Assembly (NCBI GenBank): GCA_026874595.1 | Contig: CM049312.1 | Location: 80,310,929 to 80,374,928, forward strand | Reading direction: 5' to 3' | DNA from: Sipunculus nudus | Taxonomy: Eukaryota; Annelida; Sipuncula; Golfingiida; Sipunculidae | DNA length: 64,000 nt | Shown: in pieces, positions 1 through 64,000 of the stretch | How the letters are laid out: each line of letters starts with the position of its first letter | How positions within the stretch are numbered: the first letter of the stretch is position 1 | Translations under genes and position numbers: made by a program | Notes under the pieces: generated by a model | Databases searched by the model: none | What the model was told of the DNA's origin: nothing | Seen by the model: the letters and a program-made list of their open reading frames with translations, nothing else

Positions 1-420
1 ATTAAGTTTCCGTCTTAGTTTGTTGGCTACTGGGTTGGTTTGTTGGTTGAGCAACAATAACGGAAGTGTCTATGGAACAGTTTTGGAGATAATCTGGATC
101 AAGTTTGTTTAAAGGATTTAATACGCTTTTCTATTATGGTACTTACCAGGGCTTCGATGGATTTTCACGAAACGCCCCATAACTTCTAACAAATTATCTC
201 GCCCAAGAACAACATTTTTCCAAAATCCACACATATTAAATGAGGTTAGAGGTCACAAGTTATGCGACAGGTGTATTTACTATTACAGAATAGAGGTATT
301 TACTCACACCATACTTTTTCTTGCGAACATAGATCAGATATATTACAACTACGATCAGTGAAACCTTGTAAGTGAAGGTAACGAGCGAATGCAACATCAC
401 AAACTATGATATTTAATACG
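1..420. other. AT-rich intergenic DNA, nothing recognised
   Basis: I see no convincing open reading frame, splice pattern or repeat boundary here. The stretch is AT-rich non-coding DNA upstream of the small tandem array that begins near 425. Confidence 0.6.
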
Positions 421-424
421 CAAA

Positions 425-612
425 ATTTAATTTATAGTATAAACGCATCGCTGGCTGTTGTGTGATTTTTAGTACGTCAAAAATACTATATAGTATGACC
501 CCATCGCTAGCCCTTGTGTGATTTTTAATTAGCAAGAATTTCTTTACAGTATGACCCCCTCGTTAGCTGTTATATTATTTCTAATACGCAAGAATTACTT
601 GAATTACTTGCC
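425..612. repeat. Tandem repeat, ~62-bp unit, about 3 copies
   Basis: Three consecutive units share the pattern (A)TAGTATGACCCCATCGCTAG followed by a TGTGTGATTTTTA-like stretch and then an AAGAATT/AAAATACT stretch. The shared cores fall near 437, 499 and 561, a spacing of about 62 bases. The copies are diverged (for example ATCGCTGG, ATCGCTAG, CTCGTTAG), so the array is old. No coding potential is visible. Confidence 0.6.
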
Positions 613-659
613 GCCTGTATATTCCATTGCGAACCTATGAATTGATTTATAACAAGGTT

Positions 660-1440
660 TTTTTATGGATATATGATGTTTGAGGTCCAATGACATTTCT
701 CAGATTGGTTGTCCCCACGACGACCTTGGTAATTTTTGTATAATGCAACTTAGGGCCGCCATTGGTGAAAATTCTATTGTCTTCAATATCTTCAGAACCT
801 ACTAAGAAATCTGTTCCAACATTGCATCTAGAACAAGGTTGTCATGACCAAAGGTTCAAATGAAACAATATTAAAAGAAATTATTTCTATTTAAAGTTTT
901 AATATGCAAATTAGGGCCGCAATAGATAAAATGTCTGCTCTCTTCGATATCTCCAGAACTAACTAGGAAATCTGGTCCAACATTATGTCTAGACTCAGGT
1001 TTTCATGGGTAAAAATTCAAAGGAAACAATATAAAGAACGATTAATTTCGTATTTAAAATTTTAATATGCAAATTAGGGCTGCCATAGTTGAATATGTTA
1101 ACTTCTTTTATATGTCAAGAACTCACTATGATAATTGGTCAAACACTGTGTATAAATCTAGGTTTCCATGGTCAAAGCTTCAAATTAAACCATGTTTCTA
1201 AAAGTTCAGTCCGTGTTTTAAAATTTAAAATGCAAATTAGGGTCCAAATTGATGAAACCCTCTTTCCTTTATATATCAGCCGGATAAAATGATAACTAGC
1301 CAAACATGATATCCTAAGTTTACATACACAAAATCGTTATAAGACAATTGGGAAAAAAATCCAAATAATCTACCGCATTTTCAAAAGAACTAACCATAAT
1401 ATTATACAAACATTAAATCATGACTTAGGTTCAAACAAAA
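660..1440. repeat. Tandem repeat, ~163-bp unit, about 4 copies
   Basis: The phrase TGCAAATTAGGGCCGC or a variant recurs near 743, 905, 1068 and 1231, a period of 162-163 bases. Within each unit the order is the same: TGCAAATTAGGG, a (T)CT-rich 'cttc.atatct.cagaact' block, a 'ggtccaacat' block, then 'aggttttcatgg.caaa..ttcaaa..aaacaat'. The fourth unit decays into unique sequence after about 1300. Short open frames in this region are chance products of the repeat. The internal wording resembles the 'cttcgatatctccagaact' style of other dispersed repeats in the window. Confidence 0.7.
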
Positions 1441-1444
1441 CCTG

Positions 1445-2870
1445 AAAATAAGATTTTTAGAGTATTTTTATTTTTATTAAGAATAAAGGCTTTCCATATG
1501 AAAAAAAAATGCATTTCTGCAATATTTCAGTCAGAAACGTTCATTAGGTGAACAGGCTGGGCAAGGAGCTCAAGGGGCACGGTCCAACCCCAAATAATGC
1601 CTCATAGGCAAATTGTTAAAAGGGTTTATTATCACAGAGCTTCGATTGCTCTGATGTCTTCATGGCAATTTATGACCATGTTATTAACAACCCCGTGCAA
1701 AAAAAAACCTTAAGTTAGATATTCTTAAATGAGTAAGAAAAAACAAATTACAGGTCATTTTATCATGTCATTCTCCTTCAATGCACAGTTTTATCTTCAG
1801 AAGGGAACAGATGCTTAGAAACATGACTTTTTCGACCAGGAGGCCATTAATAAAAAAAAACAATATTTTCTTCATATGCAAATTATTAAAAAAAAATCAT
1901 GTTAAAATCCTAATGTAACTATTAAAAACAATTATATTGCAAAATAAATTAGAAACTCGCATAATAAGAGCTTCCAAAAGATCACATTAATATTTTGCGA
2001 ATTTTTTTTTGTAGATTATATCATCAGATGCCTGCGCTTTGTGAAAATACATTATCAGGATAAGTAAAAATAACAGAGAAACTTAAACCTAACAAAACTG
2101 CTAGTCACCTGCCTTGATGTTCGATGCATCAAGCGAGACCAGGAGACGAGTAGTTTGCTCACCGTCTATTAGATTTATCTATGGAGACAGGTCTTTTCCC
2201 GGAATAAGAGTGTTTCACCAAACCCAGTCAAATTATATCGGATCAGGCAGGCCAGAATCAATGCCCAGTTTTTTTTTAATTTTAATCGGTGTTTGAGAAA
2301 TGAAGAAGTTTAATTATACACTGAAGTGATTGAAAATGTAGTATATGATGGACACGGATATCTTTGTCAAAAGCTACACCGTCAGACTCAAGCTTAAGGC
2401 ATATCAAGATAGGAATTAAAGATACAATTAGGCATGTTCTACCACGAGAATTTGATTAATGTTTGTCTACCTAGGACTGCAAATGTGGTAACTTAGATTT
2501 GATGCGATGCAGCTCGGTAAACTACGATCAAACATGCAAGGCGTTTTATTTGATCGGTATACCCAAACAATGCCAGACCAAAACAGAGGGAAATGGTGCC
2601 ATAATTAAGAAAAAAAAACTACCTTACATCTCCATAAATCACACATCTTAATCACATCCAATCACATTCAATATGTATACAAACACTTATGATGATTCTT
2701 TGCTTCTATTAAATATTCTGGTGAATTGAAACATCTGGCCATGAAAAATGGACTAAAAAGCGTCATCATATCATAACCTGATCCTTTAGTCTTTAAATTG
2801 AGAATATACGTATATTAGCTGACAATAACACAACAATAGTTAAATAAAGCGAGATACCATGCGTTTTCTC
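1445..2870. other. AT-rich intergenic DNA, no gene seen
   Basis: This is AT-rich sequence with poly-A runs. The short open frame at 2114-2296 has no recognisable domain, no supporting splice context and no biased codon pattern, so I do not call it. No clear repeat copy was recognised apart from generic A/T runs. Confidence 0.5.
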
Positions 2871-2873
2871 AGT

Positions 2874-3298
2874 TTTACATTTAAAGATTTAAAGAACACC
2901 CTAGTTCTTGACTGGTGAGTATATATATTTTATTAACCCTATATCTAACATTTTGGTCAATTTTTGTGGCTAAACACTTGACCGATGGGTCATTGACTCA
3001 CACTTTTGTAACTTGTTATTCCTAGGGAGCAGACAGGCACCCGGAGTCAATCTTCTGTCGAACCCTCCTTACCGCCGGGTGATAACCTTTAAACTACCCC
3101 GGACTCTACAGTCCAGTTTGGGGTGCGTTACGGGGTATGTGTGAGTAAACAAACACTCTATGACCCAGGGAGGCGTAAACAAAACTACTGGGGTCTGAAG
3201 AACCAGGGGCATAGGGATTACCGGAAAGGGGGGGGGGGCGTGGCTGGGGAGGGGTACAGCATATCCGCTGGCCAAAGAGTGCATATTCACATAAACAC

Positions 3299-3299
<1 letters not shown>
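2874..3299. repeat. Dispersed ~430-bp repeat, copy 1
   Basis: The segment starting at TTTACATTTAAAGATTTAAAG and running to CATAAACACG is repeated almost base for base at 8168-8596. Differences are a few substitutions (for example GGGGTATGTGTGAG against GGGGTACGTATAAG) and a poly-G length change near 3230. Both copies run directly into a long (TA)n tract, so the microsatellite is probably part of the element or grows from its end. Open frames on both strands inside it are shared by the two copies and look fortuitous. A weak A-box-like motif on the minus strand lacks a matching B box, so I do not call it a SINE. Confidence 0.75.

Positions 3300-3347
<48 letters not shown>
3300..3347. repeat. 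(TA)n microsatellite
   Basis: About 48 bases of uninterrupted AT repeat directly follow the dispersed repeat copy 1. Confidence 0.98.
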
Positions 3348-3349
<2 letters not shown>

Positions 3350-3351
<2 letters not shown>

Positions 3352-4046
3352 GCCTACTTCAATATCCTTGTACCATTTTAAGACTGAAAACAAGAAAAAA
3401 TGTGACCTACATATAAAAGTGTAAAGTTATGACACTTGAAGTAAACATGACAAATACATTTATATTTTTTATATCTACTTTTATGTTTTAATTTTCTAAG
3501 TAGATATTACTGTTTTGAAGGTTTTCCCTGAATATAACATGCAAAGTTGGATTGAAGTGGTGGTGGCATGGCCCCAGGCGGCAGCCTCCTAGCTAGATAT
3601 ACCGCTGAGAAAATTCGAATGCACAATCCACAATTCTAAAGTTCATCAAATTAGTCATCATCAAATAAGTCGTCCTAATTGATTGATTGTTATCCGAAAT
3701 AGGCTTATTAGCGAAGAATATGTCCCGATAGCTAGATTAATATAGCCGAGGTAATGTGTACCCCCTGAGTCACGTATTGTAGCCCTATATCGCTCCTATT
3801 AACATGTAGGCGAGGACTGATCATTAATTATTCACATCGCAAACTGATCAACCATGTTGACTTTGGATGACGCTGAGTGACATCCTGTCGACACGGAAAT
3901 ATGTAATAAAGGACTGTGAATTATTTATTTGCCTTAATGTGTATGACCAGGAATTTTACGTGTACTTCTATTAATAATATGTCTGTAACCATATACTATA
4001 TGGCCTGCGGCACCTGGTTTTAAAAAGGTTAGTACAAAATAAATTT
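3350..4046. other. Intergenic DNA, no gene seen
   Basis: I see no supported coding region. The only notable phrase is a GC-richer stretch around 3560-3600. The LINE reading frame begins just downstream. Confidence 0.5.
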
Positions 4047-6026
4047 TTGTGGCACAATATTTGGAGAGATAGCGGGCGGCCCCGAACTGGATATGTTGCG
4101 GACATCCGACGTAGAACCAGAGCGAACTATCATAGAGTTGTTAAAAAGCTTCTGAGGGACGAAGATAGAGGGCGCTTATGTCGTATGGCAACAGCTGTGA
4201 CGAAGGACCACTCACGTAACTTATGGACGGAAATAAAAAAGTTACAGCCACCTCAAAGAAGTAATGCCCATATTATTGACGGATTAAACACAAATAAAGA
4301 TATCTCAAATAAGTTTAAAGATAAATACAATAATTTATATAATGTATGTGCAACAGATTCCAAGGAACAAGGAATTTTGATGGAGTCTATTCATGCTACG
4401 ATTGCACATGATTCCAACATCCTTCATCGAGATCATACCATAACGGTACAGCAGGTAGCAGAGGGAATAGCTATGCTGAAAACAGGGAAATCAGATGGAT
4501 TAAATAATTTATATTCTGACAAAATCATATATAGTTCTAACCGATGTAACGTTCTACTTTCTTAAATGTATACTGCAATGTTATCCCATGGGTATTTCCC
4601 ACGATGTATAAATAACTGAGTAATTGTGCCTATCCCCAAGGACAGAAATGGAAACCTGAACGACAGCGAAAATTACCGTGGTATAGCACTTAGTAGCTCA
4701 TTCGGTAAGCTCTTTGAGATCATCATATCTCAGGTATACAATAATTGTTTTCGCTCATCAGAATTACAGTTTGCTTTTAAAGAGAATCACTCCACGACAA
4801 TGTGTGCTACAGTTTTAAAGGAAATTGTATCTTATTATAGGTCACGAGGTAGTAAAGTGTATAGTTGTTGCCTGGATGCCAGCAAAGCCTTTGACAGACT
4901 TAATTTTGGTAAAATGTTTTCCTTACTTATTAAAAAGGGGATTCCTGGGGTTATCGTAAGACTTCTTTATGATCAATATAAAAATCAATCAATATGTGTT
5001 GCATGGAATGGTGAGACATCTGATAGTTTCTGTTCAAAAAATGGAGTGAAACAGGGCGGGGTGCTTAGTCCACTAATATTTAACCTATACATTGATGAAT
5101 TGTTATCCAGATTACGTTTAAGCGATATTGGGTGTCACATTGGACACAAATATGCAGGCTGTCTGGCCTACGCTGATGACCTGATGCTATTGGCACCATC
5201 GGCAAGCGGGTTACAAAAATTAGTGAATATCTGTAGCAAGTATGGGATAGAGTACTCCATAACATACAATCATAATAAATCAGTATGTTTAGAATTTGGT
5301 AATGAATTAAATATGGATTATCCAACTATTGTTTTAGATAACAATAAGCTAAAATGGGAAAATAGGATTAAATACTTAGGTATATATATTTCTAGTTCTC
5401 TCACAGACAGTGATGACATATGCCGTAAGAGGGCGGATTTCTTTGTGAAAGTAAACTCTCTTGTAGGGAACTTTGGTCATCTTCCTAGAAAGTTGGTGAA
5501 TATATTATTTTCCCAATATTGCTGTTCGTTTTATGGTTCACAGAGTTGGAAACTCAAAAGTAAAGATATTGCCTCTCTCATCACTGCATATAATAAAGGT
5601 TTGAGATGTATTTTGAAACTACCTCCAACAGCTCATAAATATATTGTATTAAATATAGCCGGGAAGAAACCATTAAGATGTCAGTTAGAATTGCGTTTCA
5701 TGAACATGTTTTATTCTATGTATAGTTCAGACAATTCTCTTGTTTCACATGTAGCTCGGAATGCTTGTCGAGACCTTTTGACTCATCTTGGTGGCAATAT
5801 TAGCTACATGATGGAGCAGTATGGGTTTTTATACGCAAAAATGTCCAAATCGTACCAAAAAGAGATTAGAAAACAGATTATTAATAGATTCTCATTTAAT
5901 GAAGATGAATATGCTCAGGCAGAGTTGGTAAGAGAAATTATTGAATGTCTTGATTGTACAATGTATGTAGAAAATTTTGACAGGGCAGATTTAAAACATA
6001 TGCTTGCCGTGATATCCACTCAATAA
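4047..6026 (+). pseudogene. LINE ORF2 reverse transcriptase, two in-frame stops
   Basis: One reading frame spans the whole interval and is broken only by TAA at 4563-4565 and TGA at 4617-4619. The part from 4626 is a 466-codon open frame carrying the classic RT signatures: CLDASKAFD (motif A, catalytic Asp near residue 84 of that frame), GVKQGGVLSPLIF near residues 140-152, and the catalytic YADD at about residues 182-185 followed by LMLLAPS. The portion before the stops holds the RT N-terminal and linker region and has no natural ATG at its start, consistent with 5' truncation. The protein would copy LINE RNA at the nicked target. Because only two point nonsense changes break a long frame, this copy is fairly young. 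Confidence 0.9.
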
Positions 6027-6162
6027 GCAAGCACAACGGCTTTTGACTATGCACACTTTATATTTTTGTTATAAAGCACGACAAATCTCTGCACTTTTTC
6101 ATGACCATATATATTATATTGTACAATGTATGTACGAAATAAATGATAATAATAATAATAAC
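4047..6162 (+). mobile_element. 5'-truncated non-LTR retrotransposon (LINE)
   Basis: This is the 3' part of a LINE: the pre-RT linker, the reverse transcriptase, a C-terminal region and a 3' tail. The endonuclease domain and any ORF1 are missing, as expected from incomplete target-primed reverse transcription. After the coding region there is an AATAAA at 6138-6143 and a short (TAA)n tail near 6145-6161, typical of CR1/L2/I-type LINEs. The element lies between the two copies of the ~430-bp repeat. I found no convincing target-site duplication. The clade cannot be fixed by eye. Confidence 0.9.
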
Positions 6163-6164
6163 TG

Positions 6165-8165
6165 TGTGAGTTATCGATGAAATAACCTGGAATCTTGACT
6201 GACTAGTCCATGTGGCTTATTAGCTGCCGTTAATACACGACTCAGTAGACGTCTATGTTTGGCTAGAAGTCCTTACTTGATTTGTGATAGAAGCCATACA
6301 GGGGAATGTGCTGTAACGTTCACCTATCCTCTTTCAATGACTACATGGTATACAGCCGATAATCTTAAGATTAGGTTACGAATGATGATTTAACACAAAA
6401 GAATACATGGAACTCACACAACAAACTGAAAATCCGTTTTTATGGTAACGAGTCGTTTCCTGTATCGCGTACTAGTTGGCAGCCGTCCAGTAATCCATGT
6501 GAGATATACTTGTGTTCATGCGGTCAGAAAATCAACAAATGTGCGGAGGGATTTACCAATATGATGAATGAATGAAGGTGTAATTGATTTTGTGCTTGTA
6601 TCCGCTATTATTGAGTGCTTGTTTGTTTTCTTTTGATGCATGCCTGAAGGTGTTATCGTCTCAGAAAGTTCTGATAGACGGTTGTTGATGGCCGAGGGGA
6701 TGTATCAAATGATAGCCGGGGGGGGGGGGGGGGGGGGGCGTCTGAATTCGTATTTATATGGGTGGGTTGTTTGGCTTTCTATACGGACTGGAGGTCCAGT
6801 GAAGCATCTAGTTAGTTGACTGATATCAGGTTTGTATCAGATTTGAAAATTTTAGTGAGCTATATCTGATCCTGTCCGCTTCTAGGCCTGATACCGATTT
6901 CAGGGTTACCAGGGTTCGAAACTACACCAAATTCCCGGATCTGAACCTCTAATTTATCATGTACCCAACGATTCAATAACGGCACCCCCTGGTAAAAATA
7001 AAAAAAACTGAGAAAGGCCATAGCAAGTTCGATATTGCGATAAAGAGTTACGACAGGGCCGAAGTGTGTAACTTAGTCTATACAGAAACAATCGAAAACC
7101 ACAATACAAGAATACTGTCTGAAAGGCAACAAAAAGAATCCAAGCAATAAAGGCTATGCAACTGCCGTACCAAATCTGGCTGCTCCCTCAATGGGAAATG
7201 CTTAGCATCGTCCAGTGTCTACCTAACGGTGCAGTTAACACGTAATTTGGCATGACCGGAGGCTCCTTTAAACAAATTAAGGTATTGCATCCACAAAAAA
7301 TCGTTCAAGCACAGGACCCATTTAAACGAAACTGAGCTTGCAAAACGTATTTGGAACTTGAAAGACAAGCAAGAAAGTTTCACTATTATCTGGTTAATAA
7401 TATTGCAGTCACCTTCAAGACCTCTTCACATCAGTGCAACTTGTGCAATCATAAGCTATTATTGTTACCGTAATACGACAGTACGGTCTCCTTTTTTAAT
7501 GCGGTGACACCTTTTTTATATGCACTTTCCGTATATCTTACGGTATTATCTGAGAACGCAAGATTTAATAAAAAAAGAGACATCAATCATTCTTCAAAAG
7601 TACTTAATTCAACGGATAAGTTCCAACGGGTTATGGCGACAAACCAAGACCCGTTTTCGTTTCTTACTTGACGTCATATATATATATTTATATATGTGTG
7701 TGTGTGTGTTTGTCCTGTCTCAAAGACATTATGTAATTGCATAAATTACCAAATTATATCAAAAGTATACGCATTCTACCAGTATGAAAGATAAAAGCAG
7801 GAATTGATCTGAGGAGCATTTCACGGTATTTAAGACATAAAAGTAGGGGGAAATGTGAGAATCGTTCAAGAATTTGATCTAGTTGAACAATAAGCTTTTA
7901 TATTTCAACCCAGTAAACACTTCAAGAGACTTATTCTAGGATTTCATTATTTTTTAACCAGAATTTAAAAAAAGTTGTAATTTCACGTAACGGAAGGGTC
8001 AACTTTAAAATTGAATTAATTATCAAACCAAAACTTCTTATTATTTTAGCTTCAAACTGACAAAGTGACATAAAGTACTTAAGTAATTTTCGTTATCCAG
8101 ACTAAATCATTGTTAAATTGGAAGCTCATTTATAGTTTTTTTCGTGTTTTACTTTAACTTCCAGT
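6165..8165. other. Intergenic DNA, no gene seen
   Basis: This holds a pure G run at 6718-6738 and a short (TA)/(TG) stretch near 7677-7710. The open frame at 7520-7744 reads into the microsatellite and has no recognisable domain. I see no other structure. Confidence 0.5.
6718..6738 (+). repeat. Poly-G tract (21 bases)
   Basis: A pure run of 21 G bases. It may form G-quadruplexes or be length-polymorphic or assembly-sensitive. Confidence 0.95.
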
Positions 8166-8167
8166 CA

Positions 8168-8595
8168 GCTTTACATTTAAAGATTTAAAGAACACCCTAG
8201 TTCTTGACTGGTGAGTATATATATTTTATTAACCCTATATCTAACATTTTGGTCAATTTTTGTGGCTAAACACTTGACCGATGGGTCATTGACTCACACT
8301 TTTGTAACTTGTTATTCCTAGGGAGCAGACAGGCACCCGGAGTCAATCTTCTGTTGAACCCTCCTTACCGCCGGGTGATAACCTTTAAACTACCCCTGAC
8401 TCTACAGTCCAGTTTGGGGTGCGTTACGGGGTACGTATAAGTAAGCAAACACTCTATGACCCAGGGAGGCGTAAACAAAACTACTGGGGTCTGAAGAACC
8501 AGGGGCATAGTGATTACCGGAAAGGGGGGGGGGGGCGTGGCTGGGGAGGGGTACAGCATATCCGCTGGCCAAAGAGTGCATATTCACATAAACAC

Positions 8596-8596
<1 letters not shown>
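8168..8596. repeat. Dispersed ~430-bp repeat, copy 2
   Basis: Near-identical to 2874-3299, including the same 'ggagcagacaggcacccgg' and 'gggtctgaagaaccagg' phrases, a poly-G run and the same junction with (TA)n. Together the two copies bracket the LINE at 4.0-6.2 kb and about 2 kb of other DNA. They could be two insertions of a recent element or a local segmental duplication. Confidence 0.75.

Positions 8597-8664
<68 letters not shown>
8597..8664. repeat. (TA)n microsatellite
   Basis: A 68-base AT repeat directly abuts repeat copy 2. Confidence 0.98.
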
Positions 8665-8667
<3 letters not shown>

Positions 8668-8754
8668 GGTAGTGTTACCCTCCGATGTAAAGTGCTCTAT
8701 GGCCTACAAGCTAGGCCAGAGCGGTATAACTCTGAAGAAAAACAACACTGTTAA

Positions 8755-11700
8755 ATGGGTCCTGTGCGAGAAAGCCATCAAAGACACATAGGCAGGTCAA
8801 AATATCAGGCCAATACATCAAACTTACCTCCAGTCTGATGCATGGGGCTGACCAGGCTTAGGTGAGAAAGGCCTTTGCCCCGAGTGAACTGTGACAAATT
8901 TGATAGCTAGCTCAGGCTACTGCAATTAGTGAACTCATGACCTGCACTTGGCTAGAATGAGTGAACTTTCGACCTGTACCTGGCTGCACTGAGTGAACTC
9001 TTGACCTGTTACATAATCTGACACAGTTGGTAGTCCACATGCAGCCCTTAAGGGCATGACACGTATGAGGTGATCACATGGTGGCCATGAGGTGTTCACA
9101 TGTCACCCATGAGGTGATCACATGCCTTGTGCTTGGCTGCACTGACTGAACTCTTGACCTATATCTGGCTGCACTGACTGAACTCTTGACCTATATCTGG
9201 CTGCACTGAATGAACTCTTGATCTGTTGCCAAATCTGAAACAGTTGGCAGTTTCTCAACCTATTTTAAGATACGAACACAATCTTGGCCTGTTGATAAAT
9301 CTGTTTACACATACTGAAAGACTTTGGCTAAAATGCTTTTTTTTCAATCTGACATATTCATATACTTTTTATCAAAATATCTAAAATGACAAAAGATGCA
9401 GTTCTTTCATTGTTAAAGGTCCAATAATTCTGCCAAAAATCATTCAAGTAAACTTGAACAAAGGCCACCTAAGAATAATTTTTGTGCAATGTTACAGAAG
9501 TTATAATTGAAACAATAATTTTGTAGAAGAACAGTTTTGCAGTCTTCAGTTTGAAATAGACATAATAATGGCCATTGATTGAAAGAACCATGTCCTAGGA
9601 TAATTCTTTTGAAAAACTGAACGATTCAACTTGACAGTTTCATCATTAACATTTTAAGCTGAAGGGGCTAAAATTATGAGGTTTTTGCCCATAAAAAACA
9701 TGTCAATGTCTGCAACTTCAAATATGAGTCATGTAACCAACATTTGCACAATACTTGGTAATGCTAGCTTCTGTCATTTCCGAGATTATTATGTCAGTAT
9801 GCTTAATAGGCCAAATGACTGTTCTAATTCGTGTAACACCACCATCGATGCAAACCATCTGAACAAACTTGAGAGGGCTTGCCTCTGGGATCATTTTTGT
9901 AAAATATTGAACAATTTGGCTGGACCGTTTACAAGAAGAAGACTTTTAAAGGTTTTTCAGCTTTTTCCCTATAAAATCTAAGTAAATGCAGATAGCAAAA
10001 AAAAATAAGCTGAATCCCATAACATTTGATATGTGACAGATTATTGCATAAAATCTCGGCAAGGTAGCTCCTGCTATTCCTGAGAAATTATGCGTTAATG
10101 TACAGATGACCAATGACCCCGTACAAAAAAGGTCATTGCAGGTGGCGCCACAGTTACCTGAATTTCATATATTACTCATGTGACCAACACACGCATAAAA
10201 TTTGGTGATGATAGCTCCGGCCGTTTCTGAAATTATCATTTTAGTATGCTTTTTTGGACAGTTAGCTAAGTTTAATTTCCTGTAACTCGGCCAAAATTTA
10301 CCGAACTTAAATCATTCGGACAAACTTGAGAGAGATGATATAAAAGATTATTTCTGTGAAATATTGAATAATTTGGCTTGACTGTTTCGGAGGAGATGAT
10401 TTTTAAAGTTTTTTTAGCTTTTTCTCTATAAAATCTCAGAAAATGCAGAGTTTTTCAGATGGCTAATTTTTTTGCATTAAATTTCATGATACTAGCTCCA
10501 GTTGTTTTTGAAATAGAATAGGTTAACGACGACAACAGACAATGCCAAACCATCGCATTAGCTTACAGGTTCGCTGAAAATTACTACAGATGCATATTGA
10601 ATGCAAAATTATAATACAGATACATCTCACTGATGGCATAATCTTGAATTAAGTTGAGTATGGATACCAGTTATTTATAATCCTTGTACAGCGGTCTTTA
10701 TAAACACACAGATAGCTGTATACCTGTGATTGTAAACATTGCCTTGCATGAGGAATTTCTAAAATCATAAATCTACATTTTTTAAAAGCTTTTAAAAAAC
10801 TTTCTTGTCAATATTAACCATAGATAACCTGAAATCTAAATGTTTAGGGGCATGATGTAATGGATGCTGATAAACTGGTGCCAGGCTAGATGTATCTGCT
10901 TCACACAGCTAACATATATGGTAAAATGACTCAAATCAATCTTTACAATTCAGCCAAAATTCATTCTTTGGAACCATAAAAGACAATTATTATAAGAATT
11001 ATTCAGAGGATTATTCCTGTAAAATACAAAACAAATGGCCTCAGTGGCGTCAGTCAAAAAACGTTTTGCAGGTTTATAACTCATATGGGAAAATACAGCA
11101 AAATGGCTAAGTTAAGCTTCCCATAACTCAGCCAAAATTACTGAACCAAAACCATTTGAACAAACTTGAATTATCAACATCTAAGGATAATTTATGTGTG
11201 AGATTTAAGAATTTGGCCCAGTGGTTTTTGAGAAGAAGTTCTTTGTAGCCACTGAGCTAAAATGGGCCGTTATGGCATATGACTAAATTCAGCTTCCCAT
11301 AACTCAACCAAAAGTCACTGAACTGAGACCATTTGAACAAACTTCAGAAAGCATTACCCTAGAATCATTTCTGTGCGATATTAAACAATTTGGACATATG
11401 GTTTCAGGGAAGAAGTTTTTTGGTAGCAGTCAGTATGATACGGGCACTGATGACTCCCGTACAATAAAGGCCGATGCAGGTGGCGCCACCAATACTTCAA
11501 TTTCAGATATGACTCATGTGACCAACATTGGCATAAGATTTGGTGATGATAGCTCGAGCCATCTGTGAGATTGTAATTTTAGTATGCTCTAATTTACATA
11601 TGACTAAGTTCAACTTCCTGTAACTTGGCCAAAAATCGCCGAACTTAAACCATTCGAACAAACTTGAGAGAGATTGTTCCAAGAATCATTTCTGTGATAT

Positions 11701-11957
11701 ATTGGACAATTTGGCTGAACATTTTCGAAGAAAGAAGATTTTTTAAGGTTTTTTAGCTTTTTCCCTATAAAATCTAAGAAAATGCAGTTAGCAAAAAAAA
11801 AGCAAAATCCGATAGAGTTTTTTAGATGACTAAATTTTTGCATAAAATTTCGTGATGCTAACTCTTGCTGTTTTCAAGATAGTATAGTTTAACGTACAGA
11901 CGACGGACGACGGACGCCGGACGACGTCACACCATCGCATAAGCTCACAGGTTCGCT
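8755..11957 (+). repeat. Composite dispersed repeat with ACGGACGACGG tail, copy 1
   Basis: Two long sub-segments recur elsewhere in the window. 8755-9560 matches 44790-45510 (shared 'gctgaccaggctta.gtgagaaaggc' and 'ctgcactgagtgaactcttgacctg'). 10577-11957 matches 54943-56300 (shared 'tgaatgcaaaattataatacag', 'gatgataaactggtgccaggctag', 'cccgtacaa.aaaggcc'). Inside, a phrase around 'aacaatttggctg.accgttt...gaagaaga' followed by 'agctttttccctataaaatct' repeats several times, giving a loose internal tandem structure. The right end has an 'acgacggacgacggacgcc' purine/C tail followed by 'cgcataagctcacaggttcgctaa'. No coding frame of its own was recognised. Confidence 0.65.
8925..9240 (+). repeat. 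Degenerate ~35-bp tandem units inside the composite repeat
   Basis: Units reading approximately TGGCTGCACTGAGTGAACTC followed by TTGACCTGTA recur about seven times between 8925 and 9230. The best-preserved neighbours are near 9130, 9166 and 9202, about 35 bases apart. The same unit occurs again at 44955-45150 in the second copy of the composite repeat. Confidence 0.6.
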
Positions 11958-12784
11958 AAAAATTATTTATTCTCATATAGACGAGGTCACTGAAGTTACC
12001 ATAACCTTTAAATGAGGTATAGCACGGTTCATACACAACACGGTTTCAGAGAACATTGAGGACAAAGGTTGACGGACTTCCTTATTAAAGTATAAGGTAT
12101 CGCTCAGTGATGCCATCTAGTGAAGGTTGATGTACTTTCTCTGATGCCCCTCTCTGTAATCGTCCCTTCACCTTGCGTGTGTTTCCCCTGGCGTCTTAGC
12201 CACGTTACTTGAATGCTTGCGTGTTGTAGGAACATGTAATTATCTTATCGAAGATCAACTCTTTATTATAAAAAAAAGGACGAGCGCCCGACGTAACACG
12301 AAAGGCCTCCTGGAGGTCTCCTGAACAAGTTGTCGACAACAGACAATTTGTTTGTACTTCACGACATTAAAAAATGTACTAGTATGAGGTCTTTGTTAGA
12401 ACACGCTTGTCTAGTCCAAAGACGCTGTATTCCAATCTGAAGCTCGGCTCCAACCGACATTTTGCAAGCCGAGTCGGGGGGGGGGGGGGTGTCCTTACCG
12501 TGTGTAAATAGGGTTGGGTCACAGATAAATACCACATATAAATCATGTTGACAGATGGCGCCACATTTTGGTTGTCTGGATGGAGACTTAGGTACACTTG
12601 CAGACTGACTCGATCACTTCATTGAAATATCTATCCCGTTTGTGATAGGAAATAACATAAAATTTCATTTTCAATATGACTTTCAATGAGCGAGTCGGGC
12701 TGCGTCCCTTTACGAAGTATAAAGCATACCCTACTACAGCGGCCAATATAAGGAAAAATGATACACTGACACTTCCGTAATTGA

Positions 12785-12791
<7 letters not shown>

Positions 12792-12823
<32 letters not shown>

Positions 12824-12824
12824 A

Positions 12825-12860
<36 letters not shown>
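12792..12860. repeat. (CA)n/(TA)n compound microsatellite
   Basis: About 12 CA units run into ATAAATAAAT and then an uninterrupted TA tract ending at 12860. Confidence 0.95.
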
Positions 12861-12862
<2 letters not shown>

Positions 12863-13224
12863 GCGATTCAGAAAAAAGGTCCCGAACTATAGAGGTTAAT
12901 AAGATGCTGAAAGTTTGTGTGATGAAACATTTGAAAAACTTGGATGCGGCTTTCATTTCATTGGTCCAGAAGTTGAACTTCCTGATTTATGACAAGAATA
13001 AATTTGCATAGTGAAATTAGCTGTACCCAATGCTCGGAACTGCATTTTGTACCTGGTGATCGGGTATCATGAGTCCCAGAGGAAAATTACCATTTACTTG
13101 AAGATAATTCATACATCAAAGATTGACAAAATCTCTGAATGACAAACTGTTAATGACAAACTGTTACTGGTGAGGCTATCACACCTATACCCAACGACCT
13201 GTACCAATACCAAGATAATACTTG

Positions 13225-13226
<2 letters not shown>

Positions 13227-13276
<50 letters not shown>
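13227..13276. repeat. (TA)n microsatellite
   Basis: About 50 bases of AT repeat. Confidence 0.95.
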
Positions 13277-13280
<4 letters not shown>

Positions 13281-13951
13281 TATTATGTATAAGAATACAG
13301 TTCTCTAGTTTTAAAAAGCAACAAAGTTAAATTCATACGCATTTTATATAGCAAACTTATACAATATATTTCTTATTGGAGTTGCAGGTTTCTTCAACGC
13401 AAGTCAGTTGACCGTATTTAGAATTCACGATGAAAATATATAAATTTTCTTGTTAAAAGTGTATCTTTCCTGACTGTTAGGACATCATCAAAAGTGGCAT
13501 TTTTAGTTTTATACCTATTTAACATCTATATACCAAAATTCTATATAAATGTACTAAAATTGTCCGTTCTGTTTGTTTGTTTGTCCCACGAAACTCGCAG
13601 AAACGGTCCATGAAAGTGAACCAGTTTTGCTATCAGCGTCAGTCAGATGCTTACCTTACAGAATGCAGGCCAATTTGGCTCTTCCATTAAAACACCCGAA
13701 TTCCATTTGAATTCCCAGCATTACATCACAGGTCTGTCGCACCTCACACCGCTCTTCATGTCGCCATTGCTGACCTTCACCTTGGCCCATTACCACAAAG
13801 ATATAAATAATTTGTTATGTATCGAGAACCAGACGTCGCTACCTTACGGGTTTTGGGGGTTCGCTACCCTACGGTTCTAGTGACAGACTACGCAGCAGCA
13901 TACCCTTCCTGTGCAACGGGACCCAACGGGTTTCCACTTTCTAGTAATTCA

Positions 13952-14197
13952 CTAACAATCACCGGATGTCCTCCTTCCCGTGATATAATAATCTGCCTCT
14001 TTATCTAGGTGGTGGCCATTTTCGTTGTTTTGGTCGTCACTTTGCAAACAGCACGTGTAGCTATTAACAAGAACAGTGAAACTTTTGCACGGAGTTTCAG
14101 TCAGGCAGGTGGCAGCACATGTAATCCAACTCCGGACGTGAAAGGACAGCAGACCAACCCTTGCAATATGGCCACTGGGCACACGGGTCCATCTCAT
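13952..14197 (-). CDS. PAN/apple-like domain exon or gene fragment
   Basis: The minus-strand frame of about 81 codons contains RSWITCAATCLTETPCKSF, a spacing of cysteines (Cx3C, then x5C) and an SF pair typical of PAN/apple modules, followed by a CC pair and, near the end, a YYITG stretch before a TAG stop. PAN modules are extracellular protein- or carbohydrate-binding domains common in mollusc secreted and membrane proteins. The frame begins with ATG but has no signal peptide. It may therefore be the last exon of a spliced gene or a stray exon copy. I could not identify a strong upstream acceptor or further exons. The domain call rests on the cysteine pattern only. It could also be a pseudogene. 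Confidence 0.4.
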   Translation of the reverse strand: MRWTRVPSGHIARVGLLSFHVRSWITCAATCLTETPCKSFTVLVNSYTCCLQSDDQNNENGHHLDKEADYYITGRRTSGDC

Positions 14198-14229
14198 TTC
14201 GTTAAATGAACATTGATACCGTTCTATAG

Positions 14230-16190
14230 CAAGAGTTAGATACTTTTAGATATTTTGAACCGTAAAATTACATTGCACACTCGTTAGTAACTTTTCCCCC
14301 CTGTTGCATAATGCTAAAGCAATATGAAACAGGACGAACAAGATTAATTGTTATCACGTGTTTGTTGTCATTTATTTTTCGCTCAATAATTATTTCAAGA
14401 ATGTTCCTTTACGCACCACTTATCAATAATCCGCAACATTAACTAGTCCAGCTGCGTAAAACAAACATACTAACGTTTGTTCTCTTCCTTGAATTATACG
14501 ATTGATTAAAACCACGATAGGACAGCTTTTCTATTTAATACAGGCGAATTTCCCTGACTGTATTTTCATTATCGACAGGAATGTTTAGTAGATTAAAACC
14601 GTTTTCCTTTGATCAGCATATTGCGAATTGTTGGCTCTTTAAAGGCTTTATTATTATGGGTCAAGCGATAATAATCTAAACAATGGGAGAGCACAGTGGT
14701 GTGTGTAAAGCAATTGTTCTGCAAATGATAAAGATTGAAAATGTTTAATATGGACTGACAAAGCCGTCATATAGATTGAAAATACAAAGCTTAGCCTTCT
14801 TTGCTCTGTGACACCTGCTAAGTGTACATGTCCTCTTGCTGGCCCGCCTTTGTACGTCCCCCAGAGAAACAGTGAAAATACCGACGGACAGAACACGCTG
14901 TTAATGGAGAATTTTCTATGCACAAAATTAATAAATAGAACATATTTTTTTCTATCGTTTTATAAAACAAAATCAAATTATTCCTCACTCAACTGCTCAA
15001 ACCAACCATATCAACTAATCATGGCCTATGTAACCTGTTCCTCTCAGAAAGTATCTCCATTTGTTATTATTATAGATTATTACATTCAAGAACAACCTTC
15101 CTTTATTTTGAATATCTTAACATTTAAAGTACTGTATATTTTGGTCCCAAATGTGACATGCAATTTGTTGAAACCATGTCTCAGATGAGTTCGATAAATG
15201 CTGGCCTTTGGCACTGTATTCAAGGTCTAATTATTAGAGTTATATTTAATCATTTTCGGAGTTCTTGTGAATGTTATTTCTTTTGGGGTATTGCATATTT
15301 TTCCCTACCATTTGACTTAATTTACCGTTACTACCATGTTCTAAGTAGAGATCGCTAGTGATTTTCCCTTCAAATTTGACCCACCAGTTTTATCCGCCAT
15401 ATTCTTGGAGGAGATTAAAAAATGTACTGAAATTTTCATTTCAGATTTGGCAAACAATTTGTTTCTACAATGTTTTTCGTCAGGATAACAACGGGTATTT
15501 TCTAAGTGCAACAATAACCCAAAAAATGCATTGGTCTTAGAAAATGCATAAAAATGTAGAATTCATCCACCAGTTATGTCCACTTGAATGGACTATATAC
15601 ATGATTACTATGCCAACCAAATGTCATTGACAGGCAACCATTACCGAGATATCTCATCTTAAGTATGAATTTAAGGTAGTAATCATATAATATATCTATA
15701 TTTTGCAACGTGTCTGCAGCAGCTGTAAAGAACTCATGACCAAAATTTTCTTCAACTTTTCCATGGCGATACAGATATGTGTTAATGAGGGCCGTTTCTT
15801 TCAACCTGTGAACATAATGTAAAGAATTCGCTACAACTGTGATATCTACAGTCACATGTCTGTAAAATAATACTAAACACCTGGCATTACCAGTTCTGCA
15901 CAGCTGAAGGTGCTATGATCAAATTGTTTTAAAAATTCAGAAGATGCATGCAATCATCGATTTATTTTTATCTCAGGTATGAATTTCAATCATCAATAGC
16001 CTAAAGCGTTAACAGATTGACTGTATGATGATGCATAAGCCTGAAGGCTGCTTTCTTTTTTTGGGCTATAGTAAATCATATATTTGCAGAACACAGTTTG
16101 CATAATATTGTACATGTATATACCACACCTCTACTGGTGCAATCATAATGATGAATACTGTAAACACCTTACTATACACATTCTACCTTT
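14230..16190. other. AT-rich DNA without recognised genes
   Basis: Several open frames occur here (for example 14808-15188 on plus, 14654-14923 and 15574-15855 on minus), but none shows a domain, splice pattern or initiation context that I can support. If the PAN-like exon belongs to a gene, its upstream exons should lie in this stretch. Confidence 0.45.
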
Positions 16191-16199
16191 TACACCTTG

Positions 16200-16860
16200 A
16201 TATACAAAATTGAAGGCGAGATGAAATTAGCTAAGATCTGTGAACATGCACAATTTTAGACTTATACAACAAACCACTCCTGAGGAAAGGGCATCAGTAT
16301 ATTCTACGAAAATGGAAAGGTAGGTAGCGCAATCTGTCTGGTCTACGAGAAAACTTCGAGATGGATGGAATTGCCAAATATCAGACCAATAAATTCGGCC
16401 ACTCCTGAGAAAAGAGCAATTTTCACGTAGAGATAACACACGGATGAATTCCTCGCAAGAACAGTTGCAGATGGCGCTACCAGTCCTAAGTTGGAGATGG
16501 AGATACCCAAGAGCTATAGACATGCAAAATTTTAGCCCAATACATTGAACCGACAGCTAAGATGAACAGATGGCAAATTCATGGATGAATGCCATTCAAA
16601 ATTGATTGTAGGTGGCTCGATCAGTCTTGAATATGAGAGAGGTTCAAGATCTACGTACATGCAATATTTCAGCTCAGTACAATAAACCACTCTTGAAATA
16701 TGTTCCAGTATCATAAAAAAAAAAAAATTTAAACTGCACATTGGGGTTGTAGGTAGCGCCACTTGTCTTTATTTTGCACAACTACATAGGTGAGCAAATA
16801 TCTATGCCAGGTTTCGGAAAAAAACGGACCAAATGTATGAAAGGAGTTCTCCGGAAACAA
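16200..16860. repeat. Dispersed repeat related to 46185-46650
   Basis: Blocks such as 'accactcctgag.aaagggcat', 'gagaaaact...agatggat', 'ccaaa..tcagaccaat' and 'ggcgc.acc.gtctt' occur in the same order at 46220-46640. The unit itself is internally repeated two to three times (near 16260, 16400 and 16680). Minus-strand frames at 16227-16523 and 16532-16762 are by-products of this repeat. Confidence 0.55.
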
Positions 16861-16869
16861 ACCCGGCTG

Positions 16870-17640
16870 CGGTGGCGACGGCGGAACCCGGTCAAAATAT
16901 TAATAGCTACATAACTTTGTTTTGACGGCTAAAAATATGACATGCAATACAAATAAAATTTTTGACATCAGCATTCCACGTTTAGCTTCAAAAATAAAAT
17001 AAAAGTTACAAATCGTTAACTCACGTACAACTTAAAACTCTTTGTAATGCTTCAGTTCCTATGCCAGAATACCACACAACTGCTATCTACGCAAAAAAAT
17101 ATATCCTGACTTCTTTGAATCAGAGTCGAGACCGGTCTCAATAAAGAGGCCGGCCTTAATTTGGGTGGGCTAAGACTCGGACTTGCAATGAATCGGGCTT
17201 GCTAGAGTTTGACCTATTTTGTTAACGTGCATACCAGAATTTAGACATTTAATATATTAGTTGTATTGACTCTGACCTGGTTGTAGTTTACTCGGTCTCG
17301 CGATTGGAGGGTTGTGACTCGGCCTCGGCCTCAGACAGCAGCTACACCTATACTAGAGCGCTATGGTATGCATGGTACTGCTGCAAGCCACACACCTCTA
17401 CCTAGTCTTTATCAAAAAGGCGTAATTTCATGAGTTATATGTGATCAGGGCATAAACTGTGACTTTTTTCGTTTAATTACAATATCTTTAAAATGATCAA
17501 CATGCCTTTAATTCAAGGCTACATAAATTTCCTTTGAGACTAAGGTATTATGTTTCTGCTCTATGCGAGGTTTCATTGATGAAATCTTGATTATTTGATA
17601 TTCAATAAAGTATCTCAATAAGTTGCAAGTAATTATATCA
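16870..17640. other. Intergenic DNA, no gene seen
   Basis: I see no coding region, only a moderately GC-rich stretch around 17120-17340. Confidence 0.45.
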
Positions 17641-17699
17641 TATACATATATATATATATATGTATGTGTGTATATATATATATATATATGCCCCCCCCC
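17640..17699. repeat. (TA)/(TG) microsatellite plus poly-C
   Basis: Two AT tracts are separated by TGTATGTGTG and end in nine C bases. A minus-strand open frame crosses it and is not supported. Confidence 0.9.
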
Positions 17700-17854
17700 G
17701 ACCCGAATCGCACAAAGCATAATCTCGTAATCTCGTAAAGTCTCGGCTTTTCAAACCACGACGTTAGCTTCATTCTAACCACATTCACCTGATGATCGGG
17801 TCGCATCCCGTGAAACAGTCTGTTGTGAATTAACAGTGTTGTTTTTCTTCAGAG

Positions 17855-17896
<42 letters not shown>
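17855..17896. repeat. (TA)n microsatellite next to a small shared motif
   Basis: The AT tract follows AACAGTGTTGTTTTTCTTC at about 17831. The reverse complement of that motif occurs near 8730, also close to a (TA)n tract. It is probably a fragment of a dispersed element linked to TA microsatellites. Confidence 0.7.
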
Positions 17897-17899
<3 letters not shown>

Positions 17900-18129
17900 T
17901 TCTGTAAACGTAGATGGCCCTGAAATGCATGCAATAGCATGACTGGTCAGATTTTTTTATGGCTTTCTGACATTGCAAGACCGTTGATCTAATAAAGAGT
18001 TAAAACGTGCAGATTAATATTTAGATTTAAATTGACTTTTAAATTTTCTCACCAATCTTCAAAAAAGGACAAATTGTTTTTCTTGGGAACTCCTCATGCC
18101 ACTTCACTACACCAATTCGCCGAAAAGGC

Positions 18130-19030
18130 GTCCCCAAAAATATTCCGCCCGGACTGACGGCTTCTGCTGCCCACCCTTAGGTACGCCGCTGCCCCCTAGG
18201 GTCTGTGTAAACGTAAACGGTCCTGAAATGCACGCATTTGCATGACTGGTCAGATTTTCGATGCAAGACTGCTGATCTAATACAGAATAATATAGTATAA
18301 ATAAGTATTTCATCCTTCGTAGCTTCCCTCTACAGAGATCGTGATCAAATCATTTGTTTGGGTAGACTGACATGAAGTCCCCAAAAATATTCCGCCCGGA
18401 CTGACGGCCCCTGCTGCCCACCCTTAGGTACGCCGCTGCCCCCTAGTGTCTTAGTAAACGTAAACGGTCCTGACATGCACGCATTTGCATGACTGGTCAG
18501 ATTTTCTATGCAAGACTGCTGATTTAATACAGAATAATATAGTATAAATAAGTATTTCATCCTTCGTAGCTTCCCTCTACAGAGATCGTGATCAAATCAT
18601 TTGTTTGGTTAGACTGACATGACGTCCCCAAAAATATTCCGCCCGGACTGACGGCCCCTGCTGCCCACCCTTAGGTACGCCGCTGCCCCCTAGGGTCTGT
18701 GTAAACGTAAACGGTCCTGAAATGCACGCATTTGCATGACTGGTCAGATTTTCGATGCAAGACTGCTGATCTAATACAGAATAATATAGTATAAATAAGT
18801 ATTTCATCCTTCGTAGCTTCCCTCTACAGAGATCGTGATCAAATCATTTGTTTGGTTAGACTGACATGACGTCCCCAAAAATATTCCGCCCGGACTGACG
18901 GCCCCTGCTGCCCACCCTTAGGTACGCCGCTGCCCCCTAGGGTTTGTGTAAACGTAAACGGTCCTGAAATGCACGCATTTGCATTACAGAGATCGTGATC
19001 AAATCATTTGTTTGGTTAGACTGACATGTT
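18130..19030 (-). repeat. Satellite-like tandem array, ~247-bp unit, about 4 copies
   Basis: The phrase GTCCCCAAAAATATTCCGCC starts near 18130, 18376, 18624 and 18871, spacings of 246-248 bases. The copies are very similar, so the array is recent or homogenised. A diverged half unit lies at 17898-17950. The last copy is cut short at about 18985, where 'gcatttgcat' joins directly to 'tacagagatcgtgatc'. Each full unit contains a near-identical minus-strand open frame of about 70 codons (18107-18313, 18345-18560, 18592-18807). The unit also shares a 'gcagcaggggc.gtc' block with 19190-19235. I regard the frames as fortuitous, since 247 is not a multiple of three and no domain is visible. Confidence 0.85.
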
Positions 19031-19585
19031 TATAGTTCCTGAAATATTTGTCATTGGACACAGCCAGAAAAAAAATCAAACATTAAACTTTTCTCACTAA
19101 TCTTAAATGAGGCCAAATCTGTCCAATTTGGGCAATTCATCATTCCACTTCACTACACTAATTCAACGAAATGCCCCCCCCCCCCCTCCTAAAAATGGCC
19201 GCCCTGGATGGACCGCCCCTGCTGCCCCCACCCCTTTTGTTAGCCACTGGTTCTTTAAACCTGCTTCAAGGGTGGATACTAATAATATCCGATCACTGGG
19301 ACAAGTTCATAACATTACATTATAAGTATAATACGCCTTTTCCATACCAGAAGTTTATATTAAAAGAACCAAACTATCGTTTATTTTTTAACACAGTTCA
19401 CCGTGCCACTTATTGATATTTTATTATTTATTGTTGCATTCAGGCCCGATTGTCCCAGACTCATGACAGATAATAAAACATTAACACGGCTAGTTAACTC
19501 ATAATAATGCCTAAGAAATGCAGTCGTTTAGAATTCGACACCTACAAAAGCAGGATATATACACCATTGACTGTATTTAATTGAA

Positions 19586-19765
19586 GGGTGGATCCAGGAT
19601 TTAGGGAAATGGGGGGGGGGTCTAACCCAGGAGGACTTATGAAAACCTTACAAAAGGGTCCCCAGGCCCGGAAACGGGGGGGGGGGGGATCCAGGCCGCA
19701 CAATTTTTTTCTGAAACTCTTAAAAAAAGGTTACGGTGCGCCCTCTTTCTGGATCCGCTTCTGTA
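19586..19765. mobile_element. Small fold-back/MITE-like element with TGGATCCAG ends
   Basis: The segment begins with GGTGGATCCAGGATTT and ends with TTTCTGGATCCGCTT, so TGGATCCAG and CTGGATCCG form inverted ends around about 180 bases with two poly-G runs. It has no coding capacity. The exact ends and target duplication were not resolved. Confidence 0.45.
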
Positions 19766-19769
19766 ATTT

Positions 19770-20412
19770 TACTACTCTCCCATAAATGATATATCATGTA
19801 CACTGGGATACCCAGTAAACAGGTCATGCTGAAGGTCAATGCCTCGTTTTCTTTCAACTTTTACCTTTATTCAAAGCACAATCATGTTCTCTTGCAGTAG
19901 AATACACAGGACCACAGCAGCATCAGACCATCACGACACGTTGGTGGTTCTAAATACTTTTAAAATAAATTCCACATATTATGATGAATTAAAAAAAAAC
20001 ACAATGTGTAGAATCAGTTAATACCTAGCTGCCAGCAAAGAACACCAATGCTACAAATGTAGCCTTCAAGTGGCCTTTTGTCATTTCGATAAAACACACC
20101 TGTGGATCCGGCATGACGATAACAAACCCTTTTCTTTTCGTGTGGTCCTCAGGATGTTTTATAGTACAATTCCAAGATTCTCTGCGACAACTGTTCTGTG
20201 TGTTGTATATAAACTTCCACTCCAGGAAAAGTGCCATTCGGCCATACCATAGTTTAATTTACTTCTGAGCTTGTCAAAAACTATGTTAATATTGTTCTAT
20301 TGTGTCAGAATAATGTGCCATTTCTTATGATATTTATGCGTCTCATACATACATTTGTGCGTAGGCGTGAGTTAATATACACTTACACTTACACGTACAT
20401 GGTTTTCGTTCC
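19770..20412. other. Upstream flank of the SnoaL-like gene
   Basis: Any promoter of the gene starting at 20638 should lie here or in the next 200 bases, but I see no convincing TATA/Inr pair. A minus-strand frame at 20025-20237 has a hydrophobic C-terminal end resembling a signal peptide, but it ends in TAG with no usable donor, so I do not call it. Confidence 0.35.
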
Positions 20413-20637
20413 ATGTTTCTTTTGGCAACAGCATCTGTCAACAGTGAGGCATTGACATATTACTTTGGCCATGGCAATACGCCTGGCACTGAAACTAGTG
20501 TAAGAAACTCGTCAATCACACAAAGTGTCAGCAGTAACAGCTGTTTGGAAAATATAACACTGATGCCGAGTTTCATAAGGGTGTCATATATACCTTGCTG
20601 CGTATTTTGTTGGACCAGCCTTGTTTGCAGTGAAAAG

Positions 20638-20644
20638 ATGGAAG
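20638..20644 (+). CDS. SnoaL-like/DUF4440 protein, coding exon 1 (start)
   Basis: This tiny coding exon consists of ATG GAA G followed by the donor GTGAGT at 20645. Its one leftover base joins the GC that opens exon 2 to give Gly, so the protein begins Met-Glu-Gly-Thr-Lys. The same frame is open upstream to an ATG at 20413, so a 75-residue N-terminal extension is formally possible. I prefer 20638 because members of this family are about 120-135 residues long and the extension shows no domain or targeting signal. A CAG at about 20630 just upstream could also be an acceptor for a 5' UTR intron. Confidence 0.65.
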
Positions 20645-20996
20645 GTGAGTTAACAGTATAGTTTAAAGATGCCATCGGCTAGCAGTAAATTATCATTGCA
20701 TGCTGTATCATGAAATTCAGTTTAAACACAAATTGCTTCGGAAACACGGGTATCCTTTTACTGAGAAACTTAAGCTTATGGAAAGGGTCTCTAGTTCAGA
20801 AACATGAGACCCGAAGGTTAATCTTATTTTTTTATGATAATTATTAACAATATATTCTATTTATTAAATTTATATAATAAAGGTATTGTCATTCTGTAAA
20901 GTGGAATTGGTCAGTGAGAAATGTACACATCCGGTTACGAAATGTCCTATAACACGATACGTACGTTAATCATTTTTGTTTAATGGCTAATTTCAG

Positions 20997-21128
20997 GCAC
21001 GAAAGAAGAAATAATCGGGATGATTCGTGCCGTCTCGGACCGTGTTAAGCAAGGGAAAGACTTTGCCGACCTGTTTACAGAAGATGGCGTTATTTTACCC
21101 CCTGGTGAACCACCAGCTATTGGAACAG
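20997..21128 (+). CDS. SnoaL-like/DUF4440 protein, exon 2
   Basis: The exon is flanked by an acceptor TTTCAG (20991-20996) and a donor GTATGT (21129). It encodes residues 3 to 46 of the assembled 126-residue protein. It contains the amphipathic N-terminal helix and DFADLFTEDGVILPPGEPP, which matches the 'ly.eDavvmpPg.p...G' signature of the SnoaL/DUF4440/CaMKII-association (NTF2-fold) superfamily. These small alpha+beta barrels form dimers and bind ligands or act as simple enzymes. The ligand of this member is unknown. The frame phases (1 in, 1 out) are consistent with exons 1 and 3. Confidence 0.85.
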
Positions 21129-21356
21129 GTATGTCACATAAGTCGATTTAGATGTATATTTCGTATAGTTGCTTGTGTAAGTAAATCAACTAATGATAAT
21201 TAGGTGCGGTTTACCAGTTCAACAGGTCCAACGGCGAGTCTTTTAGGGGGAACTTAACACTTGACTGGCGCCCCCTGGTGGAAGAATATTGTCATGAGAC
21301 TACATATTTTGCAAGGTTTTTTGTTGATCTGGGCATTTTAAAAGACGATTACATAT

Positions 21357-23893
21357 AAGCCTAGTTTACGCTAAAAAATGTGGCGCGCTAGACCGGTCCA
21401 GAAAAATCTGGAGTGGGCTACATTTTAACTTGCGTTCACAGAGTGCGGAATCAAATGACCCTGTTGAGCGCGCTACCCTGTCAAGTTAGGCCGCATTGCA
21501 CTTGGCCCGGCCTTAAGGTGGCAGAACTGGTCCCCCCACCTGATCTGACTTTGTTTAAGTTTTTCCTTTGTATTGAACAATGTAATGCTTTAATACCCCT
21601 AAAGTATACATTTTCTGAAACCTAAGAAAATTCTCTATAGTTTGGTGATAATAAACTTTGTTTCCGAGGAACGGGTTTGAATTTGTAAGAATTTTGATTT
21701 AATTTTAATATTTAACAAAAAATCGTTTATTCCAGCACAACTAAAGCAGATACAGAAAATCTTCTTAAATAAATCTAGAATTTAGATAATAATCCCCAGG
21801 CATTTTTTTGTTTAGTTAGTTTAGTTTAAAAATTAGGATTTTACAGAGTAATTAATTTTGGAATCTTCACAAATCATTTCATATTTTACTTTTACCTTAA
21901 TAAAATCCTACAAATTTAGTACAGGCGTAAAATAATAAAACTCTTTTTAGAAAACATATAAACAAATGCATATATCAAAGATGGTATGTTTCGGACAAAT
22001 GATTACTGAGAAATAACGCTCTAAAGATAAGGTGTTCAGGTGAAATGATGTTTCGAGAAAATGGCCAAAAACTATATCCGTAGAGATCATTTGTCCTACA
22101 CACGTAACTAACCACAACTACATGTTGACAGTCACATGAATTTGGTCAAGACGGTGGTTCTTATCAAACCATGGTATAATATAATTGATTAATTGACTAT
22201 TTTTCTGTAAAAACGTATTAAAACGATAAAAGTTTGTCCTGTCACACCAGAGACCTGTCAAACACCACGTGCATGAAGTCAGTAGGCGGAGCTTACAGTT
22301 TTGCCCGAGTGCCAAGGTGCGCTGAGCACCCGACAACTGGGACCACAACTGAACAGGTGCATAGCCGGGCCTAATAGGTAACCGCGTGTTTACACAGGAA
22401 CAAGGGGAGCGGGATATATGGCCATTCAAGGAGAACGAAGATTGATTTACTTATCACGGTTTACATACATTATAGGTATTTGGGAGTTGACAATAGAGAC
22501 GAGTTTATAACGATCATACAAATCTCGTATAAAATAAATTATATATTTACCGATTACCGAGCGCCAACATCCGTCGGATGGAGTGCCTCGTATATGAGTT
22601 ATTATAAATAATTGTAAAATCCATGTAAAATAAAAAAAAAATATATTTAAATCTCGCATACACATACAAGTTATATGTGAAATCTGGACTTATTGTTTAT
22701 ATGAGGGAAGTACAACAGCGGGTGACAATAGCGCGTTTAGTTGATAACACTGCCAAAAGCGATAGGTGTCGGCCTCCGGTTTTCCTTCATGCGTAAACGT
22801 AGAGATGCCGTCATCTGACGATTGATCGTCGCTGGCCATCAGTTTGATCACGGAAGTAGGTTCGGCCCGATGGGACTTCTTGATATCATTCAACCGCTGC
22901 AGTTTTTCAAGTGGCATTAGGGATTGGCGTCGTTTGGTTTTAGCGTAATATTTATTTGTTGCGGTGTTGACAGTATAAATATATCATAGACGTTATGGTT
23001 GGGATATGAAGCAGCTTATTATAAAGTAAAGTGAAAATTTGTGTTTCGGCATAACATACCCGACACAAGACAGAAAGGCCAATGACACTAACAGACCATT
23101 CACAAGGACGGGTTTGTTTGCACACTGATTAGCTAGAGTTAAGGTTGCTCTCCAACGCTTATCAGTTGTATGCTCAGCTAATTAGATTGGGCAAACAAAC
23201 GTCGACCGACAGTTCTTGCCACCTCGTGCACGAAGGGACTTGGCCCATGCATTAATTAAACACTTGCACCTCGCGATCGGTTGAATGACCCAGGTGAGGG
23301 CTGGGGGCAGAGTGATTGACAGGCCTGTGGCAGGGCTGGAGTTAGTTTACAAACACCCTGTCAACACATCTTGGTGTTTACTGAATAAAAATCACCCTTT
23401 TCCACAAAATGCAACCGGCGACCCAAAATGTGCTCAGCTGCATTAGATATTTCCAGTTTTCAATATTACGTATACCTTTTATTGAAAAAAACACCAATTT
23501 TTAGGATTTTGACCAGTCCTGCTACCTTAAATCTGCATTGCGTTTACACGCAGATAAACACTGCAATCTAGCGCGGTCTAGACTGGATTCCCCCTGGCGC
23601 GGATTGGTAGATCCCACTCACATGACAGCCGAGTCTTGTTGGAGCGCGCTATAAAGATAGCGCGTTCCACTTATGTTTACACACGTTCGAAGCACAAATG
23701 TAGGCCGCGCCAGACTCAGTCTGGAATGAGAATGAGTCTGGCGCGCGCTAGAATCTGGAATCGACTCAAACCGTTGGACAAAATGTTGCGCGCTCCAGAC
23801 CAAAAATCCTCGAAATCTGGCGCGTTTGGGGGCTTTGCGCGTACTAAACGATGTAGAGCGCTCCGGAAAAACGTGTGTAAATTGGGCTATAAT
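21357..23893. mobile_element. Candidate 2.5-kb GCGC-rich TIR element in intron 2
   Basis: The left end reads AAGCCTAGTTTACGCTAAAA followed by GCGCGCTAG and TCTGGAG motifs. The right end is approximately its inverse (GCGCGT, TAGAGCGCTCC, then ACGTGTGTAAATTGGGCTATA). GCGCGCTA, TCTGG and CTAGCGCG motifs cluster in both ends (21380-21480 and 23540-23880), with an extra internal copy near 23534-23690. The end match is imperfect, so the boundaries are uncertain. A TA dinucleotide at both ends is a possible target duplication. No transposase was recognised. Confidence 0.35.
22690..22917 (-). CDS. Unrecognised 75-codon open frame, possibly coding
   Basis: I do not recognise this frame. It has an ATG start, a charged N-terminal segment (MPLEKLQRLNDIKKSHRAEP), an acidic serine-rich centre (ASDDQSSDDG) and a hydrophobic C-terminal end before TAA. 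The composition looks more protein-like than most open frames nearby, and the frame stays open about 27 codons upstream of the ATG, to an in-frame TGA. It lies inside the candidate GCGC-rich element and antisense to the SnoaL-like gene. It could be a small accessory gene of that element, a stray exon or chance. Confidence 0.25.
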   Translation of the reverse strand: MPLEKLQRLNDIKKSHRAEPTSVIKLMASDDQSSDDGISTFTHEGKPEADTYRFWQCYQLNALLSPAVVLPSYKQ

Positions 23894-24269
23894 TGACGCC
23901 GGAAGCCATTTATAACTCTCTGTTTCACAATCGTTAGCCCCACCTGTGGGAGTTTACTATACAGGTAATCTGCAAAATTTCACATTATTTTCATGATATT
24001 TTAAAATTTAACCCATTAACATACACATTCTTGTTTTCAATAAGATTAATAATTAATTCTGCATGTTCATGGGAACATGGGAAGCGTTTCACCAACAGAG
24101 TGCGCATTTCGGGATTCTCTTGTTTGTTTTAAGTGTATGCAAACTGCAAGATGTCCATGCAGATGTCTATTCACTTAAAGCATATATCTTCTTGAAACTT
24201 CATGTTGCCCCATGTTCTTTATTACTGACATATTCAAATATAATTCTTTAGACAGATGTCATTTTGACA

Positions 24270-24272
<3 letters not shown>

Positions 24273-24333
<61 letters not shown>
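24273..24333. repeat. (TA)n microsatellite in intron 2
   Basis: About 61 bases of AT repeat. Confidence 0.97.
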
Positions 24334-24335
<2 letters not shown>

Positions 24336-24434
24336 CGGATACGTAAGTTTGTCACTATTATGTCAAAACACGTCATCTCCATTAAATAATAATTCTGTCA
24401 ATTTTGTCCAAACAGAAACTCACAAAAATATATA

Positions 24435-25650
24435 CAGTGGAACCCCACAATAACGACCACCCTGTGGACTGAGCAAAGTGGTCGTAATTTGGGGCTGGTC
24501 GTATTTGTGAAACTCTTACCTTGGTCGCATATATCACGGCGATGTTTAATGTGTATCAGTTTGAATATATTGCATATCTTTAATGTGAATTATAACAAAA
24601 TATTTTACTTAGCGAAGAACCCTTATTAGGAATGTTTTATTTTGTGTAGCTGAAAAGAAAACAAAATTGTTTAATATATTTATTCAGGATAAAAATATAT
24701 ATACATGTACACATACGTAGTGACTGATGATTAACACATAATTACACTAGATACAATACGAAGATAACCTACTTGAATATCTTGAACATAATACGTGGCT
24801 GTCATATATTCAGCCCTCCGCCTGAGTATATATTGCGTGCACTTGAGTTTTACCGACGCTTAACTGCTGAGCCAGTTGGCGCTGACTGCATCCTGGTGTT
24901 TCCGCCTTGATTAACACCACTTTCTCCTTCAAGGAGGCATGGTCGCACAACAGCAAGCAATTTAAACGCAAACTGAACCAGTAGAGAAATAAACTGACAG
25001 CGGTTTATCTGATAAAGCAAGACAACGGATTTGCCCCCGTGCAAGCTTTATATTTATACATTTGACTGACTGTTCAATTCTCAGTGTGAGTAAGGTATGA
25101 GCAGATTTAGGATTAACTAGATCATTAATTTGACCAATGAGGATCGAACATTATGTGATGAGTAAAAATATTAAGCTCTCACCCCCGCACTTTTGACATC
25201 TGTAATACAGGTGATCACTGAGGGGCAATTAGCATCGCTAGCCCAAGACCCCAGGGCAGTTAGCCAGGCAGACCGGCTTATTTAGTAATCAGGCCGATAG
25301 TTACCCTCTTTGATCTATAACTTACGCCTCAACGAGTCTCAGCGCGGACACCGAGTCAGGAAGGTTTACACTAGGGTTTGGAACCCTTGTTACCCTCTTT
25401 GTTCTTTCGCTAAGGCGCCTGTGACAAGGCGCAGCCATTGACTCGTGACAAAAGTTGTTTCAGTACATCTCGGTGGTGGTCGCATTAGCGCTGGGGCCAG
25501 GATTTCTGGACTTAATTCTGAATTTAGGGGTGGTCGTAATTTTGAGTCATTTTTAAACATAAATAAACTAACAAAAATTCGGGACCAAGCAAAGTGGTCG
25601 TAATTGTGGGGTGGTCGCAATTGTGGTGGTCGCAAGGTGGGGTTCCACTG
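24435..25650. mobile_element. pogo/Tigger-like non-autonomous TIR element (1.2 kb)
   Basis: The element starts CAGTGGAACCCCAC and ends with the exact inverse GTGGGGTTCCACTG, with TA on both sides (24433-24434 and 25651-25652). CAGTNGAACC-type ends with a TA target duplication are characteristic of pogo/Tigger members of the Tc1/mariner superfamily. Just inside the ends, 'aacgaccac..' and 'gtggtcgcaa' and repeated 'agcaaagtggtcgtaatt' blocks extend the inverted structure. I found no transposase frame, so it depends on another copy. Confidence 0.85.
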
Positions 25651-25813
25651 TAATTTTTCTTTTGATCTATATGATGCATTATTGAATGAATTGATTTTTA
25701 ACTATACAGTAGCGTGTGAGATCACCCTAGAGCAAATAAAAGTTACTATTTAGACCAGGTTAAATCTGATGATGAGCTATAATATTGCTACAGTAAGCTT
25801 TCTACATTTTCAG

Positions 25814-25976
25814 CCGATCTGTCCAAGTTCATAAAGAAATATTATGACGACTATAAAATGGCCGGCCTTGACTTTTACGAGCCGGAGATCACGGTACTGG
25901 CTGGCGGGAAGAATGCTTATAGCTGGCACAGGTTCACACTCTATAACTCAGAGGGGAAGAATTTCATGTCTGGAAA
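25814..25976 (+). CDS. SnoaL-like/DUF4440 protein, exon 3
   Basis: Acceptor TTTTCAG (25807-25813), donor GTGAGT (25977). It encodes about 54 residues covering the central helix (DLSKFIKKYYDDYKMAG) and the first strands of the NTF2-like sheet (EITVLAGGKNAYSWHRF, then NSEGKNFMSGK). The Gly-Lys at the end continues into exon 4, as in the 'G.y...W...dG.w' part of the family. It is separated from exon 2 by a 4.7-kb intron holding transposable elements. Confidence 0.87.
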
Positions 25977-27497
25977 GTGAGTATATGAAACGCCTATATG
26001 GTCACGTCAAGCAGTCCACTCATACAGTATTTACATACAAACATACATACACACATGTATGTGTGTATATACATATGCATAACGGTATGTGTGTAATAGT
26101 CTTCTATTCATAAAACAGTAAATCATTATTAAACCCAGTGAATTTTGATATATCTTATATTACTTTGGTTATTTCATGATGAAATTTTATAGGGTTTTTG
26201 TCATTAAAACAGCAAAATAATCGTTAAAATATTAACGTATATATATTCCTCCTTGCCAAAACAAAATTAAGGGGAAAAAAACAAAAAAGGGAAGTTTTAA
26301 GTAATATTTCTTTTCTGACTTCAATTCTGTCATGTCTTTAAACATGTCTGAAATGACTTATAGATGTCTGAATAACTAAATAATTCTATTAAACCTTTTG
26401 GGAAATTAGGCTGAGTCGCATGACTTCATAGAGAAAATGGAAAAGCATTTACATAAAGAAGGCGAAGCTAAACTGCTATTTACTCGGTGGCAACTAGCTT
26501 GACATTTTACGGTTAGACTTTGAGGGAAAAATGTTAACCATGTTAACTTAAATGAATTAATTAAAAGCTACTCAAGCAGAATATTTACATTCAAATTAAC
26601 AAATTTGAATGAGATTAAGCAAGATTATTATATTGAATCTTCCTAAATAAATAAATACAGTTAACCGAAACTGTTCACTGATCAGTGCATATTGATTATG
26701 CATTATATATATTCGTGATATATGCATATGATATAAAATGTGCAAATAATTTTAAACCAACACGTTTAAATATCAAAATTTTATAAGGAAATACTTAAAA
26801 AACTTGGGTTTCCTGTTATGGACGAAAATTATTTTTTGTTTGAACGCATTTCTTATTTTATGTGCGAGTGATATTAAAATGTTAACAATCCTGGAAGCTA
26901 GTCCTTATTTTATGTAATTCTAGGATAAATTACTTTGATATATGTTGATATTAATTGTACATGATAGTCAGCTCGTATTTATTTTAGTTCCAACATTATA
27001 TACATTTAACATCGGAAGGTTGAGTAAATCCCTCTCTAATCCCTTACCAATTTTTTCATGATACAAATGAAAGTCTGACACATGTATAACTTCCTCTTTT
27101 TTTTTTGGGGGGGGGGGGTTACATTGAGCTATCACCCACTTAACCAAAGAAAATATCACAAATATGAATAATTTTAAATCATTTCCAAAATATCCTTGTA
27201 ACTGAGAAATGAAATTGAAATGAATGAAGACATATTTTCCACGGTAAAAATGTTAATGGAAAGGGAAAACATTAACATATACAATAAATAACAGACAATT
27301 ACAACTGAGAAATACCACCAAGTTACACAATAGGCTAGTTGTCCTTTCAGGGATAGTAATTCGGTATTGTCATAAACGAGTATTATATTGTTTTATTTGT
27401 ACAGATAGAAATATTCATGGAAAATAATTTTGGTGAAAAAGGAAGATTTTGTAATATTTCATATATTAATTGTCGTGTATGATTTGTTAAATTTCAG
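25977..27497 (+). other. Intron 3 of the SnoaL-like gene
   Basis: AT-rich intron of 1.5 kb between donor GTGAGT and acceptor TTTCAG. It contains a short (CATA/TGTG) stretch near 26035-26090 and a poly-T/poly-G tract near 27098-27118. No nested gene is seen. Confidence 0.8.
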
Positions 27498-27576
27498 GTG
27501 TGTTTTGGTTTGGAAGAAAGATGAAGTCAGAAATGAGTGGCTGGTGGTCCTTGACATGTTCAACGAAGCCCCCTAA
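27498..27576 (+). CDS. SnoaL-like/DUF4440 protein, terminal exon 4
   Basis: Acceptor ATTTCAG (27491-27497). The exon adds the last 26 residues, including CVLVWKKDEVRNEWLVVLDM, which matches the family's C-terminal 'yvviWkk.dG.Wki..Di.n' pair of strands, and ends with a TAA at 27574-27576. The complete coding sequence is 381 bases (126 residues plus stop). A possible polyadenylation signal ATTAAA lies at 27873-27878, about 300 bases downstream. The protein has no signal peptide or membrane segment, so it is likely cytosolic. Confidence 0.87.
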
Positions 27577-28439
27577 AGCCTTGCAAAAAAGACCCATGGA
27601 CGATTTAATTGAAAGGGTCAAACCTATACAGCAAAGATTCACATCCTATTGCGTTTCTTAAATTTTAAGGAAAGTCCCCCTGCGCCAGGCATAAGTGGTG
27701 CCAGGGCAATAGCTGTTTTCCCTTGAATACGTTATAAGCCGGTGCAAGAACTATCCAGTGTTATTCATGCATTATATCAATGAGTATAACAAACGTCTTC
27801 TGTAGCTAAAGTAAAACAGTCGCTAAGGTGGCTAAGGTATCACAATCCAGTAAAACCTTTAAACAATGTTTTATTAAATTTATCCAACTGTTAATTCATT
27901 TGAGTGCCCATGTGAATGAAAAAAAAAATCTATTCAGTTAAACTGGGTATATTTCTTAAAATTTTGATAAAAAAGATTTAATAGAAGATTTTACTAAAAA
28001 TACAGTTGTCATGATGGCAGAATTCTAATAATAAGGCTTAAAATAGAAGAGGTAGAATACAATTTAATCAACATTTATGCTCCAAATAATGTACAAAAAC
28101 AAAAACACTTTTATTTGAGACTTTATAATCTAATACAGCAACATATAAACTATACAGATGAAGTCATTATTGGAGGAACTTGTAATCTTTAATGCAAAAT
28201 AAGATTAAAAAGAATACGGAATGGATTACATTATGAGTGTAGTAGATATTTTTAAATATATTATACATTGAGACAAACAAATGATAAAATATGTTCTAGA
28301 CTAGACTACGGGTGGTTTTCTTATGTATTACATGATACAGTTAAAGTTGTTTTCATTGAACCATACATCAAAACAGACCATTGTGCGGTTAATATAAAAC
28401 ATACAAAAATATCAAATAAATAGATTAAAGGAAAATATA

Positions 28440-28715
28440 TTGGAAATCAAACAAAAATATAAGATTAACCTGAATATATGGAGGGTCTTTTTAAAGAAAC
28501 AGAGGTTTGAAAATAATAATGGAACAAAGGTTTCCAATTGTCATTTTAAGTTACCACAATATGCAGACGATACTGTAGGAATAGTAAAGGATTTGAGATC
28601 TGCTACACAGTTCTTTAAAACTATTCAAACTTTTGGTACTTTCAGTTACTTTCAGTATGTTAACATTAAATTTTTAAAATCTCTGAGGGGACGGGATCGT
28701 TCAAACCAGGAATGA
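28440..28715 (+). pseudogene. Reverse transcriptase fragment with YADD
   Basis: The longest surviving open piece of the LINE. It contains QYADDTVGIVKDLRSATQFF, the RT palm catalytic loop and the following helix of L1/Tx1-type enzymes. Motif A is missing in this frame, so the fragment cannot be active. Confidence 0.65.
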
Positions 28716-29741
28716 CGTACACAAGCCATTAGTGAATAAATGGCCAAGTAATCTAGTTACGTTTTTGGGTATAAACATATCATATAATAAATAGGAAACA
28801 AATTAAACTCAGCTCAAAAATACATTAACTTTGCTATAATACATTGAAATTGCTCGGAAAAAACAAATAGTCAAAACATTTCTTTTTCAAAGTTTTATTA
28901 TTGCCAACCAAATGACCTTATACCAGCTGCCTTTGCGAAAAGGTAAAAAAATGCTATTCATAGTTTTGTTGTGGAATAAACGTAGAGAAAGAAATAAAAA
29001 GAGTTAAATTAATACAAAAAAATAAAACATGGAGGCTATTCAATTGTTTCGCAAATTGAATCTGTAATACATACCTCACGGATATCCGGGTTAAAAGATA
29101 TATCAAGGAGAAGGAAGAAACTGTTGTTTGAGTATTATTTGCATTCTGTATGTTCTTACGTTTCTTAACAGAAGTTTAGACCTGAAAAGTATAGATTCAT
29201 GTGATATACCCATCCTTTATAAAGAAATTTTAAAAAAAATATTTAATGTTACGGAAAAGTTACTTTGATTATGGTCCACTCGAACAGCAATTTATTTGGA
29301 ACCATAGGCCTATAAAAATTACCACAATACACTGGAAACAGTTTTATTAAATAGTAATTAACACAGGACTTGATCTGTTTGATCTTACAAGCAAGATGAT
29401 ACCATTTACATCTTGGGGCTTAAAAGGACTGTCGGTATCACTTCTTTTTAAGAAGGTATAAATAAATATAAACTTTATTAATTTTACATGGATTGTACAA
29501 CTAGTTATAACAACTAATACAAGGCACTCCATGGCTCGATTGTTCGCGCTCGAAACCGGAGAACCTGGTGAAAACAACCGACCTTGGACGGTCACCTACA
29601 AAACACTTTCATAGCCATGCTTGCTTTGCTTGCCAAGTTTAAAAGTGCCAAAGGGCAAAATGAAAATAATGTCGATCCATACTCCTTTTTATTCTATATT
29701 GGTGATTTCAATATAATAGTTTGACCAACAGGAAACATATA

Positions 29742-30770
29742 CTGTGGTTGTCTTCTTATTTGCGGTGGTTTCAAATTCGCGATATTCGCGGTCGCTCTCT
29801 GACCGCGAAATTGAAACCACGCAGATTTGAATGCATATATACCAGGCCATGATCATTAATTTCAGAAGCTGCCGTTGTAATTATAGTTGGCGACAGTTGA
29901 GATTAATCTTCAGCTACGTGGTGATGTCCATCGAGCCTCGTGAATATAATTTAAGTGATTCAGGGAGAATTAGAAACAGGGTTCATTTAAAATAATATCG
30001 CCTATCGGTTTGCTTAGATGCGAAAACCGTGACCCTTTGCGGAAATTTGCTGACCCGGTGGGCGCGCCTGGCAGTGTTTCCTGCCGCCCGGCACAGGACT
30101 GAAGTCTGGAAAGTGTCAATGCCCGCCGGGCAGTAATATTTTCAAAATAACGTGTATGTGTGCCAAACCAGGTGACATCCACTGCCGCTTAGAATAAATA
30201 TTGAGTAGAAGGTACTCTTTCACATTGTGCCGTATTTAGTAATTGTTAATAAATAAAATTTGCCAACAAAATAGTGAACGTAGCCGCTAGGGTAGCGCCA
30301 CCTTGTAACTGTAAAAAGGACTAATTCTGTCACTACCGAAATCATGATGCGCCAAACGATGTTGGATTGGCTGGTGAATCAGTAGTGATGACGTGAATTT
30401 TGAATATATTTGAAAGGTCATAGTTCATTATGGGGCCAAATTGCCGTAGAACAGTGGAATGTGAGTTGTTTTAAATGAGCCTTGGCCCTGAACTGATTAC
30501 AGCGCGGCCAGCGGGGTCAATGCTTCCCGCACGTGTCGGCTCAGCCGTCCGTGACCGTTCGAACATGCGATATCCGGACAGAGAAATAGTAGACCTGGAT
30601 AACCATGAAATCAGCGGTTTATGATATAATTTTGTCCCTACAGTTTTTAGTTTCATATTTGATAATAGAATATACTACTAATGATATAGCGCGAAAAAGG
30701 AACCCCGTGAAACTTTTAAAAATACGAAAACCGCGAAAATTCAGCCCCGCCGATATAAAGGCAACCACAG
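29742..30770. mobile_element. ~1.03-kb TIR element (MITE-like) with TA target site
   Basis: The left end CTGTGGTTGTCTTC and the right end GGCAACCACAG are inverted, each bordered by TA (29740-29741 and 30771-30772). Inside the left end is a strong stem-loop: GTGGTTTCAA...TTGAAACCAC (about 29765-29820) and an inner CGCGGTC/GACCGCG pair. The right end has the related 'ccgcgaaaattcagccccgc'. No transposase frame is present. It sits inside the decayed L1/Tx1-like LINE. Confidence 0.7.
29787..29807. repeat. Inner perfect hairpin of the TIR element
   Basis: CGCGGTC and GACCGCG are separated by seven bases, nested inside a larger imperfect stem that begins near 29764. Confidence 0.75.
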
Positions 30771-31609
30771 TATTCTTGTTTTTTTTTAGAAACAACATTA
30801 GATGAAGGGCCATTTCTGCCTAAGTAGCGACATAGTCCCAGGTGCAGAAGTTGACTATACGGAAAAGCATATGAATCATTTTAGATTATGGAGTCTAAAG
30901 ATTTCCAGTATTAAACAAAAATAATCATTTAGTATGTAATTTCTTGTAACACATATGAAACTATGGGCAGATATTGACAACTGGTGTGAACAAAAAGGAT
31001 TTGATATTATTATAAATTTAACAACTGTTTAATATGGTGTAAAAGGGAGATCTGTCTTAGGAATCTAATGCATTTGATTGTCAAACAATATATAAATCAG
31101 ACTAAGAATAGATGAGAAGGGCCATTGTTAGAAAAAGCTTGTTTTGAAATATGAAAATATGCGATATATGAGTATATGCTAGTACAAAAAAAAAATGTCA
31201 CTCAATTTTATGAAAGATGGGAAGAATACAGTCTCAGGAAAATTTGAATAATTATGTACGAGAAAATAGATTTGTACTTTATGGAACATTGTCATTAGTC
31301 TGTCAATAACATTTATCTATATTAATTTAGTAACCGCATAAGGTCAGGTTATATAGACAGGAATATTGTGAGACAGTAAAAACATTAACATTGTATGCAT
31401 TGTATACTATGATTCGCAATAAAAAAAAAAAGTTCAAAGACCAAAGTATCTTACGTTTCCTTTCTCCGGATATTTGTATGCATCAGTGTGGCATATTTTG
31501 CTCCTTTTTGCAGGGCTTCACGTCTGACCTGACTGCCTTTCAATTATTTCCTCTGGCATAGAATGGATAGTACTTCCGTATCTAGACGCTATTTTTTTTT
31601 ACTTTTTGT

Positions 31610-31900
31610 TCACTTCAGAGATGTCCGTCTCTTGATGAAATATCCTTTTTGCAAACTCGCATCTTCCAACATCGCTAATCGTGGAATAAAAACTTCCATT
31701 ATATCAGGCTTATGTTTAATTCTCACTTTTTTAATACCAAATACGATCATATTGATTTTAATATTTATTCTTATATTTTCACATTTGACATGTTGTTCCC
31801 TCTTCATCCATTAACCATTCAATTTTATATTTACATGTTTATTGTCCTTTTCCTTCTCTTTCTTGTCTTCTGGATTTTTTTTTCACGTCATATGTATTTT
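31610..31900 (-). pseudogene. Possible LINE ORF1 remnant (minus strand)
   Basis: The minus-strand translation has a charged, coiled-coil-like stretch followed by an IVFGIKK and VFIPRLAML pattern that vaguely recalls the RRM part of L1-type ORF1 proteins. It is broken by stops and the composition is very AT-rich, so this is a weak call. The plus-strand frames here are hydrophobic shadows of the same DNA. Confidence 0.25.
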
Positions 31901-32263
31901 ATTTGGTCTTCTAATGTTTCTATTACTTTTTCATGGAACTTTATTTCATTTCATGCGTAGGGTTTATTTTGTATTATTATAGTTCTTCATTAAATGAAGT
32001 ATTACTGCATACATAGTTTACAGAACAGTTTCACATTTTATAGAATGCTTTTAATGTTCCAGTATATAAATCGATCCATTCATCATTTCATTTTTTATTC
32101 ATCAAATGTTTTCTTCGTTGGTTACGAAATGTTGTATCCATATTGATGATAAGTTTAATAGTGTGTACGCTTCCCATTAATACCGATTACCCTTCAGCTT
32201 CATATATGTCCTTAGCGGTTGTGCAACAGTTAATATCCAATTTAAAAATGTGATTGGTTCATT

Positions 32264-32760
32264 CTATGATGAGCCATTATATATTGTGTTTTGATGCGCA
32301 ATTTTCATGATAACCTTACCTAAAGGCGTATTGTGGTCCAAGATTATACATTTGTAATTGCGCGTTGTCGCGCATCTGTCGTTGTAAAGCCCTGTGAGAA
32401 ATGAACTGTAACCCACTTTGAACCACCACCTATATTCATTATCGTTGTCTTTGGTCGTGATGCCCATCCCATTATGCATCCCCATGCGCCCTTCTGTTGC
32501 ATTTCCAGACTTTCTCCTTATAGTCAGCTGGTAGTAAGATAACTCTGATCCAACCTCAAATGTAGAGAAGTCGGCCCACTAGGTCACCTTTGTCTGCCAT
32601 TCATGCGTTTCAATCTATTGGATGATGGATAGTTTCGAGTCCAAGCCAGTATTTCTCCCTTACGTCCCCGAATCCTGATTTGTTGGCGGTCTATTTGCTG
32701 TCAAAGCTGACTGATCCATCTTACCTGGACAGGATGACTGTTCATTTGGTCTGCCCTGAC
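32264..32760 (-). pseudogene. Fibrinogen-related domain (FReD) pseudogene
   Basis: Reading the minus strand from about 32755 downwards gives TVI, then DGSVSFDSK, a TAG where Trp is expected, SGFGDVREKYWLGLETIHHP, a frameshift, then FSTFEVGSELSYYQLTI, SGNA, MHNGM, ITTKDNDNEYRWWF, SSFLTGLYND and finally PLGKVIMKI. This is the order of a fibrinogen C-terminal domain ('GfGd..gEyWLGl..ih', 'y..F.vgse...Y.L.i..ysGna', 'HnGm.FsT.DnDnD', 'WW...C..snLnG.y', 'K..MkI'). At least three stops and a frameshift break it, and the usual calcium-site cysteines near WW are missing. FReDs occur in mollusc FREP lectins and other secreted proteins. The open 3' part is 32264-32485. The Ty3/gypsy element has inserted just upstream (32792). 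Confidence 0.65.
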
Positions 32761-32787
32761 ATGCCAGAATAAAGATCTGGGGCCCTA

Positions 32788-32791
32788 GAAG
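32788..32791. repeat. Target-site duplication GAAG (left)
   Basis: GAAG directly precedes the 5' LTR and recurs directly after the 3' LTR at 37702-37705. Confidence 0.6.
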
Positions 32792-32937
32792 AGTTGAGGG
32801 TTGATGTAAGCGGCCCGGGGATGGAGGATAGAAGCGGCCCTGGCGGATGAGCGGTAGATGTAATAACGTTGATCAGTAATAAACGCATGACAAGTGTACG
32901 GACGTTGTTTTAGGTATTTACAGACAACCTAACAACT
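32792..32937 (+). repeat. 5' LTR (146 bp)
   Basis: Runs from AGTTGAGGGTTGATG to CCTAACAACT. The termini AGTTG and CAACT are inverted copies of each other. An AATAAA lies at 32878-32883. It matches the 3' LTR except for the first base, a small change in the GATGGAGGATAG block and one substitution in the CGGATGAGC block. The LTR is unusually short for the group. Confidence 0.9.
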
Positions 32938-32952
32938 TGGTGTCAGAGTTGG
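32938..32952 (+). promoter_or_regulatory. Primer-binding site (tRNA 3' end complement)
   Basis: TGGTGTCAGAGTTGG immediately follows the LTR. The TGG complements a tRNA CCA tail. I cannot name the tRNA with confidence. Confidence 0.7.
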
Positions 32953-32954
32953 AC

Positions 32955-34020
32955 ATGTCGAAATCAAATCCTCCAAAGCTTACGCTCACCATGTGTGAGG
33001 ACAAACAGGAATCAGTCGAGCTATGGCTCGAGCAGTTCAATGACTGGTGTATCTTACAGGGATGGCGCGACACATCAAAAGCAACTACAGACAGAAATCA
33101 CTGGAAACCTGAAAATTATGCATGTGAGATAAGTGCATTTCGTCTGTCACTGCCCATAGACATTTTAAGAATGATCAAATCTACAATAGTGCCTTCTATG
33201 ACTACAGCACCAGGAGATGACTTGGATGAAACTTACGTCCGCTATCCATGGGTATGGCAGACAAAGCTGCTGGCTCACTACTCAAGTCAGGATATTGTAC
33301 TGGCGGAAAGAATGACATTTATGAAAACCTGTTAACAAAAACCGCAGGAATCGATAGCAGAATTTGGGGCAAGGTGTAAGTATCACGGCACAAAATGTGA
33401 GTACCATAAAATGCAAAACCCTGAACAAGAACTTATCCGGGATAGATTTGTAACTGGAATCTTTGATGATAAACTTAGAGCACAGTTACTACGCCATAAA
33501 AAGATGATGGGACTATTTTTACCCTCTCTGAAGTCATTGATCATGCTAAACAGTGGGAAGCAGCTAATAAAATAAACACTTTAGTCATGGAATCTGCCCG
33601 TACTGTCACCACTGGCGAACATGTAAACTACACCACTGCCAAGTCAAAATTACCTAGTGCTAGAGCTGTGTCTTACTGTGGCTACTGTGGTGCAGATGAA
33701 CAACATTCCAGAAAAACCTGCCCAGCAGGTAAACCTGGTGTTTACTGCAGAAATTGTTATGGCCCCAATCATTTTGCTGTGGTTTGTCGAAGCCATAAGG
33801 ATAAATTTAAAACTCAGTGGTTGGCTAAGCAGAAAGTCACAAAGAAACAGGTCCATGTCCTGAATCATCAAAGTGACACTAGTACAAGTGATGATGATGA
33901 TGGTTATCAACATCAATATACTCTATCCTTAGAACATATAACACAGGACATTAACACAGTTACTCAAATACCACGCAAACTGTACACAGTGCTCTCATTG
34001 TCCCTGTCTGGTACTAATTT
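32955..34020 (+). pseudogene. gag: gag (capsid and two zinc knuckles), broken
   Basis: The likely start is the ATG at 32955, since the upstream TTG frame runs from the primer-binding site. The first open part encodes a capsid-like stretch (VELWLEQFNDWCILQGW) and stops at TAA 33333-33335. The same frame continues beyond this stop with gag-like sequence (EFGARCKYHGTKC). A one-base shift near 33500 moves the frame to that of 33587-34186. That frame carries two zinc knuckles near 33674-33790: a CGYC...HSRKTC variant with one extra residue before His, and CRNCYGPNHFAVVC, a canonical Cx2Cx4Hx4C. Gag packages element RNA into particles. This copy cannot make a full-length Gag. Confidence 0.85.
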
Positions 34021-37000
34021 TATTGATGTTGAATTTCAAGTTGACACAGCAGCCACTTGTTATACCATGCCTGTGTCAACTTATCTCAAACAAGGAAAAT
34101 TGGAGGATCATTGCCCATCTCGCTCTAGACTCCAGTCTTACTCAGGTGATATATCACTCCCACAGGAAAATCACGCTTGTACATGAAATGTCTGACAAAT
34201 TCATGACAATGGACTTCGAAGTCGTAGATACTTCAGCCAGTCGTCACAACAAACCTGCACTACTTGATTTAACAGATGCCATGAAATTGGGACTGGTGGA
34301 CTATGATGAGACTCGTGTGTACTCGCCAAATAAATCTCCACCAACTGTTTCAGTCCAGAAATGTGATGTTATTAGTGATAACGATACTAATTCCAGTGTG
34401 CTCCACCTTAAGGGGGCCATCGCCCCAATGTCACAAGAGTTATCAGCTGGTTTCTCACTTGGACATTTGAAGGAGGAAGATATCATTCACAAATTTGGTG
34501 AAAATTTCAGGGGTCTAGGCCAGATTGGAAAACCAGTCTCTTTTGTTATGAACTCGACTGTACCTGTTCATGCCCCGGTTCATCGGATCCCAGTTGGTAA
34601 ACGAGATAAGGTGAAACAGAAACTTGATGAAATGGTTACTGCAGGCAAAATAGCTAAGGTTGATGAACCCACCAATTGGTGCTCAAATATGACTGTTGTT
34701 GAGAAAATAAAACCAAATGGTGAGATCAAATTGAGACTATGTCTAGATCCCAGTCAAACAATTAATAAGGCAATAATTGTCCCAAAGTACACAATTCCAA
34801 CGCTACAAGAGGTTTTGCCCAGCTTATGTGCTGATTACAAGTGCTTTAGCATCATGGACGCTTTAGATGGCTTCACGCAAGTACCTCTGGACTATGAATC
34901 CAGTATGGCAGTTGGGGTCGGTACCGATGGCTACGTCTTCCATATGGGGTCTCATCAGCCCCAGAAGAATTTCAAAAAAGGATTCATGAGGCCCTCGATG
35001 GTCTTGCAGGCATCATCAGCATAGCAGATGACATTCTGATTTATGGCTTGGGCAGCACACAAGAAGAGGCCAATATTGATCATGACCGGAATCTCCTTGC
35101 TCTCATGGAGCGAGCCAAAAAACGCAACCTCAAGCTCAACCCTAATAAAATTCAGTTCAAGTTGAAGAAAATTTCCTTCATGGGAATGAACCTGACCTGA
35201 AGATGGCATTACTCCAGACCCCCGAAAAGTGCAGGCCATCAGTGACATGCCACAACCTGCTAACAAACAGGCTCTACAGAGATTTATTGGTATGGTGACC
35301 TACCACAATAGCTTTTGCCCAGCACTAGCCACAGTCATACACCCACTTCACCAGCTGGTCCGTCTGGATACACAGTTTGTCTGGTCTTCTGTCCATGATG
35401 CAGCTTTCAACAAAGCTAAGGAACTTATTACTGGTGCCCCATGCCTCGCATATTTTGATCATTCCAAACCCATTACTCTTCAGGTCGACGCTTCTGACAC
35501 AGGTCTTGGTGGTGCATTATTACAGCCTAACAACAGTGGCAAACTTCAGCCTGTCGCCTTCAGCTCATGTACCATGCACCCAAACGAGATCATGTGGGCT
35601 CAGATCGAGAAAGAAGCCCTCGCTATCTGTGCTGCCTGTTCAAAATGGGACTTATGGCTCTACGGCAAACAAGTAAATGTAGTTACAGATCACCAGCCTC
35701 TGGAGACGATCTTCAAAAAACCAATTTCTCCAAGGAGGCTCCAGAAGCTTATGCTCCGGTTGCAACGGTATTCTTTGCGTGTTGTATACAAAAAAAGGCA
35801 GCACACTAGTCCTGGCAGATCTAGAGCTCCATTACCTGAATTGAATGACTGCAAAGAAACAAATTTCCAGCTCTTCCGATTAGAAGTGGAAGACTTGGGT
35901 GCCCAACCTAATGTTCAGCTCACCTCTAAAACTACCCAAGCCTTGCAACAAGCAACAAACACGGACCCAATCATGTCAGAGCTGACCAAAGTGATTTGTA
36001 CTGGTTAGCCTAAGGACAAATCCAGACTAGCTCAAGGCTTGACCCCTTACTGGTGCTACAGGGATGAAATGTCAGTAACAAATGGTATTGTATATCGTGG
36101 TCTACAAGCCGTTGTTCCTCAGTGTATGCAAAAACAAATGTTGCAAAAGGTTCATCAGTCTCACCTTGGTGCGGAAAGCAATATAAGAATGTGCAAGGAC
36201 ATTATCTTTTGGTCAGGTATGCAAGCTGCAATAAAGGATGTTTGCAACAACTGTAGTAAATGTGCTCAGTATGCATCACAACATCAAAATGAACCTATGC
36301 GCTCTCAACCTATCCCTGAGTATCCCTGGCAGTTTGTCAGCCAGGATCTTTTTCATACAGACCAAGGGGAATACCTAGTTACAGTGGATCATTATTCAGA
36401 TTTTATTGAAGTCGACAAACTGGATAATACCCTGTCGTCGACGGTTATTGAGCATTCCAAAGGTCATTTTGCACGTCATGGGATTCCAGAAGTGACAACG
36501 GACCACAGTTCATCAGTACAGAGTTTACTGCGTTTTGTGACTTGTATGGAATTACACATATCACATCGTCTCCATACTGGCCGAAGGGAAATGGTAAACC
36601 AGAATCGGCTGTAAAAGTCATTAAAACACTGATGAAAAAATCCAGCGACTTCCACCTTGCACTTCTGGATTATAGGAACACGGCTCAGCAAGGCCATACT
36701 TTGAGTCCAGCACAACGGTCTATGTCACGACGGCTTAGAGGCTTGCTCCCCATCAGTAAACAGCTGCTTACTCCTGACTCCTCCAACATGGTTCAAAACG
36801 AGATAGCCCAAAAGCGTCAGAAGGCCAAAACGTATTATGATCGCACAACTGGACACAGTCTTCCGCCAGTGTCGTGTGGTGATTTTGTATATACCAAGCC
36901 GGCTCCTCATCACAAAGGAAAAGCATGGAATTATGGTATGGTAATTGACAACCCAGCTCCTAATTCCTATGTGATTGACACACAGTCTGGAACTGTGCGT

Positions 37001-37372
37001 CGAAATCGCACACAGATCCATCTGGCAGCCCCACCTGTGACTACTGCATATATACCACAGTCTCGGACTTCTCCTACAAGAAAGAGTGTTTCTCAATCGT
37101 CAAATCTTGACCCATCTGTGCTTTTATCTAGCTCAACTGATCATGAGCCTGAGCCACAAGGGGGTACGAATACCCTGGGATTCCAAGATTTAACCAATCC
37201 CGCTAAGAGCTCTAATGGTGATGCCTCTCCATCGTTTCCCATTGATGTTAATGCTCGCTCGGAGGAAGTGTCGCAGCCTGCCGCTCCTATGCCTACCTCA
37301 TGCTCTACTGTTGTATATACCCCCAAGTCAGGAAGAGCAGTTCGGAGACCACGTGTGTTTGATCCCTCCTAA
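34020..37372 (+). pseudogene. pol: pol (protease, RT, RNase H, integrase), broken
   Basis: Domains in order: an aspartic protease with FQVDTAATCYTMP (DTA in place of the common DTG) near 34034; RT core from about 34560 with NWCSNMTVVEK, LRLCLDPSQ and FSIMDALDGF; RT catalytic loop IADDILIYG near 35020; RNase H with LQVDASDTGLGGAL near 35480 and TDHQPLETIF near 35690; an integrase HHCC region with CNNCSKC near 36244; an integrase core with SQDLF near 36340; a DNG motif at about 36494 and Glu at the expected D-35-E spacing; and a C-terminal domain ending at TAA 37370-37372. Breaks include frameshifts near 34150, 34935, 35200, 35810 and 36490 and an in-frame TAG at 36006-36008. The enzyme set is therefore not functional. 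Confidence 0.9.
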
Positions 37373-37544
37373 AGTAATACTGATTCTTGTTTTCATTCAT
37401 TCAAATGAGTGTTTTACTGTTAATATGACAAAGACTATAGTGTTCTCTGTGGTTTCCACATCTTGAACTGCTTGGACTCTGATTTTACTAGTATCGGGTA
37501 ATTTTCGTTCTGTGTAATTACATGCCTTTTTTTTTTTCCTTACT

Positions 37545-37554
37545 AAAGGGGGGA
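37545..37554 (+). promoter_or_regulatory. Polypurine tract
   Basis: AAAGGGGGGA directly precedes the 3' LTR and is the expected plus-strand primer site. Confidence 0.8.
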
Positions 37555-37701
37555 TGTTGAGGGTTGATGTAAGCGGCCCGGGGATAAGGGGATAGAAGCG
37601 GCCCTGGCGGGTGAGCGGTAGATGTAATAACGTTGATCAGTAATAAACGCATGACAAGTGTACGGACGTTGTTTTAGGTATTTACAGACAACCTAACAAC
37701 T
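37555..37701 (+). repeat. 3' LTR (147 bp)
   Basis: TGTTGAGGGTTGATG to CCTAACAACT, with AATAAA at 37642-37647. It differs from the 5' LTR at about four positions including one single-base indel. Confidence 0.9.
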
Positions 37702-37705
37702 GAAG
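37702..37705. repeat. Target-site duplication GAAG (right)
   Basis: GAAG follows the 3' LTR and matches 32788-32791. Confidence 0.6.
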
Positions 37706-37960
37706 TATATGCAAGACCTACAGGTGTCGCTAAATATAGTACGAGAACTAGCAAAATCGAAATTTAAACGCGCACAAGGGACATACCAAAGACGTGCTGA
37801 TCAAGGAGCAAAGGTTCCTAACTTTTATATAGGCCAGCATGTATGGCGACAGAACATTCAGGTTCCTTAAGGATTAAGTTCAAACTTGTACCAAAATGGA
37901 CGTGGCTATTCTACGTGGTTGAGTGTTGCCTAAACGACACATTATCTTTAACTCATGCCG
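37706..37960 (+). pseudogene. Older gypsy-type integrase C-terminal fragment
   Basis: Directly after the LTR element, the plus strand reads QVSLNIVRELAKSKFKRAQG, then GAKVPNFYIGQHVWRQ, and after a stop a KWT-like stretch. This matches the region after the integrase core in Ty3/gypsy elements (a coiled stretch, 'Y....vGd.VW' and 'kl..kW.GP'). It belongs to a different, more decayed element from the one just upstream. The younger element may have inserted at its edge. Confidence 0.5.
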
Positions 37961-38019
37961 AGACACACAAACGTCTCTCGTCCTTAATACACGCTCCTTT
38001 ATTGACCCTGACGTGAAAT

Positions 38020-39490
38020 TCAGCGAACTTGCAAATTCATTAAAAATAACGTATTTAATGTTCATTAAGACATCGACACTTACAAACCATTTAGAGGTAG
38101 GGCTCACGTGTGAAAATTATATACTTTCGCTGATCTCCTTGGAGGCCTGCACACCTTTAATAAGGACAACACGACGTCAACGAACTTGCTTATTCTTATT
38201 GATTCTATTATTCAATTATGAATGACATGAATTCGGTAAATGAATTGAACCGTTTTGTCGGCTTTCTTAATACCCCTACCTCTGGGTACTTAACCCTCAC
38301 TCACTATAATCATTAAATAAAAATGATAATAAATAAAGACAACTGGATCGCGCTTGTTAGATTACGGACGATAAATACAAACGCTGTTTACCAGCGTTAT
38401 TTGGCAGTGTGTAACAGACTGGGTCTCGAATACCGTCACATTATGTTTCTCTATTTGCTTGTTACAGGTCCTATTCAGACAGAGATATACCCACAAGTGA
38501 ACAATCCCTTTACCAACTTTCCTCAACATGTACAGTTTAAACCTCTAGATACAAAATAACAATTATCTTTTTTCTATTTTCAATTTTATTAAGATAATTT
38601 TCTAAATTTTGCTAAATTCATCAGAAAATAGTTAACACAATTATTATTTTTCTTCGATTAATGTTCCCTTTACAAGACAAAATCTTAAGTTAATGAAGTT
38701 TTATTTTGAAGCTGATTAGATTATATTTTGATTTTAAGTTTTTGAGGGACCTAAATTTATGTGTCTGGAAACAAGTATTGAAACATACCATAAAAAGTGC
38801 ATATATATTTGCATACTGTAAAATATGTAAATTCTGCAATGTCACAAGACTGCCCTTGCAGGAAAAAATATTTTGATTTACTTATTTTAATCTTTATTTC
38901 AATACTCTTTGTTAAAAATTAATAAAGTTATAGCCATTTATCTTAAATAAGAAAAAAACAGTATAATTAACACGGCTTGCCATGGAAACCAATTTTGAAG
39001 CACTTTTATCCATTTGCCACCTTCTCATGTTTCATCACATGACACATATACAGTAAACATCATAAGATTGTATTTATCATTTTTATTTAGACATATGGCA
39101 CACAGTCTGCTTGATTTACATTCAATTTTATAAACTTTATTTTGTAAAGAAGATCTCCAGAAAATACCACAGCTACCATGTGGTCTCCCTACTAGGGGCA
39201 CTGTTTCGTCCATTTCACTGACCAGCACGTGAAAACAACAGAATCATGAATTTTACTGAAGTGGCTGAACTGACTTTTAAATAAAGAATGTCCTGCAAGA
39301 GAAGAAAACAAGACCCTTCAAAGATACCCTGAATATATTAACATTTCTGATCACTAAAATTTTTGCAGTTTTATCTCGTTAGAGAAAGATGTACAGTACG
39401 ACCATCCATTTTGTTTTTTAGACATATTTGGTTTATTATAGAATGTATGTACAATGATGCCTGTAGGCCACATAGAACCATCCATTATCT
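38020..39490. other. AT-rich intergenic DNA, no gene seen
   Basis: Open frames at 37923-38225 and 38323-38559 have no recognisable domain. The remainder is AT-rich with no repeat I could place. Confidence 0.45.
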
Positions 39491-39493
39491 TCT

Positions 39494-39778
39494 CTAATTC
39501 ATATAGTGACACAGAACATTTAGATGATTTAAAAATTTGGCAATTTCATGGAAAACCTGTTCAACCTCAGTATAATAAATATTGGAGTCCTGTAGGAGTT
39601 GCTGTACATCTGAAACCAAGGTATCCTTATGTACCAGGTATACACATACATCTCTGTTTGATGGAGGTGCCCCTCTGACTCTACTTTTAGAGTCATGTTG
39701 ACTCCCTATGACTGTCCTCTGACACTGCCTCTCTTTTCGACGGCTTTGTTCACGAGGTATAACAAAACCATCATCCAC
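39494..39778 (-). pseudogene. LINE ORF1-like RRM fragment
   Basis: The minus-strand frame contains RGAPPSNRDVCVYLVHKDTL followed by a VSDVQQLL and VEQVFHEIAKF pattern. It resembles the 'RDVFVYRVDKDT..edi..yl' RRM-like part of ORF1 proteins of CR1-type and related LINEs. A further piece, GWFYVAYRHH, follows beyond the stop. Upstream on the same strand (about 40200-40400) is a cysteine-containing stretch with DCTDC that could be a zinc-finger part of the same protein. It is decayed and not a host gene. Confidence 0.4.
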
Positions 39779-40413
39779 AGTATTAATATGCTGGAACCAG
39801 ACTGTATTGCCGACTGTATTGCCGAAACTTGCTTAACATCAATACCACAAGCGTGCGCTCTCTCTCTAACAAGGAGTGAATTGGTACCAGTCGCGGGCGG
39901 CAGGCAAATGAAGAACGAATGACCTTCTAGCGCCTGATATGGCTGCCTGGGTTGTATACTACGAAATGAGTCGGGAGAGGAAGGCAAAGTGTAAAGTCGG
40001 ATGAGACTGACATCGTCAGTGATATCAGACTGTAACCCCCCTATACCTTTTTACCTTTTACTTTGCTTGTAGTGCACAACGTAACTCAGCAATTCATTCA
40101 CCTCGAACTTTAATATTGTACGGCATGACAACCTGAATCGCTGGTTTCCTTAATATTTTGCTTATACTCGACTTCTGAATCAGCAGATGCGTCATCAGTG
40201 AAACCACCCCTATCATTGACACTGTTTACATCTTTTGTAGGTGTGGGGCCAATTTTCAATGGCACAATCAGTACAATCAAGATCATCATCAATGCATAAC
40301 TCTACACAGCGTTTATGTGTGTCACATTTACTTCAGATACGTGCCATTCACAAACATAAAATTGTCATAAATAAAATCAAACAGTAGCATTCATTATAAC
40401 CTTAACCTGATTA

Positions 40414-40735
40414 TACCGGTGTTGAGACGACCCCTCAATGGTAAGCCTGCGTAACACCAGCACTACCTATCAATACCACACTACAGGTATTAGAACAAAG
40501 AAATCAGTCATGCATTTCATTGTCACTGCGAACTACCACCTGTGAATCAGTGATCTATCTATCCTGCTTCAGACCAATTTTAGAATTTAAACTTTATAAA
40601 GCTAGAAAAGTATCCCCTCATAAAGACATGGGCCAAATTTCAAAACTTTTAGATAAACCCATGTAAATGTATACCAGATGAGAGACAAACTTATGTTTTC
40701 AGTTGCCTAGTTAGAGGGGTCGTCTCAAATCAGTA
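40414..40735. mobile_element. 322-bp MITE with 3-bp TTA target duplication
   Basis: The left end TACCGGTGTTGAGACGACCC and the inverse of the right end (GGGTCGTCTCAAATCAGTA) match over most of about 25 bases, including a perfect TTGAGACGACCCCTC core. TTA flanks both sides (40411-40413 and 40736-40738), as in PIF/Harbinger elements. No coding capacity. Confidence 0.7.
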
Positions 40736-40739
40736 TTAT

Positions 40740-41870
40740 AAATTCTAATTTTATAAAAACTACAGAAATAGAATATAATATAAAAATGAAATATAAAGAA
40801 AAAAGTGCATATACGTGTAAAATACGTGTATATACTATAATTTAATCACATTGATGTGCTGACCAAATCTGAGGTTTAAAACTGGTATTAGAGATATAGT
40901 AAAACACTGATCGAGTGTTTAGGTATTCGAACTCGAGGTAATTCGAGATTCCCTACTGCTACACAGAATGAGAATAAATGATTTTCAAATAACATAGTTT
41001 ACAGGTTATTTTATATAATGTTTGTGACCGACGGGATAATTAACGATATTCGGAGCCCCTCAAAATTACCTGAAACAGATCATGGGGCACGCGCCTGTTG
41101 GTCTCAAAATATGTACTATTTAGGTCAGTTTGAACACTATCACTTTGTTCAACTGCTCACTGCATGTCTGTAATGTAACCACCTCTTGATTTACGATATA
41201 CTCAAGGGTTACTACAGCAAAGATTATACGTATATGGTCCGTCAGGAAAACTAAAGCTTAGTAAAACTAAATGCATGTGTAGTAGAGCGCTTAAGTTACA
41301 TGAGCTGGTGAGTGGATCAAAGTTAAAAAGTCAGAGGTGAGGCCTGAGCTAGATGGCGGGCACGCTGGTCGTGCGGCCAATATACAGATTTTTTTTGTAA
41401 GATCAAGAACTGATTAAAACCTAGATGTAATACATCAAAATGTTGTCATTCTTTATATTAAGGATCTTCCATCATGCTTCTTTGTATATAAAGAGGACAT
41501 GCAACAGAAGTAAGCAAAGTTCTTCCGTTTCCGTGAAAGAAAATTATTATAAGCGACCAATCTCAGAAGGAAGTATTTTGCACACAAAAACATCAATAAA
41601 ATGTCCTACCTATACAGTTCTATTTATCAAACACACATCGCATGGTTAATGTGCGGCATCCTCCTGTCTCACCAAAACAATCTAGTAATGAACACCGTTT
41701 TGTAAACTTTACTTTTCGGGGCCCCTGCCTGCAGCCTAGAGAGCAACCCCTTAATCCGCCACTGTATATACACTGAATTACAGGTTGCTCTTCCTGATAT
41801 CGCTTAAGTCAACGTGCATTTTGCCTCAGACGCACAGTGTGCCAGTACTGCAGTCATTTAACAAATTAAC
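40740..41870. other. Intergenic DNA, no gene seen
   Basis: AT-rich. No supported coding region or clear repeat boundary. The frame at 41440-41649 is not supported. Confidence 0.4.
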
Positions 41871-42122
41871 TAACAAGTGACCCAAATGTGATGATGCTCA
41901 GCCGACTGACATGTAGACAATATGTCCTTGCACAGGCAATTAATTAGGATAATGTACGTGGTATCATCATTCATGCATATTAGTCTAAGTACATCAACCC
42001 CCTAAGAACACAAAATTAAATAACAAGCCATCCAGCCGTTCCTGAGGTATCTGGCAATTTGTTTGTATTTTGCACTATTTCTGGAGTGCCCAAAACATGC
42101 CCCGTAACTCTGAGAATATATT

Positions 42123-42135
42123 GGTCACAGTGACC
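42123..42135. promoter_or_regulatory. ERE-like palindrome in a Helentron-like repeat
   Basis: GGTCACAGTGACC is a perfect inverted repeat of the half-site spaced by three bases, the estrogen-response-element pattern. A second copy, GGTCACTGTGACC, is at 57169-57181. Function is inferred only from the pattern. Confidence 0.4.
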
Positions 42136-42496
42136 TTAATTCAGGTTTCTGTGGAGAACTCCTCGGGATTCTCTGAATTCAGAGGTTCATGATTCTAGCT
42201 TTACGGGCATGAATAGTACATTGTTAACATACTTTGTGCTCTAAAAACAAGTTACCAATGGGTCATGACGCTCAGCTGACTGGAAAAAGATTCGCAAAAG
42301 GAAATTTTATCATCTGAATGGTAGTATATACCCATTCAAATGAAGCATCAAACAGATTAACCAAGAGGCCAAGATTGTTTCTGTATTTATATATCTCAAA
42401 AATAAAGAAAAAATGAAAGAAATGAGAGAAAAAACCTTAAGAAAATACAGGTGGCTCCACCAGTCTGCAGAAACTAATAAAACACTTAATGGTCAA

Positions 42497-43130
42497 TATC
42501 CATGCAAAGAATCATGATGATCTCTGCATTAATTGTTCAGATACTTCAGCTTTTGTATCAAATTTTCCATTATTCTGAGGGATACTTCGGAGTCCTATAG
42601 CTTGAAGGATATGGGTAACAGACACCTAATTTCAGGTTTCCACAGACTTTTTTCATGGGCCTCCTTGCATGACAAGAATGAAGATTCTAGGTCCAGTTTT
42701 TACAATTTTTGCCACGTTAACAGATGACAGGATCCTTAAACGTCTCAAAAATAGAGAAAAAAGATCGAAAAACTGATTAAAATATAGGTGGCACCACCAG
42801 TCTGCAGGAACTGATGAAAAACTCCATAATCAATATCCATGCAAAGAATCATGATTAACTCTGCATTAGTTGTTCAGATACTTCAGATACTTCAGATATT
42901 TCCCATTATTCTGAGCTGTACTTTATAGTGCCATAGCTCAAAGGATATGGGTAACAGAGACCTAATTTCAGGTTTCCTTGGAGACTTTTCATGGGTCTTC
43001 CTGTGTGTCAAGAATGAAGATTCTAGGTCCAGTCGTTACGATTTGTACCCTGTTGACAGATAACTACATCTTTAAAGGTCTCAAAAATACAGAAAAAATT
43101 GTAAAAATTTGAAAAAAAAATACAGTTGGC
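42497..43130 (+). repeat. ~337-bp tandem units within the Helentron-like cluster
   Basis: The unit start AATATCCATGCAAAGAATCA repeats at 42497 and 42834, with a diverged third unit near 43455. Each unit ends with an A-rich stretch and the 'gtggc.ccaccagtctgcag' block. Confidence 0.7.
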
Positions 43131-43139
43131 GCCACCAGA

Positions 43140-43162
43140 TGACTTACAGTCAGCTGAGCTAA
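43140..43162 (+). repeat. Terminal hairpin plus CTAA 3' end
   Basis: TGACT-TAC-AGTCA forms a perfect 5-bp stem and is followed by GCTGAGCTAA. The same AGTCAGCTGAGCTAA end, with a TGACT-GAA-AGTCA stem, is at 60739-60761. Confidence 0.75.
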
Positions 43163-44015
43163 ACAACGGTAAAAATTCGTAAAAATCAAGATAATGCAGG
43201 TGACGCCACCATTTATGTGTAGTGCTCAAGCACCCTCCGTACCTTCGGAAATATAGGTCATAGTTTTCATTTATTCATGGACCTCCCTTGATGTCAAGTT
43301 AGAAGATTCTAGTTCCGTTGGTTACGATTGGTGCACTGTTAACGGACCACAACATAATTGAAGACCTAAAAAAATGAGAAAAAAATGCGTAAAATAAAGA
43401 TAAATCCAGATGGCGCCATTAGTCTGCGGTACCTGATGAAACATTCCCTGATGCATATACATGCAAATAATTATGATGATCAATGCATTAGCTGTTCAGA
43501 TACTGGAACTTTTGTATAAATTTTAAAGAATTCTCGGGGGTACTCCTCAGACCTATAGCTCGGGAATATTGGTAACAGAGACCTAGCTAATTGCAGGATT
43601 CCAAGGAGATTTTTCATGGACCTCCCTGGATGTCAAGTAAGAAGATTCTAGGTCTAATGGTTGCTATTTTAGCCCTGTTAACAGAGGGCCACATTTTTTA
43701 AGACCCCCCCCCCCCAAAAAAAAATAATTTTGCATAAAAATGCGAAAAAAAAGATGACGCCACCAGACTGCAGGAACTGATGAAACACTTGATATACTGG
43801 AGCTTTTGAATTAATTTTTTTATTTTTCTTGGGGGTATCTTTGAGCCCGATAGCTGGGAGGATGTGGGTAACAGAGACCTAATTTCAGGTTTCCGAGGAG
43901 ATGGGCCTTCAAGCATGTCAAATTAGAAAAATTCCAGGTCCAGCGGTTACGATTTGTGCTTGGTGAAAGGACGGGCGGACGGACAAAGAGTGATCGCAAT
44001 AGCTCAGATGACAGC

Positions 44016-44560
44016 TCTGCTAAAAATTTGAAGTCCGACCAAGTTTTAATTTTAAAAATAAAACAATTTAAGAAGGTGAAGGCATAATTCATATTTCTGA
44101 AGGGCTATAACCATTTGTTAAATTAACCCATGTGCCCATTTATTGGTTGAAGCCTAGGGGTGGGGAGGGGCCGTATGATAAATGTTTTACAATATAGGTG
44201 TGTGAGCACATACCAATGTTTTAGGCCAAAACAAAAAAACTTATTGTACTAGATTTAACTAGTATCCCCAGACGATTAATCCCCCCCCCCCCCCCTTTAA
44301 GAATAGCCCCCCCCCCCCCCATCTTCAGCAGCATATACTGAAACTTGGCAAGCATTTATGGTTTCTCCTATTTATTAACTGGAGAAACAATATTTTCACC
44401 AAATATGGGAGCCAATACGGTGAATCAGTCTTAAGAAAGGGGGATCGATTTATACTTTAACAAGGCCTACAGGCCTAATGTGAACCTGTGCAATGGGATA
44501 TACACCAGGTATAATGCTACAATGTTGGAACATTACTTTTCAAATTCATGTATAACATGT
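44016..44560. other. Intergenic DNA with poly-C tracts
   Basis: Two poly-C runs (about 44281-44295 and 44307-44320). No coding region seen. Confidence 0.5.
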
Positions 44561-44789
44561 ATATGAACAATGCAAGTACTAAACCTTTTTAACAAGAAAC
44601 AATAACACAAATCTCACTGCTGAAATTCTGGCATGGGTGCACACAACACAAAAATGCTTGTCTACAGCTGGCACCACTAGTCTTGAAGCTATCCAATATG
44701 TATAACTATGCCCAATTTCAGGCTGATGTATCAAATTCCTCCGTAGAAATAAGCAGAGGCAAACTCTGTGCAAAAGTCATTGTAGGTGG

Positions 44790-45510
44790 CCACACCTGTC
44801 TTGTGAACGAGAAAGTCATTAAAGACGTATAGACAGGTAATAAAAATTCAGGCCAATTCATCAAACTTCCCTTGAGTTTGATGCTCTGGGCTGACCAGGC
44901 TTAGTTGAGAAAGGCAGTTGCCCCGAGTGAACTGTGACAAATTGCTGACACAAGCTACTGCACTGAGTGAACTCTTGACCTGTTGCATAACCTGACACAA
45001 TTGTCTGCCAAAGCTATATATGGATCCAGGTTGAACTTTGGTGCAAAATCTGATGCGGTAGGCAGTCGGCCAAAGCTTTAAATAAAATGCAGCTACTGCA
45101 GAGTGAACTCTTGACTTATACCTGGCTGCACTGAGTGAACTCTTGACCTGTTACCTAATCTGATAAAGTTAGATCCAGGCTGACCTTTGGCCTGTTGCAA
45201 AATCCAAAATAGTTGGCAGTCTGCCACGCTATTTATAGATACATACAAAATCTTGGCCTGTCGCTGAATCTGTTTACACATACTGAAAGACTGGCTAAAA
45301 CGCTTTTGTGTTTAGCAAACGCATTCATAAGATTTTTTATGAAAATGTTGAGAATAATAAAAGAATCAGTCCTTTCATTTTTAAAGTCTTATAATTGTGC
45401 AAAAAATCATTTAAGTAAACTTCAACGAAGGCCATCTAAGAAACCCTTTTGTGCAATGTTACATAAATTAAAATAACATATTTGCAGAAGGAGACTATTA
45501 CAGCCCTTTA
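44790..45510 (+). repeat. Composite dispersed repeat, copy 2 (5' part)
   Basis: Matches 8755-9560 with the same order of blocks: 'gagaaagtcattaaagac.tatagacaggt', 'gggctgaccaggcttag', several ~35-bp CTGCACTGAGTGAACTC units, then 'tctgtttacacatactgaaag'. It lacks the 3' half seen in copy 1. Confidence 0.65.
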
Positions 45511-45600
45511 TTTGAAACAAGCTTACTAATGGCCTCAAGACCAACTTAAGCTTTCAATGAATCTACCCAAAATCAATGAACCGAACTTAATCTTATACAA

Positions 45601-46145
45601 TTAAAACTAGTAGCCCATGGGCCATGACGCTCAGCTGAATTCAAGGAATATTGAACAATGAGCAAAATGACTGCCAGAGTGCAAACAAATCATGAATTTT
45701 GTAAAGAGTCCTTAGAAATGGGTTTCAGTGGGCTTTTAGCCAGATGGCTATCAAGGCATTAATTATTCAGATACTGGAGCTTTTGTTTGAATCAAATTTT
45801 TAATTATTCTTGGGGGTATTTACGAGCCCTATAGCTCGGAGAATATGGGTAACAGAGAACTTATTTCAGGTTTCCAAGGAGATTTTTTATTAGTCTCCCT
45901 GACTATCAAGTAAGAAGATTCTAGGTTTAGCAGTTACGGTTTGTGCCATGTTAACAGATGACCATTTCATTTAAAGGTCTCATAAATAGAGAAAAAATGC
46001 CTAAAAAATTGGAAAAAATACAGGTGGCACCACCAGTGTACAGGAACTGATGAAACACTCCATGATCAATATGCATGCTTTGTATCATGGTCATCAGTGC
46101 ATTACTTATTCAGATACTGGAGTTTTTGTATCACTTTTTTAACTA
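45601..46145 (+). repeat. Helentron-like repeat fragment
   Basis: Starts with AGCCCATGGGCCATGACGCT CAGCTG, a variant of the family's palindromic start, and continues with 'tagctcggagaatatgggtaacagag' and 'gattctaggt' blocks. It ends before the unrelated repeat at 46185. Confidence 0.6.
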
Positions 46146-46184
46146 GAAAAAATTGCCAAGCGACAATGTGTATCCACCGAAGTC

Positions 46185-46650
46185 AAATTGGTACAGGTGG
46201 AGTGAGGGATGGATTGAGTGGTATGTCACACCACTCCTGAATATAGTCCAATAAAACTCTGAGAAAAGGGCATTAATTTAATCAACAAAAACACCTGGCG
46301 CCTCCTGTTGGTTTATGAGAAAACTCTCCAAGACGGATTGACATGCCAAACTTCAGACCAATACCTTGAACCATTCCTAAGATATGAGCAATTTTCACCC
46401 AAAGCCAATGTACAGATGGACACCACAGGAAAACAATTTCAGATGGTGCCACCAGTCTTGAGTATAAGAGGGAGGAGTCCAAGATCTATAGATATGCACA
46501 ATTTCAGGCCAATATTGCAAATCATTCCTGAGAAAAGCGTATTAATTTATAATATTAAAGCCAGAAGCTAGGTGGCGCCGCCTATCTCGTTTACGTGACA
46601 ACTTTCCAAGATGGATGGACATGCCAAATGTCAGACCTATTTTCACACTG
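46185..46650 (+). repeat. Dispersed repeat related to 16200-16860
   Basis: Shares the blocks 'ccactcctga', 'gagaaaactctccaagacgg', 'catgccaaac.tcagaccaat' and 'ggcgcc.cct.tct' with the other copy. It abuts the 5' side of the CR1-like LINE. Confidence 0.55.
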
Positions 46651-46994
46651 AAAATTTAACACAGCGGAGACTCATTTGACTTTTATGGGATTTAACCGTG
46701 GACAATTAACGTGAATGCTGTTCAAACTGGCTATACTACTGAATCATCCTAATGGTATGTCAACTACATCAATTTTAACTGTTCAAACATTTTAAACCTC
46801 TCTTAACGGCATTCTTAAGTGAACACAAACAGCTAATTTTCCGCCATTATCGCCCAGGATTCATGCTTCAGCGCCTTTCCCGGGTTCCTTTTGAAAGGAA
46901 AATTATACGTCACGGGAATTCCCGTTGTACATGATCAGTGGTGTTACGCTTCAAAACCCAGCCTTGTAAACAGTGAACAGGCCCGTTACTCAGA

Positions 46995-47450
46995 ATGGGT
47001 CCGAAAAGAAAATGCACCCAGTGCAAAAATAAAAATAAAAATGTTGCTACTAGAATCGACGATGACCATTATTGTCCTATATGTGCAGCAGAAAAATGGT
47101 CACACATTTATAGTAGTAAACGGAGTTGCATAAACTCTAATACTAAATCCACAATTGAACAAATTATTTCAAATGAAGCAGACTCTGGCGCAAAATCGAC
47201 TACTGATACAGTGGGAGATTTTATTAATCAAACAGAAATATGTGAGCATGCAAGCAACATGTGTCATTGTTTAACTAACTGTAAATATTACAGACAATCC
47301 ACTGGTGACATGATTAGATGTTGCCTATGCCTTAAATGGTTCAACCAAGACTGTGTCGATATCACAGATGACCAAATAAATGTTATTTGGAACTGCTACA
47401 CCTGCAGAAGCATCCCATCACTGCCGTCACAGTTAAACAGTGAACTTTAG
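46995..47450 (+). pseudogene. LINE ORF1, N-terminal zinc-finger (PHD-like) part
   Basis: The frame starts MGPKRKCTQCKNKNKN and has two sets of zinc-binding residues: CTQC with CPIC near the start, and a PHD-like set CEH...CHC...C, then MIRCCLCLKWFNQDCV and WNCYTC near residues 90-138. PHD-like fingers are typical of CR1-group ORF1 proteins, which bind element RNA. The frame ends at TAG 47448-47450, but the same frame goes on with a coiled-coil-like stretch (47475 onwards), so this stop is a lesion rather than the natural end. Confidence 0.8.
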
Positions 47451-47474
47451 TTTCTTAAAATTGAAAACCATCAT

Positions 47475-48384
47475 ATGAGGGAACAAATATATGAAATTCT
47501 GAAGTTACAGCAAACAAATGCTATGCTCGTACAGGAACTCCCAAAGAGCAATGTAGAATGTTCCTCGTTGCGTAAACTTCTGCTAGCCCAACACACCACA
47601 GATACTTCGTATTCGACTTTGCAAATGCTGATATTTCACACCAGTCCTGGTCTCAGGTTGTCTCCAAGTCGAGGTCGGAGACTTCAGGTAGTAGAAAGAG
47701 GTCCTCGAGTGCACCTGATAGCTCACAGAAAACTAGACCAACAAATCCCTGCGCCCTGATCACGAATCACAATCTATGGCACATAATACTTCGCCTGAAT
47801 CTTCAAAGAATAAACGTTCTTCTAGACAGTGTCTAGTTATTGGTGATTCAATGGTTAGAAATTCAGGAACATTACTTTCTCAGCGACTGCCAAACATGAA
47901 GACAAAGGTAATCAGCACAAGTGGACTAAAACAGGAGAAAGCCAAAGACCATATCATAAGAGCATCCAGAAACCTTAAGAAGGGTGATTACCTACTGCTG
48001 CAGATTGGAACAAATAATCTGTACACTGACGATTCGCTGATTCTCCTTGACAAATACAAAAATATTATAGACTCTTTTGCCAATTCTCAATGCAACTACC
48101 ACATTATTGTGTCAGCTATTCCTTACCAGTTTTGTGTCCATAAGGTAGAAAAAAATAAAAGAATTAAGGGTATTAATGCAAGATTAGAAACAGAGTGCTC
48201 AAAACTAGAGAACGTATCCTTTATTCAATGCTGCCCTGACCTGTCTAGAAATAATTTCAGCAAAGATGGAATCCACTCTTCATATTCAGGAATAATCACT
48301 TTTGTTGATCAACTTGTTAGTGCAATTAAAAGAATTAATAATTACTCACATTTTACAAGGGAGCAGGTAATACAGTTGAGCTAG
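47475..48384 (+). pseudogene. LINE ORF1, coiled coil and SGNH-esterase part
   Basis: After the premature stop the frame encodes a leucine/glutamine-rich stretch. A frameshift near 47620 is followed by a third frame (47776-48384, 202 codons) with the SGNH hydrolase blocks: LVIGDSMVRN (block I, Ser), LLQIGTNNLY (block III, Asn) and KDGIHSSYSG (block V, Asp and His). An esterase domain joined to a PHD finger is known from CR1-type ORF1 proteins. The esterase segment itself is intact in its frame and keeps the expected catalytic residues. Confidence 0.85.
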
Positions 48385-48629
48385 GGGTTCGACAGCAAGT
48401 TACACCTAGCTGTCACTTATCTACAGAGAGAATTGAGAATGTGTCTTTATAAAAAAGTTTCTCTGATTCAACTACATAAGCTGATACCCATTTTGAGTCC
48501 TCAAGCCTGTTTTCTTATGAGGCGTCTATACCAAATGATACAACTCTTGTTTTTGAAGGTAATCTCTCTCTAATTCTTTTACATCCTATGATGCATCATC
48601 TGAATGTGATAACATATTGAAAGAAATGA

Positions 48630-49058
48630 AGAAAATTAAAGGGATCAAATTAGTTCATCTAAACGTAAGAAGCTTAACAAACTTGATGAAATTTTTTATT
48701 TATTCCTAAACTCTGAAATACATATTATATCGTTAAATGAGACATGGTTAGACAGCTCAATTAGTGACAATAATATAAACATTTCAGGGAATGCACTTTT
48801 TCGTCATGATCGCAATAGACATTTATTTCCCGTCCTCTTGGACAACGTTGCAGAAAATATAGAAGTTATTTTTGTTAAGGTTAAATGTTACAATAGAAAC
48901 GTCACCATTTTATCTGTTTATCGTTCGCCTTCAGCTTCTTTAAACAACCTGATATCCTGTATAAATATTTCATTATCTTATGATTTTCCACTATTTATTT
49001 TTGGTGATTTCAACCTTGATATATCGAATAATTCATCAAAATCTAACGTTTAACTGAG
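48630..49058 (+). pseudogene. LINE ORF2, endonuclease N-terminal part
   Basis: Reading with one frameshift gives KLVHLNVRSL (48649 onwards), IISLNETWLDSSI (about 48728) and then, in the frame 48838-49053, SVYRSPSASL and FIFGDFNLDI. These are the apurinic-endonuclease-like motifs (LN, NETW, SVYRSP, GDFN) that nick the target DNA. The frame stops at TAA just before the TIR element. The sequence suggests one T was lost in a T run there, because reading one base on lets Leu-Thr-Glu-Gln continue towards the element junction. Confidence 0.8.
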
Positions 49059-49074
49059 CAATGGACCTTTCCGA

Positions 49075-49140
49075 TTGCTGGCCCTAAGCCCCGCCCCCCT
49101 TAACGACGGTTGCTAAGTCCCACATTTGTCCAAGCGGGCA
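49075..49140 (+). promoter_or_regulatory. GC-rich putative promoter at the left end of the TIR element
   Basis: GCCCCGCCCCCC (Sp1/GC-box-like) and GGTTGCTAAG lie just inside the left TIR, about 75 bases upstream of the first ATG (near 49164). The surrounding genome is AT-rich, so the GC content is notable. Function is inferred. Confidence 0.35.
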
Positions 49141-49159
49141 CATGTACTTGGTACACGAG

Positions 49160-49449
49160 AACATGGCATGGCGGCATCCCGCGACTCGCTCGCACATACA
49201 AATCCCTGACAACAAATCATATTAGTTTTGCCAGGACAAGTCATCTTGTCAAAGAACACTTAAAGAGATAATCAGAGATACGTGCATGATCAGATGATAT
49301 AAAAATGTGAAAAACATCAGGAGCGATGGCGTCTGCGTGACAGCCCCGGTGTTGCATGGCGCTCTGAACGGAATTCTAGGACGCCTGAATCTTTAGTACG
49401 AGCTTGAGGACGACATATTAACTGAGTCATATATCACCTGTAGAAAAGG
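49160..49449 (+). pseudogene. Putative first exon of the TIR element's gene (SAP-like trace)
   Basis: The stretch has moderate GC content, an ATG near 49164 and a good donor (AAAAGG|GTAAGA, GT at 49450). In its 3' part one frame reads ALNGILGRLNL and the next frame continues STS. That resembles the 'L...L...gLstsG.k.eLi.rl' core of SAP DNA-binding motifs. Several stops and frame changes mean it cannot be read as one protein. The call is weak and depends on the SWIM-like exon downstream. Confidence 0.25.
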
Positions 49450-49904
49450 GTAAGATATACTTACTTAATTTACATTTTCTTTCAAATATAATATTCATTT
49501 GTCTATGATGACGGTGAGTAATACTTATAGTTCGGCATAGGAACCCATACCGGTAATATGACAGACCTCGCGGTTGTTGGTAAACAAAGTGATGCCATGT
49601 GACTTGCGGCCCAACGTCAAAACATTGCCCGTTAAACGAAAAATGAATGGGTCTAATGTGTTCCTTTTGCCTTAAAATCTTATTATAAAATAAGATGGGC
49701 ATATAATTATTAATTAAACGATTTTTTTCCTGCTCTATAGCTACTAACGTGAATTTTAACTAGATTAAATCTATATTTTGGACTATGTTACACATTATTT
49801 ATAACACTAATAAAAATAAAGGTCATTTTATCATCAAAAGGGCCGAGTTTGTATCCATAGAAAATGTATACATATTCTCTAAATATAGATATTTGTATCC
49901 TTTT

Positions 49905-50107
49905 AGATCATATGGGCACTGCTCCCATTCTTTGGGCCTATTTAAATCCTTCCACGGGCTGAATTCATAAGCATTCCTGCCGAGCTCAGCAGCACGAGCA
50001 CACCTAAGAAGTGGAATGTGCCCGTACTGATAAACAATCTAGTGGTAGCCGGATCAACAGAGTCCAGGAAAAAAAAACAGTGGTCGGCAAAATGGACACC
50101 ACCATGA
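49905..50107 (+). pseudogene. Putative SWIM-domain exon
   Basis: After an acceptor TTTTAG (about 49900-49905) the DNA encodes SYGHCSHSLGLFKSF and, after a frameshift, IPAELSSTSTPKKWNVP. This resembles the end of SWIM zinc-binding domains (CxHxx.alLf, then a CTS...KW..PR tail), with one Cys apparently changed to Ser. A further frame change leads to MDTTM and a consensus donor GTAAGT at 50108. SWIM domains precede YqaJ-type nuclease domains in many transposon-encoded proteins of invertebrates. The first zinc-binding CxC was not found. Confidence 0.35.
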
Positions 50108-50160
50108 GTAAGTATAAATTATCTTTAACTTATCGCCCCACTCTAACACTAATAAGGTTT

Positions 50161-50180
50161 GTAAAAAAAAAAAAAAAAAA
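50161..50180 (+). repeat. Poly-A tract
   Basis: A run of about 18 A bases near 50163-50180 inside the TIR element, in the intron proposed above. Confidence 0.9.
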
Positions 50181-50650
50181 TCTGATGCTTGATTGCAAAT
50201 ATTCTGTATATTTAAAGAATATCCCCATCACTTGCTGATATATTACTGTGCCAAATAATAGAGAGAAAAAAAAGACACTGGTTTTAAATTTTATTTCCTT
50301 ATTAGTGACTGGACTGATGACCTCTAATGGCTATATCAGATGTTTTTATATAATATGCCATGACACGCACACATCCTAAACACAAATACTAGATTGCTTG
50401 ATTACCAAGTAATGGGTAAAAAATTTTTTTGCTCACAGAAACTAGGTTGACATAGTTGATGCCAGTGCATATTCATTTCATTGTCCTTGCTTTTAATTAA
50501 CTGTATGGTATTGACCATTAATTCATTCTATCATTATGATGATGAAAATATGTAATGTAAAAATCAGATATAACCATATGAATTACCATGCATGATGCTA
50601 GTCCTTCAATTTTATTGTTATAAAATTAAAATATCTGGTTGTAGGCCAAT

Positions 50651-50818
50651 ACATGGAGCTGCAACAAACAAAACCAAATCCAGAAAGGAAAGGATGTAGG
50701 AATCTGAACTTGCCCCATGCCTCTCCTGTCACAGTACCTAGCATTCGAACGAGGATTATGTGTGACTTACAGCCAGAAGATCTGCAACATAAATGCCAAT
50801 TTCTAATGATATTTAAAT
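50651..50818 (+). pseudogene. Putative downstream exon of the same gene
   Basis: An acceptor TTGTAG is followed by a clean frame starting GQYMELQQTKPNPERKGCRN and ending at a TAA near 50818. Its entry phase (two bases) matches the one-base remainder left by the donor at 50108, so MDTTM joins as Ser-Gln-Tyr-Met. I do not recognise the domain. The phase match supports a spliced gene, but stops and shifts upstream suggest this copy is dead or a pieced-together remnant. Confidence 0.35.
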
Positions 50819-51180
50819 AATACTCAAGACCAGACATATGTGATATTTTTTTGTAACACCAGTGATACAATGTCATATAGTAAATGTTGATGTATAAGTG
50901 TATTGGCGTACACAGACTTATGAAAGAAGAATAAAAATTATGAGTCTAGTTTTTCTCTGTGTATGAACTGTTTTTTCAGAATAAGTTACTGTGTTTGTTT
51001 TAAGTATTTCTCTTCAATAAAGTTTTGAATCTGGGGTGTATTTTAGGGTCAACTACAGATATGAACTGGTTGAAAATTCTAATAACATAACATCAGGTTT
51101 AGCCCAGAGTCTCATAATTGTAGATTCATATATAGGCGTACATTTGTCAATATGTAATTCTACTAGTACTATGATGACTG

Positions 51181-51194
51181 GGGGGGGGGGGGGG
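51181..51194 (+). repeat. Poly-G tract
   Basis: Fourteen G bases within the TIR element. Confidence 0.9.
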
Positions 51195-52386
51195 ATTACA
51201 ACATAGCACTATTCCACTCTAAATATTGTGGTACACGTCCACTTGCCCCCAGACCATGTCTGTAGAGTGTATAATGGGCACTGTCCATATATTATTTTTC
51301 TATTATATATATTTATATTTTTATTACTAAAATTACTACACTATTTCACATTCAAATATTCAGTACCCCCATTTTCTATGCAAAAATCATTTAAATCAGT
51401 ACTTTGCTTCACACAGTCAAACCATTAATGAACCAGTGACATCACTGACATGACTTGCAGTTGGCAACATGAATCAAATTGATTTAATGCTACTATTGCT
51501 AGTTCATTTATCACCACAATCATTTTGTCACCAACATTTTACATGTGGTTTGCCATGGGTATAATCATGAAACAAAGTTCACTTGGTGTTGTTGTTGACT
51601 GTTGTTATCCATGTCTATCTAATAAAGCAGTGTTCAAATAGTGACCAAATTGTTCATTATCACAATTAATTGTTAACTATAATTTTATTTTTTTAAATAA
51701 ATATTTTTAAAAGTTCTAAGACACTGAATAAACCTCAACATTTATAGTCTTCCCAGTTGTGTGAAAGTGATACTGAAATATCTATATTGGTTTAGGGATT
51801 TAAGTTCATAGGGTTTCCTTTTCTGATTTAACAGAACATTAACTTAAAAAATAAAATAATATCACCTACATTAATAACATCCTACATACAATTTTCCCTA
51901 CACTAATTTATTTATTTATTACTCACATCATTATATATAAATGGAGTACTATCAATAAAAAAATGTTTAAATCAGAAAACAAAATTTGATAAAAAAAATG
52001 TTGACGTAATATTCATAAATAAATAATTATATATAGGCACGTGTTATACATTACTCTTCCCACATGAGAGAATAAAATCCAAGTTCAATGCATCGCAAAT
52101 TCACAATGACAAGGCCAAACCAAGGGCTGAATTCTTACTGCTACAATATAAACAAAAGTCCGATGCAGTTGTCAGGTTGTTACTCTGTAATACGTGCAGA
52201 GCCAAACTGGGTCCACAGTCAACACTGTTGCAAGCGCCTGTTCCACTGAGCTGCTGAGTGGGCTGAATGTACCACGTATCTTGTGTTTGTTTGATATCAT
52301 GAATTTTTCACATGGGCGATGGGTCTTATTAAACGGGGTACCCGGAGACAGTAACGAAAACGTTCGGATACAGGCCACTTCTCAGA

Positions 52387-52421
52387 CCCCCCCCCCCCCC
52401 CCCCCCCCCACACACACACAA
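52387..52421 (+). repeat. Poly-C/(CA)n tract
   Basis: Twenty-three C bases followed by six CA units. Frames on both strands crossing it (52194-52457 and 52382-52591) are partly low-complexity. Confidence 0.95.
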
Positions 52422-52558
52422 CCCCCACCCGTCCGGTTCAAACTTACGCTTGAATGACCGGCTATATGTGGAAAGTAATCGGTTGTCAGTAACTGAACAA
52501 ATGAGAAACTCTCGTAACAGAAACGCGAGGATAAAGTGCGATAGCTAATGACACTCAC

Positions 52559-52591
52559 CGTTGAAGATAAAGCGTTCTGGCACTTCTGCAT
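52559..52591 (-). other. Possible first coding exon on the minus strand near the right TIR
   Basis: On the minus strand an ATG at 52591 opens MQKCQNALSST and is followed directly by a consensus donor GTGAGT (52558-52553). It lies about 370 bases inside the right TIR and downstream of a CCAAT/CRE-like region, so it may be the start of a second, leftward gene of the element. No second exon was identified. Confidence 0.25.
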
Positions 52592-52859
52592 TTTTGCTTA
52601 CAAATCCTGGTGACGTTGAGCTGGCTGTGCACTGTGCGGCCACCCACACGCCTTAGTCCACCAGAAACATTTCGCCAGTTCAGTCTTCGGGATTAAAATA
52701 AGCCTGGCCCCTCCCTAACCTTTTAGAGTATCTCTGGTCACCGTTGCACGTTCCCCATGAACTTCAAAGAACCATAGTTCGTGGAAGAAAAGGCCGCACA
52801 AAATAAGGTACTGTCATATCCAAGTGCGCACGGTCCCACACACGAGGTTGGTTTGTGGG

Positions 52860-52944
52860 ACAATATAGCGGACACTTGACACGTGGCGATCACGTCATAA
52901 ATGTCGTAATCTGATTGGCCAATTGGTTACGCATGATTGACATG
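52860..52944 (-). promoter_or_regulatory. Putative leftward promoter at the right end of the TIR element
   Basis: Reading inward on the minus strand from the right TIR there are CCAATTGG with CCAAT, TGACGTGATC (CRE-like) and CACGTG (E-box) within about 80 bases. The density of standard promoter motifs next to the TIR is suggestive only. Confidence 0.3.
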
Positions 52945-52960
52945 TCGGAAAGGTCCATTG

Positions 52961-54865
52961 TATGACCTCTTCCAACTACATCAGTTAGTACAAGAACCAA
53001 CAAGGGTAACCCCAACATCTTCTACTATCATTGACCTGATTTTCACTAATGTTCCAGAATACCACTCGCCCGCTGGGGTCGTACCTGTAACAATGTGATC
53101 ACTATATGCCGTTCACCGTTCTCACTTTCAAAACCCATGCACAACCGGGTAATACTATAAAAAATTATTACAATAAGTTTGACATACTCTCCTTTCATCG
53201 ACATACTCTCCTTTCATCGAGAATGGTTTTTATCACCATAACTTGACTCTATAAGAACGTTTAGCATTAATGATTTGGATGAATTATGGAATATATGGAA
53301 AGAAAACTTTCTTAGAATTTGTCAAAAACATGCACCCATAAGAGTAATAAATATCTCAAATGAAAAGCGTCCATGGATGACAAGTGATATCTTAAAAACT
53401 TATAAGACATAGAAATAAAACGCATAAACTTGCATGTAAAAATAAATCCCAACCTCTTTCATACAAATATAGGGCTTTACGAAATTTCATTAGCACAAAA
53501 ATAAGGTATGCGAAAATAAATTATTTTCATAAAACTATCGATATGAATAAGGGTAATACAAGTCAAATGTGGAAAGCACTGAAATTTATTTAACCAAACA
53601 AATTGAACAATCGACCGTCTGCAATCGAAATGACATCAAATGAGTTTAATCAGTATTTTAGCCAAATAAGCGAATCTTTAGCAAAACGATTTCCATATTC
53701 TTCTGAATATCTGGGTGGTAAGCCTTCTTCTCTTACAAATGATCGCTTTTCTTTCAGGAAAAACTACGCAACTGAAGTTTTTAATGAAATTATTAAATGA
53801 AAAATAGTTCTAAATTAGACTTAATTAATATGGATACTCGTCTTATTCGTGCAGCGTCTGATCTGATTGCACCTAGTCTCGCATACCTGTTTAATAAATC
53901 CCTTTCATCCGGACAACTGCCATCTGATTGGAAAAAAAGGCCAAGATAGCACCTATTTATAAAGTAAAAGGAAAATGCAGTGAAATGACAAATTATCGCC
54001 CTATATCAATAATCCTTCATGTTGCTAAACTTCTTGAGAAATTAATTAAAGATCAAATAATGAATTCGTCATTGATCATGTTCTAATCTCGTATAATCAA
54101 CATGCATATTTACCAAACATATCAACTTCAAGTGCTCTTCATACCTTTATTGTTGACATTTATTCACATATGGACAAAGGAGATATCACTGTTGCTTGCT
54201 ATCTCGATCTAACCACAGGTTTTAACACAATAAATCATCCTATACTCATCTATAAGCTAAGCCTGTTAGGCTTTTCTATAAACCTGGTTTAGGGCTTATT
54301 TAAAAGATCGTCAACAAATAGAACATTGTAATGGCAAAACTTCTAGGATACAAACGGTTAATATAGGAGTGCCCCAAGGTACTGTTTTGGGTCCTGTTCT
54401 CTTTCTTTTATATAGATCTTCAATCGCCTGAGACCTGCATAATGCATCGCTTATGCTGACGATACCACCATCTATTGTCATGGTTCTACCATATCTGTGG
54501 TGCAGCAAACCTTACAACAAGCAGTAAATGCTGCTTGCAGCTGGTTCAATGCTAACAAGTTAACCATAAATATTAACAAATCTACTGTCATGTTACTGGG
54601 TACCAAAAATCGTGTAAATAACCATGACCTTTGTATCACTGCTAATGACATACAGTTCTAAGAATCAACGGAAACCAAACTATTAGGTGTAACTGCTGAT
54701 GCTAATTTATCATGGTTCTCACATGAAACTACCCTATGTAAAAAGTTGTCACCATACTTAGCACTGTTACACCGCCTTAGTAAAGTACTATCCATAAATA
54801 CATTAATAACAGTCTGTAATACCATGATTAAGCCACATATCGACTATGCCATAAGTGTATGAGGC
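52961..54865 (+). pseudogene. LINE ORF2, rest of endonuclease and reverse transcriptase
   Basis: The sequence resumes with YDLFQLHQLVQEPTRVTP and STIIDLIFTN, the C-terminal part of the endonuclease. It then passes through a heavily broken linker (an open piece at 53603-53800) to RT motifs: NYRPISII near 53990, VACYLDLTTGF near 54195 (motif A), a VPQGTVLGP-like stretch near 54370, and AYADDTTIYCHG near 54450 (catalytic loop), followed by LTINI and KLLGVTAD. Stops and frameshifts occur every 50-150 bases, so it is long dead. Confidence 0.8.
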
Positions 54866-54929
54866 AAAACGAAAACCTCAATTTTCCCAAACAAAATGGT
54901 TTTCAAATGACTTTTTATAAGAAAGAAAT

Positions 54930-56300
54930 CAGGAATATATGAAAAATTATTACAGATGTATACTGAATGCAAAATAATAATACAGGTACATCTCACTAAT
55001 GGCAAATTCTTGAACTGAATTGAGTATTGAACCAATTATTTTTAATCCATGTACAGCTGTTTTTATATAGCCACAGAGAGCAAAATATCCAGGATTGTAA
55101 CATTGCCACGTATGATAAATAATTTAAATTATAATTCTAATTTTTTAAAGCTTTTAAAAACATTCTTGTCAATATTAACCAGAGATAACCTGAAATCTAA
55201 ATGTCTATTGACATGATGTAATAGGTGGTGATAAACTGGTGCCAGGCTAGATGTAACTGCTTCAAACAGATAACATATATGGTAAAATGAATCAATTCAA
55301 TCTCCATAATTCAGCCAAAAATCATTCATGTGGTACCATTAAAGACAATTATTATAAGAATTATTGTTGGGATTATTCTTGTAAATTATTAAACAAATTG
55401 GCTTTATCGGCTTCAGTTGAAATTTTTTTTGCATATTTATAATTCATATAGTAAGATACAGCAAATTGGCTAAGTTCAGTTTCCCGTTACTCAGCCAAAA
55501 AGCATCAAACTTGAATTATCTGAGGATAATTAATGTGTAAGATTTAAGATTTTGCCCAGTGGTTTCTGAGAAGATCTTTGTAGCCACTGAGCTAAAATTG
55601 GCTGTTATTGCATATGACCGAATACAGCTTGCAATGCCATACCTCAGCCAAAAGTCTCTGAACAGAGACCGGTTGAACAATTCAGAAAGCACTACCCTAG
55701 GATCATTTCTGTTCGATATTAAACAATTTGGCCATATGTTTGCAGAGAAGAATTTTTTTTGTTACCCTCAGTATAATATAGACACTGATGACCCCCGTAC
55801 AAAAAATACCAATGCAGGTGGCGCCACTAATATCTCAATTTCGGATATGACTCATGTGACCAACATTGCCATAAAACTTGGTGATGCTTGCTCCAGCCGT
55901 TTCTGAGATTGAAATTTTTGTATGCTTTTTTTTTGGCAGATGACTAAATTCAATTTCCTGTAACTCGGCAAAAAATCATCAAACTGGAACCATTCGAACA
56001 AATGTGAGAGAGACTGTTTCTGGGATTATTTCTGACAATTTGGCTGGACTTTTTCCGAGAAGAAGACTATAAAGGTTTTCAAGCTTTTTCCCTATAAAAT
56101 CAATGTAAATGCAGAGAGCCATAAAATAAACAAAACCTGATAAAGTTTTTTAGATGACCGTTTTTTTGCATATAGTTTGGTGATGCTAGCTCCAGCTATT
56201 TTCGAGATAGTTTGGGTTAACGTACAGACGACGCACGAAGCACACCGCATGACGGACGATGCTGCACTATCGCATAAGCTCACAGGTTCGCTAAAAATCT
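54930..56300 (+). repeat. Composite dispersed repeat, copy 2 (3' part)
   Basis: Matches 10560-11957 nearly throughout: 'tgaatgcaaaata.taatacagg', 'aatctaaatgt', 'gataaactggtgccaggctagatgta', 'agcactaccctaggatcattt', 'ggtggcgccactaat', and the tail 'cgtacagacgacg...' then 'cgcataagctcacaggttcgctaa'. It begins just beyond the decayed LINE. The frame at 55559-55906 is a repeat by-product. Confidence 0.7.
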
Positions 56301-56924
56301 GTAAATGCAATTAATCATTCTAAAACAGGATAAACGTATTTCTAAATTGACATTCAAAACATTTTAATCATTAGTATACCTTTTATAAGACTGATCATAT
56401 TAAAATTTACAGCTAAACAGAAAATATAGAATACAGAACACTTGCATTAATCTACCAGAACTTAATCCATGATTCTAAATTGCCTCAACATATATTAGGT
56501 AATAGCTAATTATGTATACAAATGTATTTATTTTTTACCCTAGAAAATCTAATAACATAATAAATATCAAAGAATTCAGATTCAGAATTCACAATTCTTA
56601 ATTGTGCCTTTATTTATCCATAATTTGGCTCATATATTATCAATTTATGCATATGATGGGTTTAATTATATATTAATATATTAAAATGATTTTTAAGAAA
56701 ATTGATTTCTTTAAAAATGCTACATTACCACAATATGACATTTTCTGTCTTACTCCTTGAATAACTATTTCAAGAAAGGTTTGGTATATTGGTGTGGAAA
56801 AAGCACTACAATTAAGGAAATACAATTCAAACGATAAGAATTACTGCATAATACTTGGTGGGTTTGGGTGATATGAGAATAACTGCACACCTGTGATCTC
56901 CGATCTCCCCAAGTGATCCATTCA
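56300..56924. other. AT-rich intergenic DNA
   Basis: I see no coding region, only strongly AT-rich sequence between two repeat families. Confidence 0.5.
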
Positions 56925-58140
56925 CAAGTGACCCAAGAGTCATGACGTTCAGCCGACTGACATGTTGACAATATGTCCTTGCACAGAAAACTAATTAAGA
57001 TAATATAGGCATAATCATTCATGCACATTAGCTTAAGTTCATCAAGACCCATTAGCACCCCCAATTTGATGACAATCCGACCAGCCTTTCCTGAGGAACC
57101 TGGCAATTTGTGTGTATTTTTCATTACTTCTGGGATGCTCAAACATACCCCAAAACTCTGAAAATATAGGTCACTGTGACCCAATTTCAGGTTTTGAAGG
57201 AGACTTTTCATGGACCTCCCTGGATGTCAAGTTAGAAGATTCTAGGTCCAATGGTTATAATTTTTGCCTTGTTTTGGTATCATATTTTCAAATATGCTAG
57301 TGGTGCTTATAAGCCCAATAATTCAGAGAATATTGGTGACAGAGAACTAATTCCAGGTTTCCAAGGATACTTTTGATTGACCTCCCTGTCCTGTGAACAG
57401 ACGACCATATCTTTGAAGGTCTCAAAAATAGAGGAAACAAGTGACCCGTGGGTCATGACGCTCAGCTGACTGACATGTTGACAATATGTTCTTGCACGGA
57501 CAACTAATTAAGATAATGTAGATGGCATCATTGTTCATGCATATTAGCTTAAGTTCATCAAGACCCATAAGCACAACTTATCTGATGACAAACCAACCGG
57601 CCTTTCATGAGGAATCTGGCAATTTGTGTGTATTTTGCTTTATTTCTAGGGTGCTCAAACATACCCAACAACTCCGAGAATATAGTTCACTTTGACCCAA
57701 TTTCGGGTTTCTGGGGAGAACTTTTGAGGAACTCTCAGGATGTCAAGTTAGAAGATTCTAGGCCTAAAGGTTATGATTTGTGCCCTTCTTTGGTATCAAA
57801 TTTTAAATTATTCTGAGGGGTGCTTATATTTATAAGCCCCATAGCTCAGAAAATATAGGTAACAGAGACCTGTATACATGTTTCCAAGGAGATTTTCATA
57901 GACCTCGCTGGATTTTAGGTTAGAAGATTCCAGGTCCAATGTTTATGATTTACCCTGCTTTGGTATCAAATTTTCCATTATTCTGGGGGATACTTCTGAA
58001 TCCAATAGCTTGAAGTATATGAGTAACAGAGACCTAATTCCATGTTTCCAAGGAGACTTTTCATGGGCTTCCCTGCATTTCAAGAAAGAAGATTCTAGGT
58101 CCAGAGACTACGATTTGTGCCTTGTTAACGGACAGCTGTT
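56925..58140 (+). repeat. Helentron-like repeats, two tandem starts
   Basis: Two copies of the family's 5' start occur: TGACCCAAGAGTCATGACG from 56929 and the better TGACCCGTGGGTCATGACG from 57442, each followed by 'ctcagc.gactgacatgttgacaatatg'. Bodies share 'ctggcaatttgtgtgtatttt', 'gggtgctcaaacatacccc' and 'gtcaagttagaagattctagg'. The block ends near 58140, where a coding-like remnant begins without the usual 3' hairpin. Confidence 0.65.
57442..57471 (+). repeat. Palindromic 5' start and subterminal inverted repeat
   Basis: TGACCCGTGGGTCA is a near-perfect palindrome (perfect form TGACCCATGGGTCA at 62330-62343). Six bases on, CTCAGCTGACT is the exact inverse of the AGTCAGCTGAG that precedes CTAA at the family's 3' ends. 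Confidence 0.7.
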
Positions 58141-58409
58141 TGAGGTGGTGGGGAGAACAGGTAAACGACGAAAAAGCCCGCACCAGATATTGGCCACATG
58201 TTACACATGAAGTTCGGAATGAATTGGTAGCAGCGGGCAAGCGAAAAGGTCAAAACGTTACAAATCTGATTCGGGAGGACTTTATATCGGAGGACTATGA
58301 ACAGAGAAAGAAAGCTTTGCCTATCATAAAAAGGGCACATAGTGAGGGTAAAAAATGTAAATTTGTGAAGGGCCAATTATTTGTACAGGGTGAAATAATC
58401 CTTTTGTGA
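58140..58409 (+). pseudogene. LINE ORF1-like fragment
   Basis: An open stretch contains NLIREDFISEDYEQRKKALP, then KRAHSEGKKCKFVKGQLFVQ. It resembles the C-terminal part of LINE ORF1 proteins, where a fixed pattern 'eDfs..vr..Rk.l.p.lk.a...gk.a.l..dkLii.g' ends the protein. It begins directly where the Helentron-like repeat stops and ends at TGA. It is isolated, so I treat it as a transposon remnant. Confidence 0.45.
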
Positions 58410-58826
58410 GAATTATCTGACAGAATTTAACAGAACTAGTTGTACACCCATGAGCCTGCCCCTGTCACTCTTTATGCATGTAAATACGCCGTCAGAGCTC
58501 CACCTGACACCTGCCGTTTGGCTCGCGTGGCATGGAGAACACGTGACCTGGACACCATGGATTGCAATTCTTTTACTCTGTGTTCATTTAGCCTCGGCTG
58601 AAACTGCACAATACAAAGTTTTCGCTCCAGCGCTTGAAAAGAGATTAGCTTTGTGATTTCGCTGACAAAGCCTGAAGCAAGTTTAGTTGTGACTGTGTTT
58701 ATGAATCGCTGTCTAGTGAATTGCTGAGGTGACATTTCGTACTGCTTTTTATATGGAATAAGCAAGGATATATACTATGAGCTTGTCAAAACAGAAGGAA
58801 TTAGGCAACATGGTCAGAATTACGAT

Positions 58827-59572
58827 ATGAACATACCATTAGTAGTAAAATGGGGTCAAAAGAGAGGCCATTATAAGAAGAAGGATTATAAGCCGATTAT
58901 GAGGAAAAATCAAATCATGTGTCCAAAAGGTAGACACTATGATGCACAACATATTGGACAGATTGGATATGAATGCAGATATAAACATGAATCGTACTTC
59001 TGGCCAGGCGAAATGAATAATGAATTTACAATAATAAGTGACAGTATTTGCAAATTTGTTAAAAATGACTAATAAAATTCTGGTACAAGCCTTTCCAGGT
59101 TTGACATTTGAAGGACTGCTACGTAAAACACAGAATAGAGTAATTAAGGCCACTGATTTTAAAATAATCATTTTTACGTGGGAACTAACGACATACAACA
59201 AAGTTCGTGTACAGTGGAGCGTTACATGTGTTTCATAAAAGAGACTGTGCAGATTGTCAGACAGAAAAACAAGACAACATTGGTTGCAGTATCCGGATAA
59301 TTCCTCGTCCATGTGATGAAGGGACTTTGTATCAGGACAAACTTTGGAACATCAATCAAATGTTCAAGGCGATGGGCAAACAGAGGTTTTGTCATATTTT
59401 GTACACATGGAGAGCCTTTTATAAATGTGAACAATGTGTGCAGCAGGTGGACTTGGAGCTCTATAGTCAAAATGATAGATTACATTTATCCAAGAAAGGT
59501 ACACTAGCATTGAAAAAATACTTGGTAGGTTCAGTGAACCAGTTTCGACGAAAGATCAATGTTAAACCATAA
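58827..59572 (+). pseudogene. SGNH-hydrolase-like pseudogene
   Basis: Three overlapping frames read in order as one protein. The first (58827-59072) ends with IISDSICKFV, a block-I-like motif with Ser in place of Gly. The second (59038-59238) has VQAFPGLTFEGLL and TDFKIIIF. The expected GTND block III lies at the next frame break (near 59180). The third (59207-59572) has IIPRPCDEGTLYQDKLWNIN, FYKCEQC and NDRLHLSKKGTLALKKYL, the block-V region with Asp-x-x-His. Similar SGNH-type proteins are common, often in many copies, in marine invertebrate genomes and may be carried by mobile elements. At least two frameshifts break it. Confidence 0.55.
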
Positions 59573-59579
59573 ATTGACT

Positions 59580-59990
59580 ACTAGTGTATCTTTGTGTGAA
59601 TAGAAATAAATACTTTTAGGACAGGGTGGTCCTCCTGGCCCTTCGGGGTCCGGAGGATGTCAGAAAAGTATAACTTTATCCAGGTCGATGGGGCTGTGCG
59701 GGACAGGCGGATTAACTTATCAATTTCGTATAGAGTAACACAAATTTGCTGTTAATGAAGGCAGTTCAGTATTTCTAAATAGTGACAGGGGCATCATCAT
59801 GTTTGCTTAATTTTTGGTCCATTGGATAAAATGAAGACTGGTGTATCTTTGTGTGAATATAAATAGTTACTTAAGTGATTGGGTGGTCCTCCTGGCCCGC
59901 AGAGTCCGGTGGATGACAGGAAAGTATAACTTTATCCTGGTCCATGGGGATGTGCGGGGCAGGCGGATTAACTTATCGTTTATGTGGATT
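59580..59990 (+). repeat. Tandem duplication, ~257-bp spacing, after the SGNH pseudogene
   Basis: The blocks 'tgtatctttgtgtgaata.aaata', 'gggtggtcctcctggcccg', 'aaagtataactttatcc' and 'ggcggattaacttatc' occur near 59584-59720 and again near 59841-59977. These could be remains of a terminal repeat of the element that carried the SGNH gene. Confidence 0.6.
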
Positions 59991-60029
59991 AATATTTGCT
60001 GTTAATTAAATCCGTGCTGTACTACTAAG

Positions 60030-60303
60030 GTAGTGTTGCACGGAGCGCATGATCATGATCCTCTTTGGTTGCACCGAAGACGATATCATCTGCAAAAGTG
60101 CTGACTCCTTGAATAGATTCAAAAATCTGGTGTACGGTTTAATGGTACACCTCTTGTGCCGAGGATATTCCGAATGGAAGTCTTAAATACTTGTACCTGC
60201 CGAAGGGCCTGTTAAACGTGCACAAACGGCTACTACTGTCATCTAATCTGAGTTGCCAGAATCCTTGTGCCGCATCTAGAAAAGTACCATACGGGTAGCC
60301 ATA
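60030..60303 (-). pseudogene. Ty3/gypsy reverse transcriptase fragment (minus strand)
   Basis: Reading the minus strand from about 60303 gives LDAAQGFWQLRLD, LCTFNRPFGRYKYLRLPFGI, a stop, then IFESIQGVSTFADDIVFGAT. These are the RT motifs of Ty3/gypsy-type elements, including the catalytic ADD. Both ends are abrupt. The fragment is a different lineage from the element at 32.8-37.7 kb, judging by wording around the catalytic loop (FADDIVFGAT against IADDILIYG). Confidence 0.75.
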
Positions 60304-60406
60304 TCGTGAGAACTACTTATATCTTATACCGAATCACTACGCACGTTTTGTACCGAGTTTGAGTGACGGTATTACTCCGCATATTAAAATAGTCATATCA
60401 CTACAG

Positions 60407-60433
60407 TGACCTTGACCTTTGACCTTGTGACCC
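60407..60433 (-). promoter_or_regulatory. Cluster of four nuclear-receptor-like half-sites
   Basis: TGACCT at 60407-60412, 60413-60418 and 60420-60425 and TGACCC at 60428-60433 all point the same way (AGGTCA on the minus strand). They give direct repeats spaced by 0, 1 and 2 bases. The one-base spacing is the DR1 pattern used by HNF4/RXR-type receptors. The function is not shown. Confidence 0.4.
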
Positions 60434-60764
60434 CAAAATAATTATGGTTCTTCCCCTGTTGGTAGGTGAGCTGTATGTGAAAGATGGAAGGTTTGGGATG
60501 AAAATTTTGGCTATAAGAATTAATTCGGGGGGGGGGGTGCTAACACACCCCGTAACTCGGAGAATTTGAGTCGCAGTGACCTAATTTCAGTTTTGCGAGG
60601 AGATCTTTTCAGAACCACTAAGACTGCATAGGGTTCAAGATCGGTTACGATTTGTGCCCTGCTAACGGACGGCCGGCAGGACGGCCGAACGGACAGACGG
60701 AAGGACGACGGACAAAGACTCATCGCTTTAGCACAGCATGACTGAAAGTCAGCTGAGCTAAAAA
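60407..60764 (+). repeat. Helentron-like repeat, 3' part with hairpin end
   Basis: Contains 'gtgacctaatttcag', 'gttacgatttgtgccctgctaacgga', a purine-rich ACGGACAGACGGAAGGACG tail (about 60690-60708), and ends with the TGACT-GAA-AGTCA hairpin plus GCTGAGCTAA at 60739-60761. Confidence 0.7.
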
Positions 60765-61184
60765 TAAATTAGATTTTGGCTGTGTAAAGGTTATATATAC
60801 TGGTAGATAGCGTAGGAGTACTTTTCCAGTGAACACAGTTTATTATATAAAATAAGAAGTAAATGGAGCTGGCGGAAAGGCTTGACCAAATATGGGTCAC
60901 TGGTATGCAAGCTTAAGTGTTTTCATTTATACCAGGGGCACTTCCAGCATGATGGGATACATGCTGGAGATTTCTCCCACCAGAAATTCAGGTCATAGAG
61001 GGGGGAAATTGACGGTTCAGTACTACCACTTATATATCGGTGTCAGCAGTGAGCTGTCGGAATTGTATGTTTTGTTTTGTTTGTGTCTGTACTTTAAATG
61101 TATAAAAACCATATCAAAATGATCAAAACTTATACTCTCTTTCAGCATAGATCTTTCATCAGTATTCTTTTTTTCCCAAAAGTT

Positions 61185-62325
61185 TTCAAATTGGTTAGCT
61201 TAAATGTTAGGGGTATAAAAATAGAAACAAACGAAGGTCAATTTTCCGATGGACGAAGTCATGTAAATGTGATGTCTTGTTTTTACAGGAAACGCATAGT
61301 ACATCTGAGATAGAAAATGTTTAGCGAAATGAATGGTATGGCACGATAGTGTACAGTCATGGACACTCCAGTAGTAGAGGCACTGCTATATTATTCAGAC
61401 ATAACCGTGCAATGAAAGATTTAGATGTTTTATATAAATCATCGGATGTAAATTATTATTAGTAAGAGTAGAAATAGAACAGAAGAAATATTATTAATTA
61501 ATCTTTACTCACCTCATATTCAGAGCTGTCAAGTCGCGTTCTATTTGCAATTGAAAGCTTTGTTAAATAAATATGTAACGTCAGATGATAATATTGTGCT
61601 AGGAGGCGATTATAACGTGGTATTGGATGAGGGTATAGATAAAAAGGGGGATCTTCAGATGAAAAAGGAAAAGTGACTGACATTATGTATACTATTATTG
61701 AGAACTTTGATCTGATTGACATTGGAGAATACGAAATCCTACAGTAAAGCGTTTTACATGGAGACAAAAAAGCGGAAAGGTAAAGTGTACATTAGACTAT
61801 TGGCTTATATGTAGAGGTTTACAAGACATAATTTTGAATGTAGATATTGTTCGTTTTGTAAAATGAGACCACAATGCCATACTCATGACAATTCAAGAAT
61901 CAGAGCAAAGTCAGGTAGGTAAAGGGGACTGGAAACTAAATAACAGTATACTTGAGGAATCCGAGTTTATACAAGAGATATCTCGAGAAAAGATAACTTG
62001 GGTTGAGGAAACGTGTAAAATAACAGACCCACAAGTGAAATGGGAAATTATCAAATATAAAATAAGAGCCTTTTGTGTGAAATACTGTAGTTAAAAGAAA
62101 GGAAACCGAGATAACAAAGAGAGCAAATTGTCTATACGGTTGAAAAAAAGAATTGTATTCTCAAATAGATGATGAAAAAAACCCAAATCAAATAGAAAAT
62201 TATAAGCAGGATATAGTGAAAATGAAAAAAACACAAGGTTTGATAACTAGATCACAGGTTAGATGGCACGAAAGAGGGAGGGAGCACAAAATATACAATA
62301 TTGGGAAAACTATTAGGAAACTTAA
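61185..62325 (+). pseudogene. L1/Tx1-like LINE ORF2 endonuclease fragment
   Basis: In broken frames the plus strand reads KLVSLNVRGI (61188 onwards), then EW.GTIVYSHG near 61340, RGTAILF near 61376, LINLYSPH near 61497, NIVLGGDYNVVLDEG near 61595, LIDI near 61716, FTWRQK near 61750 and DHNAILMTI at about 61866. These are the endonuclease motifs of L1/Tx1-type ORF2 (LNVRG, GGDFN-like, final DHNA), followed by the linker (61885-62094 and beyond) but no RT. The sequence ends abruptly at 62325, where a Helentron-like element begins. Confidence 0.75.
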
Positions 62326-64000
62326 CAAGTGACCCATGGGTCATGACGCTCAGCCGACTGACATGTTGACAGTATGTCCTTGGACAGGCAACAAATTAAA
62401 ATAATGTAGGTGACACCATTATTCATATCAAATTTCAGGGATATGGGAATCAAAGACCTAATAACAAGTGGCGCCACCAGTCTGCCAGAACTGATAAAAC
62501 CCTTCATCATTAATATGCAAGCAAGAAATCAGGGTGAAAATTCATTTGTTGTTCAAATACTGGAGCTTTTGTATTGAATTTTGTAATATTTGGGAAGAAC
62601 TTCTGAGCCCCATAGCTCAAAGGATATTGGTAACAGAGACCTAATTTCATGACGCTCAGCTGACTGGGAAGAGATTCGCAAAAGGAAATTTTATCATCTG
62701 AATGGTAGTATATACCCATTCAACTGAAGCATCAAACAGATTAACCAACAGGCCAAGATTTTTTCTGTATTTATATATCTCAGAAACCTTACAGGAAAAT
62801 ACAGGTGGCTCCACCAGTCTGCAGAAACTAATAAAAACACTTAATGGTCAATATCCATGCAAAGAATCATGGTGATCTCTGCATTGTTCAGATACTTCAG
62901 CTTTGTATCAAATTTTCCATTATTCTGAGGGATACTTCGGAGTCCTATAGCATGAAGGATATGGGTAACAGACACCTAATTTCAGGTTTCCACAGACTCT
63001 TTTCATGGGCCTCCTTGCATGACAAGAATGAAGATTCTAGGTCCAGTTTTTACAATTTGTGCCACGTTAACAGATGACAGGATCCTTAAACGTCTCAAAA
63101 ATAGAGAAAAAAAAATCGAAAAATTGATTAAAATATAGGTGGCACCACCAGTCTGCAGAAACTGATGGAACACTGCATAATCAATATCCATGCAAAGAAT
63201 CATGGTTAACTCTGCATTAGTTGTTCAGATACTTCAGCTTTTGTATCAAATTTCCCATTATTCTGAGCTGTAGTTTATGGTGCCATAGCTCAAAGGATAT
63301 GGGAAACAGAGACCAAATTTTAGGTTTCCAGGGAGACTTTTCATGGGCCTCCCTGCATGTCAAGAAACAAGATTCTAGGTTCAGTCGTTACGATTTATGC
63401 CCTGTTAACAGATGATCGCATCTTTAAGGTCTGTAAAATAGAGAATAAAAATCGAAAAGAAATCGAAAATATACACGTGGCGCCACCAGTCTGCAAAAAC
63501 TGATGAAACACTCCATGATCAATATCCATGCAAAGAATCATGGTGATCAATGCATAAGTTGTAAGATACTTGAGTTTTTTTTTATCAAATTTTTCATTAT
63601 TCTGGGGGATACTTCGGAGCCCCATAGCTTGAAGAATATGGGTAACAGAGACCTAATTTTAGGTTTCCAAGGAGATTTTTCATGGACCTCTCTGGATGTG
63701 AATTGAGAATATTCCAGGTCCAGCGTTTACGATTTGTGCCCTGTTGACAGATCACTACATCTTTTAAGGTCTCAAAAAAAAAAAGAAAAAAAAATCGTAA
63801 TAAATTTAAAAAATATAGGTTGCGCCACCAGTCTGCAGAAACTGATGGTACTCTCCATGATCAATATCAGTGCAAAGAAAAATGGTGATCAACGCATTAG
63901 TTGTTCAGATACTTGAGCTTTTGTATCAAATTTATCATTATTCTGGGGGGGGGGGGGGGGGTGTTTCTTCCGAGCCCCATAGCTTGAAGAATATGGTTAA
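62326..64000 (+). repeat. Helentron-like element with ~340-bp tandem units, runs off the window
   Basis: Starts with AAGTGACCCATGGGTCATGA at 62326, with a perfect TGACCCATGGGTCA palindrome at 62330-62343. A second partial start is at 62648. Units begin AATATCCATGCAAAGAATCA near 62852 and 63183 and again near 63522, with a diverged one near 63864, a spacing of about 331-342 bases. Each unit carries 'gattc..ggtccag.gtttacgattt' and 'ggtggc.ccaccagtctgca'. A G17 tract is at about 63944-63960. The small plus-strand frames (for example 62844-63077, 63221-63415) are repeat by-products. Confidence 0.7.
62645..63450 (+). repeat. Close copy of 42262-43060
   Basis: From GACGCTCAGCTGACTGGGAA through 'gattcgcaaaaggaaattttatc' and the next unit the sequence matches 42268 onwards with few changes. 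It is much closer than other family members, suggesting a recent common source or segmental duplication 20 kb apart. Confidence 0.7.

Follow-up and report, generated by a model that had tools for sequence, protein, structure and literature searches.

The DNA analysed here, called the window throughout, is a 64-kb stretch (64,000 nucleotides) of the Sipunculus nudus genome (G000:C7:80310929-80374928), and the genome surveyed comprises 1.43 Gb in 153 contigs. The window holds an old LINE copy that looks CR1-like, interrupted in its endonuclease part by an element with inverted ends. The CR1-like label comes from the original prediction, and we keep it as an assumption, based on the order of the domains. 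As that prediction stated, LINE sequence lies on both sides of the insertion; we find weak GDSL-esterase and Exo_endo_phos_2 matches on the left and an RVT_1 match on the right. The features are listed below; slashes within short sequences mark junctions.

47776-48384, plus strand: LINE ORF1, with a weak GDSL-esterase match (E 1.5e-4, below the curated cut-off)
48904-49060, plus strand: degenerate endonuclease portion of LINE ORF2 on the left side of the insertion, with a weak Exo_endo_phos_2 match (E 0.078)
49061-49062, unstranded: AT target duplication, left copy (target A/AT/T)
49063-52956, unstranded: transposon as delimited under the AT-duplication parse, 3,894 bp, ends set by comparison with other genomic copies
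49063-49074, plus strand: left terminal inverted repeat (TIR) GGACCTTTCCGA, 12 bp
49163-49300, plus strand: eroded sequence close to the left end that shares homology with another family copy, L141 (66% identity)
49973-50092, plus strand: second coding-like remnant, common to the family (51 matches at E up to 10)
52945-52956, minus strand: right terminal inverted repeat TCGGAAAGGTCC
52957-52958, unstranded: AT target duplication, right copy
52959-54694, plus strand: part of LINE ORF2 on the right side of the insertion, with the endonuclease C-terminus followed by reverse transcriptase (RVT_1, E 4e-12), degenerate and in two frames

Ends of the element and target junction

The exact inverted ends described originally, CAATGGACCTTTCCGA and TCGGAAAGGTCCATTG, are present at 49059-49074 and 52945-52960 and measure 16 bp each. 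The original prediction saw no matching short duplication outside them. However, an AT lies flush with GGACCTTTCCGA at 49061-49062 and with TCGGAAAGGTCC at 52957-52958, and it was overlooked because it had been counted into the inverted repeat. Parsed with an AT target-site duplication (TSD), the junction reads CA/AT/GGACCTTTCCGA...TCGGAAAGGTCC/AT/TG, with one AT before the insertion and two after it. Since AT is its own reverse complement and lies within the palindrome AATT, this parse and the one without duplication yield the identical empty site CAATTG, and at a single insertion site the two are indistinguishable. Within the element we also observed homopolymers of 15 G (51180-51194) and 23 C (52387-52409).

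Helitrons insert between A and T and end in TC...CTRR. A Helitron-type insertion without a TSD would account for the position between A and T, but it is already contradicted by the perfect 12-bp TIRs at both ends and by the lack of TC...CTRR ends, and we consider it extremely unlikely.

We also considered whether the inverted repeat could have arisen by chance, with no element present. In the window, the 14-mer ATGGACCTTTCCGA is found exactly at the two element ends only; allowing up to 3 mismatches it occurs 4 times in the 64 kb, no more commonly than in shuffled sequence (mean 4.31). Genome-wide, the 16-mer end with up to 2 mismatches shows a modest excess (351+366, versus 253+296 for the reversed control). 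Both of the mismatch-tolerant counts could be quoted in favour of a chance repeat. It is the matches to the 300-base ends, at 40 and 41 places, rather than the TIR counts, that clearly demonstrate a genuine element. The first 300 bases match at least 40 places at 82-100% identity (40 of 73 candidates scored) and the last 300 at least 41 places at 75-100% identity (40 of 66 candidates scored), own copy included in each case. The search for further copies sharing the ends, which the original prediction had suggested, revealed a family. In 18 stretches fetched around such ends, the aligned blocks share 81-97% identity with the window element, apart from one L141 block at 66%, and some copies align with it over kilobases. 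Together with the LINE copies that lack the element (see below), these matches already refute a chance origin, whose probability is negligible.

The empty site in uninterrupted LINE copies

When the LINE flanks were joined at CAA/TTG, 39 matches were obtained in the genome, two of them being the window's own halves. Among 20 other LINE copies read at this point, the empty site is CAATTG in 17, and C-ATTG, CAATTT and GAATTG in one copy each. The uninterrupted copies therefore indicate that CAATTG was the target here, which is what the original prediction expected intact LINE copies to carry. Among the family insertions, the empty site was examined for that of the window only. The GAATTG copy (L229, G000:C17:40228330-40228470) has an unrelated left side: its LINE homology starts only with the AATTG of the target, either because the copy is truncated at its 5' end or because a break or a further insertion occurred at this site.

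The joined LINE had originally been read as Glu-Gln-Leu-Tyr-Asp-Leu-Phe flowing in frame across the junction. Locally this translation is correct, but the window LINE copy differs by one base from other copies just upstream of the junction and is out of frame there. The reading frame across the joined LINE is, moreover, unable to separate the two junction parses. On the 3' side of the LINE we noted a 1.4-kb repeat, with window positions 54943-56298 being 80% identical to 10577-11963.

Flanking sequences of the family copies

The flanks of family copies were compared after near-identical flanks had been merged, and 61 distinct ends were counted with a looser filter and one additional locus; this is the count used here. 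A stricter filter, which dropped some ends, two non-AT ends among them, gave AT in 55 of 57 distinct ends. Two sets of copies with identical flanks, L129, L130 and L131 (G000:C7:20.38-20.48 Mb) and L135 and L136 (G000:C10), were each counted once; these shared flanks are presumably duplicated genomic segments.

The dinucleotide directly outside the element is AT at 56 of the 61 ends (TT at 3, AC at 1 and GT at 1), and the base beyond it is A, likewise at 56. The next base outward is mixed (C 26, T 18, G 11, A 6), and the tip base of the element itself is G at 45 ends, T at 11 and A at 5. As the outer C/G of CAATTG varies, the target is A/AT/T, and we reject CAATTG, put forward originally as the target of the family.

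Both junctions were read for 20 separate insertions: in 12 the two ends fell within one fetched stretch, and in the other 8 they were matched up by their location and orientation. AT lies on both sides in 19 of the 20, a pattern that is formally equivalent to blunt insertion between A and T; the exception, L149/L177, has AT on the left and AA on the right. Left out of this set were copies truncated at one end and the older relatives L171/L188 and L201/L189, which have a different right end and in which, as judged by eye, AT adjoins both ends. Whereas the original prediction deduced that nothing had been duplicated, a deduction it regarded as vulnerable to a consistent 2-9-bp duplication in other copies, these 19 insertions carry precisely such a duplication.

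Relatives with the other right end, TCGGAAGC (L188-L190 and L207-L212), have AT adjoining in 8 of the 9 read. By eye, the neighbour of this AT is mostly not the A or T of AATT, so AT is firmer than AATT; the same neighbour counts against the interpretation given below. Two short derivatives, L138 with 682 bp and L139 with 68 bp, retain both the ends and the flanks of the family.

In the stretches around family copies, other genes were encountered, namely an LTR-retroelement integrase in L144, an LTR-retroelement reverse transcriptase and protease in L146, and a SCAN domain in L143. A scan of IMG/VR with the TIR pattern returned at least 120 stretches, and the subterminal sequence of the family was absent from the 94 contexts judged by eye. 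A literature search by the TIR letters, in open-licence papers, yielded a single paper, which deals with bacterial beta-lactamases.

Comparison with known transposon groups

In PMC4482050, the groups of the PHIS superfamily are defined by their TSDs. ISL2EU is described there as an animals-only group with an AT TSD, a target A/AT/T confirmed with empty sites, TIRs of 6-259 bp that usually start with GG, and a DDE transposase with HTH/THAP accompanied by a second ORF with a YqaJ domain. Passages of PMC9179366 and PMC12730594 likewise assign a DDE transposase and a YqaJ protein to ISL2EU, and give duplications of 0, 2 or 3 bp for Harbinger relatives. Our family resembles ISL2EU in its AT duplication, in its target A/AT/T, to which both the neighbouring A and the empty site of the LINE copies conform, and in its short TIR starting with GG. 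It differs in that some relatives have T or A, not G, at the tip, and in that neither a YqaJ ORF nor a transposase is recognisable in the window copy; the lack of a transposase is what a non-autonomous copy should show. The PIF/Harbinger, Pangu, NuwaI and NuwaII groups belong to the same superfamily of TIR elements, but none of the TSDs given for them in PMC4482050 (TWA, ANT, CWG and TNA) fits.

The original prediction favoured a Spy-like element. Spy is described in PMC4482050 as having a strong AAATTT preference and no TSD, and in PMC11304231 an active Spy in human cells used AAWTT at approximately 60% of sites without duplication. A Spy-like or other blunt insertion would make the element T-GGACC...GGTCC-A, placed exactly between A and T. 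Such an insertion predicts the same empty site, its AT-rich target is reminiscent of Spy, and the 19 concordant paired insertions have A to the left and T to the right of the would-be element, whose T...A termini would in that case represent conserved tips. Nevertheless, the AAATTT preference is not found here, with an outer A at only 6 of 61 ends; the core of the target in this family is instead AATT, flanked by a variable outer base, and AT is repeated at both ends. Blunt insertion would also require the tip base to be conserved although the base just inside it varies (G, T or A), whereas the AT duplication needs only a target already described, and ISL2EU-type gene pairs occur in this genome (see below). 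We therefore consider a Spy-like or other blunt insertion unlikely. What stands of the original assignment is that a DNA transposon with TIRs, belonging near Spy and ISL2EU within PIF/Harbinger, inserted at CAATTG.

Coding remnants and search for an autonomous parent

A six-frame Pfam search of the window copy, up to E 5, detected neither a transposase nor YqaJ; the lone match was a weak DUF. The eroded stretch at 49163-49300 has a counterpart in L141 that forms an open frame of 97 aa, which, judging by a motif, may correspond to the N-terminal part of a YqaJ protein of ISL2EU. Compared with YqaJ proteins, the coding remnant showed weak similarity to their N-termini (E 0.20), its score being reached by 182 of 2000 shuffles for L216 and by 34 of 2000 for L217. 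For the second remnant, many of the 51 matches coincide with places matched by the element ends, as far as the part compared is concerned.

Searches for an autonomous parent with the L141 ORF (10 matches including itself) and with the second remnant (the 51 matches at E up to 10) turned up the fragments L218 and L241-L243. No DDE_Tnp_4 was seen inside a family copy among the 150 scored of 701 candidates, the lists being compared by eye, and genome searches found no autonomous copy with the family ends. Consequently, with no transposase recognised in the window copy either, the ISL2EU assignment rests on the ends and the target.

One candidate parent, the family copy L216 (G000:C17:52658950-52666340), carries at ~2838-4890 a YqaJ gene (67 bits) with weak SAP and SWIM matches, interrupted by a reverse-transcriptase frame. 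We reject this gene as the family's own, and L216 as the autonomous parent. Homology of the L216 insert with the unrelated locus L240 begins at AAT/ACGGGGTTC, exactly where family homology stops, and the gene looks nested because this left boundary, preceded by AAT, is common to both loci. The nested insert looks, from its sequence, like another ISL2EU-type element using AT. In L239, the other near relative that was read, homology starts ~125 bases further in.

At a second locus, a remnant match (C10:12434550) lies ~10 kb from a DDE_Tnp_4/YqaJ pair (L245, C10:12444010-12445377). A family left end is present at G000:C10:12433680 (L244), reading AAAT/TGACC, but the 5.5 kb read around the pair showed no right end of the family. 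The genome also carries an ISL2EU-type gene pair at L217 (G000:C7:22957300-22964000), where a YqaJ ORF (540 aa) and a DDE_Tnp_4 transposase ORF (400 aa) are convergent and sit, at ~1040-6220, between inverted repeats. The L217 ends are unlike those of our family; judged by eye, they allow a reading as AT adjoining ACATAGT.

Since our searches tied no transposase to the family, the element could belong to another or an undescribed DNA transposon superfamily that also duplicates AT. We regard this as quite improbable, since TSD, target and TIR start all match one described group.

Interpretation

Our observations are best explained by an ISL2EU-type DNA transposon of the PHIS superfamily that is non-autonomous, moves by cut-and-paste and duplicates AT on insertion (probability about 0.84). 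In favour of an AT duplication, the tip base varies while the AT outside it is mostly constant; in favour of the ISL2EU type, the genome carries genes of that type, the L217 pair being an example. The short derivatives L138 and L139, with their intact ends, fit such a family. Against this reading stand the 5 of 61 ends that are not AT, and L149/L177 with its AT and AA.

In our model, a DDE transposase from another element, presumably an ISL2EU transposase acting in trans, would bind the 12-bp TIRs, excise the element and join it to A/AT/T, cutting the two strands of the target with a 2-bp offset. Repair of the gaps would then copy AT to both sides, converting CA/AT/TG into CA-AT-GGACC...GGTCC-AT-TG, so that AT would derive from the target rather than from the tip of the element.

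In none of the copies read at both ends does a non-palindromic dinucleotide recur on the two sides. Wherever a dinucleotide does recur, it is a palindrome; duplication is therefore unproved over blunt insertion, and the reading without duplication keeps its formal standing. It is distinctly improbable, in our view, that blunt insertion between A and T, with an element T...A, is the rule in this family and places it between ISL2EU and Spy; if so, what has been described as AT duplication in elements of this kind would be partly an artefact of palindromic targets.

The family is an ordinary relative of a known transposon group and has little significance on its own. Its insertion in the window, for which numerous LINE copies supply the exact empty site, provides a clean example of a palindromic 2-bp duplication in a palindromic target that is absorbed into the TIR and mimics insertion without duplication.
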